Shown: positions 1 through 64,000 of the stretch, piece by piece
Numbering within the stretch: position 1 is the first letter of the stretch
Layout: every line of letters begins with the position of its first letter
NCBI GenBank assembly: GCA_000155715.1
Contig: DS990598.1
Coordinates: 28,481-92,480 of the forward strand
Source: a gamma proteobacterium HTCC5015
GTDB taxonomy: Bacteria > Pseudomonadota > Gammaproteobacteria > HTCC5015
Reading direction: 5' to 3'
DNA: 64,000 nt
Notes under the pieces: generated by a model
The model's database searches: none
What the model was told of the DNA's origin: nothing
The model's input: the letters and a program-made list of their open reading frames with translations, nothing else
Translations under genes and position numbers: made by a program

Positions 1-1
1 A

Positions 2-2059
2 GTACTCATGCCCACGGGGGCGGGTAAGTCGCTTTGCTACCAAGTGCCCGCGCTGGTTCGCGAGGGCGTCGCGGTAGTGGTGTCGCCGTTGATTGCCTTG
101 ATGCAGGATCAGGTTCTGGCGCTAAAGCAGTTGGGTGTGCGCGCCGCTTATCTCAACTCGTCGCTCAGTTTCGATGAAGCACAAGCCATTGAACAACAGC
201 TTTTGAGTGGCGAGCTCGACTTGTTGTATGTGGCGCCTGAGCGCCTGATGACGCCGCGCTGCTTCCAGCAACTGGAGCACTGCCACCGTCAGGGTGGCCT
301 CGCGCTGCTGGCGATTGATGAAGCCCACTGCGTGTCTCAGTGGGGGCACGATTTTCGCCCCGAGTACCAGCAATTGGGCGCGTTGGCTGAGCGCTTTCAA
401 GGCGTGCCGCGTTTGGCGTTGACGGCAACCGCCGACGAGCAAACCCGTGAGGACATGGTGCGCCACTTAAAGCTAGAGCGCGCCGAGCGATTTATCAGTG
501 GCTTTGACCGCCCCAATATTCGCTACACCATCGGCTTGAAAGACAGCGCGCGCCAGCAGCTCTTGAGCTTTATTAAACAGCACCACAGCCAAGGCGGTCG
601 CACTGATGCGGGTATTGTGTACTGCCTGTCCCGCAAGCGGGTCGAGGCCACGGCGGAGTTTTTACAGAGCAAGGGGATCGATGCATTGCCCTATCACGCG
701 GGCTTGCCTCAGGATTTGCGTCAGCACCACCAGCGGCGTTTCATTCAAGAGGAGGGCGTGGTGATTGTCGCCACGGTGGCCTTTGGTATGGGCATCGACA
801 AGCCCAATGTGCGCTTTGTCGCCCACCTCGATTTACCCAAGAGCTTAGAAGCCTACTACCAAGAGACGGGGCGCGCGGGACGCGATGGCTTGCCGGCCAA
901 TGCCTGGATGGCCTACGGCTTACAGGATGTCATCAACTTGCGGCAGATGTTGGAGGGCTCTAATGCGCCCGAGGCGCAAAAACGCATCGAGCAGAGCAAG
1001 TTGGAGTCCATGCTGGGGCTGTGCGAAGTCACCCACTGTCGCCGCCAAGTGTTGCTCGATTACTTTGGCGACGAGCTGGCCGAGGCCTGCGGCAACTGTG
1101 ATAACTGCTTGACGCCCCCCGAGTCCTGGGATGCCACCGAGGCGGCGCAAAAGGCGCTCTCCTGTGTCTATCGCACTGGACAGCGCTATGGCGTGAACTA
1201 TCAGTGCCAAGTGTTAATGGGCGAGCTAAACGAGACAGTGCAACGCCGTGGCCACGATCAACTCAAGCTATTTGGTGTCGGCAAAGACCTCGACCAGCGC
1301 CAGTGGCGCTCGGTGTTTCGTCAACTGGTGGCACTGGGGCTCTTGCGGGTGGATATGGAGCACTGGGGAAGCTTGCAACTGACCGAGCGCGCCCGTCCAG
1401 TGCTGCGTGGCGAGCAAGCCTTGCAGCTGCGCCGCGATCCCAAGCCCTCGCGCAAAGCGAGCGTCAAACAGCGCATGGCCAACCGCTGGCAGCGCGCCAG
1501 TGATCAAAAATTGTGGGATGCCTTGCGCGAGTGCCGAACTCGGCTGAGCAAAGAGCAAGGTGTGCCACCCTATATGATTTTTCACGATGCCACGTTAATG
1601 GAAATGGTCGAGCAGCGGCCGAGTCGGTTGTTAGAGCTCGAGCAAATCGACGGCGTCGGCGAGCGCAAGCTCGAGGCCTACGGCAGTGACTTCCTGGAAG
1701 TGATCGCCGCCCATCAGCAAGTTGAGGCCGCTGCATCCAGTGGGAGTGACAGCGAAGGACACAGCATCGAACTGTTTCGTCTCGGTTTGGATATCGCCGC
1801 GATTGCCCGCCAGCGCGAGCTGAGTGAACAAACGGTGTGCAAGCACCTAGTGGGTGGTGTGGAGCGCGGCGAAGTGGTGATTCATGAGCTAACCCCTCTT
1901 TCTGACAGCGAGCTCAAGCAGGTACAATCGCGCTTTCTAGAGGGGGATCGCGAGGTGTTCCCGCTGCGGCCCGTCTTTGAGCACTTTGAAGAGCGCTACG
2001 ACTGGGCGACGCTGAGCTGGATTCGAGCCGATCTACGGCGCCAATTGCTGACGGCTTGA
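2..2059 (+). CDS. recQ: ATP-dependent DNA helicase RecQ (5' end outside window)
   Basis: This superfamily 2 helicase unwinds duplex and recombination intermediates 3'-5' in DNA repair. The frame is already open at the window edge, and the first visible residues lead straight into the Walker A motif (PTGAGKS, nt 11-31), so the N-terminus lies upstream. The DEAH box is at nt 317-328. The helicase C-terminal domain ends in the RecQ signature [10 protein letters not shown] cysteine cluster ([12 protein letters not shown]...CGNCDNC) marks the zinc-binding/RQC part. An HRDC domain follows (around nt 1510-1720), and the last 100 residues resemble the helix-turn-helix tail seen on some RecQ proteins. 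It is followed by a 140-base gap before rpsP and appears to be a separate unit. The family is certain; recQ itself rather than a close paralogue is very likely from the domain order. Confidence 0.95.
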
Positions 2060-2201
2060 TGCTTGTCGGCTTTATTGCCTCAAAATCGCGCCAAACCCTT
2101 TCATTTTGTTGAGATTTCCGTAAAATCTCGCGCCTTCACTTAGGATTGCAGTCAGTGTGCAGTGCTCGCTGGCAAAACTTTATACCAAAGGTAAGAAACG
2201 C

Positions 2202-2459
2202 ATGGTCGTTATTCGTTTATCTCGTGGTGGCTCTAAAAAGAGACCTTTCTACCACTTGGTCGCCGCTGACAAGCGTCGCGCGCGCGACAGCCGCTATATT
2301 GAGCGCTTGGGCTACTACAACCCCACAGCGCGTGGTCAAGAGCTCAAGCTGAACTTCAATCAGGAGCGCGTTGACTACTGGTTGGGCGAGGGCGCTCAAG
2401 CTTCTGACCGCGTTAAGGCGTTGTTGAAGCAAGCCAAGAAAGACGCAGCCAGCGCGTAA
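2202..2459 (+). CDS. rpsP: 30S ribosomal protein S16
   Basis: S16 is a small-subunit ribosomal protein needed for 30S assembly. The 85-residue product begins [18 protein letters not shown] and contains the conserved stretch [17 protein letters not shown], matching the usual family length of about 80-90 residues. The frame is open further upstream (from nt 2157), but S16 proteins start at MV-IRL, and a purine-rich GGTAAG lies just before the ATG at 2202, so that start was chosen. It is first in the classic rpsP-rimM-trmD-rplS operon. A TAAAAT hexamer at nt 2121-2126 could be a -10 element, but no convincing -35 is visible. Confidence 0.97.
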
Positions 2460-2484
2460 GCGGCTGGCGGGGGCACTCAAAACC

Positions 2485-2997
2485 GTGTCGGCGGATACGC
2501 TGATTGTCGGAAAACTGGGTGGCCCGCACGGGGTGCGCGGCTGGATCAAGGTGTTGTCGTACACCGATCCCCGCGAAAACCTCTTTGAATACACGCCTTG
2601 GTTGATTGAGCGGCCATCGGATAGAGGGGCTCAATGGCAGGGCTACGATGTTGAATCGGCGCGGCCTCAAGGCAAAGGCTGGGTGGTTAAGCTCAAAGAC
2701 ATCGACGACAGAGACGCGGCGTTGCAATTGATGCACAGCCGCGTCTCTGTTCGTGAAGACCAGCTTCCCGAGTTGGAAGAGGGCGAGTACTACTGGCGCG
2801 AGCTCATCGGCCTTGAGGTGGTGACCTCCCAAGGACAGGTGTTGGGCAAAGTGTCGCAGTTGCTGGAAACAGGCGCCAATGATGTGTTGGTGGTGCGTGG
2901 CGAGCGCGAGCGACTGATTCCCTACATCGACGATGTGGTGGTAGCGGTCGATCTCGATGGGGCTCAGATGCGCGTCGATTGGGACCCCGAGTTTTAA
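2485..2997 (+). CDS. rimM: Ribosome maturation factor RimM
   Basis: RimM assists 30S maturation by binding S19 and the 16S rRNA head. The 170-residue product starts with GTG ([19 protein letters not shown], the family's N-terminal GxxHGxxG-type signature). A PRC-barrel-like C-terminal half follows, with [12 protein letters not shown] and the ending [26 protein letters not shown] typical of the family. It lies 25 bases after rpsP and two bases before the chosen trmD start, consistent with one transcript. Nothing unusual. Confidence 0.96.
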
Positions 2998-2999
2998 TC

Positions 3000-3749
3000 G
3001 TGCGATTTGATGTCATCAGCGTGATGCCGGGCATGTTTGAAGCCATTAGCCAATACGGCGTGACTTCGCGCGGTGTCGATCAAGGCAAGATTGAACTGCA
3101 CTGCTGGAACCCGCGGCGGCACACGAGCGATCGGCACCAAACGGTCGACGATCGCCCCTACGGCGGCGGGCCCGGCATGGTCATGAAGCCCGAGCCACTA
3201 CAGGCCAGCATCGACGAGGTTCGCGCAGCGGCGCCGTCGAGCAAAGTGGTTTATCTGTCGCCCCAGGGGCGGCGGTTTAACCAGGCGGCGGCTCGGGAGC
3301 TGTCTCAGTCGTCGGGGTTAATACTGCTCTGCGGACGCTACGAAGGCGTCGATGAGCGACTGATACAAAATGCCGTGGATGAGGAGTGGTCGATTGGCGA
3401 CTTTGTCCTCAGTGGCGGCGAACTGGGAGCGATGGTCATGATAGACGCCATCGCCCGCTTAGTGCCCGGCGTACTGGGGCACGAAGATTCGGCGCAACAG
3501 GACTCTTTTATGCAAGGCCTGTTGGACTGTCCGCACTTCACGCGCCCCGAGGTGTATGAAGGCGAGGCGGTGCCGAGTGTGCTGCTCAGCGGCAATCACG
3601 CTGAAATTGCCCGTTGGCGTCGCCAACAGGCACTGGGACGTACTTTGCAGCGTCGTCCCGACTTGCTAGAAAAATGCGAGCTAAGTGATGAAGATCACCT
3701 CTTGCTCGATGAATATGTAAAAAGTAGTCAAGGTGAAAACAATGAGTGA
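3000..3749 (+). CDS. trmD: tRNA (guanine-N1-)-methyltransferase TrmD
   Basis: TrmD methylates G37 of tRNAs with S-adenosylmethionine to prevent frameshifting. The 249-residue protein begins [13 protein letters not shown] from a GTG directly after the rimM stop. A longer reading from a TTG at 2979 would overlap rimM and add residues the family lacks. The SPOUT knot motifs are visible: [31 protein letters not shown] and [20 protein letters not shown]. Its last eight bases overlap the rplS start, implying translational coupling. Confidence 0.97.
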
Positions 3750-4098
3750 CATCATCAAGCAACTAGAAGCTGAACAGCTTCGCAGCGATCTACCCGAGTT
3801 TAACGCCGGTGATACGATCGTCGTGCAGGTAAAAGTTCGAGAAGGTAACCGCGAGCGTTTGCAGGCCTTTGAAGGCGTTGTAATTTCAAAGCGCAATCGT
3901 GGCATCAACTCTGCATTTACTGTGCGTAAAACGTCATACGGCGAAGGCGTAGAGCGTGTCTTCCAAACACACAGTCCCCTTATTGATAGCGTTCAAGTGA
4001 AGCGTCGCGGTAAAGTTCGTCGCGCCAAGCTGTACTACTTGCGCGAGCGTTCAGGTAAATCTGCGCGTATTAAAGAAAAGTTGGCAGCGCGTACATAA
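3742..4098 (+). CDS. rplS: 50S ribosomal protein L19
   Basis: L19 is a large-subunit protein at the 30S-50S interface. The 118-residue product ([20 protein letters not shown]) contains [29 protein letters not shown] and [18 protein letters not shown], which are almost invariant in the family. The start at 3742 fits both the conserved N-terminus and the coupling overlap with trmD; a further ATG nine bases upstream is in frame but less likely. It ends the operon and is followed by a strong hairpin terminator. Confidence 0.97.
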
Positions 4099-4118
4099 GC
4101 ATTGCGCACCAGCGTGTA

Positions 4119-4146
4119 AAAAGGGCAGCTCAGGCTGCCCTTTTTT
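4119..4146 (+). terminator. Rho-independent terminator of the rpsP-rplS operon
   Basis: A perfect stem GGGCAGC/GCTGCCC (4123-4129 with 4134-4140) with a four-base loop is preceded by A residues and followed by TTTTTT (4141-4146). It lies 20 bases after the rplS stop. Confidence 0.93.
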
Positions 4147-4662
4147 GTGTCTGTTGGCTCGGGGTGGATAAGTCACAGAGCGCACGGAGATGACAAGAAG
4201 TCATACTGCCTGCCGAGCTATCTGCCCATCGACCCCTCCAACAGGTGGCCGCGTTTCGAACTCCACGGCATTTGGCTTGTGGGAGGCCCGCCCCCGGGCC
4301 GAGTTGTCATAACCACCATCTGTTATTCCGAAGCCCATTGGCTCGTCATTTCGGACTTGATCCGAAATCTCCACAACGAAGCATCGATAGGGAGATCCTG
4401 AATTAAGTTCAGGATGACAGAGGTGTGTTCTGGATGGTGGTAGGGTCCAGAGTGATAGGTTGGATTGTGTTGTGGGCGCAGCGGCCAGTTACCCGTCATT
4501 GCCAACGCAGTGAAGCAATTTGCCTATCGAACCCACCAACAGATGGCCGCGTCGGCTACGCCTCCTCGCCATGACGGAGCACGAGTCCTCTCCCCTCAGT
4601 GCTCTCTGTGGCTGAAACCCAAATCGAGATAGAACGGAATGGAAGGTGTATGATAGCGCACC
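4147..4662. repeat. Gene-free gap with three dispersed palindromic repeats
   Basis: No gene is supported here. Three elements are visible. A REP-like hairpin lies at 4278-4303 (GGCCCG/CGGGCC stem). An element at 4345-4418 opens with GTCATTTCGGA, closes with TTCAGGATGAC and contains two local palindromes. A third at 4495-4575 opens GTCATTGCC, closes CATGAC, and contains GAAGCAATTTGCC and a reverse-strand copy of the GAGGAGGCG...GCCGACGCGG motif. Related sequences recur in most other long gaps of this window. Confidence 0.75.
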
Positions 4663-6474
4663 ATGAAAACCGTATCGTTTATTGCTGTATTCACCTGTTT
4701 GCTGTTCAGCCCGCTGGTGCGTGCAGCCAGCCCTCTGGAAACCATGGGGCAGCTGGCGCGAGACGGGGCGCCGCAGTTGGCCTTAGAGTTGCTCGACCGC
4801 GCTCAGCCCTCAGCCTCAGACAATATCGGTGGGTGGATGTTTTTCGAGCGTCAGCGCATTGCTATTTTGGGCGACTGGCAAGAGTGGCGCGAGCTTGCCT
4901 TGCGCTTGGAGTCACTGCCGCCAGAGGCGCCCGAAGACTTTCGCCGCTGGGCGGATTTACAGCGCGCTAACGCGTTTCTACAGATTAAAAAAAGTGCGTG
5001 GGCGATGGAGACACTGCGCGAGCTGGTGTGGAGCGACACCGCTCAGCGCAGCGCCGATAACATGGCAGCTTACCAGCGCTTAATTATCCGCGCCTACCTT
5101 CAACAGGATCGTCTCGAAGATGCCCGCCGTAGCTTAATTCGCTACCGCGCCTCGGGTTGGGGCAAGACGGAACCTTGGGCGATCTTGCAAGCTCGCCTCG
5201 CCTTGCGCAGCGGTCGCCCTGAACAGGTGGTGACCACGCTGGAAGCCTTTGAGAGTGAAGAGGCGAAGGTTCTGAAAACGCTGGCCTTGCTGCACACTCA
5301 ATCCGATCCGCTCACCGTGTTGAAGCAAGCTCAGTCGGCGCTGACGACTTGGGAAAAACTTGAGTCAGATAGCACGCGTTCCCACGTGGCCGACCGCTGG
5401 CGCTGGCAGTGGGTAGTGATGGCGGCCAATCGCTCTCTACAGCGCCCCGCCGATTTACTGAGCGCACAAGAGGCCCTGTTGAATGGGCCTGGAATAGAGG
5501 GCGATCGACTGTTTCAATTCGACGCCGAACAGCTATGGCAGAGCTACATAAAACAGGGGCTCGCCGAGGGCAATCGCCGCCAGCTTCTGGTGGGTGAGGC
5601 CAATGCTTGGGCCGAGGTGGCCAGTGAGATGGAAACGCCCGCCTTACAGCGCGCGTTCTACGCGGTCATTGCCGAAAACGCTCACACCCAAGAGGAGCGG
5701 GACGTGGCGCTGCTGGCTCTCGATGACAGCTTTGGCGAGGGCGAGCGGGCCGATGCAGTGCGCTGGGCACTGTGGATGGACTCCAATGCGTTTACTGGCG
5801 ATATCGCGCTCCCCGACAACCTGCGTTACCGCCTGATCGATTTGGCCTTGGCGCGCCACGATATGCTGGCTGCAGCTCGCTTGATGAACCAGCTCGACAC
5901 GGCACCCGAGGGTGTCGAACCATTGGACTGGCAGCTACAGCGCGCCCGCGTTTGGATTATGAGTGGCGACGCTCCCGCTGGTGCTCGGGAGCTGCAGCAA
6001 TTGCTGCGCGATAACGCCGAACTGGAGCTGAAATTTGTCGACCGCGTGGTGCAGGTGGTGTTTGACTTGCAGTCGGTTCAGGCGCACTCGCAGGCGATTC
6101 CTCTGTTGCAGACATTGCTAAAACGCCCGCTGCCCAACAAGCTACAGCGCGAGCTCTTGTTCTGGTTGGCGGACTCGTGGAAAGCCGAGGAGGACACCGC
6201 TCGCGCGGCCGCCTACTATTTGCGCTCAGCGACGCTAGTGGATGGAGTGGGCAACGATCCCTGGGGACAAACTGCCCGTTATCAAGCCGCCGAAGTCTTG
6301 GTGGAGGGCGGTTTCTACGATGATGCTGAACGCATTTTTGAAGGCCTTTTAAAAGTGACTGCAGAAGCGGGGCGGCGCGCCACGCTGCGCAATCAATTGC
6401 AAAGCCTGCGCTTGAAGCGCAACCATCACTCACCATCGAATCCGATCACGAATACTACGGAAGTCACACCATGA
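4663..6474 (+). CDS. Exported helical-repeat-like protein of unknown function
   Basis: I do not recognise a named family. The 603-residue product starts with a clear signal peptide (MKTVSFIAVFTCLLFSPLVRAA, cleavage likely after VRA), so it should be periplasmic. The rest is rich in Ala, Leu, Arg and Glu, with regular amphipathic helices such as RAYLQQDRLEDARRSLIRYR and DPWGQTARYQAAEVLVEGGFYDDAERIFEGLL, which look like degenerate tetratricopeptide repeats, especially near the C-terminus. Its stop overlaps the start of the methyltransferase gene (ATGA), so the two are probably cotranslated. A periplasmic scaffold or assembly role is only inference. Confidence 0.8.
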   Translation: MKTVSFIAVFTCLLFSPLVRAASPLETMGQLARDGAPQLALELLDRAQPSASDNIGGWMFFERQRIAILGDWQEWRELALRLESLPPEAPEDFRRWADLQRANAFLQIKKSAWAMETLRELVWSDTAQRSADNMAAYQRLIIRAYLQQDRLEDARRSLIRYRASGWGKTEPWAILQARLALRSGRPEQVVTTLEAFESEEAKVLKTLALLHTQSDPLTVLKQAQSALTTWEKLESDSTRSHVADRWRWQWVVMAANRSLQRPADLLSAQEALLNGPGIEGDRLFQFDAEQLWQSYIKQGLAEGNRRQLLVGEANAWAEVASEMETPALQRAFYAVIAENAHTQEERDVALLALDDSFGEGERADAVRWALWMDSNAFTGDIALPDNLRYRLIDLALARHDMLAAARLMNQLDTAPEGVEPLDWQLQRARVWIMSGDAPAGARELQQLLRDNAELELKFVDRVVQVVFDLQSVQAHSQAIPLLQTLLKRPLPNKLQRELLFWLADSWKAEEDTARAAAYYLRSATLVDGVGNDPWGQTARYQAAEVLVEGGFYDDAERIFEGLLKVTAEAGRRATLRNQLQSLRLKRNHHSPSNPITNTTEVTP

Positions 6475-6992
6475 GCACCGCTTACGACACTGTACTCGCA
6501 ACGCCTTTTCGCCGCCTTGGGTTGAGTTTTGATCAGGGGCGTTTGGCCGCCCTCGATTTCATTGATGGCGACCAAGAGGAGGTGACCTCTCTGGACATTT
6601 CCGTGTTGCAGGCGGTGGCGGAAATTAAGCAGTACTGTCAGAACGCCGATCACGCCATGAATATCGAATTGCAGTTAGAGGGCACAGATTTTCAAAAGCG
6701 CGTGTGGCAAGCCATTGCGGATATTCCCAAAGGGGAGGTTCGCTCCTATGGGCAGCTGGCCGAACAGTTGGAGAGCTCGGCGCGCGCCGTAGGCAACGCC
6801 TGCGCGGCCAATCCCGTGCCCGTGGTCATTCCCTGCCACCGCGTCGTGGCCAGCGACAGTCTCGGTGGCTACTGTGGCGAAACCTTTGAGAAAAGCCCCC
6901 GCGGTTTGATGCGAATCAAAGCTTGGCTGCTACTCCACGAGGGCGTGCTAAAAGCACAGGTCGATGGCGAGCCAGTGAGCGATGAGGGCTAG
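6471..6992 (+). CDS. ogt: Methylated-DNA--[protein]-cysteine S-methyltransferase (Ogt/MGMT type)
   Basis: This protein repairs O6-alkylguanine by irreversible transfer of the alkyl group to its own cysteine. The 173-residue protein has the active-site motif PCHRVV with Cys122 and the helix-turn-helix/arginine-finger segment (FQKRVWQAIADIPKGEVRSYGQLAE, then AVGNACAANP). The length matches single-domain Ogt rather than the Ada fusion. The start overlaps the preceding stop. The stop codon sits inside a small perfect inverted repeat (CTAGCAG-C-CTGCTAG). Confidence 0.93.
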   Translation: MSTAYDTVLATPFRRLGLSFDQGRLAALDFIDGDQEEVTSLDISVLQAVAEIKQYCQNADHAMNIELQLEGTDFQKRVWQAIADIPKGEVRSYGQLAEQLESSARAVGNACAANPVPVVIPCHRVVASDSLGGYCGETFEKSPRGLMRIKAWLLLHEGVLKAQVDGEPVSDEG

Positions 6993-7362
6993 CAGCCTGC
7001 TAGGGGCGCCACCGAGGACACAGAGCTACAGAGAATAGGGACTCAACCATGCAAGGGGTTTTTAGAACTCCCGTTGGCCATCTTTTGATCTTTGCCAGTC
7101 GTTATTGCGAGCCGTAAGCAGGAGCGGAAACCTCAGAATATCCCACCCGAACCACCGTCGCCGTCATCCTGAACTTGATTTGCCTATAGGGATGTAGGTA
7201 AGGAGCGGGAGCTTCAGGATCTTCCTATCAAGGCTCCTTTCTGGAGATTCCAGATCGAGTCTGGCATGACGGGTGATGGTTATGGATATTCCCAATCCAG
7301 TTTGGAATGATGAGGAGTGGGGGCTTATTCGGTGTTCTAGGTACTCTCTGTGGCTAAGCCCC
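6993..7362. repeat. Gene-free gap with degenerate dispersed repeats
   Basis: I see no gene. The stretch contains the small palindrome after ogt, a decayed copy of the GTCATTGCGAG...GAAGC family near 7090-7130, and relatives of the GTCAT...GGATTTGGAATC family around 7165-7310 (for example CCTGAACTTGATTTG and GGAGATTCCAGATCGAG). The phrase CTCTCTGTGGCT at 7345-7356 also occurs in the gap before 4663. Confidence 0.6.
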
Positions 7363-7388
7363 CTTGAAATTGTTCTGACTGTCCCCAT
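7363..7388 (+). promoter_or_regulatory. Sigma-32 (heat-shock) promoter of htpG
   Basis: CTTGAA at 7363-7368 and CCCCAT at 7383-7388, separated by 14 bases, match the consensus of RpoH promoters in both hexamers. Transcription would begin near 7395, about 30 bases before the htpG start. Confidence 0.88.
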
Positions 7389-7423
7389 TTTTGCATCACT
7401 GGTTAATTGATGAGGACATTGTG

Positions 7424-9325
7424 GTGGAAAACACAGTCAATACACAAAACGCAGAATCCCATGTTTTTGAGGCGGAAGTCTCGCAAATTCTGAAATTAAT
7501 GATTCACTCTTTGTACTCCAACAAAGAGATTTTTTTGCGCGAGTTGATTTCTAACGCGTCAGATGCCTGTGACAAATTGCGCTTTGAGGCGTTGTCTAAT
7601 GATGCGCTCTACGAGGGCGACAGTGAGTTACAGGTTCGCGTGTCCGTCGATAAAGAGGCGCGCACACTGACCATCAGCGACAACGGCATTGGTATGTCCA
7701 AGGATGAAGTCGTCAATAACATTGGCACGATTGCGCGCTCGGGAACCAAAGCGTTTCTCGAACAGTTGAGCGGTGATCAACAAAAAGATTCCCACCTGAT
7801 CGGCCAGTTTGGTGTGGGCTTTTACTCGTCTTTCATTGTGGCCGATCAGGTAGAGGTGGTGACGCGTCGCGCGGGTGAGTCGACGGCTACTTACTGGGCC
7901 TCAGAGGGTACGGGTGAATACACATTGGCTGACACCGAGCGCGAAAAGCGCGGTACAGACGTGGTGTTACATTTGCGCGAAGACGAAGAGGAATTTCTCG
8001 ACGACTGGCGCCTGCGCAGCGTTATCAAACGCTATTCCGACAATATCTCGCTACCTGTTCAAATGCTGACGGAAATACCCAGCGATAGCGAGGAGGGCGA
8101 AGAGGACAAAGCCCCTGAAAAAGAGTGGCAAGCTGTCAACTCGGCCAAAGCGCTATGGACGCGCGCCAAGAATGAAATCAGTGACGAAGAGTATAAAGAA
8201 TTCTACAAAAGCGTGGCTCACGACTGGACCGACCCTCAGGCTTGGGTGCATACCAAAGCCGAGGGCAAGTACGAGTACACATCGCTGTTTTACATTCCCT
8301 CGCAAAAACCCTTTGATCTTTACGATCGCGACGCCACTCACGGTATCAAACTTTATGTACAGCGCGTCTTTATCATGGATGACAACAAGGACTTGATGCC
8401 CAATTACCTGCGCTTTGTCCGCGGCTTGGTCGATTCAAATGACTTGCCTTTGAATGTGTCGCGTGAATTGCTACAGAGCAACCGAGTGATTGACAGTATT
8501 CGTTCGGCCTCGGTGAAAAAAGTGTTGGGCCTTATTGAGGGCATGGCGAAAAACGAGCCCGAAAAATTTGAAAGCTTTTGGACGAACTTTGGCCAAGTTT
8601 TCAAAGAGGGCATCGTCGAGGACTTTGCCAACCGCGAGCGCATTCTAAAAATTTGCCGTTTTGCCTCGACACACAAAGATACGCCAGAGCAGTCGGTGTC
8701 GGTGGAAGATTACATCGCTCGCATGAAGCCGGGCCAAGAATCTATCTACTACATCACCGCCGATAGCTTTGCCGCGGCAAAAAACAGCCCCCATCTCGAG
8801 GCTTTCCGAGCCAAAGAGTACGAAGTGCTGTTGTTGAATGATCGCGTCGATGAGTGGGTGATGTCTCATGTCACCGAATTTGAGGGCAAGTCGTTTGTGT
8901 CGGTGGCCAAGGGCGATTTGGAACTGAGCGACGATGAAAAAGCCGATAAAGAAAAGGCTGCAGAGGAATCCAAAGACTTTATCGAACGCATTCAAAATGC
9001 CTTGAAAGATCAAGTTGAGGGTGTGCGCCCGTCAACTCGATTGACGCAGTCGCCCGCCTGTCTTGTGATGGGCGAGCAGGACATGGCGTTGCACATGCAG
9101 CAGCTATTGAAGCAAGCGGGCCACGAGATTCCCGCTAACAAGCCGACGCTGGAACTGAACCTCGATCACCCACTCGTGAAGCGCCTAGACGGCGAGGGCG
9201 ACGACGCGCGTTTTGGCGACTTGGTCGAAGTGCTCTATGGTCAAGCGGTGATTGCCGAAGGCGGCCAACTCGACGACCCCGCGGGTTTCGTGAAAAAGCT
9301 GAACACACTACTCACCGCTGCTTAA
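7424..9325 (+). CDS. htpG: Chaperone protein HtpG (Hsp90)
   Basis: HtpG is the bacterial Hsp90, an ATP-dependent cytosolic chaperone. The N-terminal GHKL ATPase domain is complete: LMIHSLYSNKEIFLRELISNASDA, then DNGIGM and the lid GQFGVGFYSSF. The middle domain carries NVSRELLQ, and the C-terminal dimerisation domain follows, giving 633 residues in all, normal for the family. The start was set at the second of two adjacent GTG codons (7421, 7424), seven bases after GAGGA. A TTG at 7391 would add eleven residues but falls next to the predicted transcription start and has no ribosome binding site. Heat-shock control is indicated by the sigma-32 promoter, and a strong terminator follows. Confidence 0.96.
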   Translation: MENTVNTQNAESHVFEAEVSQILKLMIHSLYSNKEIFLRELISNASDACDKLRFEALSNDALYEGDSELQVRVSVDKEARTLTISDNGIGMSKDEVVNNIGTIARSGTKAFLEQLSGDQQKDSHLIGQFGVGFYSSFIVADQVEVVTRRAGESTATYWASEGTGEYTLADTEREKRGTDVVLHLREDEEEFLDDWRLRSVIKRYSDNISLPVQMLTEIPSDSEEGEEDKAPEKEWQAVNSAKALWTRAKNEISDEEYKEFYKSVAHDWTDPQAWVHTKAEGKYEYTSLFYIPSQKPFDLYDRDATHGIKLYVQRVFIMDDNKDLMPNYLRFVRGLVDSNDLPLNVSRELLQSNRVIDSIRSASVKKVLGLIEGMAKNEPEKFESFWTNFGQVFKEGIVEDFANRERILKICRFASTHKDTPEQSVSVEDYIARMKPGQESIYYITADSFAAAKNSPHLEAFRAKEYEVLLLNDRVDEWVMSHVTEFEGKSFVSVAKGDLELSDDEKADKEKAAEESKDFIERIQNALKDQVEGVRPSTRLTQSPACLVMGEQDMALHMQQLLKQAGHEIPANKPTLELNLDHPLVKRLDGEGDDARFGDLVEVLYGQAVIAEGGQLDDPAGFVKKLNTLLTAA

Positions 9326-9347
9326 GCCGTCCGACATCGCTGAGCAA

Positions 9348-9374
9348 AAGCCCGCCACTGGCGGGCTTTTTTTT
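9348..9374 (+). terminator. Rho-independent terminator after htpG
   Basis: Perfect stem GCCCGCC/GGCGGGC (9350-9356 with 9360-9366), three-base loop, followed by eight T residues. Confidence 0.93.
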
Positions 9375-9411
9375 GTGCGCCCACTACTTTGATGAAAGTG
9401 AGGTTGAACAA

Positions 9412-9430
9412 GTTAACGAAAATCATTATC
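9412..9430 (+). promoter_or_regulatory. Fur box upstream of the TonB-dependent receptor
   Basis: GTTAACGAAAATCATTATC matches 15 of 19 positions of the classical Fur box GATAATGATAATCATTATC. It lies 65 bases before the receptor start, where an iron-loaded repressor would block transcription. This predicts induction of the receptor and the PepSY gene under iron limitation. Confidence 0.85.
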
Positions 9431-9495
9431 ATTTGCGTTCTTTTTATGGTGCCGCCAGAGCACTTGGTATTGTATTTCTACAAAGGGTGTATGTT

Positions 9496-11595
9496 TTGAA
9501 ACGATTTAAACCATCTTTAATGACCGCAGGGCTGGCTATCGCGCTCGGTGTGAGTGTGTCTGCCCACGCGGCGGAAGAAGCGCAAGAAATTCAGCTGGGC
9601 ACCGTCAGTGTTTCTGCTGAGAAAGAGGATGCTGATCAGTCCGTGGCATATGGGAGTAGAACCGTCAATTTAGCGGGATCAGCGACTCCAGTGGCAGAGA
9701 CGCCTCGTTCGGTTAATGTTGTAGAGCGGGAGCAAATTGAAAAGCGTGGCTCGCAGTCCATCCAAGATACTTTGACCTATGCACCAGGTGTGCAAGCGGC
9801 TCCCTTTGGGTTTGACTCGCGCTTGGATTCGGCGCGTATTCGCGGAGTAAGCCCCTTGAAGTACAAGGATGGTTTTCAGTCCCTGTTTGGTTTCTACAAT
9901 AACGCGAGAACCGATATCTACACGATCGATAGTGTCGAAGTGATTAAAGGGCCTGCCTCTGTCCTGTATGGGCAGGGTGCGTTGGGCGGCGTGGTCAATG
10001 TCCGCTCAAAATTACCTGAAGACACAGCCATGCAAGAAGTGGAATTACAGTACGGAACATTTGATCGGAAGCAGCTTGGTGTAGATTCGACCGGGCCGCT
10101 CAATGAATCGGGGAGTTTACTTTACCGCGTCGTGGGCGTTTATCGCGAAAGCGATACGCAGGTTGATCATGTCAACGACGATGCGGCGATTATCATGCCT
10201 TCTGTGACATGGGCGCCGACAGAGGCGACCACTTTCACAGTGCTAGGAAATTACCAAGACAACAATGGTGGCCAGTCACTGCAATTCTTACCCAATGAAG
10301 GCACTTTGCTACCTGGGCAGCATATTGATTCCAGTACCTTCATTGGTGAGCCCGACTGGGATCGCTATGACACGCGCCGTCGCTCCTTGGCAACATTTTT
10401 TGAACATGAGCTCAATGATGGCGTCACAATAAACTTTGATTCTCGTTATACGGAAGGGGCTTCAACCTACCGTTCTCATTGGGTGGCTTACGATGGCGCC
10501 GACCCAACTATCGCTGCCGATGGCACTGTGAATCGTACGATCTACGATGCGCCGGCCACTTCAGAAGCGTTTACCAGCAAGTTGGCATTTAAAGCTGATG
10601 TGGAAACTGCGTGGGCAACCCATTTCACCCAGTTTGGAATTGACTATATAGACGCTACTACAGATACCGATACATTTTATGGTTTTGCCTCTGGCGGTCG
10701 TATTAACATTTATAACCCCGTCTATGGCAATTTGGCGCCTCGCGGAGCCATTGTCGATTCACCCGCTGATGTTGTGACTCAGATTGGTGTATTTGCGCGC
10801 GACCGAATTGCAATGGAGGACTGGACCATTTCACTCGGCGTTCGCAACGATCAGGTTGAAGAATCAACGAAAGGCACCTTGACGACTAACGCGGTGACCA
10901 CAAATGATGAATCCGCAACCACTTTTGATGTGGCGGTTATGTATCACTTTGATAGTGGTGTTTCACCGTATATGAGTTATGCGGAATCTTTTGCACCAAC
11001 CGGCAAAGACCCTGTGACTAATGAGCAACTAAAGCCCACTGAAGGTGCTCAGAAAGAAGTGGGTATCAAGTACCAACCAAAGGGTAAAGATGCTTTATAT
11101 ACCTTGGCCTATTTTGAAGTGGTGGAGGATAACCGAGTTAACGGTAGCACCTCTGTCGGTCAATCTGTGCAGCAAGGCAAAGCTGAGATTAAAGGCTTTG
11201 AGGTGGAGGTTCAAAAGCGCTGGGAAGAGTTTAAGTTAGAAGCGGGTTACAGCAAGCTTGAGGCGCTCAATAAAGATCAAAGTCCAGCCGTTCATATTGC
11301 CGCTATCGCGGATGAACAGTTCTCAGCATGGTTGGATTACGAGCCTCTCGACAGTCCATTCATCGTCGGCGCAGGTGTGCGCCATGTTGGCGAAAATTGG
11401 GATGGCACTGACACATTGAAAACGGATCCGTACACACTGTATGACGCCATGCTTGGTTACGATATTGAAAACTGGGAGTTTCGCTTAAATGGAAAAAATC
11501 TCGCTGACAAAGAGTTTGTTGCAACCACTCAAGGTGGCCGTAGTTACTACGGTGAGCGCCGAACAGTCGTTTTAACAGCCCGTACACAATTTTAA
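9496..11595 (+). CDS. TonB-dependent siderophore receptor
   Basis: This is an outer-membrane gated channel for ferric siderophores. From the TTG at 9496, eight bases after AAAGGG, the 699-residue product has a signal peptide (MKRFKPSLMTAGLAIALGVSVSAHA). A plug domain follows, with PRSVNVVEREQIEKRGSQSIQDTLTYAPGV, RGV and IDSVEVIKGPASVLYGQGALGGVVNVRSK, which is the signature of FhuA/FpvA-like siderophore receptors. A 22-strand barrel ends in an aromatic residue (VVLTARTQF), as outer-membrane proteins do. A GTG at 9487 is an alternative start. The ligand cannot be deduced. The Fur box upstream and the PepSY membrane protein downstream support an iron role. Confidence 0.92.
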   Translation: MKRFKPSLMTAGLAIALGVSVSAHAAEEAQEIQLGTVSVSAEKEDADQSVAYGSRTVNLAGSATPVAETPRSVNVVEREQIEKRGSQSIQDTLTYAPGVQAAPFGFDSRLDSARIRGVSPLKYKDGFQSLFGFYNNARTDIYTIDSVEVIKGPASVLYGQGALGGVVNVRSKLPEDTAMQEVELQYGTFDRKQLGVDSTGPLNESGSLLYRVVGVYRESDTQVDHVNDDAAIIMPSVTWAPTEATTFTVLGNYQDNNGGQSLQFLPNEGTLLPGQHIDSSTFIGEPDWDRYDTRRRSLATFFEHELNDGVTINFDSRYTEGASTYRSHWVAYDGADPTIAADGTVNRTIYDAPATSEAFTSKLAFKADVETAWATHFTQFGIDYIDATTDTDTFYGFASGGRINIYNPVYGNLAPRGAIVDSPADVVTQIGVFARDRIAMEDWTISLGVRNDQVEESTKGTLTTNAVTTNDESATTFDVAVMYHFDSGVSPYMSYAESFAPTGKDPVTNEQLKPTEGAQKEVGIKYQPKGKDALYTLAYFEVVEDNRVNGSTSVGQSVQQGKAEIKGFEVEVQKRWEEFKLEAGYSKLEALNKDQSPAVHIAAIADEQFSAWLDYEPLDSPFIVGAGVRHVGENWDGTDTLKTDPYTLYDAMLGYDIENWEFRLNGKNLADKEFVATTQGGRSYYGERRTVVLTARTQF

Positions 11596-11620
11596 ATTAA
11601 ACAAAAATATGTGAATTGAG

Positions 11621-11653
11621 AGAGGCTGCACATTACTGTGTGTGGCCTCTTTT
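11621..11653 (+). terminator. Possible terminator or attenuator between receptor and PepSY genes
   Basis: An AGAGGC/GCCTCT stem (11621-11626 with 11645-11650), extended inward by imperfect TGCACA/TGTGTG pairing, is followed by only four T residues. It lies between the receptor stop and the next ribosome binding site, so it may lower expression of the second gene rather than stop transcription fully. Confidence 0.5.
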
Positions 11654-11665
11654 GCGAGAGATAAA

Positions 11666-12763
11666 ATGAACAAGCGAACGCTGTGGAAAATACATTCGAT
11701 CATTGGTTTGATTGTGGCGGTGCCTCTACTGCTGGCTGCTATCACAGGCAGTGTACTGGTTTTCAAGCCTGAGCTGAAAGCGCTATTCACGCCCCAAGAA
11801 GTGTTGGCAGAGCCGACCGGCGAGGGGCGTCTGACTTGGGATCGCCTGCACGCCACTGTGCGTCAAGCATATCCCGAGCACCATATCGTCGGTTGGCATC
11901 GCATGGAGGATAAAGGTGAGGCCGACGAAGTCTATTTGATTGCCTATGGCGATTCCGAGTGGTTGAAAACCACGGTAGATCCCTACCGCGGTGATATTTT
12001 GGCCGAGCCCGCCGTGCACGATGATATCGGCGTCTACTTTTTCGACTGGTTAGTGGATTTTCACTACACCTACTTGATGGGGCACTTGGGCATGTTGATC
12101 GGCGGTATTGTTGCCTTGCTGCTGTGTGTTCTCGGCGTACTCGGTTTTTTCATCTATCGACAATTTTGGGTGGGCTTTTTTACCCTGCGCTGGGGCAAGA
12201 GTTGGCGCGTGTTGATGGGCGATATACACAGCCGTCTCGGCGTTCTCTCTAGTGTGGTGTTTATCGTGCTGGGATTCACTGGGGCCTATTGGAATCTCAC
12301 CCATGCGATTCCCGATATATGGAATCACGGGTTGTTTGAACACGAGGAGGCCGCTCTACCGAGTGAACCCATGTACTCACAAGATATTTCACTCAGTGCC
12401 ATGGTAGAGGACTCTCAAAAGGCCATTGAAGGCTATCGCGCCTACTATCTGTCCTTTCCCTGGGAGCCCGGGGTCGACTTTACGTTTTGGGGCGCGGTGT
12501 CCAGTGGTCACTTTCTGCGTAGCCCCTACGGCAGTACGGTGGTGTACGACCATCAAACTGGCGAGCGGAAATCGGTCAGTGACATTCGCGAGGCCAATGG
12601 TTTTTATCAAACGGTAGACACATTCTATCGACTCCACTTTGGTACGTTTGGCGGACTGACCATTAAAATCATTTGGTGTGTGTTGGGCTTTGCTCCCGCG
12701 CTACTAGCGCTATCGGGTACTTTTGTCTGGTGGAAGCGAAAGCGCAGGGGCAAGCGCGTCTAG
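11666..12763 (+). CDS. PepSY-associated transmembrane protein, probable iron-uptake partner
   Basis: The protein belongs to the PepSY_TM (PiuB-like) inner-membrane family commonly found beside siderophore receptors; some members reduce or release iron, but the role of this one is inferred. The 365-residue product starts MNKRTLWKIHSIIGLIVAVPLLLAAITGSVLVF, the standard first helix with the family's conserved histidine. It has a second helix pair around FHYTYLMGHLGMLIGGIVALLLCVLGVLGFFIY, then WRVLMGDIHSRLGVLSSVVFIVLGFTGAYWN, and a last helix ending in WWKRKRRGKRV. The chosen ATG follows GAGAGATA. Its stop TAG lies in a TAGCAGCCTGTTAG motif. Confidence 0.88.
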   Translation: MNKRTLWKIHSIIGLIVAVPLLLAAITGSVLVFKPELKALFTPQEVLAEPTGEGRLTWDRLHATVRQAYPEHHIVGWHRMEDKGEADEVYLIAYGDSEWLKTTVDPYRGDILAEPAVHDDIGVYFFDWLVDFHYTYLMGHLGMLIGGIVALLLCVLGVLGFFIYRQFWVGFFTLRWGKSWRVLMGDIHSRLGVLSSVVFIVLGFTGAYWNLTHAIPDIWNHGLFEHEEAALPSEPMYSQDISLSAMVEDSQKAIEGYRAYYLSFPWEPGVDFTFWGAVSSGHFLRSPYGSTVVYDHQTGERKSVSDIREANGFYQTVDTFYRLHFGTFGGLTIKIIWCVLGFAPALLALSGTFVWWKRKRRGKRV

Positions 12764-12804
12764 CAGCCTGTTAGTGGGTTAATCCACTCGTGTTAAAAGG
12801 GCGG

Positions 12805-13725
12805 TCAATGTGCATGGGTCGCTTTTTTGATGGCGGGCACTGCGGGCAGTTGTGGCGGCAGCCACCACAGTACCTCGCGTTGTATCGGTGTTTTGCTGGG
12901 CAGCAAAGGATTGTCGAGCTTGATAAGTCGCCTTTTAATGAGCCGAACTTGGTCAAAGGCTTTTTCATTGATGGGGTGGTTGTGAAACAACTCGTCAAAG
13001 CTGCCATCGTCTATGGCATTTTCTAGCCCTTTTTTGATGGTGTTGGCCAGCGCTTCATTGTCAGGTGCGACAAAAAAATAGTTGGCGGTTGGGTAGTAGA
13101 GTAGCAAGGTGTTCTCCACAGCAAAGTCGTATTGGTCGAGGCGTTTGATCTCTTCCCAAGGCTCGTTAAGGGCGCGCGGTACATAATCGACGCGCCCTAA
13201 GTGCAGCATGTGGAAAAGCGCTTCGTAAGAGGTGGGGGCGGCTACAGGGATGTTGTTGGCTTTTAAAATTTTTGTATCGGGCCAGTCTTGTACCTGTCCT
13301 GCTCGTAGGTTTTTCAGTTGTCGACGGTTTTTTATCTTTGAAAAACGGCCTTGCTCGCCCCGCCGTGTAATAAACACGCGAAACCCCATCAAACCTTTGA
13401 GTAAGGGGATGCGGATGGGGCGAAGCTTTTCTTCACGCTCGATGGTGGTCATCGACCACATCACAGACAGCGGGTCACTTTTGCTGAGCATCTTGATGGC
13501 GCGGTTTTGTGACAGAGGCTCTGAATAGGCTTGGAGTTTATAGTGTTGATCGCTACCGCTTTTTTTAAGGGCGAGTTGCAATAGCGAGATAAAGTAGTCG
13601 TCGCGGGAGTCCTGCTGGGTCGCTTCGGGGTAATAGAGGGTGGTTTCAGCCAGACAAGGCAGGCTGATGAGTATCGAGGCGAACAGACCGATAAGGCGGT
13701 TTTTGAGGATCCGACGCGCTTCCAT
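12805..13725 (-). CDS. Periplasmic solute-binding-like protein (SBP family 3 type)
   Basis: The 306-residue product has a signal peptide (MEARRILKNRLIGLFASILISLPCLA) and a body resembling extracellular solute-binding proteins of family 3: repeated two-lobe features and GRVDYVPRALNEPWEEI, a stretch common in the PBPb-like proteins found as single genes in marine gammaproteobacteria. No permease or ATPase gene is adjacent, so it may be a sensor-like or orphan binding protein rather than a transporter part. A GTG five codons upstream is possible but would sit inside the likely ribosome binding site. It is transcribed away from the ectoine operon; a link to ectoine is not supported. Confidence 0.75.
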   Translation of the reverse strand: MEARRILKNRLIGLFASILISLPCLAETTLYYPEATQQDSRDDYFISLLQLALKKSGSDQHYKLQAYSEPLSQNRAIKMLSKSDPLSVMWSMTTIEREEKLRPIRIPLLKGLMGFRVFITRRGEQGRFSKIKNRRQLKNLRAGQVQDWPDTKILKANNIPVAAPTSYEALFHMLHLGRVDYVPRALNEPWEEIKRLDQYDFAVENTLLLYYPTANYFFVAPDNEALANTIKKGLENAIDDGSFDELFHNHPINEKAFDQVRLIKRRLIKLDNPLLPSKTPIQREVLWWLPPQLPAVPAIKKATHAH

Positions 13726-13860
13726 TTTGTGTATTGCCACCTCTCCCGTGAGTTGGTTTTATTCGAGTATATAGTTCAAATGTCTCTCAAACGAATCGCC
13801 GGTCGGGAAAAGTGAGACGCTCAGCCCCATTTGGCGCTTTTTGTTATTCAGGAGTAGCAT

Positions 13861-15039
13861 GTGGGGATGTCATTGAATTCAAAAGCACTTTGGCAAGACG
13901 CCATTCGCCACGCCACGGACTTGCGCCATCAATTGCACCAGTCGCCCGAGTTGGGGTGGCAGGAGCGCAGTACCGCACAACTTATTCGCCAAGAGCTCGA
14001 CCGCTTAGGTATCGAGTGGCGGCCTTGCGCTGACACGGGCACAGTGGCCACCTTGGCGAGCAGCGCGGAGGGTGAGCATATCGCCCTTCGAGCCGATATT
14101 GACGCCTTGCCTATTGTGGAGAGATCGGGTGTCGCTTGGGCCTCTCAGCACGAGGGCTGTATGCACGCCTGTGGCCACGATGGACACACCGCCACGCTGT
14201 TGGCGACAGCGGCTTGGCTTAAGGCGTGTGAAACTGAGCTAAAAGGCCCAGTGACATTGCTCTTTCAGCCGGCCGAAGAGGGGGGGCACGGCGCTCAAAA
14301 GATGATCCAAGGCGGCGCGCTAGACGGCGTTGATGTCGTATTTGGTTGGCACAACTGGCCGGCCATTCCGCTGGGTAAAGCGGTCTGCCCCGATGGCTCG
14401 GTGATGGCGGGCAACGGGACTTTTCACATCGAAGTACAAGGTCTGGGAGGGCATGCGAGCCAGCCCGAACTGTGCCGAGACCCCGTGTTGGCCGCCGCGG
14501 CGATTACCGTGAATTTGCAGCAGCTAGTCAGCCGCCGCGTTGCGCCACAAAAGGCGGTTGTTGTGAGTGTCACCTCAATCGACGCGGCCAGCGGTGAGAC
14601 GATTATTCCCGATCGGGCGAAGCTGGCGGGGAGTATTCGACTCGCGGATACCCGCATGCGCGACGAGGTAGAAACACTGATCTCCGATATCGCTGAGAAA
14701 ACGGCAGCGAGTTATGGTGTGTCGGCTGAGGTTGTGCACTATCCGCGCTATGGGGCGACGGTGAATCACCCCGCTGCCGCAGAGCGCTACCGCGAGGTTT
14801 TACAGCAGGACTTAGGCGATGGGTGGATGGATGACAACACCCATATTCCGATCATGGCCTCGGAAGATTTCAGTTACTACCTCGACACCGTCCCCGGGGC
14901 ATTTGCCCTAATTGGCAGTGGCGAAGACAACAGCGAAAACCCACCTTGTCACAGCCCGCACTACGATTTTAACGACGCCCTGATTGAGCGCGTGTGCACG
15001 GCTTACTTGCGTCTTGTCGGTGCGCCTTTACCCACTTAA
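13861..15039 (+). CDS. doeB: M20-family amidohydrolase, probable N-acetyl-diaminobutyrate deacetylase (DoeB role)
   Basis: In ectoine breakdown, the N-acetyl-L-2,4-diaminobutyrate made by ectoine hydrolase must be deacetylated; this gene is the candidate for that step. The 392-residue product is a typical M20D metallopeptidase fold: LRADIDALPI, HACGHDGHTATLL (metal ligands), the glutamate pair QPAEEGGHG, the dimerisation-domain histidine GGHASQPE, and MASEDFSYYL near the end. By sequence alone it could be a hippurate or N-acyl-amino-acid hydrolase. The call rests on the three downstream genes. Some DoeB enzymes belong to a different (aspartoacylase-like) family, so this is the M20 variant. 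GTG start six bases after GGAG; an ATG two codons later is possible. Confidence 0.8.
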   Translation: MGMSLNSKALWQDAIRHATDLRHQLHQSPELGWQERSTAQLIRQELDRLGIEWRPCADTGTVATLASSAEGEHIALRADIDALPIVERSGVAWASQHEGCMHACGHDGHTATLLATAAWLKACETELKGPVTLLFQPAEEGGHGAQKMIQGGALDGVDVVFGWHNWPAIPLGKAVCPDGSVMAGNGTFHIEVQGLGGHASQPELCRDPVLAAAAITVNLQQLVSRRVAPQKAVVVSVTSIDAASGETIIPDRAKLAGSIRLADTRMRDEVETLISDIAEKTAASYGVSAEVVHYPRYGATVNHPAAAERYREVLQQDLGDGWMDDNTHIPIMASEDFSYYLDTVPGAFALIGSGEDNSENPPCHSPHYDFNDALIERVCTAYLRLVGAPLPT

Positions 15040-15191
15040 AAAATCTTAATTGATAAAACACGCCCCGCCTTTGCCGAATAAAAATAGACGGTGATATAAG
15101 CGCAATTAAGCAGTGACTAAAACGCGCTGACACAGGCGTTAGCACGGCCCATCTGTTTTTCTTTTTTTGCCTTTTTATAGGAGGGCGTCAG

Positions 15192-16466
15192 ATGCAAGTG
15201 TTTGAACAATGGGAATCTGAAATTCGCGGTTACTGCCGCGCTTATCCCACCGTCTTTAAAACCGCTTCTAACTCGCGACAAGTTGACGAAGATGGACAGT
15301 CTTATATTGACTTTTTTGCGGGGGCGGGTGTACTGAATTTTGGCCACAACAACCCCGATATGAAGCGTGCGCTGATTGAGTATATCGAGTCAGACGGTGT
15401 CGCCCACAGTTTGGATATGTACACGACGCCTAAGCGCGAGTTTATTGAAGCCTTTGTCGACACCGTGCTCAAACCGCGCGGCTGGAACTACAAAATGCAG
15501 TTCATGGGACCCACGGGAACCAATGCGGTCGAAGCGGCACTCAAGCTCGCTCGCCGCTCGACGGGCCGTCGAACAGTGGTGGCCTTTACCCATGGGTTTC
15601 ATGGAATGACACTGGGCTCGCTGGCCTGTACAGCAAATGCGGCATTCCGCAATGCGGCGGGCGTGCCTTTGGAGAATGTCGTTCGAGCGCCCTTTGATCT
15701 CGAAGCGCTCGAAGCGGGCACGCAGCAGGATGCTCTGAATGCCGTGGCGCAAATGCGCGAGCAGTTTCTCGACACCTCCAGCGGCTTGGAGGCGCCCGCT
15801 GCGTTTATGGTGGAAGCGATTCAAGCGGAGGGCGGCGTGCACGTCGCCAGCGAGCCTTGGCTCAAAGCGGTTCAGGATTTGGCTCATGAGCTAGGCGCGC
15901 TGTTTATCATTGATGACATTCAAGCGGGTTGTGGCCGAACGGGCCAATACTTTAGTTTTGACGGCATGGACCTCGACCCAGACATTATCTGTTTGGCCAA
16001 GGGTATTGGTGGCTTCGGTACGCCGTTGGCCATGAATTTGAATAAACCTGAACACGATCAACACTGGAATCCCGGCGAGCACACGGGGACGTTCCGCGGC
16101 CAGAACTTTTCGTTTATTGCAGGGCGAGAAGGCCTGCGTTATTTCGAAAATGACGAGCTGATGAAAAGCACATTGAAAAAGGGCGAAACCATTCGAACAG
16201 TGCTTGATGAATTGGCCTCTGAGTTTAGTCAGCACGGTTTTACCGTGCGCGGCAAAGGCATGATGCAAGCGATTGATCTAAAAGACGGCGCGCTTTCAAA
16301 AGCCATTGCCAAAGCGTGCTTTGAAAATAGCCTGTTGGTCGGCCCCTGTGGTACGGGCGGGCGCGTGATTAAGTTTATTCCGCCACTGACCATTCCCGAT
16401 GAAGATTTAGACGAAGGTTTAACCATCTTTAAACAGCAATTTTCCACTGTCGTCGGCCAAGCGTAG
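15192..16466 (+). CDS. doeD: Diaminobutyrate--2-oxoglutarate transaminase (DoeD, EctB-like)
   Basis: This enzyme converts L-2,4-diaminobutyrate to aspartate semialdehyde with 2-oxoglutarate as amino acceptor, using PLP. The 424-residue class III aminotransferase closely resembles EctB: FFAGAGVLNFGHNNP, LKPRGWNYKMQFMGPTGTNAVEAALKLAR, FTHGFHGMTLG, the Asp of IIDDIQAGCGRTG, and the PLP lysine in CLAKGIGGFG (Lys270). AGGAGG stands at normal distance before the ATG. Because ectA and ectC are absent while a hydrolase and a dehydrogenase follow, the catabolic role is preferred over ectoine synthesis. A 150-base gap separates it from doeB. Confidence 0.9.
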   Translation: MQVFEQWESEIRGYCRAYPTVFKTASNSRQVDEDGQSYIDFFAGAGVLNFGHNNPDMKRALIEYIESDGVAHSLDMYTTPKREFIEAFVDTVLKPRGWNYKMQFMGPTGTNAVEAALKLARRSTGRRTVVAFTHGFHGMTLGSLACTANAAFRNAAGVPLENVVRAPFDLEALEAGTQQDALNAVAQMREQFLDTSSGLEAPAAFMVEAIQAEGGVHVASEPWLKAVQDLAHELGALFIIDDIQAGCGRTGQYFSFDGMDLDPDIICLAKGIGGFGTPLAMNLNKPEHDQHWNPGEHTGTFRGQNFSFIAGREGLRYFENDELMKSTLKKGETIRTVLDELASEFSQHGFTVRGKGMMQAIDLKDGALSKAIAKACFENSLLVGPCGTGGRVIKFIPPLTIPDEDLDEGLTIFKQQFSTVVGQA

Positions 16467-16476
16467 GAGGTGTGTC

Positions 16477-17754
16477 ATGAGACAACGCGATGATATGACC
16501 TTTCCCATTGAGGAATACGAGCGCCGCTTAGCGGATTTGCGTCAGCGTATGGAGTACCGCCTGCTCGATGCGGTGGTGATTACCGATCCCGAAAACTTGA
16601 TGTATCTCACCGATTATCAAACCACGGGCTACTCTTTCTTTCAGGCGCTGGTTGTACCGCTGGAGGGCGAACCCTTTATGATTACGCGCAACATGGAGGA
16701 GTCCAATATCCATGCGCGCACTTGGGTCGAGTTAACGCGACCCTATCCCGATACTGGCGATGCGATTCAAATGTTGGTTCAAAGCCTGCGCGAATTCGGC
16801 TTGGAAAATAAGAGTATTGGCTACGAGCGCAATAGCTACTTTTTCCCTGCCTATCATCAGGACTATATCCACACCACGTTTACGGATGGTCAATTGCTGG
16901 ATTGTTTTGGCATTGTCGAAGCGGGCCGCATTCGAAAATCCAAAGCCGAGATCGAGATTATGAAGCGCGCGGCCCTCGCCACAGAGGAAGGCATGAAAGC
17001 GGGTTACGAAGTGATCAAGGCCGGTGTAACGGAGAATGAAATTGGTGCGGCGATCAGCGCTGCAATGTTCCGCGCCGGGGGTGAGCCGCCTGCGGTTATG
17101 CCCTATGTCACCTCGGGGCCGCGCAGTATGATTGGTCACGCCACATGGGAAGGCCGTACCGTGCAAGATGGCGAGCACGTCTTTCTCGAGGTGGGCGGCT
17201 GCTATCGCCGCTACCACACGGCCATGATGCGCACGGTGATTGTCGGTGAATTGAGCGAGAGTATGTACAAAGCTCAAGAGCGTATGAAAATGGCATTGAA
17301 CGAAGTGAAGCGGGCCATGCGTCCCGGTTTGACGGTGTCTGATGCCGACAACATTGTACGCAAGATCATTACCGAAAATGATGTCGGCGCACGCCTGATC
17401 ACTCGTTCGGGGTACTCGATTGGCATCGCCTTTCCCCCGAGTTGGGATGAGGGTTATATCATCAGTCTCAAGCAGGGCGAATCTGCGGTGTTAGAAGAGG
17501 GAATGACTTTCCACATTATCCCGTGGATGTGGGGTGTCGATGGCGATAAAACCTGTGGCATTTCCGATACGGTGTATATCACTGAAAATGGTTGTAAGTC
17601 GTTCTTTGAACTCGATGAAGATTTCGTCTGTAAACCCGATGCCGCCGTGGAAGGTTATCGCAATACAGAGCCGACCCCGATTACAAAATCGACAAAATCC
17701 AAAGCCTCGGCTAAGGGGGCCGAGGCCCAGTCATCCTCGGGAGGAGAAGCGTGA
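16477..17754 (+). CDS. doeA: Ectoine hydrolase (DoeA)
   Basis: DoeA opens the ectoine ring to N-acetyl-diaminobutyrate. The 425-residue product has the creatinase N-terminal domain (DAVVITDPENLMYLTDYQTTGYSFFQALVV) and an M24 'pita-bread' C-terminal domain (AGRIRKSKAEIEIMKRAA, then GVTENEIGAAISAAMFRAGGE, HVFLEVGGCYRRYHTAMMRT, EEGMTFHIIPWMWGVDG). These segments match what I know of ectoine hydrolases, and the usual methionine aminopeptidase metal ligands are not all present. The C-terminal tail after residue 400 is low-complexity (Lys, Ser, Ala). It sits ten bases after doeD with an AGGAGG site and overlaps doeC. Confidence 0.9.
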   Translation: MRQRDDMTFPIEEYERRLADLRQRMEYRLLDAVVITDPENLMYLTDYQTTGYSFFQALVVPLEGEPFMITRNMEESNIHARTWVELTRPYPDTGDAIQMLVQSLREFGLENKSIGYERNSYFFPAYHQDYIHTTFTDGQLLDCFGIVEAGRIRKSKAEIEIMKRAALATEEGMKAGYEVIKAGVTENEIGAAISAAMFRAGGEPPAVMPYVTSGPRSMIGHATWEGRTVQDGEHVFLEVGGCYRRYHTAMMRTVIVGELSESMYKAQERMKMALNEVKRAMRPGLTVSDADNIVRKIITENDVGARLITRSGYSIGIAFPPSWDEGYIISLKQGESAVLEEGMTFHIIPWMWGVDGDKTCGISDTVYITENGCKSFFELDEDFVCKPDAAVEGYRNTEPTPITKSTKSKASAKGAEAQSSSGGEA

Positions 17755-19136
17755 TGTTGACGGTTATCGATCCCAGTAACGGCGAAGTGATTCGCGAAGT
17801 GCCAGGGCTCAATGCAGCGCAGCGCGATGCTGTGATTGCACGAGCCGACGAAGCGTATTGCGATTGGAAAACTCATAGCTTTAGTCAGAGAGCGGCTGTA
17901 TTAAAAGCAGTGGCTCAGGCGATGAGAGAAGACCGTGAGCGATTGGCTTTGCTCATGACGGAAGAAATGGGCAAGCCGATTAAAGAGGCGCGCGGTGAAG
18001 TGGACAAGGCATGCTGGTGTGCCGAGCACTACGCCGAACACGCAGAAGCCTATCTCGAGCGCGAAGTGATTGAGTCCGACGCGACACTCAGTTACGTACA
18101 GCACTTGCCCATTGGTGTCGTTCTCGGAATTTTGCCGTGGAACGCGCCGTTTTGGCTGGCGTTTCGTTTTTGCGCACCTGCGCTTATGGCAGGCAATACC
18201 TGCGTGATGAAACACGACCCCCATGTACCCGGTTGCGCTGCCGCGATTGGCGAAGTGTTTGAAAAAGTGACGCAGGCTATGGGCGTGCCCGTTGGTATTT
18301 TTCAAAATCTGCCCTTGGAGACGCCCGAGGTCGAAGGGGCGATCAGAAACCAACACGTGCAAGCCGTGTCTTTTACCGGATCGACGCGAGGTGGTAGCGC
18401 CGTGGCGGCTATCGCTGCCTCAGAGATCAAGCATGCCGTACTTGAACTCGGTGGTTCTGACCCTTGTATTGTGCTAGCAGACGCCAATCTCGATGAGGCG
18501 GCAGATATCATTACCCTGTCTCGCATTATCAACGCGGGCCAATCTTGTATTGCCGCCAAGCGGATTATTGTCGAAGCCTCGGTTTACGATGAAATGGTAG
18601 CGAAACTGGAAGCGCGTTTAGCGCGTTTGACCATGGGCGACCCCCGCGAGGAAAGCACCGATGTGGGGCCGATTGCGCGCTCGGATTTACGCGATGAACT
18701 CGACCGCCAAGTCCAAGCCACCAAACAATCGGGTGCAAGATGCCTCCTCGGTGGAGAGTTGCCAGAGGGAGCGGGCTATTTTTACCCCGTAACCTTGTTA
18801 ACCGATGTGACGCCCGATATGGCCGCCGCTTGCGAAGAAACCTTTGGGCCCGTTGCGGTTGTGATGAAAGTGGAGGATGAGGCCCAAGCGATTGCCCTCG
18901 CCAATGCCACGCCCTACGGGTTGGCGTCGAGTGTGTGGACATCACGTAAAAGAGGTGAAGCCATTGCTGCACGCATCGAAGCGGGCCAAGTTTCGGTCAA
19001 CGGCATTGTGAAAACCGATCCCCGTTTGCCCAGTGGCGGTATTAAACGCTCGGGTATTGGTCGCGAGCTCGGTTCCCACGGCATTAAAGAGTTTGTCAAC
19101 GCTCAACAAGTGTGGGTAGGGCCCAAGAAAGCCTAA
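17754..19136 (+). CDS. doeC: Aldehyde dehydrogenase, probable aspartate-semialdehyde dehydrogenase (DoeC)
   Basis: The last step of ectoine catabolism oxidises aspartate semialdehyde to aspartate. The 460-residue NAD(P)-dependent ALDH has ILPWNAPFW, the Rossmann motif FTGSTRGG, the general base in LELGGSDP (Glu231) and the catalytic cysteine in NAGQSCIAAKR (Cys265). Sequence alone would fit succinate-semialdehyde dehydrogenase (GabD-like); the operon position points to DoeC. The start at 17754 shares its first base with the doeA stop; GTG at 17751 is an alternative. Confidence 0.87.
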   Translation: MLTVIDPSNGEVIREVPGLNAAQRDAVIARADEAYCDWKTHSFSQRAAVLKAVAQAMREDRERLALLMTEEMGKPIKEARGEVDKACWCAEHYAEHAEAYLEREVIESDATLSYVQHLPIGVVLGILPWNAPFWLAFRFCAPALMAGNTCVMKHDPHVPGCAAAIGEVFEKVTQAMGVPVGIFQNLPLETPEVEGAIRNQHVQAVSFTGSTRGGSAVAAIAASEIKHAVLELGGSDPCIVLADANLDEAADIITLSRIINAGQSCIAAKRIIVEASVYDEMVAKLEARLARLTMGDPREESTDVGPIARSDLRDELDRQVQATKQSGARCLLGGELPEGAGYFYPVTLLTDVTPDMAAACEETFGPVAVVMKVEDEAQAIALANATPYGLASSVWTSRKRGEAIAARIEAGQVSVNGIVKTDPRLPSGGIKRSGIGRELGSHGIKEFVNAQQVWVGPKKA

Positions 19137-19471
19137 GCACACCAAAATTTGGGCCCGCAAGGCGGATGTTCTCAGAACTTCCGCCGCGCCCGACTCGTGG
19201 CGGCCGTTATTCCAAACTTGATTGGGAACCTCCATAGCAAGAAGCGATATTGAATCGCCCTCTGTAGGAGCCTGCCCAGCAGGCGAATGTGTACGGCTTC
19301 GCCTAAGCTAATTGAATATTGGGAGTGCCCCCGACGGGGCAGTGACTTTCTTCAACGAAAAAAGTCACCAAGCTCAGAATGTCTCCCAGATGCCACACCC
19401 TTTGGTTCCCTGCGCTTGTCGGTGAGGCATATGGGTTAAACAGTGGTCACTCCAATAATGGATTAAGATGT
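19137..19471. repeat. Gene-free gap with REP-like and other palindromic repeats
   Basis: No gene is supported. A REP-like element lies at about 19264-19290 (TGTAGGAGCCTGCCCAGCAG). A partial GTTATTCCAAACTTGATTGGGAA repeat lies near 19207, and CGACGGGGCAGTGACTTTC follows near 19333. There is no clear terminator for the doe operon; the repeats may serve as one. Confidence 0.55.
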
Positions 19472-20032
19472 TTACCAGTTTTTACACGGCCCATTATTTT
19501 TAAACATCTTGTAAGCGCTGATTAAGTTGACTGCTAGGCGTACTTCTTCAAATGAATCGGTTCCTCGGTTTTCTATATAAGATCCAAAAGATGCGTTGAA
19601 TGCGCAGAGAGTGAAGGAGATATCAATACCGCTGTATTGTGTATTGGGTTGTATATCGGTGGCCCATTGATTACTTTCAATATGGGCATAGCTGATGGAT
19701 GCACCTACATTTTCCTCATAAGTACCCAATCCAATAGTTTGCTTTTGGCCGAACTGGCCATCTTCAAGTTTAAGTATGATTTGGCGGGGTGGTGTATTTT
19801 TGTATTTCTCAACCGGTATGGCAGCACCGACTCCCCAGCCATCACCTAATTTATTCGATGTTCCATAATTAGCGATAGGAACAAAAAAATCGGTGGTAGT
19901 TAATTTCTTGCTAGATTGGGTCGCCTTCTCGGTAGTTTGTTCTCTTGTGGGCTTAGCCTCCTCGGCTTTTGCCGGGTTGAGAAGGCTTATACCGAGTGTT
20001 AAGGCAATAGTGAAATCGATAATTTTTTTCAT
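19472..20032 (-). CDS. Exported protein of unknown function in the pspA operon
   Basis: I do not recognise a family. The 186-residue product has a signal peptide (MKKIIDFTIALTLGISLLNPAKA), a Lys/Thr-rich linker, then a beta-rich segment (TTDFFVPIANYG, GDGWGVGAAIPVEKY, IILKLEDGQFGQKQTIGLG, VGASISYAHIES). Cysteines occur only near the end (SFTLCAFNASFG, NNGPCKNW), where they could form a disulfide. Its start overlaps the pspA stop (ATGA), so it is cotranslated with the envelope-stress gene and plausibly acts on the periplasmic side. It is more AT-rich than its neighbours. Confidence 0.75.
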   Translation of the reverse strand: MKKIIDFTIALTLGISLLNPAKAEEAKPTREQTTEKATQSSKKLTTTDFFVPIANYGTSNKLGDGWGVGAAIPVEKYKNTPPRQIILKLEDGQFGQKQTIGLGTYEENVGASISYAHIESNQWATDIQPNTQYSGIDISFTLCAFNASFGSYIENRGTDSFEEVRLAVNLISAYKMFKNNGPCKNW

Positions 20033-20715
20033 GCCTCATCACCCTTTAACCGCTTTAACACCACTTGGGCATCGTGTTGTTGGCGGATGCCTTTGCTGAC
20101 GAGTGCGTCGTGCAGTGGCTTGTCTGATAGTGTGTTTTCTATGTCGTTGAAAGCTTCGTGGTAATCGTCTTGGCGCGATTGTCTCGCTTTGATGTCAGAT
20201 AGAGTCTGATCGAGTTCTCCAAGTGAATGTCCCAAATGGCGGGTGCGACCTCGAAGGTGTTGTAAGGTCGATTGTGCGCAATCGTTCGCTTTGGCCAGAT
20301 TTAGCTCGCGGCGATACTTTTGAATGCTGTGTATGGCATCGCGCAGCTGTTGTTTGAGCTGTACCTCCTGCCGACCTAGTCGCTCGATGTGTTGAGCCTG
20401 TTCTTGCATGAGATTTTCATCATCGGCAATGGTGTTAGCGAGAGACTCGGCCAGTGTGGTTTCACCTTGTCGAAGTGCGGCCTTAGCTTCATCGCAGTGT
20501 TTTTGATTGTTGGTGGTCAGTGTTTCCTGCGATCGCTCCAGTTGCTTTTTCTCCGACATCACAGTGGCCAGTTGCCGCTTGGCGATATGGACGGATTGTT
20601 CGGCATCGCGTATTTCCTGTTCAAAGATACGCAACGATTGCTGGTTGACCACGCCTTCGGCAGACTCGTGAATGCGGGCGCGAAATAGTGTATTGAGTTT
20701 TGTCCACACGCTCAT
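20029..20715 (-). CDS. PspA/IM30-family phage-shock-like protein
   Basis: PspA-type proteins coat damaged inner membrane and preserve proton-motive force. The 228-residue product is almost entirely coiled coil, with the family's amphipathic N-terminus (MSVWTKLNTLFRARIHESAEGVVNQQSLRIFEQEIRDAE) and the ESCRT-III-like helical hairpin. It is not the classical PspABC arrangement: no PspB, PspC or PspF is nearby. Instead a YiaAB-like membrane protein precedes it and an exported protein follows, all on the minus strand. Confidence is high for the family and lower for phage-shock function. Confidence 0.85.
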   Translation of the reverse strand: MSVWTKLNTLFRARIHESAEGVVNQQSLRIFEQEIRDAEQSVHIAKRQLATVMSEKKQLERSQETLTTNNQKHCDEAKAALRQGETTLAESLANTIADDENLMQEQAQHIERLGRQEVQLKQQLRDAIHSIQKYRRELNLAKANDCAQSTLQHLRGRTRHLGHSLGELDQTLSDIKARQSRQDDYHEAFNDIENTLSDKPLHDALVSKGIRQQHDAQVVLKRLKGDEA

Positions 20716-20717
20716 GA

Positions 20718-20987
20718 TTACTCTCCGTACTCTTTGATGAGTTGTTGGGTTTTGGCTTCGGAGATTTTGTTGTAAATACGTTGGTTCTCGTGCTCGTCAC
20801 GCATGGTTTTTGACAGTGTGATGGTGGTACTGACCAAGAACAGAGATGAAATGCCGAGGTAGCCTTTAACCAGTAGATCCGCAGGCCCAAAAAGAATACC
20901 TGCGCCCATCGCGGCGATAGCAATGCCAAACGAAATTTTGACGAAGAAAACCCAACTCGCCGAATTGCTCTGTGATGTCTCAATCAT
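20718..20987 (-). CDS. Small YiaA/YiaB-like inner-membrane protein
   Basis: The 89-residue product has two predicted membrane helices (WVFFVKISFGIAIAAMGAGILFG and LLVKGYLGISSLFLVSTTITLSKT) and a charged tail (RDEHENQRIYNKISEAKTQQLIKEYGE). This is the layout of the YiaAB two-helix family, often found beside PspA homologues. It is first in the minus-strand operon, two bases from pspA. It may be the membrane partner of the PspA-like protein. Confidence 0.8.
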   Translation of the reverse strand: MIETSQSNSASWVFFVKISFGIAIAAMGAGILFGPADLLVKGYLGISSLFLVSTTITLSKTMRDEHENQRIYNKISEAKTQQLIKEYGE

Positions 20988-21048
20988 TTTGAAATCCTTG
21001 CTGTGTGTGTTGATTTAAATAACGAGGCCAGTCTTTCAAAAAACACAA

Positions 21049-21113
21049 TAACTGCAACGAAAGACGAAGAAGTTGCAGTTAAATCGACATAAGGTATTAA
21101 AAACTGATACCTT
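21049..21113. promoter_or_regulatory. Two perfect inverted repeats in the divergent pspA/XRE promoter region
   Basis: TAACTGCAAC (21049-21058) is repeated in reverse complement as GTTGCAGTTA (21072-21081) across 13 bases. AAGGTAT (21091-21097) pairs with ATACCTT (21107-21113) across 9 bases. Both lie in the 132-base gap between the yiaAB-like gene and the XRE regulator, the second ending six bases before the regulator's ATG. They are good candidates for operators of that regulator. Confidence 0.65.
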
Positions 21114-21119
21114 TGGGCC

Positions 21120-21890
21120 ATGGCACAGACAAGCGTAATGGTGGACGAGTTAAAAAAGGCGCTGCGAGAGGCGGGTGTGAGTTACGCCCAAGTGGCGCAG
21201 GGGCTGGGTTTGTCCGAGGCCAGCGTTAAGCGTTTGTTTTCCCAGCGGCAATTCACGATGGAGCGCTTTGAGGCCTGCTGTGATATGGCGGGGCTGGGCT
21301 TGGGGGATTTGATTCGTCGCGTGGAAAGTGCCCAGTACATCGGTGGCTTATCTTGGCAGCAGGAAACCGAATTGGTGAGCGATCCCAAGTTGTTGGTCGT
21401 GGCAACCTCGGCGATAAATCGCTGGAGCTACGATGAAATATTGGCCACTTATGAGATCAAAGACAGTGAGCTGATTCGCTATCTCGCTTGGCTTGATCGA
21501 ATGCATTTAATTGAGTTCTTGCCGGGTAACCGTATCAAGCCATTGATTACCAGTGACTTTTCTTGGCAGAAGGGTGGCCCGATTCAGCAGTATTTTGAGG
21601 CCCAGGTGCAAAGCGATTTTTTTCAATGTCGTTTTGATCGGCCCGGGGAGCTTCGGCTGTTTGTTACGGGCATGCTGTCGCCTCAATCTAACGAGCGTGT
21701 TCAGCGCCGCATGCAGCGTTTGGCACAAGAGTTTCGGCACGCACATCAAGAAGATTTAAACGAGCCTCTACACAATCGCTATGGTACGAGTATGGTGATG
21801 GCCATGCGCCCGTGGGAGTTGGATGTATTTCGCAAAATGCGTCGCCCCGGCAAAGAAAAAGTTTATTCGAATCACAAGGCAAAAGGGTAA
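21120..21890 (+). CDS. XRE-family transcriptional regulator
   Basis: The 256-residue protein has an N-terminal helix-turn-helix (residues about 7-60: LKKALREAGVSYAQVAQGLGLSEASVKRLFSQRQFTMERFEACCDMAGL) and a roughly 190-residue C-terminal region of unknown ligand that resembles the effector part of other gammaproteobacterial XRE regulators. It faces the pspA-like operon across 132 bases and is nine bases from the hydrolase gene behind it. No ribosome binding site is seen before the ATG at 21120 or the next one at 21138, so it may be poorly or leaderlessly translated. Control of the divergent operon is inference. Confidence 0.82.
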   Translation: MAQTSVMVDELKKALREAGVSYAQVAQGLGLSEASVKRLFSQRQFTMERFEACCDMAGLGLGDLIRRVESAQYIGGLSWQQETELVSDPKLLVVATSAINRWSYDEILATYEIKDSELIRYLAWLDRMHLIEFLPGNRIKPLITSDFSWQKGGPIQQYFEAQVQSDFFQCRFDRPGELRLFVTGMLSPQSNERVQRRMQRLAQEFRHAHQEDLNEPLHNRYGTSMVMAMRPWELDVFRKMRRPGKEKVYSNHKAKG

Positions 21891-21899
21891 AGGCGCTCT

Positions 21900-22865
21900 A
21901 TGTTAAAAGCGATGGGTGACATTTCTCAGGGTGCGTGGCTGGCCCTTTTAAAAACCGTGGCTTCGGGGGCAAATCGAGCGCAGGGGCGAAGCCGCCGCGC
22001 TGAATTTGTGTCGTTATTAACGCGCCATTTGCTCAACCAATCGGTGCATCAACCTATGGATTGGATGCGTCAGCGACAGCGTTTACTGCCCATTCGCAGT
22101 CGCGACGAATGGGCCGTGCATTGCCGCAACACGCGCTGGGCGAGCGTGCCCTGTATTGAAGTTATTCCCAAATCGCTGCGCAAACCACAGAGAACCGTGA
22201 TCTATTTGCACGGTGGCGGCTATGTGATTGGCTCGGCGCACGGTTACAAAGCGATGGCGGCAACGTTGGCCGTATCGATGCAAGCTCGCGTCGTACTGGT
22301 GGATTATCGCTTGGCCCCCGAGCATGTGTTCCCCGCTGCCCACGATGACTGTGTGGCGGCAGCTGAGGCTATTTTGCGAGATGCAGATCACCCCGTAGCT
22401 GTGGCGGGTGATTCAGCGGGCGGCGCCTTGAGCATCGATGTTTGTGTTCAACTGGCGGGCGACAATGCGGAGCAGCCCTTGGCCGCTTGCGGACTGATTT
22501 CGCCGTGGGTAGATCCGATGTGGGACTGGCAGAATGATGCCAGCGAAACGGATATCTTGTCTCCGGATGTGGTGGCCTATTGGATCGATACCTATATGGG
22601 GGAACGGCCGAAAGACAATCCGCGTATCCGGTCGGCTCAGCAGCCATTGAATTGCCTTCCCGAAACGATTCTGCACGTGTCGGAACAAGAGATATTTTTT
22701 CAGCAGATTGATACCTTTCACCAAGCGGCACTCGCTGCTCAGGTGAGCATTCATCGCGAGGATGCGGCGGGACAATTTCACGTATTTCAGGTACTCGGTG
22801 CCTACTTGCCAGAGGCGCGCCCCGCACTGCAAAAATTTGCTCAGCAGTTGCTCAATGCCATCTAG
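21900..22865 (+). CDS. Alpha/beta hydrolase of the hormone-sensitive lipase (HSL) family
   Basis: The 321-residue esterase-like protein carries the oxyanion motif HGGGYVIGS and the nucleophile elbow AGDSAGGAL, the hallmark of the HSL (family IV) esterases. A late aspartate and histidine (EDAAGQFHVFQVLG) complete the likely triad. There is no signal peptide, so it is cytoplasmic. It follows the XRE regulator by nine bases and probably shares its transcript. The natural ester is unknown. Its end overlaps the convergent oxidoreductase gene by four bases. Confidence 0.87.
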   Translation: MLKAMGDISQGAWLALLKTVASGANRAQGRSRRAEFVSLLTRHLLNQSVHQPMDWMRQRQRLLPIRSRDEWAVHCRNTRWASVPCIEVIPKSLRKPQRTVIYLHGGGYVIGSAHGYKAMAATLAVSMQARVVLVDYRLAPEHVFPAAHDDCVAAAEAILRDADHPVAVAGDSAGGALSIDVCVQLAGDNAEQPLAACGLISPWVDPMWDWQNDASETDILSPDVVAYWIDTYMGERPKDNPRIRSAQQPLNCLPETILHVSEQEIFFQQIDTFHQAALAAQVSIHREDAAGQFHVFQVLGAYLPEARPALQKFAQQLLNAI

Positions 22866-23890
22866 GGTGTGAGCACGACTTTGCCAATGTTCTTGCGATT
22901 TTCGATGTATTGATGGGCGTCCCCCGCTTGCTCAAAGCGAAATACGGCATCGACTTTTGGACGCACCCAACCCGATTCGATGCCCTCGATCAGTGGCTTC
23001 ATCCAAGCGCTAATTTTATCTACCTCGTGCCACATATGGCCCATGTTGACGCCAAACACGGCGCGATTGTCATTCATCAGTGATACGGGGTGGTAAAACG
23101 GCATTTTAATGGCGGTGCTCAGCATGCGTAGCTTGCCGGCGACACCACTGCCCGCGCCCTCGGATACACCGAACATACCGAGCCGCCCCGTCGATCGCAG
23201 TGCTCTATAGCTTTTTCGCCAGGAGGCACCACCGAGGGGGTCGGTAATCAGCTCTACACCGCGCTGGTCGGTAATATTCAATACGGCGCTCAGCCAGTCC
23301 TGCTGTGTGTAGTCGATAGCGTGGTCGAGACCGCGCTGTTTTAAAAACTCGTGTTTACGGCCACTGGCGGTTCCAATGGTCGTAGCGCCCAAGTGTTGGG
23401 CGATATCGAGCAGGGCCAAGCCGACACCGCCGCCTGCATTTTGAATCAACAGGGTTTCGTCTGGGCGCAGTTGCCCCATCACCACGGCGAGCTGCCAAGC
23501 GGTGAGATAGGCGACGGGCAGAGAGGCGGCCTCTTCAAAGTTCAAGTTTTGGGGGATCTCAAACAATTGTTCGGCGGGGATGTTGATGTGGCTGGCGTAG
23601 CCGCCAAATCGCGTCAAACCAAAAACGCGCTCGCCCAAGCGGTGTTCCAAGCGGTCATCGGCCACAGCCGTGATGGTGCCGGCCACTTCATAACCAACGG
23701 TACAGGGCAGGGGCGGAGCGTCGGGGTAGAGACCTTGCCGCGCGAGTATATCGGCAAAATTAACGCCGGCGGCGGCCACTTCGACGGTGACTTCTCCGCT
23801 GTTTAAAGCGGGCAGATCAGAGCTTTGAACGGCCAGAACATCGGGGGAACCGGCGCGGCGAATAACGACTTGTTGACGAGTTTGAGCCAT
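22862..23890 (-). CDS. Zinc-independent medium-chain dehydrogenase, quinone oxidoreductase type
   Basis: The 342-residue MDR protein has GVNFADILARQGLYPDAPPLPCTVGYEVAG and the nucleotide-binding motif NAGGGVGLALLDIAQHLGA, and lacks the catalytic zinc cysteines of alcohol dehydrogenases, as in NADPH:quinone oxidoreductases and VAT-1-like proteins. It likely reduces quinones or enones with NADPH. It is transcribed alone toward the hydrolase gene. Confidence 0.88.
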   Translation of the reverse strand: MAQTRQQVVIRRAGSPDVLAVQSSDLPALNSGEVTVEVAAAGVNFADILARQGLYPDAPPLPCTVGYEVAGTITAVADDRLEHRLGERVFGLTRFGGYASHINIPAEQLFEIPQNLNFEEAASLPVAYLTAWQLAVVMGQLRPDETLLIQNAGGGVGLALLDIAQHLGATTIGTASGRKHEFLKQRGLDHAIDYTQQDWLSAVLNITDQRGVELITDPLGGASWRKSYRALRSTGRLGMFGVSEGAGSGVAGKLRMLSTAIKMPFYHPVSLMNDNRAVFGVNMGHMWHEVDKISAWMKPLIEGIESGWVRPKVDAVFRFEQAGDAHQYIENRKNIGKVVLTP

Positions 23891-24387
23891 AACAGTGATG
23901 TCTGTTGGAAAGACACACTAAATATAACAGATACTCACTTTTTGTAAATTCGATTGCGTCACAAAGTGGGAGGACAGCAGGGGTGGACTTATTTTAAACG
24001 AGGTGAAATAAAGCGTGCTTCACAGGGTTAATTCAATATTAGCGACCGCAATCAAAACAACCCGCATATTAAAAAGTTATGAATGCTTTGATTGTTATCG
24101 GGCATTTTCGCCGACCAAAATTTTAGAAGCCCCCTCTCCCCAACCTCTCTCCCACGAGGAGAGAGGGGCTAGTGATGTGAAAGAGGTGACCTTCAGTTTA
24201 GGGCGAAACAAATAGCTCCCCTTTCCCTTGATGGGTGGGCGAAGGAGGTGAAAAAACAGCAACAGGTAACGGGTTACCGAAAAAACATGGCTGATACTGG
24301 GCGCTCGCGTTCGCCCGCCAAAAAACATTTACGACGGATGCAGAACTTTCTTAAGTGTCTTGGCAGACGGATATTTAGCGGCAGTTG
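23891..24387. repeat. Gene-free gap with a CCCTCTCCC-type palindromic repeat
   Basis: No gene is supported. At 24130-24169 lies a copy of the CCCTCTCCC...GAGAGGGG repeat family. Part of the stretch nearest 23890 should hold the promoter of the oxidoreductase; TTTTTGTAAATTCGATTG suggests an AT-rich promoter, but no clear hexamers are visible. Confidence 0.6.
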
Positions 24388-25533
24388 TTACGCCGACTGC
24401 CCTTTGCGCCACTGTGCTAAGCGTTCCGGGGTGGGGCGGTGGATAAATACGGTGATCTCTTCGCGGTCGTGGTAGAGCTGTTTGGCGCGCAGCTGGTACT
24501 GGGCGGCTTCGTCCCCTTCTTGGGCGTCGTCCAATATTTCTCGCATTCGATCAAAGCAGCGCTGCACTTCTTCGTAGCGCTTTTTCATGGGCAGTTTGAG
24601 GTTGAATATGGCGAATTCACAGCGCCGCTTGAGCAGCCAGTGGGCCATTAAATCGGCCACGCGGATGGGCTTTTCGACCATGTCGCAGACCAGCCAGTCG
24701 ACTTTTTTCTGAGGCCAGTATTTAAAGCCATCCTCTTGAATATGCTCGACGAGGCCGCTGTCCATGAGAGCTTCGTCCATGGGGCCGTTATCGATAGCGG
24801 CGACGCGGATGTCTTGGTTGACCAGTTGCCACGTCCAGCCTCCGGGGGCGGCACCGAGATCCACGGCTTTCATACCGGGTTGTAAATAAGCTTTGCGTTT
24901 AGCAGGGCTTAAAAAGTGTCGCCAAGCCTCTTCGAGTTTTAAGGTAGAACGGCTTGGCGCCTGTTTGGGAAACTTGAGTCGCGGAATTCCCATGGCGTCG
25001 CGAGCGCTATTGCCCGCGGGGCTGTAGCCGATGTAGCCCGCGCTGGAGTTGAGCAAAAACACATGCAGCTGCGGTGCCTTTTTGTCGCCTTTTAAGAGCT
25101 CCGCTTTTTTTAAACCGTTCGACAGCGGTGCAGTGAACTTGCGGCAAAAGCTGAGCAGTGAGTGGCTTTCCTCGGTGTCGGGCGCCTCGACTTCCAAATA
25201 GCGAAAGCCGTTCGTCAAATCGAGCGCATCGGCGAGCGCTTGCGCCTTTTCAACCAGCGGGGTTACGCGGTCGTCGGTGGGTAAATCCGTAAAGCGCTCA
25301 GTGCAGACGAGCCACTGACGGGCAAAAATGAGTTCGTGAAAATCGACGGCACTGGCCAGCTTTTGGGCGGCGCCGGGTTCGTAACATTCAAAGGTGACAA
25401 AGCCCTGACCGCGCTCGGTGCGGGCAAAGCCAAAGCACTCGGCTTCATTGGCGCGCTGTTGGATTTCCTGAGCGCACTCGGCCTCAAACCCCGCACGGCA
25501 ATAGAGAACAAGTTGTGATAAAGAAGGCGACAT
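24388..25533 (-). CDS. rlmM: 23S rRNA (cytidine-2498 2'-O)-methyltransferase RlmM
   Basis: RlmM methylates the 2'-OH of C2498 in 23S rRNA. The 381-residue protein has a THUMP-like N-terminal half (VLYCRAGFEAECAQEIQQRA) and a Rossmann methyltransferase domain with the SAM motif VDLGAAPGGWTWQL. DWLVCDMVEKPIRVADLMAHWL and NLKLPMKKRYEEV supply the remaining K-D-K-E-type catalytic residues. Length and motifs match the family. It lies three bases behind ycgL. Confidence 0.95.
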   Translation of the reverse strand: MSPSLSQLVLYCRAGFEAECAQEIQQRANEAECFGFARTERGQGFVTFECYEPGAAQKLASAVDFHELIFARQWLVCTERFTDLPTDDRVTPLVEKAQALADALDLTNGFRYLEVEAPDTEESHSLLSFCRKFTAPLSNGLKKAELLKGDKKAPQLHVFLLNSSAGYIGYSPAGNSARDAMGIPRLKFPKQAPSRSTLKLEEAWRHFLSPAKRKAYLQPGMKAVDLGAAPGGWTWQLVNQDIRVAAIDNGPMDEALMDSGLVEHIQEDGFKYWPQKKVDWLVCDMVEKPIRVADLMAHWLLKRRCEFAIFNLKLPMKKRYEEVQRCFDRMREILDDAQEGDEAAQYQLRAKQLYHDREEITVFIHRPTPERLAQWRKGQSA

Positions 25534-25536
25534 CGC

Positions 25537-25815
25537 TTAGTGGTATTTACTGTCGATGGGGCCAGCGACATCTAAGTCGTCGGGCATTTGCAAGTGAAAA
25601 CCTTGCGTTTCAAGGTTTTGTCGAACCGTGGCGGGGTCTTCCTTGGCCAGCGTCCTCCCCTCGGTGAATTCAAACTCAAGGGCAAAAATGGGCGTGCCAA
25701 ATTTTTCGCGCAGCACCTCGGGAATACAGTCAAACTGATCCTTCTCAACGAGGTAGATGTACATATCCTGTTTTTTAGAGCTTTTATAGACGAAACATTG
25801 CATGGGTTGACTCAT
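25537..25815 (-). CDS. YcgL-family protein
   Basis: The 92-residue product (MSQPMQCFVYKSSKKQDMYIYLVEKDQFDCIPEVLREKFG) belongs to the small YcgL family, whose members begin with a cysteine/YKSSKK stretch; the biochemical role is not established. Three starts are possible (25830, 25815, 25803); the middle one was chosen, with a weak ribosome binding site in every case. It is probably cotranscribed with rlmM. Confidence 0.88.
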   Translation of the reverse strand: MSQPMQCFVYKSSKKQDMYIYLVEKDQFDCIPEVLREKFGTPIFALEFEFTEGRTLAKEDPATVRQNLETQGFHLQMPDDLDVAGPIDSKYH

Positions 25816-25890
25816 TGTTGCGGCACGCATTGGGGCGCGGTGAATTTTGCGCTATGGTGCGAAGCATAGCGTTGAGGAAGCGTATTTTAT

Positions 25891-28494
25891 ATGAAATCGA
25901 CACTGGCCGCGTGGTATGAGGCCGCCATTTTTCGCAAACCACACTTATTAATCGTTTTTTTATTGCTGATGGTGGGCGGCAGCGCTTGGTTTGCCACCCA
26001 GCTGCGCATGGACGCCTCGGCGGATTCGCTGGTGCTGGAAAACGACGACGATCTGCGCTTTTACCGAGAGGTGGCCGAGCGCTACGGCGAAAGCGATTTT
26101 TTGGTGATTGCCTATCAGCCTAAAGCGTTGTTTTCAGAGCAGTCGCTAGAGAACATCGCCGAACTCAAACAGCGCATCGAAAGCGATATACCCAGAGTGG
26201 AAAGCGTTTTCACTTTGCTCGATGCGCCTTTGATCGACAGCCCGCCCATCGGCTTATCGGATTTAGGCGACGGTTTGCCGACCTATCGCGATGAGCGCAC
26301 CAAGCCCGCCATGGCGCAAAAAGAACTGCGCTATAGCCCCGCCTACGGCAGCAACCTAGTGAGTGCCGATGGCGATGTCACCGCTTTATTGATTAACTTC
26401 ACTCGTGATGAGCGCTATTTTGAGCTGCTAGAAGCGCGCAACCAGCTACGGAGCGAGCGTCGGCAGCAGGGGCTCAGCGAGGCGCAAACTCAGCAGCTCG
26501 AGCGAGCTGAAGCGCAATTTATCGCCTACAAAACTCAATACAATCAGCAGCGCGCAGCGGACATTCAAACCCTTCGCCAGTTGATGGCGCCCTATCGCGA
26601 GAGCGCCCGCTTGTTCTTAGGCGGCGCTTCTATGATTGCCACCGATACATTGCAGTTCATTCGAGACGATTTAAAAATCTTCGGCTGGGGCGTATTGATC
26701 TTCCTGCTGCTGACGATGTCTCTCATCTTTCGCCGCCCGCGCTGGGTGGTGTTGCCCATGTTGAGTTGCGCGCTGACGGCTTTGCTAACCACGGGGCTAC
26801 TCGGCTTGCTGGATTGGCCGATTTCGGTGATTTCCTCTAACTACATTTCATTACTGCTGATTATTACGCTGTCGATGAATATCCACTTGGTGGTGCGCTA
26901 TCGCTTGCTGCACGCCAAGCAGCCGGATGAAAGCCACACGGCACTCGTTTTGGAAACCGTGCGCCAGATGGCGCGCCCCTGCTTTTTTATGACCATTACC
27001 ACTATGGTGGCGTTTGCCTCGCTGGTGGTCAGTGGCATTCGGCCCGTGATCGACTTTGGCTACATGATGGTCTGTGGCGTGGCCATTGGCTTTGTGGTTA
27101 GCTTCCTTGTGTTTCCCCTGGCTTTGAGTCGCTTGCAAAAAACGTCGGCGACCTCGCCCCACGATCACACCGAGGCATTTACGCTCGCCGTCGCTCGCGG
27201 CACGTTGAATCACGGTCGCTGGGTCATGTTGGGCTTTGTTGGCTTGGTGGCGTTTACCGCCTTGGGCATCGGGCGCCTCGAAGTGGAAAACCGCTTTATT
27301 GATTACTTTAAAGACGACACGGAAATCCATCAGGGGATGTTGCTGATTGATCAGAAGCTGGGCGGCACAACGCCCTTGGATATTGTGATCAACGCCCCCG
27401 AAACATTGGCCCAAGTCGATGAGGCGGCACTGTCTGAGGAAGAGGCGATTTTTGGCGATGACTTTTCCGATGAAGCCGTCGAGGAAGACGAGGATGCTTG
27501 GCTGGAAGACGCTTACGCCGATGACAGCGAGCCCGAGTTGCCTGAGAGCTATTGGTTTAGTCCGCGCGGCTTTCAAGAACTAGAACGAGTGCATGACTAC
27601 ATCAATAGTTTGGATGAAGTCGGCAAGGTGATGTCCATGGCGACGGCGGTAAAAATGGTACGCAGCGTCAACGGGGGCGATGAGCTGGGGCCATTTGAAG
27701 TGTCCATCCTGCGCAAAAACATGCCGGAGGCGATGGAGGAAACGCTGGTGAGCCCCTATTGGTCGCTGGAGGATCAGCAGGTTCGCATCAGTGCGCGAGT
27801 GATTGACTCCAACAAAGAGTTGCGGCGCAACGAACTGATTCAGACCATTCGCCAGCATTTGCATCAGGAAATGGGTTACTCCGAGGAGCGCGTGCGATTG
27901 ACAGGCATGTTGGTGTTGTACAACAACATGCTGCAAAGTTTGTTTGATTCGCAAATTCAAACGCTGGGCGCAGTGCTGCTCGCGATTTTGTTGATGTTCT
28001 TAGTGCTGTTCCGCTCCATTGCTATATCGCTAGTGACGATTGTGCCCAATGCGCTGGCGGCGGTATCGATACTCGGTTTGATCGGCTGGCTAGGCATTCC
28101 ATTGGATTTGATGACTATTACGATTGCTGCGATCACCATCGGCATTGCGGTGGATGATGCCATTCACTACGTTCACAATGTGCGCGATGCGCTGAGCCGC
28201 AATGGCTATTGTTATCGCGAGGCGATACGCGAGTCCCACGGCAGTGTGGGCAAGGCTATGTTTTTTACCACCCTAACAATCATGTTGGGCTTTTCAATTT
28301 TAGTGTTGTCGAACTTTATTCCCTCGATTTATTTTGGCGTGCTGGCAGGCATCGCGATGCTGGTAGCTCTGCTGTGTAACTTGGTGTTGCTACCCAGCTT
28401 GATCGTCTGGTTAAAACCGATGGGGCCCGATCAAGGCGGTTCGAGCACGGGTGGCTCGGGGCCAGATCGTACGCGGCACGAGGAGGCTCGGTGA
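25891..28494 (+). CDS. RND-superfamily transporter (MMPL/HAE3 type)
   Basis: The 867-residue inner-membrane protein has the RND layout: one N-terminal helix (PHLLIVFLLLMVGGSAWF), a large periplasmic loop, a block of five helices (from GWGVLIFLLLTMSLIF to VVSFLVFPLALSRL), a sixth helix, a second loop, and a matching helix block near the end (GAVLLAILLMFLVLF to MLVALLCNLVLLPSLIVWL). The charged-residue motif IGIAVDDAIHYV is typical of the HAE3/MMPL group. The second loop carries an unusually acidic insert (residues about 510-552). It is coupled by a GTGA overlap to an FAD enzyme, and no membrane-fusion or outer-membrane partner gene is present. Export of a hydrophobic lipid-like substrate is inference. 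Confidence 0.87.
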   Translation: MKSTLAAWYEAAIFRKPHLLIVFLLLMVGGSAWFATQLRMDASADSLVLENDDDLRFYREVAERYGESDFLVIAYQPKALFSEQSLENIAELKQRIESDIPRVESVFTLLDAPLIDSPPIGLSDLGDGLPTYRDERTKPAMAQKELRYSPAYGSNLVSADGDVTALLINFTRDERYFELLEARNQLRSERRQQGLSEAQTQQLERAEAQFIAYKTQYNQQRAADIQTLRQLMAPYRESARLFLGGASMIATDTLQFIRDDLKIFGWGVLIFLLLTMSLIFRRPRWVVLPMLSCALTALLTTGLLGLLDWPISVISSNYISLLLIITLSMNIHLVVRYRLLHAKQPDESHTALVLETVRQMARPCFFMTITTMVAFASLVVSGIRPVIDFGYMMVCGVAIGFVVSFLVFPLALSRLQKTSATSPHDHTEAFTLAVARGTLNHGRWVMLGFVGLVAFTALGIGRLEVENRFIDYFKDDTEIHQGMLLIDQKLGGTTPLDIVINAPETLAQVDEAALSEEEAIFGDDFSDEAVEEDEDAWLEDAYADDSEPELPESYWFSPRGFQELERVHDYINSLDEVGKVMSMATAVKMVRSVNGGDELGPFEVSILRKNMPEAMEETLVSPYWSLEDQQVRISARVIDSNKELRRNELIQTIRQHLHQEMGYSEERVRLTGMLVLYNNMLQSLFDSQIQTLGAVLLAILLMFLVLFRSIAISLVTIVPNALAAVSILGLIGWLGIPLDLMTITIAAITIGIAVDDAIHYVHNVRDALSRNGYCYREAIRESHGSVGKAMFFTTLTIMLGFSILVLSNFIPSIYFGVLAGIAMLVALLCNLVLLPSLIVWLKPMGPDQGGSSTGGSGPDRTRHEEAR

Positions 28495-29480
28495 GTATCA
28501 ACTCGGTGGCCATTATCGGTGCGGGCATGGCGGGCGTGACCTGTGCGTCGCGCCTCGTGCTCGAAGTCCCTGAAGTGGTGGTGTTTGAGCAAAACCCCAA
28601 GCCCGGCGGTCGTATGACTTCCATCGTGTTCGATGAATTTCAGTGCGATTTAGGAGCGCAGTACTTTACCGCCACCAGCGATGAGTTTGTCGCCCATATG
28701 GAGACGTGGGAAGACGAGTGGCTGGTGGATCGCTGGCACGGCTGGTTGGTCGAGCTGGAAAACGGTCAAGCCATGACGCGCGATGACGAAGTGGTGCGTT
28801 TTGTGGGTCGCCCCGGGATGGACGCCATTGTCGAGAAGCTCGGCGAATTGTGTTCGGTGCGCTGTGGAGTTGCCATTCAAACCATGGAGCGCAGTGGCAA
28901 ACAGTGGTATTTGTTGGATGCCGAAGGGCATCGCCACGGCCCCTTCGATGCGGTGATCAGCGCCGTGCCTGCGCCCGCCGCGCGGCGTTTGCTCGCCGCC
29001 AGTCCCAAACTGGCGATCGAGGCGGGCAGTGTGGAAGTGCAGCCCAACTGGATTGTGGTATTGGGCTATTCAGAGCCGCTCAACCTCGGTTTCGATGCTG
29101 CCAATCTCGTGGATTCCGACATTACCTGGATGGCCAACAACGCCAGCAAGCCCGGTCGCGAGGGCTGGGATGTGTGGCTGTTGCAGGTGGGCAACGAGTG
29201 GTCGGCACAAAATACCGAGGCCGATCCCGAGGCCGTAGTGGCTCATATGCTCAAAGCGTTTGATCAGGCCACGGGGCGGGACAACCCCGCGCCCGACTTG
29301 GTCAAGGCGCATTTGTGGCAACACTCACTGGTGGTGAATCCGCTGGCCTGTGGTCACCTCTACCATGAGAAGTTGCAAATCGGCGCCTGTGGCGATTGGT
29401 GTCAGGCCTCACGCGTTGAGGGCGCGTTTCAAAGCGGTGTGTCCATGGCTGAGCGTTTGCTGGCGGAGCGCGAATCGTGA
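28491..29480 (+). CDS. FAD-dependent oxidoreductase (renalase/amine-oxidase-like)
   Basis: The 329-residue flavoprotein opens with the dinucleotide-binding motif VAIIGAGMAGVTCASRL and PGGRM, and ends with the second FAD segment (QIGACGDWCQASRVEGAFQSGVSMAERLL), as in renalase-like NAD(P)/FAD proteins. Its GTG start overlaps the transporter stop and its end overlaps the Hsp15 gene, so the three form one translationally coupled set. The substrate is unknown. Confidence 0.85.
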   Translation: MSINSVAIIGAGMAGVTCASRLVLEVPEVVVFEQNPKPGGRMTSIVFDEFQCDLGAQYFTATSDEFVAHMETWEDEWLVDRWHGWLVELENGQAMTRDDEVVRFVGRPGMDAIVEKLGELCSVRCGVAIQTMERSGKQWYLLDAEGHRHGPFDAVISAVPAPAARRLLAASPKLAIEAGSVEVQPNWIVVLGYSEPLNLGFDAANLVDSDITWMANNASKPGREGWDVWLLQVGNEWSAQNTEADPEAVVAHMLKAFDQATGRDNPAPDLVKAHLWQHSLVVNPLACGHLYHEKLQIGACGDWCQASRVEGAFQSGVSMAERLLAERES

Positions 29481-29881
29481 GTGCCGATAAAAGTTTGCAG
29501 ACGCTTCGCCTCGATAAATGGTTGTGGGCCGCGCGCTTTTACAAGACGCGTTCGCTGGCGACGGCGGCGATTAGCGGTGGTCATGTGCATTTGAACAGCG
29601 AACGCATTAAGCCCGCGAAAACACTTAAGTGCGGTGACGAGGTGCGAATTCGCAAAGGGCAAATGGAAATCACGATCGTCGTTGAGGCCATTAGCGATCG
29701 CCGAGGCCCCGCGGCCGTCGCCCAAACCTTGTACCGAGAAACGGCTGAATCTCAGATCAAACGCGAGCAAGATAAATCACAAATACGCGCCGAGCGCGCC
29801 GCGCTTCCCACGACCCGAGGGCGCCCCGATAAACACACACAACGCGAATTGAGACGCCTCAAAAAAGAGCAAGGCGAATAA
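29477..29881 (+). CDS. hslR: Heat-shock protein 15, ribosome-associated S4 protein
   Basis: Hsp15 binds free 50S subunits carrying stalled nascent chains and helps recycle them. The 134-residue product has an S4 RNA-binding domain (LRLDKWLWAARFYKTRSLATAAISGGHVHLNSERIKPAKTLKCGDEVRI) and a basic tail ending RELRRLKKEQGE, matching HslR. GTG start, coupled to the FAD enzyme. Confidence 0.93.
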   Translation: MSADKSLQTLRLDKWLWAARFYKTRSLATAAISGGHVHLNSERIKPAKTLKCGDEVRIRKGQMEITIVVEAISDRRGPAAVAQTLYRETAESQIKREQDKSQIRAERAALPTTRGRPDKHTQRELRRLKKEQGE

Positions 29882-29883
29882 AA

Positions 29884-29958
29884 TTGCACAAAATAAGTGC
29901 AAATAAATAAAAATGTTCCAAAAGCGCGCAGGCGCACCATTGTGGCTGCTTCATGGCT
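29884..29958 (+). promoter_or_regulatory. NtrC box and sigma-54 promoter of amtB
   Basis: The palindrome TTGCAC-AAAATAA-GTGCAA (29884-29902) has the exact core and spacing of NtrC sites (TGCAC-N7-GTGCA). A sigma-54 promoter follows at 29942-29958: GG at 29944-29945 and GC at 29956-29957, exactly ten bases apart, in a GTGGC...GGCT context. Transcription would start near 29969, with the NtrC site about 75 bases upstream of it, the usual layout of nitrogen-regulated promoters. Confidence 0.83.
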
Positions 29959-30000
29959 GTGCATACTCGCCTCACGACTAAGACAACGAGGTCTGATTCA

Positions 30001-31185
30001 ATGAGCGAGTTACAACAAGGTTCTAATGTTCTCTTTATTTTGCTCGGTGCGATTATGGTATTCGCCATGCACGCGGGCTTTGCCTTTCTTGAAGTGGGTA
30101 CGGTACGCCACAAAAACCAAGTCAACGCGCTGTCAAAAATTTTGACAGATTTCGCCGTTTCGACCTTGGCTTATTTCTGCATCGGCTACTACTTGGCCTA
30201 CAACACGCACTTTTTCAGTGCCGCCGATGTGTTGGCCGAAGGGCAGGGCTACGAGTTGGTGAAGTTCTTTTTCCTACTGACCTTCGCCGCGGCAATCCCC
30301 GCGATTATTTCCGGCGGCATTGCCGAGCGCGCGCGCTTCTACCCTCAATTGGCCGCGACGGCTATTTTGGTTGCGCTGGTGTATCCCTTGTTTGAAGGCA
30401 TGATCTGGAACGGCAATTATGGTTTTCAAGCGTGGTTGGAAAATCAGTTTGGCCATGCTTTTCACGACTTTGCCGGTTCGGTCGTCGTACACGGCGTCGG
30501 TGGCTGGCTGGCGCTGGGCGCCGTGGTGATGCTGGGCGCTCGCCGCGATCGCTATGGCTCGCGCGGCACTGCACACCCACCCAGCAGCATTCCCTTTTTG
30601 GCCTTGGGCGCGTGGATTCTATGCGTCGGTTGGTTTGGTTTTAATGTCATGTCGGCACAAACCGTAGAGGGCGTGTCTGGGCTGGTGGCTTTAAACTCGC
30701 TCATGGCCATGGTGGGCGGCATTGTGATGGCCGTGCTCGTGGGTAAAAACGACCCCGGCTTCTTGCACAATGGTCCGCTGGCCGGCTTGGTCGCCGTGTG
30801 TGCGGGGTCGGATATTATGAACCCCATCGGCTCCTTAATTACGGGGGGCGTCGCCGGCGTGCTGTTCGTTTTCTTGTTCGAGTTTGTGCAAAATCGTTTG
30901 AAGATCGACGATGTGCTTGGCGTGTGGCCATTGCACGGTATTTGTGGTGCCTGGGGCGGTATTGCCGCAGGTATTTTCGGCCTGGAATCTCTGGGTGGCC
31001 TCGGTGGTGTGAGCTTGATGTCGCAGCTTATTGGTACGCTGGCGGGCGTCTCGTTTGCAGGCATCGCGGGCTTTATCGTTTACGGTGCTCTCGCCAAGAC
31101 GGTGGGGATTCGCCTAAGCGACGAAGAAGAGTACGACGGTGCCGATCTAACGATTCACAAAATCGCCGCCAGTACAGAACCGTAA
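30001..31185 (+). CDS. amtB: Ammonium transporter AmtB
   Basis: AmtB is a trimeric inner-membrane channel for ammonium. The 394-residue product from the ATG at 30001 begins MSELQQGSNVLFILLGAIMVFAMHAGFAFLEVG. It contains the pore's twin histidines (His164 in VVVHGVGGW and His312 in WPLHGICGAWG) and the conserved Asp156 (FHDFAGS), with about eleven membrane helices. A longer frame from 29953 would include promoter sequence and was rejected. The first Met is next to the pore helix, so a signal peptide like that of E. coli AmtB is absent. It precedes the PII gene, the reverse of the common glnK-amtB order. Confidence 0.95.
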   Translation: MSELQQGSNVLFILLGAIMVFAMHAGFAFLEVGTVRHKNQVNALSKILTDFAVSTLAYFCIGYYLAYNTHFFSAADVLAEGQGYELVKFFFLLTFAAAIPAIISGGIAERARFYPQLAATAILVALVYPLFEGMIWNGNYGFQAWLENQFGHAFHDFAGSVVVHGVGGWLALGAVVMLGARRDRYGSRGTAHPPSSIPFLALGAWILCVGWFGFNVMSAQTVEGVSGLVALNSLMAMVGGIVMAVLVGKNDPGFLHNGPLAGLVAVCAGSDIMNPIGSLITGGVAGVLFVFLFEFVQNRLKIDDVLGVWPLHGICGAWGGIAAGIFGLESLGGLGGVSLMSQLIGTLAGVSFAGIAGFIVYGALAKTVGIRLSDEEEYDGADLTIHKIAASTEP

Positions 31186-31307
31186 ACCGAGCGATCCGAG
31201 TCCGCGAGCGTGTTGCTTCGGCCGCGCTTGCGGTACACTCGGCGGCATAGGCTCCTGTTATGGAGTGCATTTAACAGTCAACTTCAATGCTCAAACGAGC
31301 GGAGTGA

Positions 31308-31649
<342 letters not shown>

Positions 31650-31682
31650 ATCCTGAATAGCGGCGCGACGTCGCTAGAGCAG

Positions 31683-31714
31683 AAGCCACGGGTACTTGTG
31701 TCCGTGGCTTTTTT
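31683..31714 (+). terminator. Rho-independent terminator after glnK
   Basis: Nine-base perfect stem AAGCCACGG/CCGTGGCTT (31683-31691 with 31702-31710) followed by a T run. Confidence 0.93.
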
Positions 31715-32343
31715 CAGTAGGGCTTAGCGCCATGCGCGAGTGGCATAGTGTCAGTGCCCGAGCACTTCTTCGCGCTGACTATTCGTCGAGCTATTCCAAA
31801 CTCGATCTCGAATGCCCATCGCTGCCCCTGTCACTCCAAACAAGACTTGGAGTCTTCACAACCGACTCTTCCTGTCATTCCAAACTGGATTTGTAATCTT
31901 CATTACCACCTCCCGTCATTCCCGCGCAGGCGGGAATCTAGCTCCGAGAGCCACCGCGAAGATCACGTAGTTAGGTCATTCCCGCGTCTTTGAGTGTGTA
32001 GAGTGGTAAAGCCACTGGGCTCCCGCCTGCGCGGGAGCGACGATGAGGGCGCGGTGGTGATGGTGCGGGTATCGTCAATGCGAGGAGGCGCCGCCGACGC
32101 GGCAATTTGTGGTTGTGTCCGACAGGCAGATTGCTTTGCCTACAGGGGGGAAGGTAAATCAAGTTCAGGGTGATGATTATGGCGAGAGAGGAAGAGCAAA
32201 CCGACCACGGGATTCGGAATAGCCAAAAAACACAAGAAATACTGCTGAAAGACGGTAGTGTTTAGCGACTAGTATGACAGGGATTCGTCGTGTGCGCGTT
32301 GTGCTCAGGTGGGTCCGAATAATAAACCTAAGGGCTCTACACT
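31715..32343. repeat. Repeat-rich gap upstream of the YD-repeat gene
   Basis: No gene is supported. Three imperfect copies of the TCATTCCAAACTGGATTTGGAATCTTCA family stand in a row at about 31790-31905. A disturbed copy of the large CATTCCCGCGCAGG...CCTGCGCGGGAGCGAC element follows (31915-32043), in which the left arm has been duplicated or interrupted. A GAGGAGGCG...CGACGCGGCAATTTG element then lies at about 32078-32115. The last 180 bases are plainer and should contain the promoter of the large gene; no hexamers are convincing. Confidence 0.65.
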
Positions 32344-35300
32344 ATGCGTTACCCACTCCTTGCGATTTTCTCTCTAATTGTTCTCACCTCTATCTCAGTC
32401 TCCTCCCACGCAGGTATCGTAGTGGGTACGACGGAACGCCTGTTTAGCGTTGATTCCGAATTGTTAGAAGCCGTTGAAATCGCTTCATTGGCACCGGATC
32501 AAATCGCGACAAATCGTGATGGTGGTTATTGGTTGCTGTCAGGAAAAACGCTGTATCGACTCAGTAGCGACGGTGAAGTGATGCTCGAAAAGCGTCTTCC
32601 ACCCAGCATGAGAAGAGCGGGAGTGCAGTTGCTCACGGAGGAAGACGGTTTATTCATAGTCAGTCATAAAACTCTGTATCAACTCGATAGCTCTGGGGTA
32701 GTGAAGCGCGAGTTAATGTTGCCCAGTAGAGCACAAGATGCGCTGATCATTTCTGATGAAATATGGGTGGCCACGAAACGTCAAGTGTTAGCCACGAGCA
32801 CACACCTAGCAAGCTCAGAATGGTCGATCAAAGTGCAAGGTAATGGGACCGATTACTTCGGTCAAATGGCCATTAATGAAACGATGGATCGTCTTTGGCT
32901 AACCTCTCACTGGCAGTTAAAGCAATTTAATGCTCAGGGTGAGTTAATGACATCTACTCCTTTGACGATTGCTGCTATCCAAGATTTGGTGGTAGACGAT
33001 AAAAACAATGCTTGGGTATCGGGCTTAGAGCAGTTGGTTAAAATATCCTCTAATGGCAGTCAGGTTTTGTCCTTATGGCCGCTGACGAGTTGGTTTGGTG
33101 GTTCAAATCAGGGGCTGGTCTTTGATGCTGATAGCGGACTTGTTGGGTTGGCCGATAAAAACCAAATGGTTTTAGTGAATCAACAAGGTGGCGTTGAGGC
33201 GAGAAAATCAGTAGACGAGCTATTGCCGAGCGTGAGTAATAGCCCTTGGTCTTGGCTGACGGGGAGCCGTGAAAAGGTACAAGTGTTGGCAGTTACTAAA
33301 GCCCAGCCAGCTGTAGAGTCATTAAGCCTTTTAGAGCCATCGGACGGTGAACTACTAGCAAGTGCGCAACCCGATGTCCTCGTCGATGTGGAAGGCGGTG
33401 ATTTAGAAACATTGCAGGATCAACTAGAACTGACTAGCGATTCACTGAGTTGGCGTTTGAACTGTCAAATCGATCGAGAGCAGTTAGCCTGCTCGGTTGA
33501 TGGCGCTTTAGACGAAGGAGAGCGCACCTATCGAGTGGTCGTGCGAGATGATGCGGGCGATCTAGTTGCAGAGTCTGATCCAGTATCATGGCGTGTCGAC
33601 ACACAAGCTCCTACGCTGACCATCGCCATTCCACAAGATGGTAGTTATAAGAATGAAAACCCACTAGAGTTAATTGGGGAAGTGTCGGAGCCTGCTGTCG
33701 TGATGGTGAATGGCAATCGCGTTTCACCCGATTTATACGGCATTTTCCGTCACGAAGTGTCCTTGAGTGAAGGTGTTAACCAGCTCATTACTGTGGCGAC
33801 GGATTTGGCGGGCAATGTGGCTCATGACTCACGGGTGGTCTTTTTAGACAGCACGCCGCCAGAAGCGATTGAAGTATCCGATATTTCTATCACTTACGAT
33901 GGCTCTGAGGGGGTGGCCAACTATCAAGTTGATGTGCCTTCTGCAGAAGTTGGAGGTGTTTTAGTGGTTACCAATGTTCGGACTGGAGAAAAGGAACATT
34001 ATACGATTAACAGTACGGTCGTTGTTGGTGCTATGACGGCATCAGAAGACGATGATTTTTCTTTTTATATTGTGGATACAGCGGGTAATCGTGGCGCACA
34101 CTCAAACATAGGGGCTGATGGCGGTAAGGCCATTGATTACAGCGTGCCGAGCTTAGAAGTCGCCAGTCTTCCGTCTCCAGGGTCAACGCCTTTTATTCAC
34201 CAAGTAGGGTTTGTTTTTCAGGGGGCTTCGCCAGTCCAAAGAGGTGTGGACGAGACGGCATTTGATGAAGAGCGTATTAGTGTTGCTAAAGGTCGAGTAA
34301 TCGACCGAGATGGGGCTGCTCTTTCAGGTGTGTTGGTTCAGGTAAAAGGGCATCCTGAATACGGTTATACAATAACTCGCTCTGATGGCCAGTATGATTT
34401 GGCAGTCAATGGTGGGGGCGTATTAACGCTCGAGTTTAGCAAGGCGGGGTATCTATCGGCTCAAAGGCAATCTGATACAGATTGGAATGAAGTATCGCAT
34501 TTTCCAACTGTTGGCTTGGTTCAATTGGATAGTAACGCCTCCGTGGTTCAGCTCGATGGTCGTGACGGTGTTCAGGTAGCAAAGGGGAGCTTAGTAAGTG
34601 ACGAGGATGGGGAAAGACAAGCGGTTGTGCTGTTCCCGTCTGGCACCCAGGCCAAAATGAAAATGCCTAACGGGAGTTACAAGGATTTAGAAACATTGAG
34701 TGTGAGGGCAACTGAATACACGGTGGGGGAAAATGGTCAACAAACGATGCCAGGGGAATTGCCGCCAACATCGGGTTATACCTATGCAGTCGAATTGTCT
34801 GTGGATGAAGCTTTGTCGGTAGGCGCCTCAAAAGTAACATTTGACCAGCCAGTGCCATTTTATGTGGATAATTTTTTAGAGTTCCCAGTTGGAGAAGCTG
34901 TACCACTGGGGTGGTACGACTACGATCGTTCGGCTTGGGTTCCTGCTGATAATGGTCGAGTGATCAAAATTATTGATGAAGTAGCGGGTAAAGCCGTGCT
35001 GGATGTTGATGGCAGTGGTGAGCCAGCGACTCAAGCATTGCTGGACGAATTAGATATAACGGAAGAAGAGCTTGAAAAGCTAGCTGAACTATACAGCGTG
35101 GGTGCTTCGTTATGGCGCTCACTGATTACTCACTTCACGCCGTGGGATTGTAATTGGCCTTATGGTTTTGAAGAAGGTTCTGAAGCGCCTGAAGGCAACT
35201 CCCATGGCCCCCAGCAAGATGATGACCCTGATTGCTCAATTGGTTCGATTGTAGAGTGTCAGAACCAAGTGCTGGGCCAGAAGCTGGAAGTCGAGGGAAT

Positions 35301-38300
35301 CCCCTATGACCTCAATTATCGCAGTGATCGCGTCACAGACAGAAAAGCAGCTAGAACAATTGATATACCCATTAGTGGAGATAGCTTGCCTCCTAATGTG
35401 GTGTCTATGAGAGTCGAGGTTGAGATTGCTGGTCAGCGGCATTCCTGGGATTATGACCCTGCTACCAATGCGAGCCATCACTTTGAATGGAATGGCAAAG
35501 ATGCTTATGGACGTGATGTTTCTGGTCAATATATAGCCAGAGTGCGAGTTGGCTTTGGTTATATCCCTGTGTTTTTACGTCCAGGCGAGTTCAGACGGTC
35601 ATTTGCTCAGTTAGGGGGAGCGCCGGCTAGTCGCGGTGGCTATAAAGGAAGGACGGTAATTTACGCTTGGCGTTCTGAAGATGTCCCTCTATATACAACG
35701 ACAACGCCCGGGCAGCTAGGAGCATGGAGTCTAGATGTTCACCATCATTATTTGGCTAACAGTCGACAGTTGATTTTGGGCTCTGGGCAATCTCGTGTCT
35801 CGAATTCAATTACTCGGAAAATTGAAACTGTGGCAACGGCAGGGGATGTGGTGAATGCCTTGCGTGATATTGGTGAATACATTGGTACGCGCCATTTCTA
35901 TCAGGACAGTTTGGTTTCAGCACCTGATGGAAGTTTGTATTGGTCTGGCAATCGAACAGCGAATCAACGTGTTTTAAAAATCACACCAGAGGGTGAGATT
36001 GAGAAATACGCGGGCAAGGAAACAAGGGGCTACTCCGGCGATGGAGGTGCAGCGACGGAGGCTGAGTTGAATCTGCCCCGTGGAATGGCAGTTTCATCAG
36101 GTGGTACTTTGTTTATTGCTGATTGGGGTAACCACCGCATAAGAAAAGTCGCGCCGAATGGAATTATTACAACGGTGGCGGGTAATGGCGAGGAGGCCTA
36201 CTCAGGTGACGGCTTATCGGCTGAGCAAGCGGGCCTTTATCAACCAACGGCGGTAGCGATTAGCTCCGATAATAGCTTGTATATTGCTCATCGACTGCCT
36301 GAGCCGCCTTATGGCTCGGTGATTAGAAAAGTGGACCCATCGGGTCTAATCAGCACGGTAGCGGGTGCGGCGCCAGCGGTCACCTCCACGTGTGATGAAA
36401 ATAGTGGGGATGTTGATGACCCGCAGAGAGCCCGTTTTGCGAACATCTCAGCCATGCAAATCGATGAAAGTGGCAATCTTATTATTGTGGATACCCAATG
36501 TCACGTAGTTCGCAAATTAGATAGGTCTGGTACGGTATCGACGATTGCAGGCTCAATGCAATGGCCGCGTTATGGGGATTCAGGAGATGGTGATTTGGCG
36601 GTCAACTCTGAGCTGCACGGACCACATGGTTTGGCTATTTCGAATGATAGTGGCTTACTATTGACGAGCAATAATCGAATTAGAAAAATTGATGGTCAGG
36701 GCTACATACGAACCATTGCTGGTTTAGCCAATGTGTCAGGCTCGGGTGATGGAGGCTTAGCACTGGATGCTCGCTTTAATGGCGTTTCTGGGGTGACTCA
36801 GTTAGGTAATGGTAGCGTCTATGTTGCCGAGCATGCTGAAGGTTTGCGAAAAATTGATTTTCAGTTTCCCGGTGTTCAAGGGGATTCTTATATTGTTCCC
36901 TCCGAAGAGGGACGTTTGTTGTATCAATTTTCAAAAATGGGCTTTCACCTTCAAACCGTCGATGCGGTTACAGGAGAAACTTTGTATGAATTCCAATACG
37001 ACGCCGATAATCGTTTAACGCAGATCACGGATGTTGACGGCAACATAACGGTCATAGAGCGCAATGGCAGTGGTCAGCCTATGGCGATAGTCGGGCCTGA
37101 AGGCCAACGGGTCGAGTTGGCTTTGGATCAAAACGGGTATCTGTCTAGCATCAAGGAGTCTTCTAACCATGAATGGCAGGTTTCCTATACTCAGGGTGGC
37201 CTTTTGACAGCGTTTACTTACCCTAATAATAATCAGTCCTTTTATGAGTACGATGCAATGGGACGTTTGCTGCGAACCACGAATGAAGAAGAGGGTGGCT
37301 GGCAACTCTCACGACAATACGATGCGTCACAAAAAGGGTACGAAGCGAGTATTGAATCACGAGAAGGAAGAGTGCGCGTTTATACAGTGGGCGAAGAATC
37401 GGGTTCTTCCACGCTATACAGAACGACTTATCCCAACCTAACACAGAAAATAAGGCGAGTGATTGGTAGCACAACTGAGTTGACCCAAACGAATGGCATG
37501 GTAGTCACATCGCAGACGGCGCCTGACCCTCGCTTTGGGCGCAGTGCAAAATACACGGCTTCGAGGGTACTGGAGACCCCTAGCGGTTTAATCTACAACG
37601 AGCAACGCAACAAATCGGCTACGCTAGCTGATGACAACGATTTGCTGAGTCACACCAAGCTCACAGAAACTCGTACGGTGAATGGTCGAACGAGCCAAGC
37701 TTTGTTTACACGCGCCGATAATAATTGGCGTTTTGAAAGCCCCGAGGGGCGTGTTCGTAATACCCAAGTCGATGGCGCTGGCCGCCCTGTTAACGTGCAG
37801 GTAGCGGGTTTTCATACGCTTCACTATCAATATGATAACAAAGGCCGCTTAGCTGCGATGAGTAGTAAGAACGCGGCGGGAACGGCATTGCGTGACGCTC
37901 AGTTTACTTACAATACTCTCGGTAAAGTGTCGCTGTTTAGCGATGCACTTCAGCGAGAAACTCACTACGAATACGATGTGGCAGGCCGCGTCACACGCAT
38001 GACCTTACCGGGTCAACGCGAAGTGCTATACGACTATGACGCTAACGGAAACCTGACTCGTTTGACCCCGCCGGGCAAGACCGCCCACGTGTTCCACTAC
38101 AACGGCGTTGACCAAGAAACTGGGTACATACCCCCCTCTCCCTCGACGGGAGAGGGTGATACCTACGCCACCCACTACCAATACAACCTAGACCAACAAC
38201 TCACCCAGATGACACGCCCGGACGGACAGCAAGTGCAGCTCCAGTACGGCGCTACCACGGGCAACCTGGACAGCGTCCAGACGCCCCGGGGCACTTACAG

Positions 38301-39891
38301 CTACACCTACGACCCGAACATCGGGCAGTTGAGCAGCGTGACCTCGCCGGACAGCGTGACCGTGCAAACGGTCTACGACGGCTTCCTAGTCACTGCCCAG
38401 CACTGGTCGGGTCCCATCAGCGGCAGCGTTAGCTGGCAGTACAACAACGACTTCCTACCGACACAAAGCCAAGTCAACAGCGGTCAGACCATCACCTACG
38501 GTTATGACAACGACAACCTGCTCACCCAGGCTGGCGATTTGTCGATCAATCGCAGTGCCACCAATGGCCTGATCACGGGCACCACACTGGCGGACATCAC
38601 CACCAGCCGCCAATACAACGGCTTTGGTGAAATAGACGCGGTAGGAGCCAGCCACGCTGGCGAAGGCGAGTTGTACCAGGCCAGCTACATCCGCGACAAA
38701 CTCGGCCGCATCACCCAAAAAACGGAAAAACTCCCCTCTCCAACCAGCGGAGAAGCGGGAGAAGAGCCGGGGGAGAGGGTGGAAACCACCACCGTCTACG
38801 GCTATGACACCGCCGGCCGCCTGCAAACGGTCACCCGCAACGGCGCAACCATCACGTACAGCTACGACGCCAATGGCAACCGCCTGAGCAAAGCCGACCC
38901 CAGTGGCACTGTCACCGGCCAGTACGATGAACAGGACCGCCTGACGCAGTACGGTAACAACAGCTACGAATACAACGCCAACGGCGACTTGATGGCCAAA
39001 AACACCCAAGCAGGCACCATTGAGTACGACTACGACGTCTTCGGCAACTTGATCTCCGCAACCATCCCCTCTCCCCTCGCGGGAGAGGCCCAGGGAGAGG
39101 GAGCCGTCGAAATCGACTACCTCATCGACGGCCAAAACCGCCGCGTCGCCAAACTCGTCAACGGCACCCAGGTGCAGGGTTTCCTCTACAAAGATCAGCT
39201 CAACCCCATCGCCGAACTGGATGGCAGTGGCAATGTCGTGTCGAGATTCGTTTATGCGGATAAGGCCAACATTCCCAGCTATATGATCAAAGGCGGCCAA
39301 ACCTACCGGATCATCAGCGATCATCTGGGCAGTCCGAGAATGGTGGTCAACACCGCCGATGGAGCGATCGCCCAACAGATGAGCTATGATGAGTTTGGTC
39401 AAGTAGTTGAAGACTCCAATCCAGGATTCCAGCCCTTTGGCTTTGCGGGTGGCATCTACGACCAGCACACCAAACTGACAAGGTTCGGTGCACGGGATTA
39501 CGATGCCGAAACAGGCCGCTGGACCACCAAGGACCCGATACGGTTTGAAGGTGGGTTAAACCTTTTTGGGTATGTGGCTAATGATCCGGTGAATTGGGTG
39601 GATATTTGGGGTCTGGAGGGCGAGCAAGCTACAGTAGAGCTAGTAAATCCAAGAGGCGCAGATTGGAGTGAGGCCAGAGAAAATAACCCCCATCTTCCTG
39701 GGCCACAATATCCAGGAGACTACGCTACAGAGTACACTGATAAAGCTGAGCGGGATGTGTGCGTGACATGCCCTAACGGCGAAAAATACTATACTCCTAT
39801 TCCTGGCGACCACCTACCGGATATCATGGACAAGTTCAATAACGGGTGGAAAAAGGAACACCCTGATCCAACAGAGGAGTATTGTGAATGA
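32344..39891 (+). CDS. Giant secreted YD-repeat/RHS protein with teneurin-like architecture and a variable C-terminal tip
   Basis: The 2515-residue product carries a signal peptide (MRYPLLAIFSLIVLTSISVSSHAG). A propeller-like N-terminal region follows, with repeated 'TLYRLSSDG'-type units. Next come Ig-like segments around residues 340-520 and a carboxypeptidase-regulatory-like fold around 645-710 (AKGRVIDRDGAALSGVLVQVKG). NHL repeats lie at about 1219-1505 (ETRGYSGDGG...LPRGMAVSSGGTLFIADWGNHRIRKV, repeated). YD repeats run from about 1540 to 2375, and the RHS core ends in [23 protein letters not shown]...[12 protein letters not shown]. After IWGLEG the last ~90 residues form a unique acidic tip, presumably the toxin or effector domain cut off inside the RHS cage. 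No type VI genes are near; Sec export is indicated. Base composition shifts to GC-rich from about nt 38040, and three short palindromic repeats interrupt that part in frame. Confidence 0.92.
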   Translation: MRYPLLAIFSLIVLTSISVSSHAGIVVGTTERLFSVDSELLEAVEIASLAPDQIATNRDGGYWLLSGKTLYRLSSDGEVMLEKRLPPSMRRAGVQLLTEEDGLFIVSHKTLYQLDSSGVVKRELMLPSRAQDALIISDEIWVATKRQVLATSTHLASSEWSIKVQGNGTDYFGQMAINETMDRLWLTSHWQLKQFNAQGELMTSTPLTIAAIQDLVVDDKNNAWVSGLEQLVKISSNGSQVLSLWPLTSWFGGSNQGLVFDADSGLVGLADKNQMVLVNQQGGVEARKSVDELLPSVSNSPWSWLTGSREKVQVLAVTKAQPAVESLSLLEPSDGELLASAQPDVLVDVEGGDLETLQDQLELTSDSLSWRLNCQIDREQLACSVDGALDEGERTYRVVVRDDAGDLVAESDPVSWRVDTQAPTLTIAIPQDGSYKNENPLELIGEVSEPAVVMVNGNRVSPDLYGIFRHEVSLSEGVNQLITVATDLAGNVAHDSRVVFLDSTPPEAIEVSDISITYDGSEGVANYQVDVPSAEVGGVLVVTNVRTGEKEHYTINSTVVVGAMTASEDDDFSFYIVDTAGNRGAHSNIGADGGKAIDYSVPSLEVASLPSPGSTPFIHQVGFVFQGASPVQRGVDETAFDEERISVAKGRVIDRDGAALSGVLVQVKGHPEYGYTITRSDGQYDLAVNGGGVLTLEFSKAGYLSAQRQSDTDWNEVSHFPTVGLVQLDSNASVVQLDGRDGVQVAKGSLVSDEDGERQAVVLFPSGTQAKMKMPNGSYKDLETLSVRATEYTVGENGQQTMPGELPPTSGYTYAVELSVDEALSVGASKVTFDQPVPFYVDNFLEFPVGEAVPLGWYDYDRSAWVPADNGRVIKIIDEVAGKAVLDVDGSGEPATQALLDELDITEEELEKLAELYSVGASLWRSLITHFTPWDCNWPYGFEEGSEAPEGNSHGPQQDDDPDCSIGSIVECQNQVLGQKLEVEGIPYDLNYRSDRVTDRKAARTIDIPISGDSLPPNVVSMRVEVEIAGQRHSWDYDPATNASHHFEWNGKDAYGRDVSGQYIARVRVGFGYIPVFLRPGEFRRSFAQLGGAPASRGGYKGRTVIYAWRSEDVPLYTTTTPGQLGAWSLDVHHHYLANSRQLILGSGQSRVSNSITRKIETVATAGDVVNALRDIGEYIGTRHFYQDSLVSAPDGSLYWSGNRTANQRVLKITPEGEIEKYAGKETRGYSGDGGAATEAELNLPRGMAVSSGGTLFIADWGNHRIRKVAPNGIITTVAGNGEEAYSGDGLSAEQAGLYQPTAVAISSDNSLYIAHRLPEPPYGSVIRKVDPSGLISTVAGAAPAVTSTCDENSGDVDDPQRARFANISAMQIDESGNLIIVDTQCHVVRKLDRSGTVSTIAGSMQWPRYGDSGDGDLAVNSELHGPHGLAISNDSGLLLTSNNRIRKIDGQGYIRTIAGLANVSGSGDGGLALDARFNGVSGVTQLGNGSVYVAEHAEGLRKIDFQFPGVQGDSYIVPSEEGRLLYQFSKMGFHLQTVDAVTGETLYEFQYDADNRLTQITDVDGNITVIERNGSGQPMAIVGPEGQRVELALDQNGYLSSIKESSNHEWQVSYTQGGLLTAFTYPNNNQSFYEYDAMGRLLRTTNEEEGGWQLSRQYDASQKGYEASIESREGRVRVYTVGEESGSSTLYRTTYPNLTQKIRRVIGSTTELTQTNGMVVTSQTAPDPRFGRSAKYTASRVLETPSGLIYNEQRNKSATLADDNDLLSHTKLTETRTVNGRTSQALFTRADNNWRFESPEGRVRNTQVDGAGRPVNVQVAGFHTLHYQYDNKGRLAAMSSKNAAGTALRDAQFTYNTLGKVSLFSDALQRETHYEYDVAGRVTRMTLPGQREVLYDYDANGNLTRLTPPGKTAHVFHYNGVDQETGYIPPSPSTGEGDTYATHYQYNLDQQLTQMTRPDGQQVQLQYGATTGNLDSVQTPRGTYSYTYDPNIGQLSSVTSPDSVTVQTVYDGFLVTAQHWSGPISGSVSWQYNNDFLPTQSQVNSGQTITYGYDNDNLLTQAGDLSINRSATNGLITGTTLADITTSRQYNGFGEIDAVGASHAGEGELYQASYIRDKLGRITQKTEKLPSPTSGEAGEEPGERVETTTVYGYDTAGRLQTVTRNGATITYSYDANGNRLSKADPSGTVTGQYDEQDRLTQYGNNSYEYNANGDLMAKNTQAGTIEYDYDVFGNLISATIPSPLAGEAQGEGAVEIDYLIDGQNRRVAKLVNGTQVQGFLYKDQLNPIAELDGSGNVVSRFVYADKANIPSYMIKGGQTYRIISDHLGSPRMVVNTADGAIAQQMSYDEFGQVVEDSNPGFQPFGFAGGIYDQHTKLTRFGARDYDAETGRWTTKDPIRFEGGLNLFGYVANDPVNWVDIWGLEGEQATVELVNPRGADWSEARENNPHLPGPQYPGDYATEYTDKAERDVCVTCPNGEKYYTPIPGDHLPDIMDKFNNGWKKEHPDPTEEYCE
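38134..38156. repeat. In-frame palindromic repeat inside the YD-repeat gene (copy 1)
   Basis: Perfect nine-base arms CCCTCTCCC/GGGAGAGGG around TCGAC, read in frame as PSPSTGEG between two YD repeats. The same palindrome family occurs in non-coding gaps at 24130-24169 and 60531-60573. Confidence 0.85.
38733..38779. repeat. In-frame palindromic repeat inside the YD-repeat gene (copy 2)
   Basis: CCCCTCTCC ... GGGGGAGAGGG, a longer version read as LPSPTSGEAGEEPGERV. It is duplicated in the displaced cassette at about 41006-41052. Confidence 0.8.
39066..39101. repeat. In-frame palindromic repeat inside the YD-repeat gene (copy 3)
   Basis: CCCCTCTCCCCTCGCGGGAG followed by a second GGGAGAGGG, read as PSPLAGEAQGEG. 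The matching site in the displaced cassette (41338-41384) is a different, longer form read as PSPLIEEAGEGQGEG, so the repeat length varies in frame between otherwise near-identical copies. Confidence 0.8.
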
Positions 39892-40553
39892 GGTTTTCTC
39901 TTGTATTGATTTTTTTGTTGACAGTCGCTGATTCCGGAGTCTCTTCTGCTATGGGGGGAGATGACTTTTGTAATGCGGGTGATATTGAAAGTTGTTTTCT
40001 TTATGGGTTTGATGAACTCAGATCAGGCGACACGGATTCTGGAATTGAGTGTTTAAAGATAGCATCAAAAGAAGGGCATTACTTTTCAGGCGTTCTTCTT
40101 TCAGCATACTACTCGAGCATTGGGGATACGACTGGTGCGCTATATAATATGCCGGAGGCAGGGTCAAACCTAGAGGGCCTTGTTATTGCCTGGCTGGGTG
40201 ATGTTAAAAAAGCACTTTATCCAGAAAGTGATAGTGTTGCACATGAGGTTCCTAGTTTAGACGATTGGCTGTCTGGGGATCCTTACGATTATATTGAGGC
40301 AGCAAAGTGGTTGAATAAAATAATTTTAGGGGACAATAATCAGGCTAATAGATATGCCTCATCGTACAAGGGCTTGTCAAAAATAGCTTTTTGTTCTAAC
40401 TCCTCTTCGGCGAAGAAGGGTAAAGAGTTGATACTTTCGGCTTTAACAGATGAGGAGAAAGGGTTAATGGAAACTCGTCTTAATATTGAGATTGGAAGTG
40501 GCTTCGCGTTTAGTAGGGAAGATTGTAAAAATCTTAGTTCTTTTATGCAGTAG
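39888..40553 (+). CDS. Exported protein behind the RHS tip, candidate immunity protein
   Basis: No family is recognised with confidence. The 221-residue product has a signal peptide (MRFSLVLIFLLTVADSGVSSA) and an alpha-helical, Sel1-like look (SCFLYGFDELRSGDTDSGIECLKIASKEGHYFSGVLLSAYYSSIGD). Several cysteines are present. Its ATG overlaps the RHS stop (ATGA), the position where cognate immunity genes of RHS toxins are found. Export would suit protection against a toxin acting in the periplasm or at the surface; this is inference. AT-rich like the tip, unlike the GC-rich core. Confidence 0.7.
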   Translation: MRFSLVLIFLLTVADSGVSSAMGGDDFCNAGDIESCFLYGFDELRSGDTDSGIECLKIASKEGHYFSGVLLSAYYSSIGDTTGALYNMPEAGSNLEGLVIAWLGDVKKALYPESDSVAHEVPSLDDWLSGDPYDYIEAAKWLNKIILGDNNQANRYASSYKGLSKIAFCSNSSSAKKGKELILSALTDEEKGLMETRLNIEIGSGFAFSREDCKNLSSFMQ

Positions 40554-40646
40554 TTGAAAGGTATGTCGCCACATTAATACCTCCCAAGCTTTAGAGCTAA
40601 TAATTGGGGTCTAAGTACTATTTTTCTAATTACGGTCAGTACCGAT

Positions 40647-42239
40647 TACGACGGTTTTCTTGTCACTGCCCAGCACTGGTCGGGTCCCATCAGCGGCAGC
40701 GTTAGCTGGCAGTACAACAATGACTTCCTGCCCACCCAGAGTCAGGTCAACAGCGCTCAGACCATCACCTACGGTTATGACAACGACAACCTGCTCACCC
40801 AGGCTGGCGATTTGTCGATCAATCGCAGCGCCACCAATGGCTTGATCACGGGCACCACACTGGCGGACATCACCACCAGCCGCCAATACAACGGCTTTGG
40901 TGAAATAGACGCGGTAGGAGCCAGCCACGCTGGCGAAGGCGAGTTGTACCAGGCCAGCTACATCCGCGACAAACTCGGCCGCATCACCCAAAAAACGGAA
41001 AAACTCCCCTCTCCAACCAGCGGAGAAGCGGGAGAAGAGCCGGGGGAGAGGGTGGAAACCACCACCGTCTACGGCTATGACACCGCCGGCCGCCTGCAAA
41101 CGGTCACCCGCAACGGCGCAACCATCACGTACAGCTACGACGCCAATGGCAACCGCCTGAGCAAAGCCGACCCCAGTGGCACTGTCACCGGCCAGTACGA
41201 TGAACAGGACCGCCTGACGCAGTACGGTAACAACAGCTACGAATACAACGCCAACGGCGACTTGATGGCCAAAAACACCCAAGCAGGCACCATTGAGTAC
41301 GACTACGACGTCTTCGGCAATCTTATCTCAGCCACAGTCCCCTCTCCGCTGATCGAAGAAGCGGGAGAGGGCCAGGGAGAGGGGGCCGTCGAAATCGACT
41401 ACCTCATCGACGGCCAAAACCGCCGCGTTGGTAAAATTGTCAACGGCACACAGGTGCAGGGCTTCCTCTACAAGGACCAGCTCAATCCCATCGCCGAACT
41501 GGATGGCAGTGGCAATGTCGTGTCGAGATTCGTTTATGCGGATAAGGCCAACATTCCCAGCTATATGATCAAAGGCGGCCAAACCTACCGGATCATCAGC
41601 GATCACTTGGGTAGCCCGAGAATGGTGGTCAATACAGCAAATGGAGCCATCGCACAGGAAATGGACTACGACACCTTTGGTAACATCACCAAAGATACCA
41701 ATCCCGGCTTTCAGCCGTTTGGCTTTGCGGGTGGAATCTATGACCAGCACACCAAGCTGACAAGATTCGGTGCACGGGATTACGATGCCGAAACAGGTCG
41801 CTGGACCACCAAGGACCCGATACGCTTTGACGGTGGCGATACAAGCTTGTATGGCTATGCGTTTGCTGACCCTGTTAATATGCTAGACCTTGATGGCAGG
41901 GTGGCAATAGCAGTACCTGTTGGTTTGGCGGTTGCAACAGGTTTTGCTGCTGCTTGGTGGTCGGCGACGAACCCTTTTACTAACCCTCCCATGTGGAATG
42001 AGAATGGCTCAGAGGGCTCAGAAGATTCAGCAGTATATCCAGATAATCCGGAAACCTCTCCTGATGACTTTGATCGCATTAGAGGAACGCGTGCGAAACA
42101 ATGTGAGGATGGATCTGTGTGGGAAAAAGATACATCAAGCCACGGTGGCGAGCAGTGGAAGCGCTGGCCAAATAGAAAATCTTGGGAAAGAGGCGATAGA
42201 CCTACTAGTGTTTGGCCTGATGGACGAGTTAGAAAGTAG
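40647..42239 (+). pseudogene. Displaced RHS C-terminal cassette 2 (no start, alternative tip)
   Basis: The sequence from TACGACGG at 40647 is nearly identical to 38378-39545 of the large gene and stays in frame, but lacks the upstream two thirds and any good start. An internal ATG at 40812 opens the longest ATG-initiated frame (475 residues). After the core motif [22 protein letters not shown] the sequence diverges into a new tip (LYGYAFADPVNMLDLDGRVAIAVPVGLAVATG...), with a hydrophobic stretch and an ending rich in Trp, Arg and Lys (EQWKRWPNRKSWERGDRP...VWPDGRVRK). It looks like a stored toxin tip that could be swapped into the full-length gene by recombination in the shared core. I vaguely recall similar Trp/Arg endings in polymorphic toxins but cannot name the fold. 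Confidence 0.85.
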
Positions 42240-42243
42240 CTAA

Positions 42244-42630
42244 ATGAATATGCAATTAGATTTTGAAACTTTGTTTAATCAAGCCTTGAGTGATTGGCCA
42301 GAAGAACTTGATTTGAGTGTGCTTGAGCATGCTGATTCAGATTTTAGTCATTACAGTGTGAAGGGACTTGGTGATGTGTTTTATGAAATTGAGGGAAAGT
42401 TTATTGATTCGGAGCTAGAGGTCATCTTTTGTGAGTTGCATATGGCCATATATATTTTGCTACGTTCAACTGCGAAGTTCCTTAAAGGTATAAAGCGCTC
42501 ATCTATTCGGTCAAAAATGGTCAAACTAATTTTTGAGGAGCGGTTAAAGAGATCTTGTGCAAGATCGGATTTAAATTGGAGAGAGGCAGATTACAAATTG
42601 GTTGAATTGTATTTTTCGAAAAACAAGTAG
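42244..42630 (+). CDS. Small cytoplasmic protein behind cassette 2, candidate immunity protein
   Basis: The 128-residue product (MNMQLDFETLFNQALSDWPEELDLSVLEHADSDF...) starts five bases after the cassette 2 stop and has no signal peptide or membrane helix. The N-terminal half is acidic and the C-terminal half basic. It is not recognised by family. Position and size fit a cognate immunity gene for the second tip, acting in the cytoplasm. Confidence 0.65.
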   Translation: MNMQLDFETLFNQALSDWPEELDLSVLEHADSDFSHYSVKGLGDVFYEIEGKFIDSELEVIFCELHMAIYILLRSTAKFLKGIKRSSIRSKMVKLIFEERLKRSCARSDLNWREADYKLVELYFSKNK

Positions 42631-42655
42631 AAAACTACTTCACCGACTGCCAAAA

Positions 42656-43271
42656 CCGCTTTATATGATCAAGGACGGTCAGACCTACCGGATCATCAGC
42701 GATCACCTGGGTAGTCCCAGACTGGTAGTAAACACAGCAGACGGCACCATCGCACAGGAAATGGACTACGACGCCTTTGGCAATATCATCAAAGACACCA
42801 ACCCGGGATTCCAGCCCTTTGGCTTTGCGGGGGGGCATCTACGACCAGCACACCAAACTGACAAGGTTCGGTGCACGGGATTACGATGCCGAAACAGGCC
42901 GCTGGACTACCAAGGATCCGATACGCTTTGATGGTGGATTTAATCTCTTTGGGTATGTGGCCAATGATCCGGTGAATTTTATAGATGGTAATGGATTGGT
43001 ACCTAAGGGGATTAACAGAAAAAATAGAGACGGGATTCGAACTCTGTCAGATTTTTTTGATACTACTATAGAAAATTGGTGGCCAGCGAAAAAGTATGAG
43101 CCTCGATGCGTTCTATGGGAGTGTTCTCCGCAGCCGAAAGATCTAAATAATGAAGGCTCGTGTCCACCACAAAAAATAGGTGAAGGTTACCCTTATATGG
43201 CTAGCCCTCACTATAACCCTAATAGAGATGAAAACTGCAAATGCATAAAGTCTGTGCCATTTTACCAATGA
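42656..43271 (+). pseudogene. Displaced RHS C-terminal cassette 3, frameshifted
   Basis: Homology to the RHS core begins near 42656 (TATATGATCAA..., compare 39280). At about 42829-42836 the run GGGGGGG replaces the GGGTGG of the intact gene and is one base longer, shifting the frame from the reading that starts at 42602 into the one that continues to 43271. After [10 protein letters not shown] the tip is again unique ([43 protein letters not shown]...), with four cysteines in the last 45 residues ([21 protein letters not shown]). It probably represents a third stored tip, broken upstream but with an intact tip-coding end. Confidence 0.82.
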
Positions 43272-43666
43272 TGATAAAGCGTTTAGTTGTTATTTTTTCG
43301 ATTTCTGTGCTGTGTTTTTTGTCCTTTTTCTTTGGTAGATATATCGGAGATAGGGGCGTGGGTATTGCACTTAACCATACTCAATTGATGATCTCTTTCC
43401 ATCACTTACAAGAGTATAAAAAGATCAAGCATGCTATAGAGTCTGGTTGTACGGATTTAGCGCAGACTCGTCTGGACTATCGAATCGACACAGAGAAAAT
43501 GCTGATGGCTGGTTTTTTGCAGGATGCAGCTAATGAATCGGCAGTGGATTATATCGAGTTAAGAGATGAAAAGCTGATTAGCGAGTTAAAAGAGCATGAG
43601 GCTGATCGAAATAAAACATGGGATTTCCCAGACTGTGACGAAAACAGAGCGGCTCTAAGTCCTTAA
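43268..43666 (+). CDS. Membrane-anchored small protein behind cassette 3, candidate immunity protein
   Basis: The 132-residue product opens with a single hydrophobic segment ([27 protein letters not shown]) followed by a charged helical domain ([25 protein letters not shown]...). Its ATG overlaps the cassette 3 stop. No family recognised. As with the other two cassettes, the position suggests immunity, here tethered to the inner membrane facing the periplasm. Confidence 0.65.
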
Positions 43667-43935
43667 ACAATTCTAGCCCTTACAAGGTCTATGGAAAGCA
43701 AAGTAAAAAAGCTCGCTATTTTTTGAGTTTTTACCCTGACAGAAAGGCACGTACTCCCAGTCTTTATAAAATAGATGAGATGAACTTCGAATTTGACCTT
43801 TATTCATTTGGACATCCCTCTGATCCCACTTCCTTTGTGGCGATGAGGGAGGGTACGAGCGGATTGATACTGTCTCACTCAAAAAAAGAGTTAGAAAGTT
43901 TTATTAACAGCTTAACAATCAAGCCCTGCGAGTGA
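43667..43935 (+). pseudogene. AT-rich remnant of a small gene, possibly an immunity-gene fragment
   Basis: An open frame without a convincing start runs to the stop at 43935 (a TTG at 43723 opens a 70-residue version: FYPDRKARTPSLYKIDEMNFEFDLYSFGHPSDPTSFVAMREGTSGLILSHSKKELESFINSL). The sequence reads like a real protein end and is followed directly by RHS scraps, so it may be the tail of a lost tip or immunity gene. Confidence 0.5.
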
Positions 43936-44062
43936 GTACACCAAGCTGACAAGGTTTGTTGTTCGGGGTTACGATGCCTAGACCATCGTAGATCTAGACG
44001 GCCAAGGTGATGTAGTGGCAAGGTTCGTTTACGCGGATAAGGCCAATATTCCCGCTCGAACA
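43936..44062 (+). pseudogene. Scrambled RHS core remnants
   Basis: CACCAAGCTGACAAGGTTTG and GGGTTACGATGCC match the core near 39468-39508, then CGGATAAGGCCAATATTCCC matches the core near 39257-39276, which lies upstream of it in the intact gene. The two pieces are joined out of order with internal stops, so this is debris of a further cassette, ending against the hipA stop. Confidence 0.7.
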
Positions 44063-45340
44063 CTATTTTTTGGCCTCAATCTTAAAATCGTCCTGAAGTG
44101 TATTCCAATGTGATCTAAGTGTTTTTTTGTGTGCTTCGTCCATTGGTAGCGTTGTCAGTGCTTCAGGCCATCGTTCTCTGGCTTTCTTCATGACTTCATC
44201 CAAGTGTGGCTTTATTGCCCTCCATGGAATACCAGACTTATCTGCCCACCACTGAAAATGCGCCATGGTGACGGTATACCATTCCTTGGTTTTACCGAGG
44301 TTTAGCGCGTATTGGGTTTCATTTTCGATATACACATTGGTTGTTACGATATCGTAGGCAGGTGAAAGTCGCGGCGTCACTTTATCGGGGTACACGAAGC
44401 TCCAATTCTTTAAGTGCGCATCGCCATTCGCCAAGAGAATGTTCACCAATAAGCGCCTTGCGAACTGCTGAGCGTCGGTCAACCCGTCGCCAGAAAAGTC
44501 ATAAATGACTTTGCCGATATTCTCGTAATTGGCTGATGTGTATTTTTCGTGCGGGTACTTCACCAGAATTTGCGCGAAGTCTTCCATGTGAATGCGCTGG
44601 TTGTCGTCACGATCAAATCGCTTGATGGCAAAGGCCTGTTTTTCATTGGGTAAGTTAATTTGTGGTAGGTTGTCGAGCTTATCCAGCTCAACCAATTTGA
44701 TCTCGGGAATTTCAACGCCCACCATGCCCGCTAGCGACATGGCAGTGTATTCGTTCAGTGGTACAAACTTATGCTGGGTTGAGGGCGTTTTGATGATCCA
44801 GTCACCTAGCGCGTCATCTTTGGATAAGTTATAGCGACCCTCTTTTTCTTTCATGGAAAATTTCATTTGCACGCCAGCCAAGGAGAATTTGTTCTCTTGG
44901 GTGGTCTTGTCAAACTTAACCGCTTTAGCTTTTCCATGCGTGCTTAGGACATAATCTGGGATATCCTCAGGCTCCATTGGCGTGGCTTTGATTGCCCCCG
45001 GCAAGTCTTCGCCAAGGTACGAGAGAATCTGAAATTCGTTATCTATGTGGACTTTCAGGCTTTGTGCGATCAGTTCGCGTAACGAGCCTTCTGGCAGCAA
45101 ATTTGAAAACACAGGATGCAGCCGTTGGTTTTGTACCCATGGCGCGGCCATGAGCTTGGTCGCATTCGGAAACGAAGGGTGAGTGATCAGGCTGAGTGTT
45201 GGGCGCTTGGGGTCATTTTTAAATGAGTCTGCGATGCTCAATACGTTGCGGCCATTCTTAAAGCCAGCCAGATAGCCGACCAATACACCGTGGATGGAGA
45301 TCTGTAATACGTTTACTTCATCATTGTTACCTGCGCTCAT
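44063..45340 (-). CDS. hipA: HipA-family serine/threonine kinase toxin
   Basis: HipA kinases phosphorylate glutamyl-tRNA synthetase or other targets and cause growth arrest or persistence. The 425-residue product has the N-terminal subdomain (HGVLVGYLAGFKNGRNVLSIADSF...HPVFSNLLPEGSLRELIA), the autophosphorylation/ATP-loop region (FSLAGVQMKFSM) and the catalytic loop NGDAHLKNWSF with Asp307, followed by AYDIV with Asp330, equivalent in position to the two catalytic aspartates of E. coli HipA. The start at 45340 overlaps the hipB stop; the frame is open nine codons further but that would run into hipB. Confidence 0.92.
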   Translation of the reverse strand: MSAGNNDEVNVLQISIHGVLVGYLAGFKNGRNVLSIADSFKNDPKRPTLSLITHPSFPNATKLMAAPWVQNQRLHPVFSNLLPEGSLRELIAQSLKVHIDNEFQILSYLGEDLPGAIKATPMEPEDIPDYVLSTHGKAKAVKFDKTTQENKFSLAGVQMKFSMKEKEGRYNLSKDDALGDWIIKTPSTQHKFVPLNEYTAMSLAGMVGVEIPEIKLVELDKLDNLPQINLPNEKQAFAIKRFDRDDNQRIHMEDFAQILVKYPHEKYTSANYENIGKVIYDFSGDGLTDAQQFARRLLVNILLANGDAHLKNWSFVYPDKVTPRLSPAYDIVTTNVYIENETQYALNLGKTKEWYTVTMAHFQWWADKSGIPWRAIKPHLDEVMKKARERWPEALTTLPMDEAHKKTLRSHWNTLQDDFKIEAKK

Positions 45341-45663
45341 TCGTTTTCTCCCAGCAAGCCCTGCCATGGGTCATCGGCCAATGGATTGCTTTGTTCTTTT
45401 TCCGTCTGGCTGGGGTTCCCTGTTGATGTCGGGTGATCGTCGGCCAGTACCGCCAGTACAGCATTCAATTTTTCCTGCGGTATTAGCAGCAACTCACTTT
45501 TAAGCCCCTTGGCGACTAGCGCCAGCGTATCAAGCCGCGGGTTACCTTTGGATTCCAGTCGCTGATATTGCTGGCGCGACATTCCAACACGCAGCATCAT
45601 ATCGTGCTGTTTGAGTTCCAATGTGATGCGACGCTTTTTGATTTGCTCGAGCAGTGAATTCAT
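45337..45663 (-). CDS. hipB: HipB-family antitoxin and repressor
   Basis: The 108-residue protein has an XRE helix-turn-helix (LKQHDMMLRVGMSRQQYQRLESKGNPRLDTLALVAKGL) and a disordered, acidic C-terminal tail ending PLADDPWQGLLGENE. A tail with a tryptophan near the end recalls the Lon-sensitive tail of E. coli HipB, though this one is longer. It is first in the hipBA operon and presumably represses it through the repeats just upstream. Confidence 0.9.
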   Translation of the reverse strand: MNSLLEQIKKRRITLELKQHDMMLRVGMSRQQYQRLESKGNPRLDTLALVAKGLKSELLLIPQEKLNAVLAVLADDHPTSTGNPSQTEKEQSNPLADDPWQGLLGENE

Positions 45664-45675
45664 AACGAAATATAT

Positions 45676-45743
45676 ATGTTGCTATTTATCAATAGCAAAC
45701 ATATTAGTTTCTTATTTTTTGATTGGCAACATATTAGTTTCTT
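45676..45743. promoter_or_regulatory. Probable HipB operators
   Basis: An inverted repeat ATGTTGCTATT/AATAGCAAACAT (one-base bulge, 45676-45702) overlaps the first of two exact 16-base direct repeats AACATATTAGTTTCTT (45698-45713 and 45728-45743), spaced exactly 30 bases apart, about three helical turns. All lie within 80 bases upstream of hipB in otherwise AT-rich DNA. Confidence 0.7.
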
Positions 45744-46617
45744 TTGGTGTAGGGCAACATTGCGTAATCGGCCATTTTTTGCGGGATAGATCGGTTTGCA
45801 CTTGACGGTTAATCCACCTTGTCGGCCCGAGCACCCAAGGGCATAAAGGCGACTCCTACAAATGTCTATCCGTCATTGCAAGCTGGATTTGGAATCTTCA
45901 TAACCACCTCTCGTCATTCCCGCGCAGGCGGGAATCCAGCGTCTTTGAGTGTGTGGAGCGGTAAAGCCACTGGGCTCCCGCCTGCGCGGGAGCGACGATG
46001 AGGGCGCGGTGGTGACGGTGGGGGTATCGTCATCGCTGCGAGGAGGCGCAGCCGACGCGGCAATCTGATGGTGTATTCGATGGGTGGGGTGCTTCGCCAC
46101 CAGCTCACAATTGACGACGCACTGTCGGCCCGAGGCGGGCCTCCCACAGGTATTTCTGATTACACCTTGCGGATAACCCAAGCCATCGTCATTCCCGCGC
46201 AGGCGGGAATCTAGCGTCTTTAAGTGAGCGGGGTGGTAAAGCCACTGGGCTCCCGCCTGCGCGGGAGCGACGATGAGAGTGCGGGAGCGACGATGAGGGC
46301 GCGGTGGTGACGGTGCGGGTATCGTCATCGCTGCGAGGAGGCGTAGCCGACGAGGCAATCTGTGGTTGTGTCCGATGGGCAGATTGCTTTGCCTATGGCT
46401 CGCACTGACGATTTAGTTGTCATTCCCAATTTGGTTTGGAAGCTGCATAGCTACCCCCTCGTCATTCCAAACTGGATTTGGAATCTCCATAACGGGGCTT
46501 CTCTGGTATAAGGCATGCGTTGGTCGAAACGGCTTGGTAGGGCGGAATCATCGGCATTCGGGGCGGGGTGAGTTTTAAATTGCTCCGTGGGTGCTATCAT
46601 GCGCTCCTTTATATGTT
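45744..46617. repeat. Long gap filled with dispersed palindromic repeats
   Basis: No gene is supported before pcnB. Two full copies of the large CATTCCCGCGCAGG...CCTGCGCGGGAGCGAC element lie at 45913-45996 and 46188-46271. Each is followed by GATGAGGGCGCGGTGGTGACGGTG and a GCTGCGAGGAGGCG...GCAATCTG element (about 46028-46065 and 46325-46362). A REP-like hairpin lies near 46128-46152, and two TCATTCC...GGTTTGGAA units near 46421-46490. TATCAT at 46595-46600 may be the -10 of pcnB. Confidence 0.7.
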
Positions 46618-47922
46618 ATGAGGGTTTGCGGTATTTCTACGCCCAATCGAATTTCTTCTGCGGATCACGCGATTCGCTGCCGCGATGTGCCGCGTTCGGT
46701 GCTGAATATTGTCGCGCGTTTGAACGAGGCGGGACACGAGGCCTATTTGGTCGGCGGCTGTGTACGCGATTTACTGATTGGCCTGCGCCCCAAGGACTTT
46801 GATGTAGCAACATCGGCGACCCCTGATGAGGTCAAGGCCTTGTTCCGCAACTGTCGGCTCGTGGGGCGTCGCTTCCGTTTGGCGCACATTTTGTTGGGGC
46901 GCGACTTTATCGAGGTGGCGACCTTTCGGGCGGGTCAAGAGAGCGCGGGCAAAAAGCAGGCTGTCGCCCACAGCGATAGCGGTCGCATTTTGAGCGATAA
47001 TGTCTATGGCTCCCTAGAGCAGGACGCGTTTCGTCGCGATTTTTCCGTCAACGCCCTGTATTTCGATGTGCGCGACGAGAGCATCGTCGACTACGTAGGC
47101 GCGATGGCCGATATCGAGGCGCGGCAGTTGCGCTTGATTGGCGATCCCGATACTCGCTACCGAGAGGACCCCGTGCGCATGCTGCGCGCGGTGCGATTTG
47201 CGGCCAAGTTGGGTTTTTCCATTGAGCCCCATACCGAAGCGCCGATTCGCGAGCTGTCGGATCACTTGGAAGACATCCCTCCTGCTCGCCTGTTCGACGA
47301 AGTGATTAAGTTGTTGCAGTCGGGGCATGGCGTGGCGTCACTCGATGGCCTTTGGCAGCATGACTTGCTGCGCTATTTGTTGCCGATGACTTACGGGAGT
47401 TTGTTGACGGAGCGTGGCGATCACTGGCGCCGTATGTTGGAACAGGCACTCAATAACACGGATGCGCGTCTAGCGCAGGGTAAGTCGACCAATCCCGCTT
47501 TTTTGTATGCCGTGCTGCTGTGGCCACCGCTGCGTGAGTGGCTGATTGAGACGGGTGGCGCGATGCCTGAGGACGGTGCGCCGCCGGTGATGCAAATCCA
47601 AGAGGCCGCCAACGAGATTTTTGATCGGCAAATTCACTACACGGCCATTCCCAAGCGCTTTTCGCAGATGATTCGCGATATGTGGTCGCTGCAGCACAAG
47701 CTGGAAAATTACGGAGGCGGTCGCGCCTTTGGCCTGTTGGCGAATAAGCGCTTTCGAGCGGCCTACGACTTTTTGCTGCTGCGCGAGGAGATGGGCGAGA
47801 ACACCAAAGAGCGCGCGAATTTTTGGACGCAGATTCAAGAGCTGGATGACGAGCAAGATCAAATGGATCTGGCGTCGACCCAAGCGCATAGAGGCCCGCG
47901 TCGCCGCCGTCGACGTCGCTAG
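46618..47922 (+). CDS. pcnB: Poly(A) polymerase I
   Basis: PcnB adds poly(A) tails to RNA 3' ends, promoting decay. The 434-residue protein has the nucleotidyltransferase motif AYLVGGCVRDLLIGLRPKDFDVAT with the two catalytic aspartates, then RRFRLAHILLGRDFIEVATFR and the neck/body region RYREDPVRMLRAVRFAAKLGF. It ends in a poly-arginine tail (RGPRRRRRRR), typical of PcnB. ATG at 46618 chosen; a TTG at 46591 is in frame but lies in the putative promoter. The TAG stop is followed at once by MITE-like sequence. Confidence 0.93.
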   Translation: MRVCGISTPNRISSADHAIRCRDVPRSVLNIVARLNEAGHEAYLVGGCVRDLLIGLRPKDFDVATSATPDEVKALFRNCRLVGRRFRLAHILLGRDFIEVATFRAGQESAGKKQAVAHSDSGRILSDNVYGSLEQDAFRRDFSVNALYFDVRDESIVDYVGAMADIEARQLRLIGDPDTRYREDPVRMLRAVRFAAKLGFSIEPHTEAPIRELSDHLEDIPPARLFDEVIKLLQSGHGVASLDGLWQHDLLRYLLPMTYGSLLTERGDHWRRMLEQALNNTDARLAQGKSTNPAFLYAVLLWPPLREWLIETGGAMPEDGAPPVMQIQEAANEIFDRQIHYTAIPKRFSQMIRDMWSLQHKLENYGGGRAFGLLANKRFRAAYDFLLLREEMGENTKERANFWTQIQELDDEQDQMDLASTQAHRGPRRRRRRR

Positions 47923-48030
47923 AGGCCCCCTGCTGGAAGCGGTTTTTGATCCGGCAAGGCAATAGGAGCGCAGTGTAGTGAGCTTACATAGATCATGGAC
48001 AACACAGCTGGGCGGGAAAAGGAGCTCAGC
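47923..48030. mobile_element. Degenerate relative of the 265-bp MITE between pcnB and folK
   Basis: CTGCTGGAAGC (47930-47940), GGCAAGGCA, GGAG-GC-GTGTAG, and CACAGCTGGGCGGGAAAA appear in the same order and spacing as in the left half of the 265-bp element (compare 55237-55330), with many substitutions and the terminal part missing. The element begins right after the pcnB TAG. The folK ribosome binding site (GGAGCTCAGCTC) lies at its far edge. Confidence 0.6.
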
Positions 48031-48033
48031 TCT

Positions 48034-48522
48034 GTGACTAGGGTTGTTTGTTATATCGGTATCGGTAGCAATCGAGACCAGCCGATGCAGCAAGTTGAGC
48101 GTGCTATAGAGCGCCTGAGGCGGGGCGAGATTGGGGTGCTGGTGGCGCTGTCTCCCCTGTATCGCAGTGCGCCGATGGGGCCTCAGGATCAGGCGGATTA
48201 CATCAATGCCGTCGCCGCGATTGAAACCGAGTTGAAACCGTTGGAACTGCTTGAAGCGCTACAGTCGATAGAGGCCGAGCAGGGCCGAAATCGCAGCAAG
48301 GAGCGGCGCTGGGGCGCTCGTACACTCGATTTGGATATTTTGCTCTACGGCGATGAATGCGTCGATCATGATCGATTGATTGTGCCCCATATAGGACTGA
48401 CGGAGCGCGCCTTTGTGTTGTATCCTCTGGCCGATATTGCGCCGCAGTTGCACTTGCCCGATGGGCGGCCACTGGCGGCGCTTCTCAGAGCTGTGCCCGC
48501 CGATGGTTTGCGCAAGCTCTAA
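48034..48522 (+). CDS. folK: 2-amino-4-hydroxy-6-hydroxymethyldihydropteridine pyrophosphokinase
   Basis: FolK pyrophosphorylates the pterin precursor of folate. The 162-residue product reads VVCYIGIGSNRDQPMQQVERAIERL, then LYRSAPMGPQDQADYINAVAAIET, and the signature RRWGARTLDLDILLYGD with the Mg-binding aspartates. GTG at 48034 was chosen (nine bases after GGAG and matching the family N-terminus); an ATG at 47995 lies within the repeat and would add thirteen unrelated residues. Confidence 0.93.
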   Translation: MTRVVCYIGIGSNRDQPMQQVERAIERLRRGEIGVLVALSPLYRSAPMGPQDQADYINAVAAIETELKPLELLEALQSIEAEQGRNRSKERRWGARTLDLDILLYGDECVDHDRLIVPHIGLTERAFVLYPLADIAPQLHLPDGRPLAALLRAVPADGLRKL

Positions 48523-48557
48523 GTGATAATACGAGATCGTCTAGCCAGCCACGCCCC

Positions 48558-49202
48558 ATGTCTGAAATGCCCAAATATATTGTTGTCGAAGGCCCGATTG
48601 GCGCCGGTAAAACCAGCTTGGCTAAGCGCTTGGCGCATAGCTACGGCAGTGAGCTGCTACTGGAGGCGGCCTCGGAAAACCCCTTTCTCGAAAAGTTTTA
48701 TCAAAACCCCAAGCAGCATGCGCTCGCCACGCAGATGTTCTTTTTGATGCAGCGCGCGGGGCAGGTTCAAGAACTGCGCCAAAGCGATCTGTTTGAGCCC
48801 GTTCGCGTCGCAGATTTTTTGATTGAAAAAGATCGGCTCTTTGCCGAGTTGATTCTCGATGCGGATGAATTAAAACTCTACCAGCAAATGTATCGTCACT
48901 TGACGCTGGATATGCCGCCACCCGATTTGGTGATTTATCTGCAAGCACCGGTGGACGTTCTTCAGCAGCGTATCGCCCGCCGTGGTATTGCCATGGAGCA
49001 GGGGATGTCGAATCAGTATTTGCAGTCGCTGTGCGATGCCTATACGAAATTTTTTCACGACTACCAGAGTTCGCCGCTCTTGGTGGTGAATGCGGAATCG
49101 CTGAATTTTGTCGATGTTGAGCAAGATTACCAGTGGTTATTAGAGCAGATTCCCCAGGTGACATCGGGTCGCCACTATTTCAACCCAGAGCCCATAAGGT
49201 AG
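48558..49202 (+). CDS. Deoxynucleoside kinase (dGK/dAK/dCK family)
   Basis: The enzyme phosphorylates deoxynucleosides for salvage. The 214-residue product has the P-loop VVEGPIGAGKTSLAKRL, the family's ENPFLEKFYQNPKQHALATQMFFLMQR and the DLVIYLQAPVDVLQQRIARRG lid region. It lies between folK and panB, a position where such a kinase is often seen in gammaproteobacteria. The exact base specificity cannot be read. Confidence 0.9.
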   Translation: MSEMPKYIVVEGPIGAGKTSLAKRLAHSYGSELLLEAASENPFLEKFYQNPKQHALATQMFFLMQRAGQVQELRQSDLFEPVRVADFLIEKDRLFAELILDADELKLYQQMYRHLTLDMPPPDLVIYLQAPVDVLQQRIARRGIAMEQGMSNQYLQSLCDAYTKFFHDYQSSPLLVVNAESLNFVDVEQDYQWLLEQIPQVTSGRHYFNPEPIR

Positions 49203-49206
49203 TTTT

Positions 49207-50022
49207 ATGAGTGTTCACAATACTCGTCCGCGCACTACGGTGACTTCTTTGAATAAAATGAAAGCGGAGGGGCAGAAAATTGCCTGCTTAACCGCCTATG
49301 ACGCCAGCTTTGCTGAGCAGCTCGATGACGCTGGTGTCGATGTGCTACTGGTGGGGGATTCCCTCGGCATGGTCGTTCAGGGTCTGGATAGCACGGTGCC
49401 CGTCACCATAGACGACATGGTCTACCACACGCGTGCCACTGCCCGCGGTGTTAATAAGTCGCTTCTGATGGCCGATATGCCGTTTATGAGTTTTTGCACC
49501 GAGGAGCAGGCGCTTACCAATGCCGCTCGTTTGATGCAAGAGGGCGGTGCGCACATGGTCAAGCTGGAAACTACTGAGGGCCAGATCGGCATTATTCGCC
49601 GTTTGGTCGATGCGGGAGTGCCCGTCTGTGCGCACCTCGGCTTGCGGCCGCAATCGGTGCATAAACTCGGTGGCTACCGAGTACAGGGGCGAGACGCGGA
49701 GTCGGGCGAATCTATGCTCAAAGAGGCGGTGGCACTAGAGGAAGCGGGCGCTGATTGCCTGCTGCTTGAGTGCGTTCCCGCCGCTTTGGCCGCTCGGATT
49801 ACTCAAACCGTCGGTATTCCAGTGATTGGCATTGGCGCGGGCGCAGACACGGATGGGCAAATTTTGGTGCTCTACGATATTTTGGGTATTTCTAAAGGAA
49901 AGCGACCCAAGTTCTCCAAGGATTACCTGCACGGGCAGGGCAGTGTGTTGGCGGCAGCAGAGCGCTATGTCAGCGATGTGAAAGCGGGTGTGTTCCCCGC
50001 CGCTGAGCACAGTTTCGAGTAA
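49207..50022 (+). CDS. panB: 3-methyl-2-oxobutanoate hydroxymethyltransferase
   Basis: PanB makes ketopantoate, the first committed step to pantothenate and CoA. The 271-residue protein contains TAYDASFAEQLDDAGVDVLLVGDSLGMVVQG, the metal/substrate motif, and GVPVCAHLGLRPQSVHKLGGYRVQGR and IGIGAG, standard for the family. Four bases after the kinase stop and five before panC. Confidence 0.96.
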   Translation: MSVHNTRPRTTVTSLNKMKAEGQKIACLTAYDASFAEQLDDAGVDVLLVGDSLGMVVQGLDSTVPVTIDDMVYHTRATARGVNKSLLMADMPFMSFCTEEQALTNAARLMQEGGAHMVKLETTEGQIGIIRRLVDAGVPVCAHLGLRPQSVHKLGGYRVQGRDAESGESMLKEAVALEEAGADCLLLECVPAALAARITQTVGIPVIGIGAGADTDGQILVLYDILGISKGKRPKFSKDYLHGQGSVLAAAERYVSDVKAGVFPAAEHSFE

Positions 50023-50027
50023 GCGCC

Positions 50028-50876
50028 ATGTGGCAGGCTGAATCGATTGAAAATTTGCGTCAGTCGCTGGGTGAGTGGCGACGCGCGGGTGAGCGCATCG
50101 CCTTTGTGCCGACTATGGGTAATTTACACGACGGTCACTTGAGCTTGATTGAGCGAGCTCATCAGGTGGCGGATCGCGTCGTTGTCAGTATTTTTGTTAA
50201 TCCGATGCAGTTCAATGACGCCGATGACCTCGCTCGCTACCCGAGAACGCTGGATGCGGACTGTGAAAAGCTTAGAGCGGCCTCGGTCGATGGCCTGTTC
50301 CTGCCGAGTAGTGCACTGTTGTACCCCAATGGCGACACCCAGATTACTCGGGTCTCTGTGCCGGGTTTGTCGGACGTGCTGGAGGGGGAGCATCGCCCCG
50401 GTCACTTTACTGGGGTGACGACGGTCGTGTGTAAGCTGTTCAATTGCGTTCAGCCCGACGTGGCGGTGTTTGGACAAAAAGATTTTCAGCAGCTGATGTT
50501 GATTCGCCACATGGTGGCCGACCTCAACATGCCCGTGGCGATTGAGGCGGTGCCGACCTATCGCGCTGCATCGGGCTTGGCACTGAGCTCACGCAATGGG
50601 TTGCTGGCTGATGTCAACCAAGAAAAAAGCGCGAAAATCTATCAAGTTCTGAAAAAATGCGCCGAAATGATTCAAAGTGATTGCAGGTTGTCCGAAGTGG
50701 AAGGCTTTGGCACGAAACAATTGAATGCGGCGGGTTTTGAGGTAGAGTATCTTGTGGTGCGGCGCAGCAGAGATTTGGCGCCACCGAGTCTGGATGACAA
50801 ACAAGTGGTTATCCTGACAGCGGCGCGAATTGACGGCGTTCGGCTCATTGATAATGTTGAGCTTGAGCGACCCTGA
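50028..50876 (+). CDS. panC: Pantothenate synthetase
   Basis: PanC joins pantoate and beta-alanine using ATP. The 282-residue product has the nucleotidyltransferase HIGH-like motif FVPTMGNLHDGHLSLIERA, FVNPMQFNDADDLARYPRT, and the loop FGQKDFQQLMLIRHMVADLN with SGLALSSRNGLL. Directly follows panB. Confidence 0.96.
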   Translation: MWQAESIENLRQSLGEWRRAGERIAFVPTMGNLHDGHLSLIERAHQVADRVVVSIFVNPMQFNDADDLARYPRTLDADCEKLRAASVDGLFLPSSALLYPNGDTQITRVSVPGLSDVLEGEHRPGHFTGVTTVVCKLFNCVQPDVAVFGQKDFQQLMLIRHMVADLNMPVAIEAVPTYRAASGLALSSRNGLLADVNQEKSAKIYQVLKKCAEMIQSDCRLSEVEGFGTKQLNAAGFEVEYLVVRRSRDLAPPSLDDKQVVILTAARIDGVRLIDNVELERP

Positions 50877-50884
50877 GCTATAAT
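50857..50884 (+). promoter_or_regulatory. Sigma-70 promoter of panD inside the end of panC
   Basis: TTGAGC (50857-50862) and TATAAT (50879-50884), 16 bases apart, stand at the panC stop and about 70 bases before panD. This suggests that panD has its own promoter. Confidence 0.65.
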
Positions 50885-50956
50885 GCGCCCCTTGCCATTC
50901 GTGGCGGATTTAAAAACCGTGGCCCGTGAGGGCGATCGAGAAAAGCGGAGAACACT

Positions 50957-51337
50957 ATGGAGCTCACACTCCTAAAAGCGAAGCTACACAAAGCAGCTGT
51001 TACCCACGCCGAGCTGGACTACGAGGGCTCTTGCGCCATCGATAGCGATTTGCTGGATGCGGCGGGTATGCATGAATACGAGCAGATCGAAATTTATAAC
51101 ATTACCAATGGCAATCGCTTTTCGACCTATATTATCCGTGGTGAAGCGGGCTCGGGCGTAATTTCTGTCAATGGCGCGGCGGCGCACTTGGCCGATCCCG
51201 GTGACCGTGTCATTATTTGTGCCTACGCGCGCATGCCTGCCCATGAAGCGCCCATGCACAAGCCGGCTTTGGTGTATCTTAATGAGCACAACGAAATTCA
51301 GCGCACGTCCAACACCATTCCCACTCAAGCCGCTTAG
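50957..51337 (+). CDS. panD: Aspartate 1-decarboxylase
   Basis: PanD is a pyruvoyl enzyme that makes beta-alanine, the other substrate of PanC. The 126-residue proenzyme has the self-cleavage site Gly24-Ser25 (DYEGSCAID), [17 protein letters not shown] and [19 protein letters not shown]. Length normal. Confidence 0.96.
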
Positions 51338-51373
51338 TGGCTTGAGTCTCTGTGGCGCGGCTAGGCATTCGTA

Positions 51374-53020
51374 ATGACTGGCCGCCCCAGTAATCACATC
51401 CCTCCCGAGCTTTTACTTGAGGCCAGCGTTGAGCGCTTGAAAGACAAGCCGCTCAAACGGCTGTTTGAGCAAGACGCGAAACGCCATCAGCGCTTTTCAT
51501 TCGACGCCTGCGGCTTGCATCTCGACTACTCGAAAAATCGCATTGATGACGAGACCATGAGCGCTTTGCATCACTGGTTGCGCAGTTGTGATTTCGAGCG
51601 TTATCAGCAGCATTTCTTACAGGGTGAGGTTGTCAATCACACCGAGCAACGCGCTGCGGCACACTTTGCACTGCGCAGCTTGTCGCGACAGAGCTGCCTA
51701 GTGAATGGCAAAGATGTGATGCCTAGAGTGCGCGAGCAGCTCGCGCGCATGGGCGGTTTGGTTGATTCGGTACGCAGCGGCGAGTGGCGCGGCTATACGG
51801 GGCGACCCATTCGCCAAATTGTGAACATTGGCATTGGTGGTTCTGGGCTCGGGCCAAAGATGGCGACAGAGGCTTTGTCGCCCTACCACGCCGAACAACT
51901 CATAGCGCACTATGTATCTAATGTTGATGCCAGTGAAATGCATCAGGTACTACGCCAGTGTGAGCCTGAGACGACCTTGTTTGTGATTTGCTCCAAGAGC
52001 TTTGTGACCAAGGAAACTCTAACCAATGCACTGATTGCGCGGCGCTGGTTTTTTGCGGCCGGTGGTAACACCGCCGTGTTGCACCGCCACTTTGTCGCGG
52101 TTACTTCCAATCGCCCCGAGGCCAACCGCTTTGGCATTCACCCCGATCAGCAATACGAAATGTGGGATTGGGTGGGCGGTCGTTTTTCGCTGTGGTCGAG
52201 TATTGGCTTGAGTACAGCGCTAATGATTGGCATGGAGCGCTTTCACGAGTTACTGCGCGGCGCTGAGAGCATGGATCGTCACTTTGCTACCGCGCCACAG
52301 GAACGCAATATGCCAGTGGTTCTGGCACTGCTAAGCGCCTGGTACAGTCGCTACTGGCAGGCTCAGTCCCACGCCGTTTTGCCCTATGACCACTATCTAC
52401 GATTTTTGCCCGAGCACTTGCAGCAGCTTGATATGGAGAGTTGCGGGAAGTCGGTGGATCGCGAGGGAGAGCCTGTGGAGCAGGATACAGGGTCCATCTT
52501 GTGGGGCACGGCGGGAACTGATGGACAGCACACCTATTTTCAACTGCTTCATCAAGGCACGCGCCTCGTGCCCGCAGATTTTATACTGATCAAAGAGAGT
52601 CATAACCCTTACGGCGATAATCAGCTCTGGCTGGTGGCCAGTGCGATTGCCCAAATGGAGGGCTTGATGCGGGGTAAGACGGGGAAAGAGGCAGCGATAG
52701 AGCTGTCTGATAAAGGCTTGAGCGATGAGCGCGTCGAGGCTTTGTTGCCCTATTGTACGTTTGAGGGCAACCGGCCCAGCAACGCCTTGGTGATGGAGCG
52801 TTTAACGCCGACAACACTGGGCGCTTTATTGGCTTTGTACGAGCACAAGACCTTTGTGCAAAGTGTCTTGTGGAATATTAACCCCTTTGATCAGTGGGGC
52901 GTTGAATACGGCAAGCAGTTAGCGCGCACCATTGTCGACGAAGCCGAGTGTGATGATGCCGCCGAGCGCGCGGAGCACGATGCTTCGACACAATCTTTAA
53001 TCGACCGTTTGTTGAAGTAA
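51374..53020 (+). CDS. pgi: Glucose-6-phosphate isomerase
   Basis: Pgi interconverts glucose-6-phosphate and fructose-6-phosphate. The 548-residue protein has the family signatures NIGIGGSGLGPKMATEAL, SKSFVTKETLTNA, DWVGGRFSLWSSIGLS and the catalytic stretch GQHTYFQLLHQGTRLVPADFI. It lies 36 bases after panD. Confidence 0.96.
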   Translation: MTGRPSNHIPPELLLEASVERLKDKPLKRLFEQDAKRHQRFSFDACGLHLDYSKNRIDDETMSALHHWLRSCDFERYQQHFLQGEVVNHTEQRAAAHFALRSLSRQSCLVNGKDVMPRVREQLARMGGLVDSVRSGEWRGYTGRPIRQIVNIGIGGSGLGPKMATEALSPYHAEQLIAHYVSNVDASEMHQVLRQCEPETTLFVICSKSFVTKETLTNALIARRWFFAAGGNTAVLHRHFVAVTSNRPEANRFGIHPDQQYEMWDWVGGRFSLWSSIGLSTALMIGMERFHELLRGAESMDRHFATAPQERNMPVVLALLSAWYSRYWQAQSHAVLPYDHYLRFLPEHLQQLDMESCGKSVDREGEPVEQDTGSILWGTAGTDGQHTYFQLLHQGTRLVPADFILIKESHNPYGDNQLWLVASAIAQMEGLMRGKTGKEAAIELSDKGLSDERVEALLPYCTFEGNRPSNALVMERLTPTTLGALLALYEHKTFVQSVLWNINPFDQWGVEYGKQLARTIVDEAECDDAAERAEHDASTQSLIDRLLK

Positions 53021-53486
53021 TCCTGTCTATTTGTCTTTGACAGCGCAGTCCTATTATGACCAGTCAGTCGCCTCTCCTGTCATTGCTGCGAGCCGTAGGT
53101 GAAGCAATCTGCCCATCAAATACGCCAACAGATTGCGTCGCTGCGCTCGCAATGACGGGTATTACGCCTTGCCTATTTTTTAAAAACGGGTCATTCCCGC
53201 GTAGGCGGGAATCCAGCGTCTTTGAGTGCGTGGGGTAGTAAAGCCACTGGGCTCCCGCCTACGCGGGAGCGACAGTAAGGGTGTGTGAGGACGCCTTTAT
53301 GCTCGTGGGTGCTTGAGCCGATGCTCCGTTATGGAGATTCCAAATCAAGTTTGGAATGACGGTCAGGGGATACAGATTGCCACTCCTCGCAATGACCACA
53401 AGGTAGCAGGTTGCCGCGTCGGTTGGATCTCTTCTCAATGACGAGGTGGTTTAACGCTCTTCCAATGCGTGGTGTGCTCTGCGTGG
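53021..53486. repeat. Gene-free gap with dispersed palindromic repeats
   Basis: At 53079-53156 a hairpin element opens GTCATTGCTGCGAG and closes CTCGCAATGAC, with inner arms GAAGCAATCTG/CAGATTGC. At 53190-53273 lies the large element of the CATTCCCGCG family, here with GCGTAGGCGGG in the left arm and CCCGCCTACGC in the right, both differing by one base from the copies near 46 kb. A TTCCAAATCAAGTTTGGAATGAC unit lies at about 53340-53362. No gene is seen. Confidence 0.7.
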
Positions 53487-54590
53487 CTAGCCCTGCGATA
53501 AATTGGCTTCGATCACTTTTTCGATCAACGCGATTTTTTCCTCGAGGCGTTCTTTGCTTTTTGCCGTGGTGGTGACGTGTCCTAGCTTGCGTTTGGATTT
53601 GGGGGCTTTGCCGTAGTCGTGAAAGTGGCAGGCCGTCATTTTGAGCACATCCTCGGCTTTGGGCATTTTGGAGATGCAGTTCACCATAGCGGCGAAGCCG
53701 TCTACTCGCGTGCTGCCGAGAGGGAGTCCTGTAATGGCGCGCAGGTGGTTTTCAAACTGACTGCAAACAGCGCCCTCAATCGACCAGTGGCCCGAGTTGT
53801 GCACGCGAGGGGCCACTTCGTTGGCCACCAACTCGCCGTCGACGAGAAAAAACTCGACCGCGAGCACGCCGACATAATTGAGTTTTTCCAGCAGTGGTGT
53901 CACCAGCTTTTCCGCTTGGCGTTGCAGGGCGTCGCTGACATAGGGCACGCGGCTGATGTGGAGGATGCCTCCGACGTGATCGTTCTGTGCCAGTGGGTAA
54001 AATTTGGTCTCGCCGGCGCGGCCGCGAACACTGAGCAAAGAGACTTCGCAGTCGAAAGGTACCATGCCCTCGTAAATAGCGGCCTGACCACTCATGGCGG
54101 CGATGGCGTCGGCCACCTGCGAGGCTTCGCGCAGTACAAATTGGCCTTTGCCGTCGTAGCCGAGGCGGCGAGTTTTCAAAATGCCAGGCAGACCAATGGT
54201 TTCAATGGCTTGGCGTAAGTCGGCTTCGTTGTCGACGGCTTGGTGAGGCGCCGTGGGAATGCCTTGACTGTGAAACAGTTGTTTTTCATCGAGGCGATCT
54301 TGGGCTACCTCCAAGGCTTGGCTGGGCGGGTAGGCGGTGACCGCAGACTCAAGAGCGCGCAGGGCATCGGCGGGGACATTTTCGAAGTCGAAGGTCACCA
54401 CATCACAGCTTTCCGCCAGTTCCCGCAGCTTATCCGTGTCGTCGTAGTCTCCGACGATGTGTCGATTGGCGACGCGGGCACCCGCCGCGTCTTTGGAGGG
54501 ATCGAGTACGGTGAAGGACTGTCCCAGTGGATAGCCCGCTAGAATCATCATTTTGGCCAGTTGGCCACCACCGATAATGCCGATGTTCAT
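53487..54590 (-). CDS. purK: 5-(carboxyamino)imidazole ribonucleotide synthase
   Basis: PurK carboxylates AIR to N5-CAIR with ATP and bicarbonate in purine synthesis. The 367-residue ATP-grasp protein shows GIIGGGQLAKMM, TFDFENVPADAL, KTRRLGYDGKGQ and EVAPRVHNSGHWSIEG. It starts three bases after purE and forms an operon with it. Confidence 0.96.
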   Translation of the reverse strand: MNIGIIGGGQLAKMMILAGYPLGQSFTVLDPSKDAAGARVANRHIVGDYDDTDKLRELAESCDVVTFDFENVPADALRALESAVTAYPPSQALEVAQDRLDEKQLFHSQGIPTAPHQAVDNEADLRQAIETIGLPGILKTRRLGYDGKGQFVLREASQVADAIAAMSGQAAIYEGMVPFDCEVSLLSVRGRAGETKFYPLAQNDHVGGILHISRVPYVSDALQRQAEKLVTPLLEKLNYVGVLAVEFFLVDGELVANEVAPRVHNSGHWSIEGAVCSQFENHLRAITGLPLGSTRVDGFAAMVNCISKMPKAEDVLKMTACHFHDYGKAPKSKRKLGHVTTTAKSKERLEEKIALIEKVIEANLSQG

Positions 54591-54592
54591 GT

Positions 54593-55105
54593 TTAGGCCT
54601 CGCGAGGATCGGGTTGAGCCAGTACTTTCTCGGTTTGCGCCTGTCGGAATTCTCGGTAGGCGCGGCGAATCTCGGGGTAGTGATTGCCGAGCATGGCGGC
54701 GGCGAGTAGGCCGGCGTTTTTCGCGCCGGCGTCACCAATGGCCAGTGTGCCTACGGGCACGCCGCCGGGCATTTGCACGATCGACAAGAGCGAGTCGTTG
54801 CCGTTGAGGGCTCGAGATTTAACGGGTACGCCGAGCACGGGCAGCTCGGTTTTGGCGGCAACCATGCCGGGCAAGTGGGCTGCACCGCCAGCGCCGGCGA
54901 CAATGACTTCAAGGCGGCGCTCAGCGGCGCTCTCGGCGTATTCGAACATTAGGTCGGGCGTTCGGTGAGCGGACACGACTTTGACTTCGTAGGGCACGCC
55001 TAGCTGCTCGAGAATATCGGCGCAGTGCTGCATGGTGGGCCAGTCTGAAGTAGAGCCCATGATGATGCCAACCAGTGGATGCTCGGGAGTTGTCGCTGTT
55101 GTCAT
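54593..55105 (-). CDS. purE: N5-carboxyaminoimidazole ribonucleotide mutase
   Basis: PurE converts N5-CAIR to CAIR. The 170-residue class I enzyme has [36 protein letters not shown]-type residues ([15 protein letters not shown]) and [14 protein letters not shown]. First gene of the purEK operon; a MITE lies about 100 bases upstream of it. Confidence 0.96.
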
Positions 55106-55206
55106 AGGGACGCTCGCTTAGTGTGCGAATAACAGAGTGTGAAAAGCGGGGGATTATAACAGATTGCCCGTGTTGCGCTCATCGACAGTTGATACAAAGC
55201 CTGCTA

Positions 55207-55471
55207 GGGCCTGTTACCACAAATTTTATGATCTCTGCTGGAAGCCATTTTCCTGCCCAGCAAGGCAGAAGGAGTGCCGTGTAGTACGTCTACACAAACA
55301 ACTGATAACGCAGCTGGGCGGAAAATAGCTCCAGCCCTTCGGGTTGTGGCTAAAAAAGCGCCACTCATCGTTGCTCGTCGCTCATTTGGATTCACCAAAC
55401 CACGCTCCTTGCGCCTTGATTGGCGCTTTTTTAGTCACAACAGTGACCATCAAATTTGTGGTAACAGGCCC
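55207..55471. mobile_element. 265-bp MITE-like element, copy 1
   Basis: The element has terminal inverted repeats GGGCCTGTTACCACAAATTT at both ends and is flanked by TA on each side (55205-55206 and 55472-55473), as with IS630/Tc1-type insertions. It carries no credible gene. Inside is a hairpin with arms CTAAAAAAGCGCCA/TGGCGCTTTTTTAG, which would act as a two-way terminator. It is repeated, by inspection without mismatch, in inverse orientation at 62797-63061. The side bearing the GTCACAACAGTGAC sequence touches the neighbouring gene's stop. Confidence 0.88.
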
Positions 55472-56346
55472 TAGGGCGTGCGGGAGTGATCATTGAGTTG
55501 CCAATCGAAGTGCTCGGCATCGCTGTGGTCGATGGATTGCAGTCGCCGAGCTAAGCTGGGAAGCGCGTATTGGCGCAAATGGTCAAACAATGGTTCGCCC
55601 TCGCTAAAATCTTCGGCGTACCAGTGGTAGAGGCTGGAAATACTGACGGTGCCGTCTTCGCGGAAGGCAATACCGCGCGGGTGGTTGATAAATTCAAAGG
55701 CCGCCTCGCTCATTAAGCCGCGGCTGTTGTTGGCGGTGTAGGCTTCCTGAGCGAGGTTGGGGCAGCCGATGGCTCCGCAACTGAGGGCGTAGTGAATCAT
55801 GGGATCCCGCCAAATGGGCCGTAGGATACGGTGATGGATGTCGTTCAGAGTGATGGGCTCGCCCTCGATTTCGAGCAGCACAGCATCCCAAGGGCCATTG
55901 CTGAACAAGCCGCTTAGGTCGATGTCTTGGACGCTGTCGACTGGGTAGGCGTCGAGAATGACAGAGGCCAACTGGGCGTTGTAGAGGTTGACCCAATAAG
56001 CCAGTTGTTCACTGCGCCGCAGTTGAGTGACTTTTACAGATTGCAGGGCAGATAAATAGTCTTTTAGCGATTGATGATCACGGGGAGAAACGGCGGCGTA
56101 GTCTAGGTTATGACGATCATCCACTGTGCTATGAACAAACTGGTTGAGAAAATGTTGCCACGGTTGATGATCGATGCTGGCGGGGTTGCGTTCGTCGTGT
56201 TGTGCCCAGTGTTCCCACAAATCAGCGGCGGGCGCTGCGATCACCGAGCTAGCGGCAAAGAGCGCGCTCACAAACAGGGTCAGCTGTGCGTAACAGCGCC
56301 TTATGCGCTGGGTTTGGTTTTCCCGAACAGCCCCTATAGAATCCAT
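55471..56346 (-). CDS. DUF547-domain exported protein
   Basis: The 291-residue protein has an N-terminal signal peptide (about residues 15-38: IRRCYAQLTLFVSALFAASSVIAAPA) and the DUF547 core: AYWVNLYNAQLASVILDAYPVDSVQDI, then DPMIHYALSCGAIGCPNLAQEAY, which retains the conserved Cys and His seen in the family. A hydrolase- or transglutaminase-like activity has been suggested for such folds but is unproven. Its TAG stop is formed by the flanking TA and the first G of the MITE. Confidence 0.88.
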   Translation of the reverse strand: MDSIGAVRENQTQRIRRCYAQLTLFVSALFAASSVIAAPAADLWEHWAQHDERNPASIDHQPWQHFLNQFVHSTVDDRHNLDYAAVSPRDHQSLKDYLSALQSVKVTQLRRSEQLAYWVNLYNAQLASVILDAYPVDSVQDIDLSGLFSNGPWDAVLLEIEGEPITLNDIHHRILRPIWRDPMIHYALSCGAIGCPNLAQEAYTANNSRGLMSEAAFEFINHPRGIAFREDGTVSISSLYHWYAEDFSEGEPLFDHLRQYALPSLARRLQSIDHSDAEHFDWQLNDHSRTP

Positions 56347-56399
56347 CGTTATCTCCCAAATTTTATTTTTATCGCCTTTGTTTAGGGTAGCAAATTATC

Positions 56400-57617
56400 A
56401 TGAATTCATCGGAAAAATCGTCTTCGCGCATCGGCACAGCCCTGTGTGGGGATGCCGCCCGCATGCTCTTATTGGGCAGCGGTGAACTGGGTAAAGAAGT
56501 GGCGATAGAGGCGCAGCGCCTCGGCTTAGAGGTGATTGCTGTAGATCGCTATGCCAACGCGCCTGCCATGCACATTGCCCATCGCAGTCATGTTATCGAT
56601 ATGCTGGATGGCGAGGCCATTCGGTCTGTGGTGGAACGGGAGCGCCCCGATTGGATTGTGCCCGAGATTGAAGCGATTCATACAGAAACCTTGTTAGCGC
56701 TAGAGAGCGAGGGCTGGAATGTCGTGCCTACCGCTCGCGCCACGCGTCTGACGATGGACCGCGAGGGCATTCGCCGCCTCGCCGCCGAAACACTGGGTGT
56801 ACCGACCTCACCCTACCGCTTTGCCGAGAGCTGGCAAGCGTATCGCGACGCAGTGGAGGCGGTTGGCATGCCGTGCGTGGTTAAGCCCGTAATGAGTTCT
56901 TCAGGTAAGGGGCAAAGTACCGTTAAATCTCAGGAGGATATCGACGCGGCTTGGGAGTATGCCCAATCGGGCGGGCGCGCAGGCGCTGGGCGTGTGATTG
57001 TTGAGGGCTTTGTCGACTTTGACTATGAGATCACCTTACTCACAGTGCGTCACCGCGATGGAACGAGCTTTTGCGCTCCGATTGGCCACCGCCAAGAATC
57101 GGGCGACTATCGCGAGTCTTGGCAGCCTCAAGCCATGTCGGAAGCCGCTCTCAGTTCAGCCCAAGATATTGCCCGCAAAGTGACCGACGATCTAGGCGGT
57201 TGGGGTGTATTCGGTGTGGAATTATTTATCAAAGGGGATCGTGCGATTTTTTCAGAGGTTTCACCGCGTCCCCACGATACGGGCTTGGTCACTCTGATCT
57301 CACAAGATCTCTCTGAGTTTGCCCTGCATGTGCGCGCTGTGCTGGGTTTGCCGATCCCCAATATTCATCAACACGGCCCCAGTGCTTCCTGCGCCTTTTT
57401 GCCTGAGGGGCAGAGCGACAATGTGAGTTATACAGGCCTAGAGGCGGCACTTGCCGAGCCCGACACGCAACTTCGACTGTTCGCAAAACCCGCTATCGAT
57501 GGACAGCGGAGAATGGGGGTGGGCTTGGCCAGAGCGGACGACATTCAAACGGCGGTCGACAAAGCCACTCGGGTCATGGCGGCGCTTCGCATGCACAGCG
57601 ATTCCACCACGGCCTAG
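56400..57617 (+). CDS. purT: Formate-dependent phosphoribosylglycinamide formyltransferase
   Basis: PurT formylates GAR from formate and ATP, an alternative to the folate-dependent PurN. The 405-residue ATP-grasp protein reads [82 protein letters not shown] and [16 protein letters not shown]. The N-terminus has about 20 extra residues before the Rossmann motif; a later internal start is possible. Divergent from the DUF547 gene. Confidence 0.95.
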
Positions 57618-57645
57618 CTTTAAACGGTGCGGCGCGCAAGCCTAA

Positions 57646-59112
57646 TTACTCGCTCAATAGGGTTCGGTTTCGGCCTTGGGATTTGGCTTGGTAAAGGGCG
57701 GTGTCGGCGCGCTGAATCAAGGCTTCAATCACGGTTTTCATGTCGCTGTCTGGCGGCAGCGCAGACGCGGGGTCGAGTAGCGCCACACCTAGGCTAGCGG
57801 TGATTGGACGGTCTAAGTCGCTGATTTCCTCAATCGCCGTACGCAGGCGCTCGGCTACTTGCAAAGCCTCTTGAGCCGTAGTGGAGGGCAGGTAGAGTGC
57901 AAACTCTTCGCCGCCGTAGCGACTGGCCAAATCGTATTCTCTAGGCGAGTGTTTGAGAATGCTGCCGACCCGTTTGAGAGCCTCGTCTCCCGCCAAGTGG
58001 CCGTATTGATCGTTAAACGATTTAAAGTGATCGACATCCAGTAGAACATAGGCCAGCGGTTGCTGCTGTCTTTGGCAGTAGGCGATGGCTGTGCTGAGCC
58101 GCTCCATAAAGTAGCGGCGGGTGGCGAGTTGGGTAAGTGGGTCTGTGTTGGCCAGCGTCGCCAGTTCGATATTTTTTTCTTCCAGCTCTATTTGCCGCTG
58201 CTCCAGTGCCTTAGAGGATTCTACCTGTTGCGTGATGTCCTGAACTTGAGACACGAAATGCTGGGGCGATCCTTGATCTGGCGTTCTAATGAGCGCCACA
58301 GACAAGCGCCCCCACACCGTGTGTCCATCGCGGTGAAAATAGCGCTTGTCGATGGTGTAGTGAGTCTCTTCGCCATTGAGCAGTTTTTGCACCTGTTGGA
58401 GGTCCGAGTAGAGATCGTCGGGGTGGGTCAGCGTTTGGAAGTCGGTTTCTAGCAGCGCTTTTTCTGAATAGCCCAGCATGTGGCGCAGAGCGGGATTGAC
58501 GCGCAGCCAGCGGCCCTCGAGACTGACCAAGGCCATACCGATGGCGGCGGCCTCAAACGCGCCTTCAAACTGTTCTACGCTGTTTTTTAGCTCGTGCAGC
58601 GCCTGATTTCTCTGTCGCTCTAGTTGATCGCGTTCGATGGTGCGCCCCAGCGCCAGTGCCATGAGTTCAATCCACTCGATCTCCCAGCGCGAAAATGACT
58701 GCGGGCGGGGTTCCGGCGAGCTGAAATTCAGTGTGCCGTAGCGCTGGCCAAATACCCAGATAGACGTCGAGATATAACTTTCCAGACCAAAACTTTCGTA
58801 GGTGGGGTGCCGATCCTTGGCGGGCAGGTCACCCATGTGATCGATGGAAATGGTGCGATCTTTTTCAACCACTAAGGCGCAGTAGGTATCGCCGAGTGGA
58901 TAGGCTGTGCCCGCATCGATATGCGTGCTGGCGAGCACCGTGTAGGTGTTGTCGATGATGCGGCTGACAATACCGATGTCTAGGCCAAAGGCTTGTTGGC
59001 CTAAGGCTAAATACTGTTGATACAAGCTCTCAAAATTATCAAAGGGTTCGAGCGCCAAATTGTGTAGGCGGTGCAACACCTCTTCGTGTAATGATTGTGG
59101 TGAATGGGGCAC
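57646..59112 (-). CDS. Diguanylate cyclase with GAF and PAS sensor domains
   Basis: The enzyme would make cyclic di-GMP from GTP. The 488-residue protein has a GAF domain (about residues 15-165, IVSRIIDNTYTVLASTHI), a PAS domain (about 180-300, EGRWLRVNPALRHMLGYSEKALLETDFQTLTHPDDL with a PAC tail), a coiled linker and a GGEEF domain (from DPLTQLATRRYFMERL). The active site is intact GGEEF at 400-404, and an inhibitory RxxD (Arg391-Asp394) stands exactly five residues before it, so product inhibition is expected. No membrane segment; soluble. Transcribed toward purT. Confidence 0.93.
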   Translation of the reverse strand: MPHSPQSLHEEVLHRLHNLALEPFDNFESLYQQYLALGQQAFGLDIGIVSRIIDNTYTVLASTHIDAGTAYPLGDTYCALVVEKDRTISIDHMGDLPAKDRHPTYESFGLESYISTSIWVFGQRYGTLNFSSPEPRPQSFSRWEIEWIELMALALGRTIERDQLERQRNQALHELKNSVEQFEGAFEAAAIGMALVSLEGRWLRVNPALRHMLGYSEKALLETDFQTLTHPDDLYSDLQQVQKLLNGEETHYTIDKRYFHRDGHTVWGRLSVALIRTPDQGSPQHFVSQVQDITQQVESSKALEQRQIELEEKNIELATLANTDPLTQLATRRYFMERLSTAIAYCQRQQQPLAYVLLDVDHFKSFNDQYGHLAGDEALKRVGSILKHSPREYDLASRYGGEEFALYLPSTTAQEALQVAERLRTAIEEISDLDRPITASLGVALLDPASALPPDSDMKTVIEALIQRADTALYQAKSQGRNRTLLSE

Positions 59113-59203
59113 GGCAATGTGTCCTCGGCTTTGTTATATTTAGCCTAGCCTGTGTGACGCTTTTCAGGCTAGCATGTTTTTTTGCTGTGTATAGGAATTT
59201 GTA

Positions 59204-60496
59204 ATGACTGCATCACTCCACTCCGAGTTGGTACTGCCCTGCGGCGCGATATTGCCAAATCGCATTGCGAAAGCGGCTATGACAGAGGGCATGGCGGATG
59301 TTAAAGACAATCCCACCCAAGCACTGGCCAACCTCTATCACACTTGGTCTGAAGGCGGAGCGGGGCTGTTAATTACCGGCAATGTAATGATTGATCGGCG
59401 CTATTTAGAGCGCCCGGGCAATGTCGTGCTGGAAGACGATCAGGCCATGCCAGCACTGCGACGCTGGGCGGCGGCGGGAACTGCGGCGGGCAATCACCTG
59501 TGGATGCAGATTTCCCACCCCGGTCGACAGTGCGCTCGCATTGTCTCCAGCCAGCCGGTTTCGCCTTCTGATGTTCAGTTGAAAATGCTGGGTAATTTCG
59601 CTCAGCCGCGCGCTATGACACAAGCGGAGATTGAAGCGGCGATTGCGGGATATGCCCGCACAGCGACCTTAGCCAAAGAGGGCGGTTTTACGGGGGTTCA
59701 AATACACGCGGCACATGGCTATTTAATTAGCCAGTTTTTGTCGCCGACGACGAATCGCCGCAGTGATGACTGGGGCGGCAGTCTAGAGCATCGTGCGCGC
59801 TTTTTACTGCGAGTCGTTGCCGCCGTGCGCGAGGCTGTGGGCAGCGAGTTTCCCATTGGTGTCAAATTGAATTCAGCGGATTTTCAGCGCGGTGGCTTTT
59901 CTCTGGAGGACAGCGCGCAGGTCGCTTCCTGGCTGAGCGAGGCGGGTATCGATCTGTTGGAGATTTCCGGTGGAACCTACGAACAGCTGCGTTTGTTGGG
60001 CCACGGTGATGACGACTCTCAAGATCGCGATGTGCGTCAAAGCACGCGCCAGCGCGAGGCCTATTTTTTGGACTACGCTCAACGAATTCGCCAGTCGTGT
60101 TCTGTGCCCCTTATGGTAACGGGCGGTTTTCGCTCGCGTTTAACCATGACGGAGGCACTTGCTAACGAGGAACTGGAAGTCATCGGTTTGGCGAGGCCGC
60201 TGTGTGGCGATCCGGTGATTGCTCGCTATCTGATCGGGGGGCAAGTGGACTATGCACCCGCCTACGAGCAGGATTTAAAACTAGGCACGGGATTATTGGG
60301 GCCTGCGAGTCCGATTCCGTTATTTAAAGTGATCAATGTGCAGGGCGAAGTCGCTTGGTTTTATCACCAAATGCTCCAGCTCGCGCAGCTTAAATCGCCT
60401 GAGCGCGGTTTGACGGTACTGCCCGCCTTTCTAAAACACATGGCGCGCGAATACTTCATCGGCTTTCGCCGACGCTGGCATTTGCGTGGTAGTTGA
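59204..60496 (+). CDS. NADH:flavin oxidoreductase (old yellow enzyme family)
   Basis: The 430-residue TIM-barrel flavoprotein has LPNRIAKAAMTEGMAD, GFTGVQIHAAHGYLISQFLSPTTNRRSDDWGGSLEHRARFLLRVV and an FMN-binding VTGGFRSRLTMTEAL, typical of the OYE/YqjM-like group. A C-terminal extension of about 60 residues beyond the barrel lacks the iron-sulfur and second flavin domains of the larger reductases. The substrate is unknown. Confidence 0.88.
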   Translation: MTASLHSELVLPCGAILPNRIAKAAMTEGMADVKDNPTQALANLYHTWSEGGAGLLITGNVMIDRRYLERPGNVVLEDDQAMPALRRWAAAGTAAGNHLWMQISHPGRQCARIVSSQPVSPSDVQLKMLGNFAQPRAMTQAEIEAAIAGYARTATLAKEGGFTGVQIHAAHGYLISQFLSPTTNRRSDDWGGSLEHRARFLLRVVAAVREAVGSEFPIGVKLNSADFQRGGFSLEDSAQVASWLSEAGIDLLEISGGTYEQLRLLGHGDDDSQDRDVRQSTRQREAYFLDYAQRIRQSCSVPLMVTGGFRSRLTMTEALANEELEVIGLARPLCGDPVIARYLIGGQVDYAPAYEQDLKLGTGLLGPASPIPLFKVINVQGEVAWFYHQMLQLAQLKSPERGLTVLPAFLKHMAREYFIGFRRRWHLRGS

Positions 60497-60754
60497 TTGA
60501 AGCAATCGCCTCCTAGCAAACCATCTCCATCCCCCCTCTCCCCTTCGCGGGAGAGGGGTCAGGGGAGAGGGGGCACGCATGTCGATAGCAAAGTCGCTGA
60601 AAAATCGTCGTTGCGAGGAGGCGCAGCCGACGCGGCCATCTGTTGGTGTTCGCTTGTTTTAAAGCGCCTACTGTTTAGGGCGCCATCTTGATTAGGCTCT
60701 GCGAGCTCTGTGTCCTCCGTGGCCCCTGTGTTTTTTACCCCGACTTAATCTGGG
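60497..60754. repeat. Gene-free gap with two dispersed repeats
   Basis: A CCCCTCTCCCC/GGGAGAGGGG hairpin lies at 60531-60573, with a second AGGGGAGAGGG behind it. A GTTGCGAGGAGGCG...GACGCGGCCATCTG element lies at about 60610-60645. CTCTGTGTCCTCCGTGGCCC (60707-60726) is a reverse-strand relative of the phrase after ogt (7010-7024). Confidence 0.6.
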
Positions 60755-61654
60755 TCAACGCTTTTTGGGATAAAAGGGAGCCTCTTGTGGATTGGGACGT
60801 TTTTTAAAGCGCTTGTAGTTCCAAGCGTATTGTTCTGGACATGCTCGAATCATTTTTTCGTAAGTGCGGTTGAGCGCTGTGGCGGCGACGATCTTGTCGT
60901 CACTGGTAAGGCCGTCCTCGGGTTTTCCGAAGGTTAAATCGTAACCGCCGCCATTGGGCAGGCGTTTGACGGTGGCGGTAATAACGGCGGCGCCGCTGCG
61001 CTTGGCGAGATTTTGTAAGAGGACGGTCGTCAGTGTGGGAATATTAAAAAAGGGCGCAAATACACCGTGCTGGCGCTCGGGTTGTTGATCCGTTAGAAGG
61101 GCGACAAGGCCGCCTTCGGTAACAGTTTTTTCAAAGGCAATGAGTCCCTTCTTAGACACATATTCGACGTGCCCGCCCGCCCGTTCGCGGCCCTCCGTTA
61201 CGATTTTGTCGATGGCGGGCTTGCCAAAACTGCGAGCGAGAAAGGTTCCTTCAAAGTGGTGACCAAGATAGGTCGCTAATACTTCCCACTGACCGAGGTG
61301 GGCGATCATAATAATGACGCCGCGACCTTCTTTGAGGGGCTGTTGCACAAGCTCGTGGCCTTGGCAGTGGCGAATTTCTCGCAATACCTCGTCGGCGGGG
61401 TGAGTCCACACCCACAAGCCCTCTAGGGCGTTGCTGCCGATTTGCACGAGGCTTTCACGCCAGAGCTTTTTCTGTGCTTCGGCACTCAACTCGGGGAAGC
61501 AGGCCTCGATATTGCGCTGGGCAGTGGCGCGATCCCGCCGACTGAGGATTGCGTAGAGGTGGCCAATAAGTCGACCCAGCTTGGCGATATGGGGGTAGGA
61601 GAGGTGGCCGATCCAGCGCGCCACCATTGGTGCCACATGTTCTTCAATGCGCAT
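60755..61654 (-). CDS. lpxL: Lipid A biosynthesis lauroyl acyltransferase (LpxL/HtrB type)
   Basis: This inner-membrane-associated enzyme adds a secondary acyl chain to Kdo2-lipid IVA. The 299-residue protein has the acyltransferase motif HLGQWE (the H-x4-D/E signature), QQPERQHGVFAPFFNIPTLT, and YAWNYKRFKKRP near the end, as in LpxL/LpxM proteins. LpxL versus LpxM or LpxP cannot be decided by eye. Divergent from dinB with a 69-base gap. Confidence 0.87.
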   Translation of the reverse strand: MRIEEHVAPMVARWIGHLSYPHIAKLGRLIGHLYAILSRRDRATAQRNIEACFPELSAEAQKKLWRESLVQIGSNALEGLWVWTHPADEVLREIRHCQGHELVQQPLKEGRGVIIMIAHLGQWEVLATYLGHHFEGTFLARSFGKPAIDKIVTEGRERAGGHVEYVSKKGLIAFEKTVTEGGLVALLTDQQPERQHGVFAPFFNIPTLTTVLLQNLAKRSGAAVITATVKRLPNGGGYDLTFGKPEDGLTSDDKIVAATALNRTYEKMIRACPEQYAWNYKRFKKRPNPQEAPFYPKKR

Positions 61655-61723
61655 TACACTATGCTCTTGGTGAATTCTGATGAACTCAATTTAACAACGG
61701 TATAAGACGGCGATAGTAGCAGC

Positions 61724-62797
61724 GTGCGCAAGATTATTCATATCGATATGGATGCCTTTTTCGCTTCTGTGGAACAGCGCGACAACCCCGAGTGGCGGGG
61801 CTTGCCCGTCGTTGTGGGGGGCGCGCCCAGCCGCCGCGGTGTGGTAGCGGCGGCGAGTTACGAAGCGCGGCGCTTTGGCATTCGCTCGGCGATGTCTAGC
61901 GCTAGAGCGTTGCAGCGCTGCCCCCATGTGGTGTTTGTCCCGCCGCGTTTCGAGGTGTATCGCGCGGTGTCTGAGCAGATTCATGGCATTTTTGCTCAGT
62001 ACACTGACATGATAGAGCCGCTGTCACTGGACGAGGCCTACTTGGATGTGAGTGCCTGTGATGTGTTGGGAGGATCGGCGACTCGCATTGCCGAGGCCTT
62101 GCGAGCCGATATTTTCCGTGCGACGCAGCTAACCGCTTCAGCCGGTGTTTCATACAATAAATTTCTGGCCAAAATGGCCTCAGATCAAAACAAACCGGAT
62201 GGTTTGTGCGTTATTCATCCCCAGCGGGGCGAGGCGTTTGTTGGCGAGCTACCAATTGGCGATTTTCACGGCGTGGGGCCTGCTACTGAGAAGAAAATGC
62301 AGCAATGGGGAATTCGTACAGGAGCCGACCTACGCAAAAAATCCCGCGAGTGGCTGGCCGCACACTTCGGTAAGTCAGCGGGGTATTACTATGATATTGC
62401 GCGAGGTGTTGATGAGCGCCCCGTGCGGACTCATCGAATACGTAAGTCTATTGGTTCCGAAACGACATTCGCCCAAGATTTAAACCGTGAAGCTGCGATG
62501 TTGGCGGTTTTGGAACAACGGCTTGAGAAGGTCTTGCTGCAACTTGAAAAAAAGCGATGGAATGCTAGGACATTGACCGTCAAAGTGAAATACGCCGACT
62601 TTACCCAAGTCACTCGTAGTAAAAGTCTCGATGAGCCCAGCCACGGTGTAAGCGCGTTTCGCCGACAGTTGCCCGAGTTGCTGCGCAGTACCGAGGCGCG
62701 TAGTAAGCCCGTGAGGTTGCTGGGCGTCACGTTGTCTAATCTGTCTCCGCAAGCGGATAGCTCGGAAGAGGAGCCCAGCCAATATCCCTTGTTTTAG
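61724..62797 (+). CDS. dinB: DNA polymerase IV
   Basis: DinB is the Y-family translesion polymerase. The 357-residue protein begins (GTG) MRKIIHIDMDAFFASVEQRDNPEWRG with the first catalytic aspartates. The SLDEAYLDVS motif carries the second pair, SAGVSYNKFLAKMASDQNKPDGL and the little-finger domain follow. The protein ends SEEEPSQYPLF and the TAG stop is made of the MITE target TA plus the element's first G. The C-terminus is close to the usual length (about 350) but lacks a clear clamp-binding motif of the QxxLF type other than QYPLF, which matches it loosely. Confidence 0.95.
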   Translation: MRKIIHIDMDAFFASVEQRDNPEWRGLPVVVGGAPSRRGVVAAASYEARRFGIRSAMSSARALQRCPHVVFVPPRFEVYRAVSEQIHGIFAQYTDMIEPLSLDEAYLDVSACDVLGGSATRIAEALRADIFRATQLTASAGVSYNKFLAKMASDQNKPDGLCVIHPQRGEAFVGELPIGDFHGVGPATEKKMQQWGIRTGADLRKKSREWLAAHFGKSAGYYYDIARGVDERPVRTHRIRKSIGSETTFAQDLNREAAMLAVLEQRLEKVLLQLEKKRWNARTLTVKVKYADFTQVTRSKSLDEPSHGVSAFRRQLPELLRSTEARSKPVRLLGVTLSNLSPQADSSEEEPSQYPLF

Positions 62798-63061
62798 GGC
62801 CTGTTACCACAAATTTGATGGTCACTGTTGTGACTAAAAAAGCGCCAATCAAGGCGCAAGGAGCGTGGTTTGGTGAATCCAAATGAGCGACGAGCAACGA
62901 TGAGTGGCGCTTTTTTAGCCACAACCCGAAGGGCTGGAGCTATTTTCCGCCCAGCTGCGTTATCAGTCGTTTGTGTAGACGTACTACACGGCACTCCTTC
63001 TGCCTTGCTGGGCAGGAAAATGGCTTCCAGCAGAGATCATAAAATTTGTGGTAACAGGCCC
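62797..63061. mobile_element. 265-bp MITE-like element, copy 2 (inverted)
   Basis: Reverse complement of copy 1 at 55207-55471, with the same length and, by inspection, the same sequence. Terminal inverted repeats GGGCCTGTTACCACAAATTT, flanking TA dinucleotides (62795-62796 and 63062-63063), and an internal terminator-like hairpin (arms AAAAAAGCGCCA/TGGCGCTTTTTT at about 62834-62918). The end that touches dinB is the same end that touches the DUF547 gene in copy 1. Confidence 0.88.
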
Positions 63062-63133
63062 TAGGGCGATCAATACCACCTAACTCTAGTCTAGTGGCGC
63101 TGGTATAATGATGGCCGATTTTAAGGAGCCGTG

Positions 63134-63625
63134 ATGAACTTTGATATTGATAACAGTGATCCTATTCACAGCCCCCACCACTACTTAAAAGTGGCAGAGC
63201 ACTTTGTCGATGATGTGCCACATTGTCGCGATCTTGGTGTGAGCGTCGTCGAGGCCAAGCATGGAGAAGTGCTGCTCAAACTGCCCTACCGCGAAGATTT
63301 ACTCGGCGACACCGAGCGCGGCTTAATTCACGGCGGCGTGCTGACCTCGTTGATTGATAACGCCAGCGGTTTATCGGTGTTCTGCTCACTGCCTGAAATG
63401 GAGGCGATCGCGACGCTCGATTTGCGCCTCGACAACATGCGTCCCGGCGTGGCAGGCGAAGATATCTACGCCTGGGCGCGCTGCTATCGGCTCACTTCAC
63501 AAGTCGCTTTTGTTCGCTCGGTGGCCTATCAACAGCGCCACTTGCCGTTGGCGACCAGCAGTTCGGCGTTTATGCGGGCCTCCAGTAATAAATCGTTTAT
63601 GTCCAATAAAAAGGGGCAGTCATGA
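63134..63625 (+). CDS. PaaI-family hotdog thioesterase 1
   Basis: The 163-residue protein has the hotdog-fold signature GLIHGGVLTSLIDNASGLSV, with the His-Gly-Gly and the catalytic Asp typical of acyl-CoA thioesterases. ATG at 63134 chosen (six bases after AAGGAG); a GTG one codon earlier is possible. Overlaps the next gene (ATGA). Confidence 0.88.
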   Translation: MNFDIDNSDPIHSPHHYLKVAEHFVDDVPHCRDLGVSVVEAKHGEVLLKLPYREDLLGDTERGLIHGGVLTSLIDNASGLSVFCSLPEMEAIATLDLRLDNMRPGVAGEDIYAWARCYRLTSQVAFVRSVAYQQRHLPLATSSSAFMRASSNKSFMSNKKGQS

Positions 63626-64000
63626 GTTTAAGCAGTGCTTTACAACAGGCCCGTGATGGCGGTGAATTTGATAGCTTGTCTCAGGAAATTCCCTACGCTC
63701 GCTATTTGGGGATTGGTATGCAGCGAGACGATCGTGGACTCATTTTTGAATTGCCTTTTCAGGAAAAACTCATCGGCAATCACTTGTTGCCAGCGCTACA
63801 CGGCGGTGTGGTGGCCGGCTTCATGGAACACAGCGCACTGCTGCACTTAATGGTAGAGCAAGCACAAAACCGCTTGCCCAAAACCGTGGACTTTTCGCTG
63901 GACTACTTGCGGTCAGCGGGCGCCAAAAACACCTATGCGCGCTGTGAAGTGACACGCCAAGGGCGGCGCGTGGCCCATGTGCAGATCGTTTGTTGGCAGG
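63622..64000 (+). CDS. PaaI-family hotdog thioesterase 2 (3' end outside window)
   Basis: The frame MSLSSALQQARDGGEFDSLSQEIPYARYLG runs to the window edge without a stop. PALHGGVVAGFMEHSALLHLM is the hotdog motif again (HGGV with Glu in place of the usual Asp). It overlaps the stop of thioesterase 1 and reads as its tandem relative, so the pair may form a heteromer. At least 126 residues are visible. Confidence 0.87.
   Translation, partial: MSLSSALQQARDGGEFDSLSQEIPYARYLGIGMQRDDRGLIFELPFQEKLIGNHLLPALHGGVVAGFMEHSALLHLMVEQAQNRLPKTVDFSLDYLRSAGAKNTYARCEVTRQGRRVAHVQIVCWQ

Follow-up and report, generated by a model that had tools for sequence, protein, structure and literature searches.

Positions 13861-19136 of the window analyzed here, a 64,000-nucleotide stretch of the genome of the gamma proteobacterium HTCC5015, carry four genes that, by family membership, form a doeBDAC operon of the DoeA_2/DoeB2 type. 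We assign a probability of roughly 0.78 to the reading that this operon would convert ectoine to aspartate and serve mainly to recover carbon and nitrogen from self-made ectoine when salinity falls or nitrogen is short. The reading draws on observations (which genes are present and in what order, their families, their active-site residues, and the joint occurrence with ectoine synthesis) and on published work on methanotrophs, by analogy to which the reactions and physiology are proposed. The operon is an unambiguous but unremarkable further instance of a published type, by which salt-adapted producers of this protective solute would degrade their own ectoine to aspartate and acetate.

Gene content of the operon

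The doeB-doeD-doeA-doeC order proposed in the initial annotation was borne out by the ORF calls and by matches to NF038260, PRK09264, NF038259 and Aldedh (Table 1), and the gene families also support its reading of an ectoine-to-aspartate pathway. The four ORFs are separated, in order, by 152, 10 and -4 nt, the start of doeC overlapping the end of doeA by 4 nt; doeB2 could start at a GTG at 13861 or an ATG at 13867.

Table 1 Predicted genes of the doeBDAC operon in the window.
Gene	Position	Strand	Assignment	Family evidence
doeB2	13861..15039	+	M20-family N-alpha-acetyl-L-2,4-diaminobutyrate deacetylase (putative)	NF038260, Peptidase_M20, M20_dimer
doeD	15192..16466	+	class III L-2,4-diaminobutyrate aminotransferase, EctB-like	PRK09264
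doeA (DoeA_2)	16477..17754	+	ectoine hydrolase (predicted), M24 fold without M24 metal ligands	NF038259
doeC	17751..19136	+	aldehyde dehydrogenase, presumed aspartate-semialdehyde dehydrogenase	PF00171

As expected of the M20 deacetylase that had been called there, the first gene combines the Peptidase_M20 and M20_dimer domains and passes the NCBIfam model for DoeB2 (665.8 bits, cut-off 550). It is the sole match to this model in the host genome. Its putative metal or catalytic residues C104, H106, E139, E140, H164 and H364 are invariant in all 63 aligned sequences, the window included. Alignments place it in the same sequence family, with the same metal-site residues, as the M20D amidohydrolases IAA-amino acid hydrolase ILL2 (1xmb) and YxeP (1ysj); unlike these, it passes its own equivalog cut-off, and it stays under that of the CpsA model (306.8 bits against 500).

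The second gene scored 604.9 bits against the diaminobutyrate transaminase model PRK09264 (cut-off 438) and 533.9 bits against the EctB model TIGR02407, just below the cut-off of 552.2; it passed no equivalog cut-off in the NCBIfam search. It shares 44% identity with the separate EctB of the host and, judged from sequence only, would be a diaminobutyrate transaminase distinct from EctB. The fourth gene matched Aldedh at 470.5 bits and passed no NCBIfam cut-off among the best 25 of 44 matches. It is assigned as DoeC from its position in the operon and from its likeness to the equivalently placed gene, to which it is 57-73% identical at 80 of 80 related loci.

DoeA and the loss of the M24 metal site

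The third gene, with M24 and Creatinase_N domains, scored 788.9 bits against the DoeA_2 model NF038259 (cut-off 575) and failed the classical EutD/DoeA model TIGR02993 (196.8 bits, cut-off 613). Its best solved relatives are the ectoine hydrolase structures 6twk and 6twj, and among solved structures it scored 155.9 bits against ectoine hydrolase and 100.7 against Xaa-Pro dipeptidase; a grouping with other M24 hydrolases, which would have contradicted the initial assignment, was thus not seen. The metal ligands of M24 metallopeptidases are D, D, H, E and E. In the alignment, 8 of 8 DoeA_2 sequences have other residues at all five positions, as do 15 of 15 EutD sequences in the same columns, while 3 of 3 M24 controls retain the ligands. 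The window DoeA has E, A, Y, I and S at these positions, the third and fourth read one column beside the marked column. That the gene encodes an ordinary M24 peptidase or prolidase, as its domains might suggest, is therefore barely conceivable, given the absent ligands and the score over the DoeA_2 cut-off. The RYH, GY and PP-W-E motifs are common to the window DoeA and the EutD-type sequences, as is the ligand loss, but identity to the 15 EutD-type sequences is only 26-31%. In a DoeA tree the window fell in no well-supported clade, and the source of the operon was not placed by it.

Relation to known systems and occurrence

The doeBDAC operon of Methylotuvimicrobium alcaliphilum was published in 2020 with mutants, and is described there in the same order and without a linked regulator or transporter (Reshetnikov 2020, PMC7192451). 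Order, single direction and the absence of a linked regulator or importer in the window are as in that account of M. alcaliphilum 20Z and Methylophaga, and the M. alcaliphilum-type host is likewise described as making ectoine via ectABC-ask with a MarR-family gene (PMC7192451). The cluster of the congener M. buryatense gave 654.0 bits for DoeB2 and 789.4 bits for DoeA_2, and its DoeD, like that of the window, is over the PRK09264 cut-off and under that of TIGR02407. Best-segment identities of the window proteins to M. buryatense are 64, 72, 77 and 68% for DoeB, DoeD, DoeA and DoeC, and to ten Methylophaga loci 61-62, 57-61, 75-83 and 59-64%, respectively. The window differs from these in its lineage, its host not being shown to be a methylotroph, and in its 152-nt doeB-doeD gap.

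The same four reactions would be carried out by doeABX-doeCD of Halomonas elongata and eutDE of Ruegeria pomeroyi. In published accounts the H. elongata DoeB is an M14, aspartoacylase-like protein, whereas that of the window is M20, and clusters of the H. elongata and R. pomeroyi type have a linked DoeX/AsnC or EnuR and often importers, whereas the window has none. We rejected a classical doeABXCD/eutDE cluster on the failure at TIGR02993, the M20 rather than M14-type (TIGR02994) deacetylase gene, and the lack of EnuR or AsnC among the scanned neighbors; the M24 fold with lost metal ligands is the one classical feature present. Those neighbors comprise a TonB receptor, a PepSY_TM protein and a secreted-looking ORF (12805-13740, minus strand; sole family match SBP_bac_3, E 0.011) on one side, and a small ORF, a PspA-like protein and an HTH protein on the other. 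As first noted, no adjacent regulator or importer was found: a scan of ten ORFs from 9373 to 21890 identified none of the Lrp, GntR, TRAP or ABC families.

Among named loci (the closest 80 of 237), 66 have the doeB2-doeD-doeA-doeC order; one of the 80 breaks off inside doeC and one carries doeB as two pieces. A doeC match follows doeA at all 80, cut by the contig end at some. Neighboring genes at these loci were compared for the 40 largest clusters, and the underlying longest-ORF calls sometimes fall on the wrong strand. Cultured hosts of DoeA_2 include Saccharospirillum and Hahella. Gene order, the M20 enzyme and the absence of a linked regulator or importer, which the initial annotation took as notable, are thus usual for the published type. 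DoeB2 was over its cut-off in none of the other 142 genomes of relatives, and DoeA_2 in none of three other genomes of the family (two of them 63 and 73% complete).

M20D enzymes have wide specificities, and an AspA-like M14 protein adjoins ectABC in the host genome (L112:4870-5991). Both would fit a scheme in which the M20 enzyme has a different amide as its substrate, e.g. an acyl amino acid, and is a mere neighbor while the unlinked M14 enzyme deacetylates. We regard this as very improbable, since the M14 protein is far under the DoeB cut-off of TIGR02994 (84.6 against 402.7), the genome's single DoeB2-model match is the window M20 gene, 66 of 80 loci keep that gene upstream of doeD, and a methanotroph doeB mutant is reported to accumulate the substrate (PMC7192451).

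Ectoine synthesis genes and possible importers in the host

The host genome has ectA-ectB-ectC-ask next to a MarR-family gene, from which we infer that it makes ectoine. The initial annotation had left two explanations, turnover of self-made ectoine or uptake encoded elsewhere. The genome search it proposed gave genes for either one: ectABC-ask for the first and, for the second, family matches to possible importers unlinked to the operon, namely one BCCT protein and three DctM-type matches (L115, which has a DctP gene, L116 and the weaker L117). The BCCT protein is over the family model TIGR00842 and under the glycine-betaine BCCT equivalog (497.7, cut-off 650). These proteins may be importers, family scores being unable to tell substrates apart. 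No GntR-type match was found in the host genome, and therefore no EnuR; its one AsnC-type gene (C30:195401-195628) lies on the same contig more than 100 kb beyond the window.

DoeA_2 occurs in 12 of 369 genomes of the class; the host genome itself and relatives of it are among the 12, as is one genome (G319) with DoeA_2 as two pieces on two contigs, below the curated cut-off. Ectoine synthase is present in all 12, compared with 13 of 19 EutD-type genomes of the class (one-sided Fisher p = 0.037, kinship ignored). Of the EutD genomes that pass the curated cut-off, 6 of 8 have EctC, and so the contrast within the class is modest. More widely, 46 of 50 named DoeA_2 genomes have ectoine synthase, these being the loci nearest the query, from the best 80 of 237; the four lacking it are metagenome bins. 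This co-occurrence favors recycling of self-made ectoine.

The same enzymes could instead serve mainly to scavenge outside ectoine, brought into the cell by a BCCT or TRAP transporter encoded away from the operon. The host candidates named above are compatible with this, as is the reported import of ectoine by M. alcaliphilum without a linked importer (PMC7192451). Nevertheless, we consider it unlikely: the window lacks the linked importer and the EnuR/AsnC-type regulator that most EutD-type clusters are reported to have (enuR in 456 and asnC in 494 of 539; PMC5924519), and ectoine producers make up nearly all of the DoeA_2 genomes examined here, against 100 of 539 EutD-type consumers (PMC5924519).

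Upstream region and control

We searched for k-mer footprints in 250 nt upstream of doeB at 62 loci, with the window added as a 63rd region. The motif TGGAACA-N4-TTGC occurs in 13 of the 63, all on the sense strand (Methylophaga, Gilvimarinus and locus L109), and nowhere else on either strand in 1.28 Mb of the 80 loci, so that 13 of 13 occurrences are upstream of doeB; the motif was derived from the same regions, and this specificity test was not blind. It fits the sigma-54 -24/-12 promoter consensus, and by eye it fits equally well a sigma-70 -35 element with a TAGTAT-like -10 at 17-18 nt. Sigma-54 scores of at least 10 bits were reached in 18 of 63 regions on the sense strand, compared with 5 on the opposite strand, with a shuffle p below 0.01 in 9 of 63. 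NtrC-like consensus sites showed no enrichment upstream (0.49 per kb, compared with 0.47 per kb across the loci as a whole). The window had the lowest sigma-54 score of all 63 (0.1), and four Methylotuvimicrobium-type upstream regions outside the 62-locus set had no clear site by eye; therefore the element does not explain the window, and we rejected it as the window's control.

EctR-like control was likewise rejected. A 12-bp inverted repeat lies between the MarR gene and ectA in the host genome, and one arm of it had no match upstream of the window doeB; with up to 2 mismatches this arm matched the window 5 times, against 4.4 expected. Scans of 12700-19600 found 1 promoter (4.2 expected) and 10 terminators (8.9 expected), neither distinct from shuffles, and an Rfam search of 12700-20100 gave no match up to E 1. 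Control of the operon would lie with factors encoded elsewhere in the genome.

Proposed function and implications

In the proposed pathway, DoeA would open the ectoine ring without a metal to give N-alpha-acetyl-L-2,4-diaminobutyrate, DoeB2 would remove acetate from it as an M20 metalloenzyme, DoeD would transaminate the diaminobutyrate to aspartate semialdehyde, and DoeC would oxidize this to aspartate. For M. alcaliphilum, doeA expressed in E. coli is reported to yield the alpha isomer only, and N-alpha-acetyl-diaminobutyrate to appear in a doeB mutant after osmotic down-shock; most of the recombinant DoeA and DoeB was insoluble, and by that account DoeB was never assayed pure (PMC7192451). 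A doeA mutant of the wild type had slightly higher ectoine (0.13 vs 0.11 and 9.1 vs 8.9 mg/g), and only under ectABC overexpression at 1% NaCl was the difference clear (1.55 vs 0.58) (PMC7192451). In an M. alcaliphilum strain deleted for ectD and ectR, doeA deletion is described as halting ectoine loss and doeD deletion as almost doing so, and doe transcripts were lower (0.64- to 0.77-fold) with more nitrate; in the engineered methanotroph, doeA deletion prevented ectoine loss and gave a maximum titre up to 1.2-fold higher (PMC11067125).

A broader proposal, for which we see an even balance, is that DoeA_2/DoeB2 operons form a branch of ectoine catabolism of their own, bound to producers. Through them ectoine would leave the internal pool of the cell for good (only the alpha isomer being formed, with no re-entry to EctC), governed by unlinked osmotic or nitrogen signals (in Methylophaga and Gilvimarinus via the doe-specific sigma-54-like promoter element), as against an inducible EutDE branch living on outside ectoine.

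Ectoine is a widespread solute and a commercial product, and knowledge of an operon type that goes with its synthesis aids in telling which producers will break down the ectoine they make. Mainly, the present example extends the host range of an operon already described and draws the line between recycling and scavenging types more sharply.

The doe operon and its enzymes

The four ORFs that the initial annotation had assigned to an ectoine-catabolic operon were borne out by ORF calls at the same coordinates, and the catabolic reading is supported. The genes are tightly arranged, with intergenic gaps of 152, 10, and -4 nt. In the family scan, the first gene product was identified as DoeB2 (NF038260, 665.8 bits vs. 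a cut-off of 550), the second as diaminobutyrate transaminase (PRK09264, 604.9 vs. 438), and the third as the ectoine hydrolase DoeA_2 (NF038259, 788.9 vs. 575), while the fourth is an aldehyde dehydrogenase for which none of the 25 best of 44 matches reached its cut-off. Two other identities were rejected: an M14-type DoeB for the first gene, which the scan assigns to M20, and the classical EutD/DoeA for the third (TIGR02993, 196.8 vs. 613).

Alignment revealed that all five M24 metal ligands of this DoeA are replaced, by E, A, Y, I, and S; they are lost in the same columns in 15/15 EutD-type sequences and kept in 3/3 M24 controls. EutD is active without metal. In DoeB2, the putative catalytic residues and those that we take to be the M20 metal ligands are invariant in 63/63 aligned sequences and agree with those of solved M20D enzymes. 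DoeD shares 44% sequence identity with the EctB of the host, in line with its being an EctB paralogue that would work in the reverse direction, as suggested by a doeD deletion in a methanotroph (available part of PMC11067125).

Features of the doe operon, its surroundings, and the host ectABC locus (L112)
Feature	Position	Strand	Basis
htpG	left of operon		named by eye from translation
TonB siderophore receptor	left of operon		family scan
PepSY_TM protein	left of operon		family scan
Secreted-looking ORF, divergent, beside doeB	12805-13740	-	
doeB2	13861-15039	+	ORF call, family scan
doeD	15192-16466	+	ORF call, family scan
doeA	16477-17754	+	ORF call, family scan
doeC	17751-19136	+	ORF call, family scan
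Small ORF	right of operon		ORF call
PspA-like protein	right of operon		family scan
HTH protein	right of operon		family scan
Esterase	right of operon		named by eye from translation
Genes on the MarR-gene side of ectABC	L112:1020-5991		
Inverted repeat	L112:6553-6678		

Genomic context and comparison with the published operon

As first proposed, neither a regulator of the known ectoine types nor an importer was identified among the operon's scanned neighbours. The secreted-looking ORF matched a single family, SBP_bac_3, below threshold (E 0.011), and no solved (PDB) relative was found up to E 10. Scans of the window for operators, promoters, terminators, Rfam families, and sigma-54 sites gave no recognisable operator or promoter for the doe operon.

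The features singled out by the initial annotation are present but not distinctive, being typical of the published doeBDAC type. According to the available sections of PMC7192451, doeBDAC occurs in Methylotuvimicrobium alcaliphilum 20Z and most ectoine-making methylotrophs, its cluster in methylotrophs lacks EnuR, an AsnC/Lrp gene, and transporters, mutants show that doeA and doeB take part in ectoine breakdown, and the DoeA product is the alpha isomer only. The same sections report that a doeA mutation in the wild type raised ectoine just slightly, with a clear effect only when ectABC was overexpressed; the slight gain counts against a strong role. In the accessible text of PMC11067125, deletion of doeA or doeD blocks ectoine degradation (the doeD mutant still lost a little late on), and more nitrate leads to a modest drop in doe transcripts. 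Excerpts of two further papers describe doeBDAC in the heterotroph Marinobacterium ramblicola, together with the synthesis pathway (PMC8398569), and in saline-lake metagenomes (PMC12174138). Because DoeB2 and DoeA_2 both exceed their cut-offs at the locus of the congener M. buryatense, the published type very probably includes the M20 enzyme.

Among the best 80 of 237 loci from the named-genome scan, the order doeB-doeD-doeA-doeC was intact at 64, or at 66/80 when counting L032 (doeB in two pieces) and L039 (which ends inside doeC). Another 14/80 carry doeD-doeA-doeC without an adjacent DoeB2: 11 from Actinomycetota (L062, L066, L073, L074, L081, L084, L090, L091, L097, L103, and L107), two from Natronospirillum (L040 and L044), and one truncated where its contig stops. 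The 40 largest clusters of neighbour proteins, named by eye, contained no recurrent regulator or importer besides lineage synteny, e.g. a TetR gene at 7 Methylophaga loci. Searching the 80 loci with the host EctR, EctA, EctC, Ask, Lrp, BCCT, DctM, and DctP, queries that distant relatives would escape, placed BCCT at 1/80 and DctM at 2/80.

Ectoine synthesis, transport, and regulation in the host

The genome search suggested by the initial annotation located ectABC in the host assembly (2.63 Mb, 30 contigs, 98.9% complete), in the order ectA, ectB, ectC, and an aspartate kinase gene (ask), with a divergent MarR-family gene. EctA, EctB, and EctC each exceed their cut-offs and the ask protein is slightly below (526.3 vs. 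536). Its gene content and the closest relatives of the operon make the host a probable gammaproteobacterium. The corresponding importer search returned candidate genes but no established ectoine importer: one BCCT gene and three matches of the DctM type, including a weaker one, with no OpuAC match in the genome. A GntR-type helix-turn-helix, present in 12/14 control genomes, had no match in the 98.9% complete, 2.6-Mb host genome, which therefore has no MocR-type EnuR. The single AsnC/Lrp gene lies >100 kb outside the window.

Between the MarR gene and ectA, a perfect 12-bp inverted repeat with arms 102 nt apart is a candidate operator. The genes on the MarR-gene side, named by eye from translations except the last, encode two RimK-like ATP-grasp proteins, a CorA-like protein, an MscS-like channel, and an AspA-like M14 protein; a mechanosensitive channel gene close to ectoine synthesis may be of osmotic interest.

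Link between DoeA_2 and ectoine synthesis

We searched the same 369 genomes of the class for DoeA_2 and EutD (both at E up to 1e-120) and for EctC, counting overlaps by eye. EctC occurs in 50/369 genomes, in all 12 of the 12/369 with DoeA_2, and in 13 of the 19/369 with EutD; none of the 369 has both DoeA_2 and EutD at this threshold. Ignoring kinship, the DoeA_2-EctC link gives a Fisher p of 1e-11 against background and of 0.037 against EutD. EctC was also found in 46 of 50 named DoeA_2 genomes taken from the best 80 of 237 loci, the four others (L052, L055, L057, and L067) all being labelled MAG. Two genomes of the window's family, G001 (listed as 100% complete) and G003 (73%), lack both EctC and DoeA_2. 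For EutD-type consumers, the available part of a review counts 539, including 100 producers (PMC5924519). In a non-exhaustive search of the open-licence literature, no passage was found that presents the producer link as a general rule outside methylotrophs.

An element upstream of doeB

There are 13 copies of the motif TGGAACA-N4-TTGC across the 80 loci, all on the sense strand and 74-158 nt upstream of doeB. These occurrences fall in 13/63 doeB upstream regions, in Methylophaga, Gilvimarinus, and L109 (loci L034, L036, L042, L045, L048, L051, L053, L059, L064, L079, L092, L096, and L109), and the motif is absent from the window. The DoeA tree has two main halves, with all element-bearing loci in one and the window in the other. 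In these lineages, the motif has the look of a genuine doe-linked element, which may be either a sigma-54-like promoter or a sigma-70 -35 element.

A palindrome, TAGACCAGTCGTCTA, lies upstream of doeB at five Methylophaga loci (L034, L036, L042, L051, and L079), with a TetR gene and a gene resembling old yellow enzyme nearby, both named by eye. It resembles a NemR operator and is probably unrelated to doe.

In summary, the operon is a clear new example of the published type in another lineage. Two points are fresh: how strongly this type is tied to ectoine synthesis, and the promoter element outside the window.
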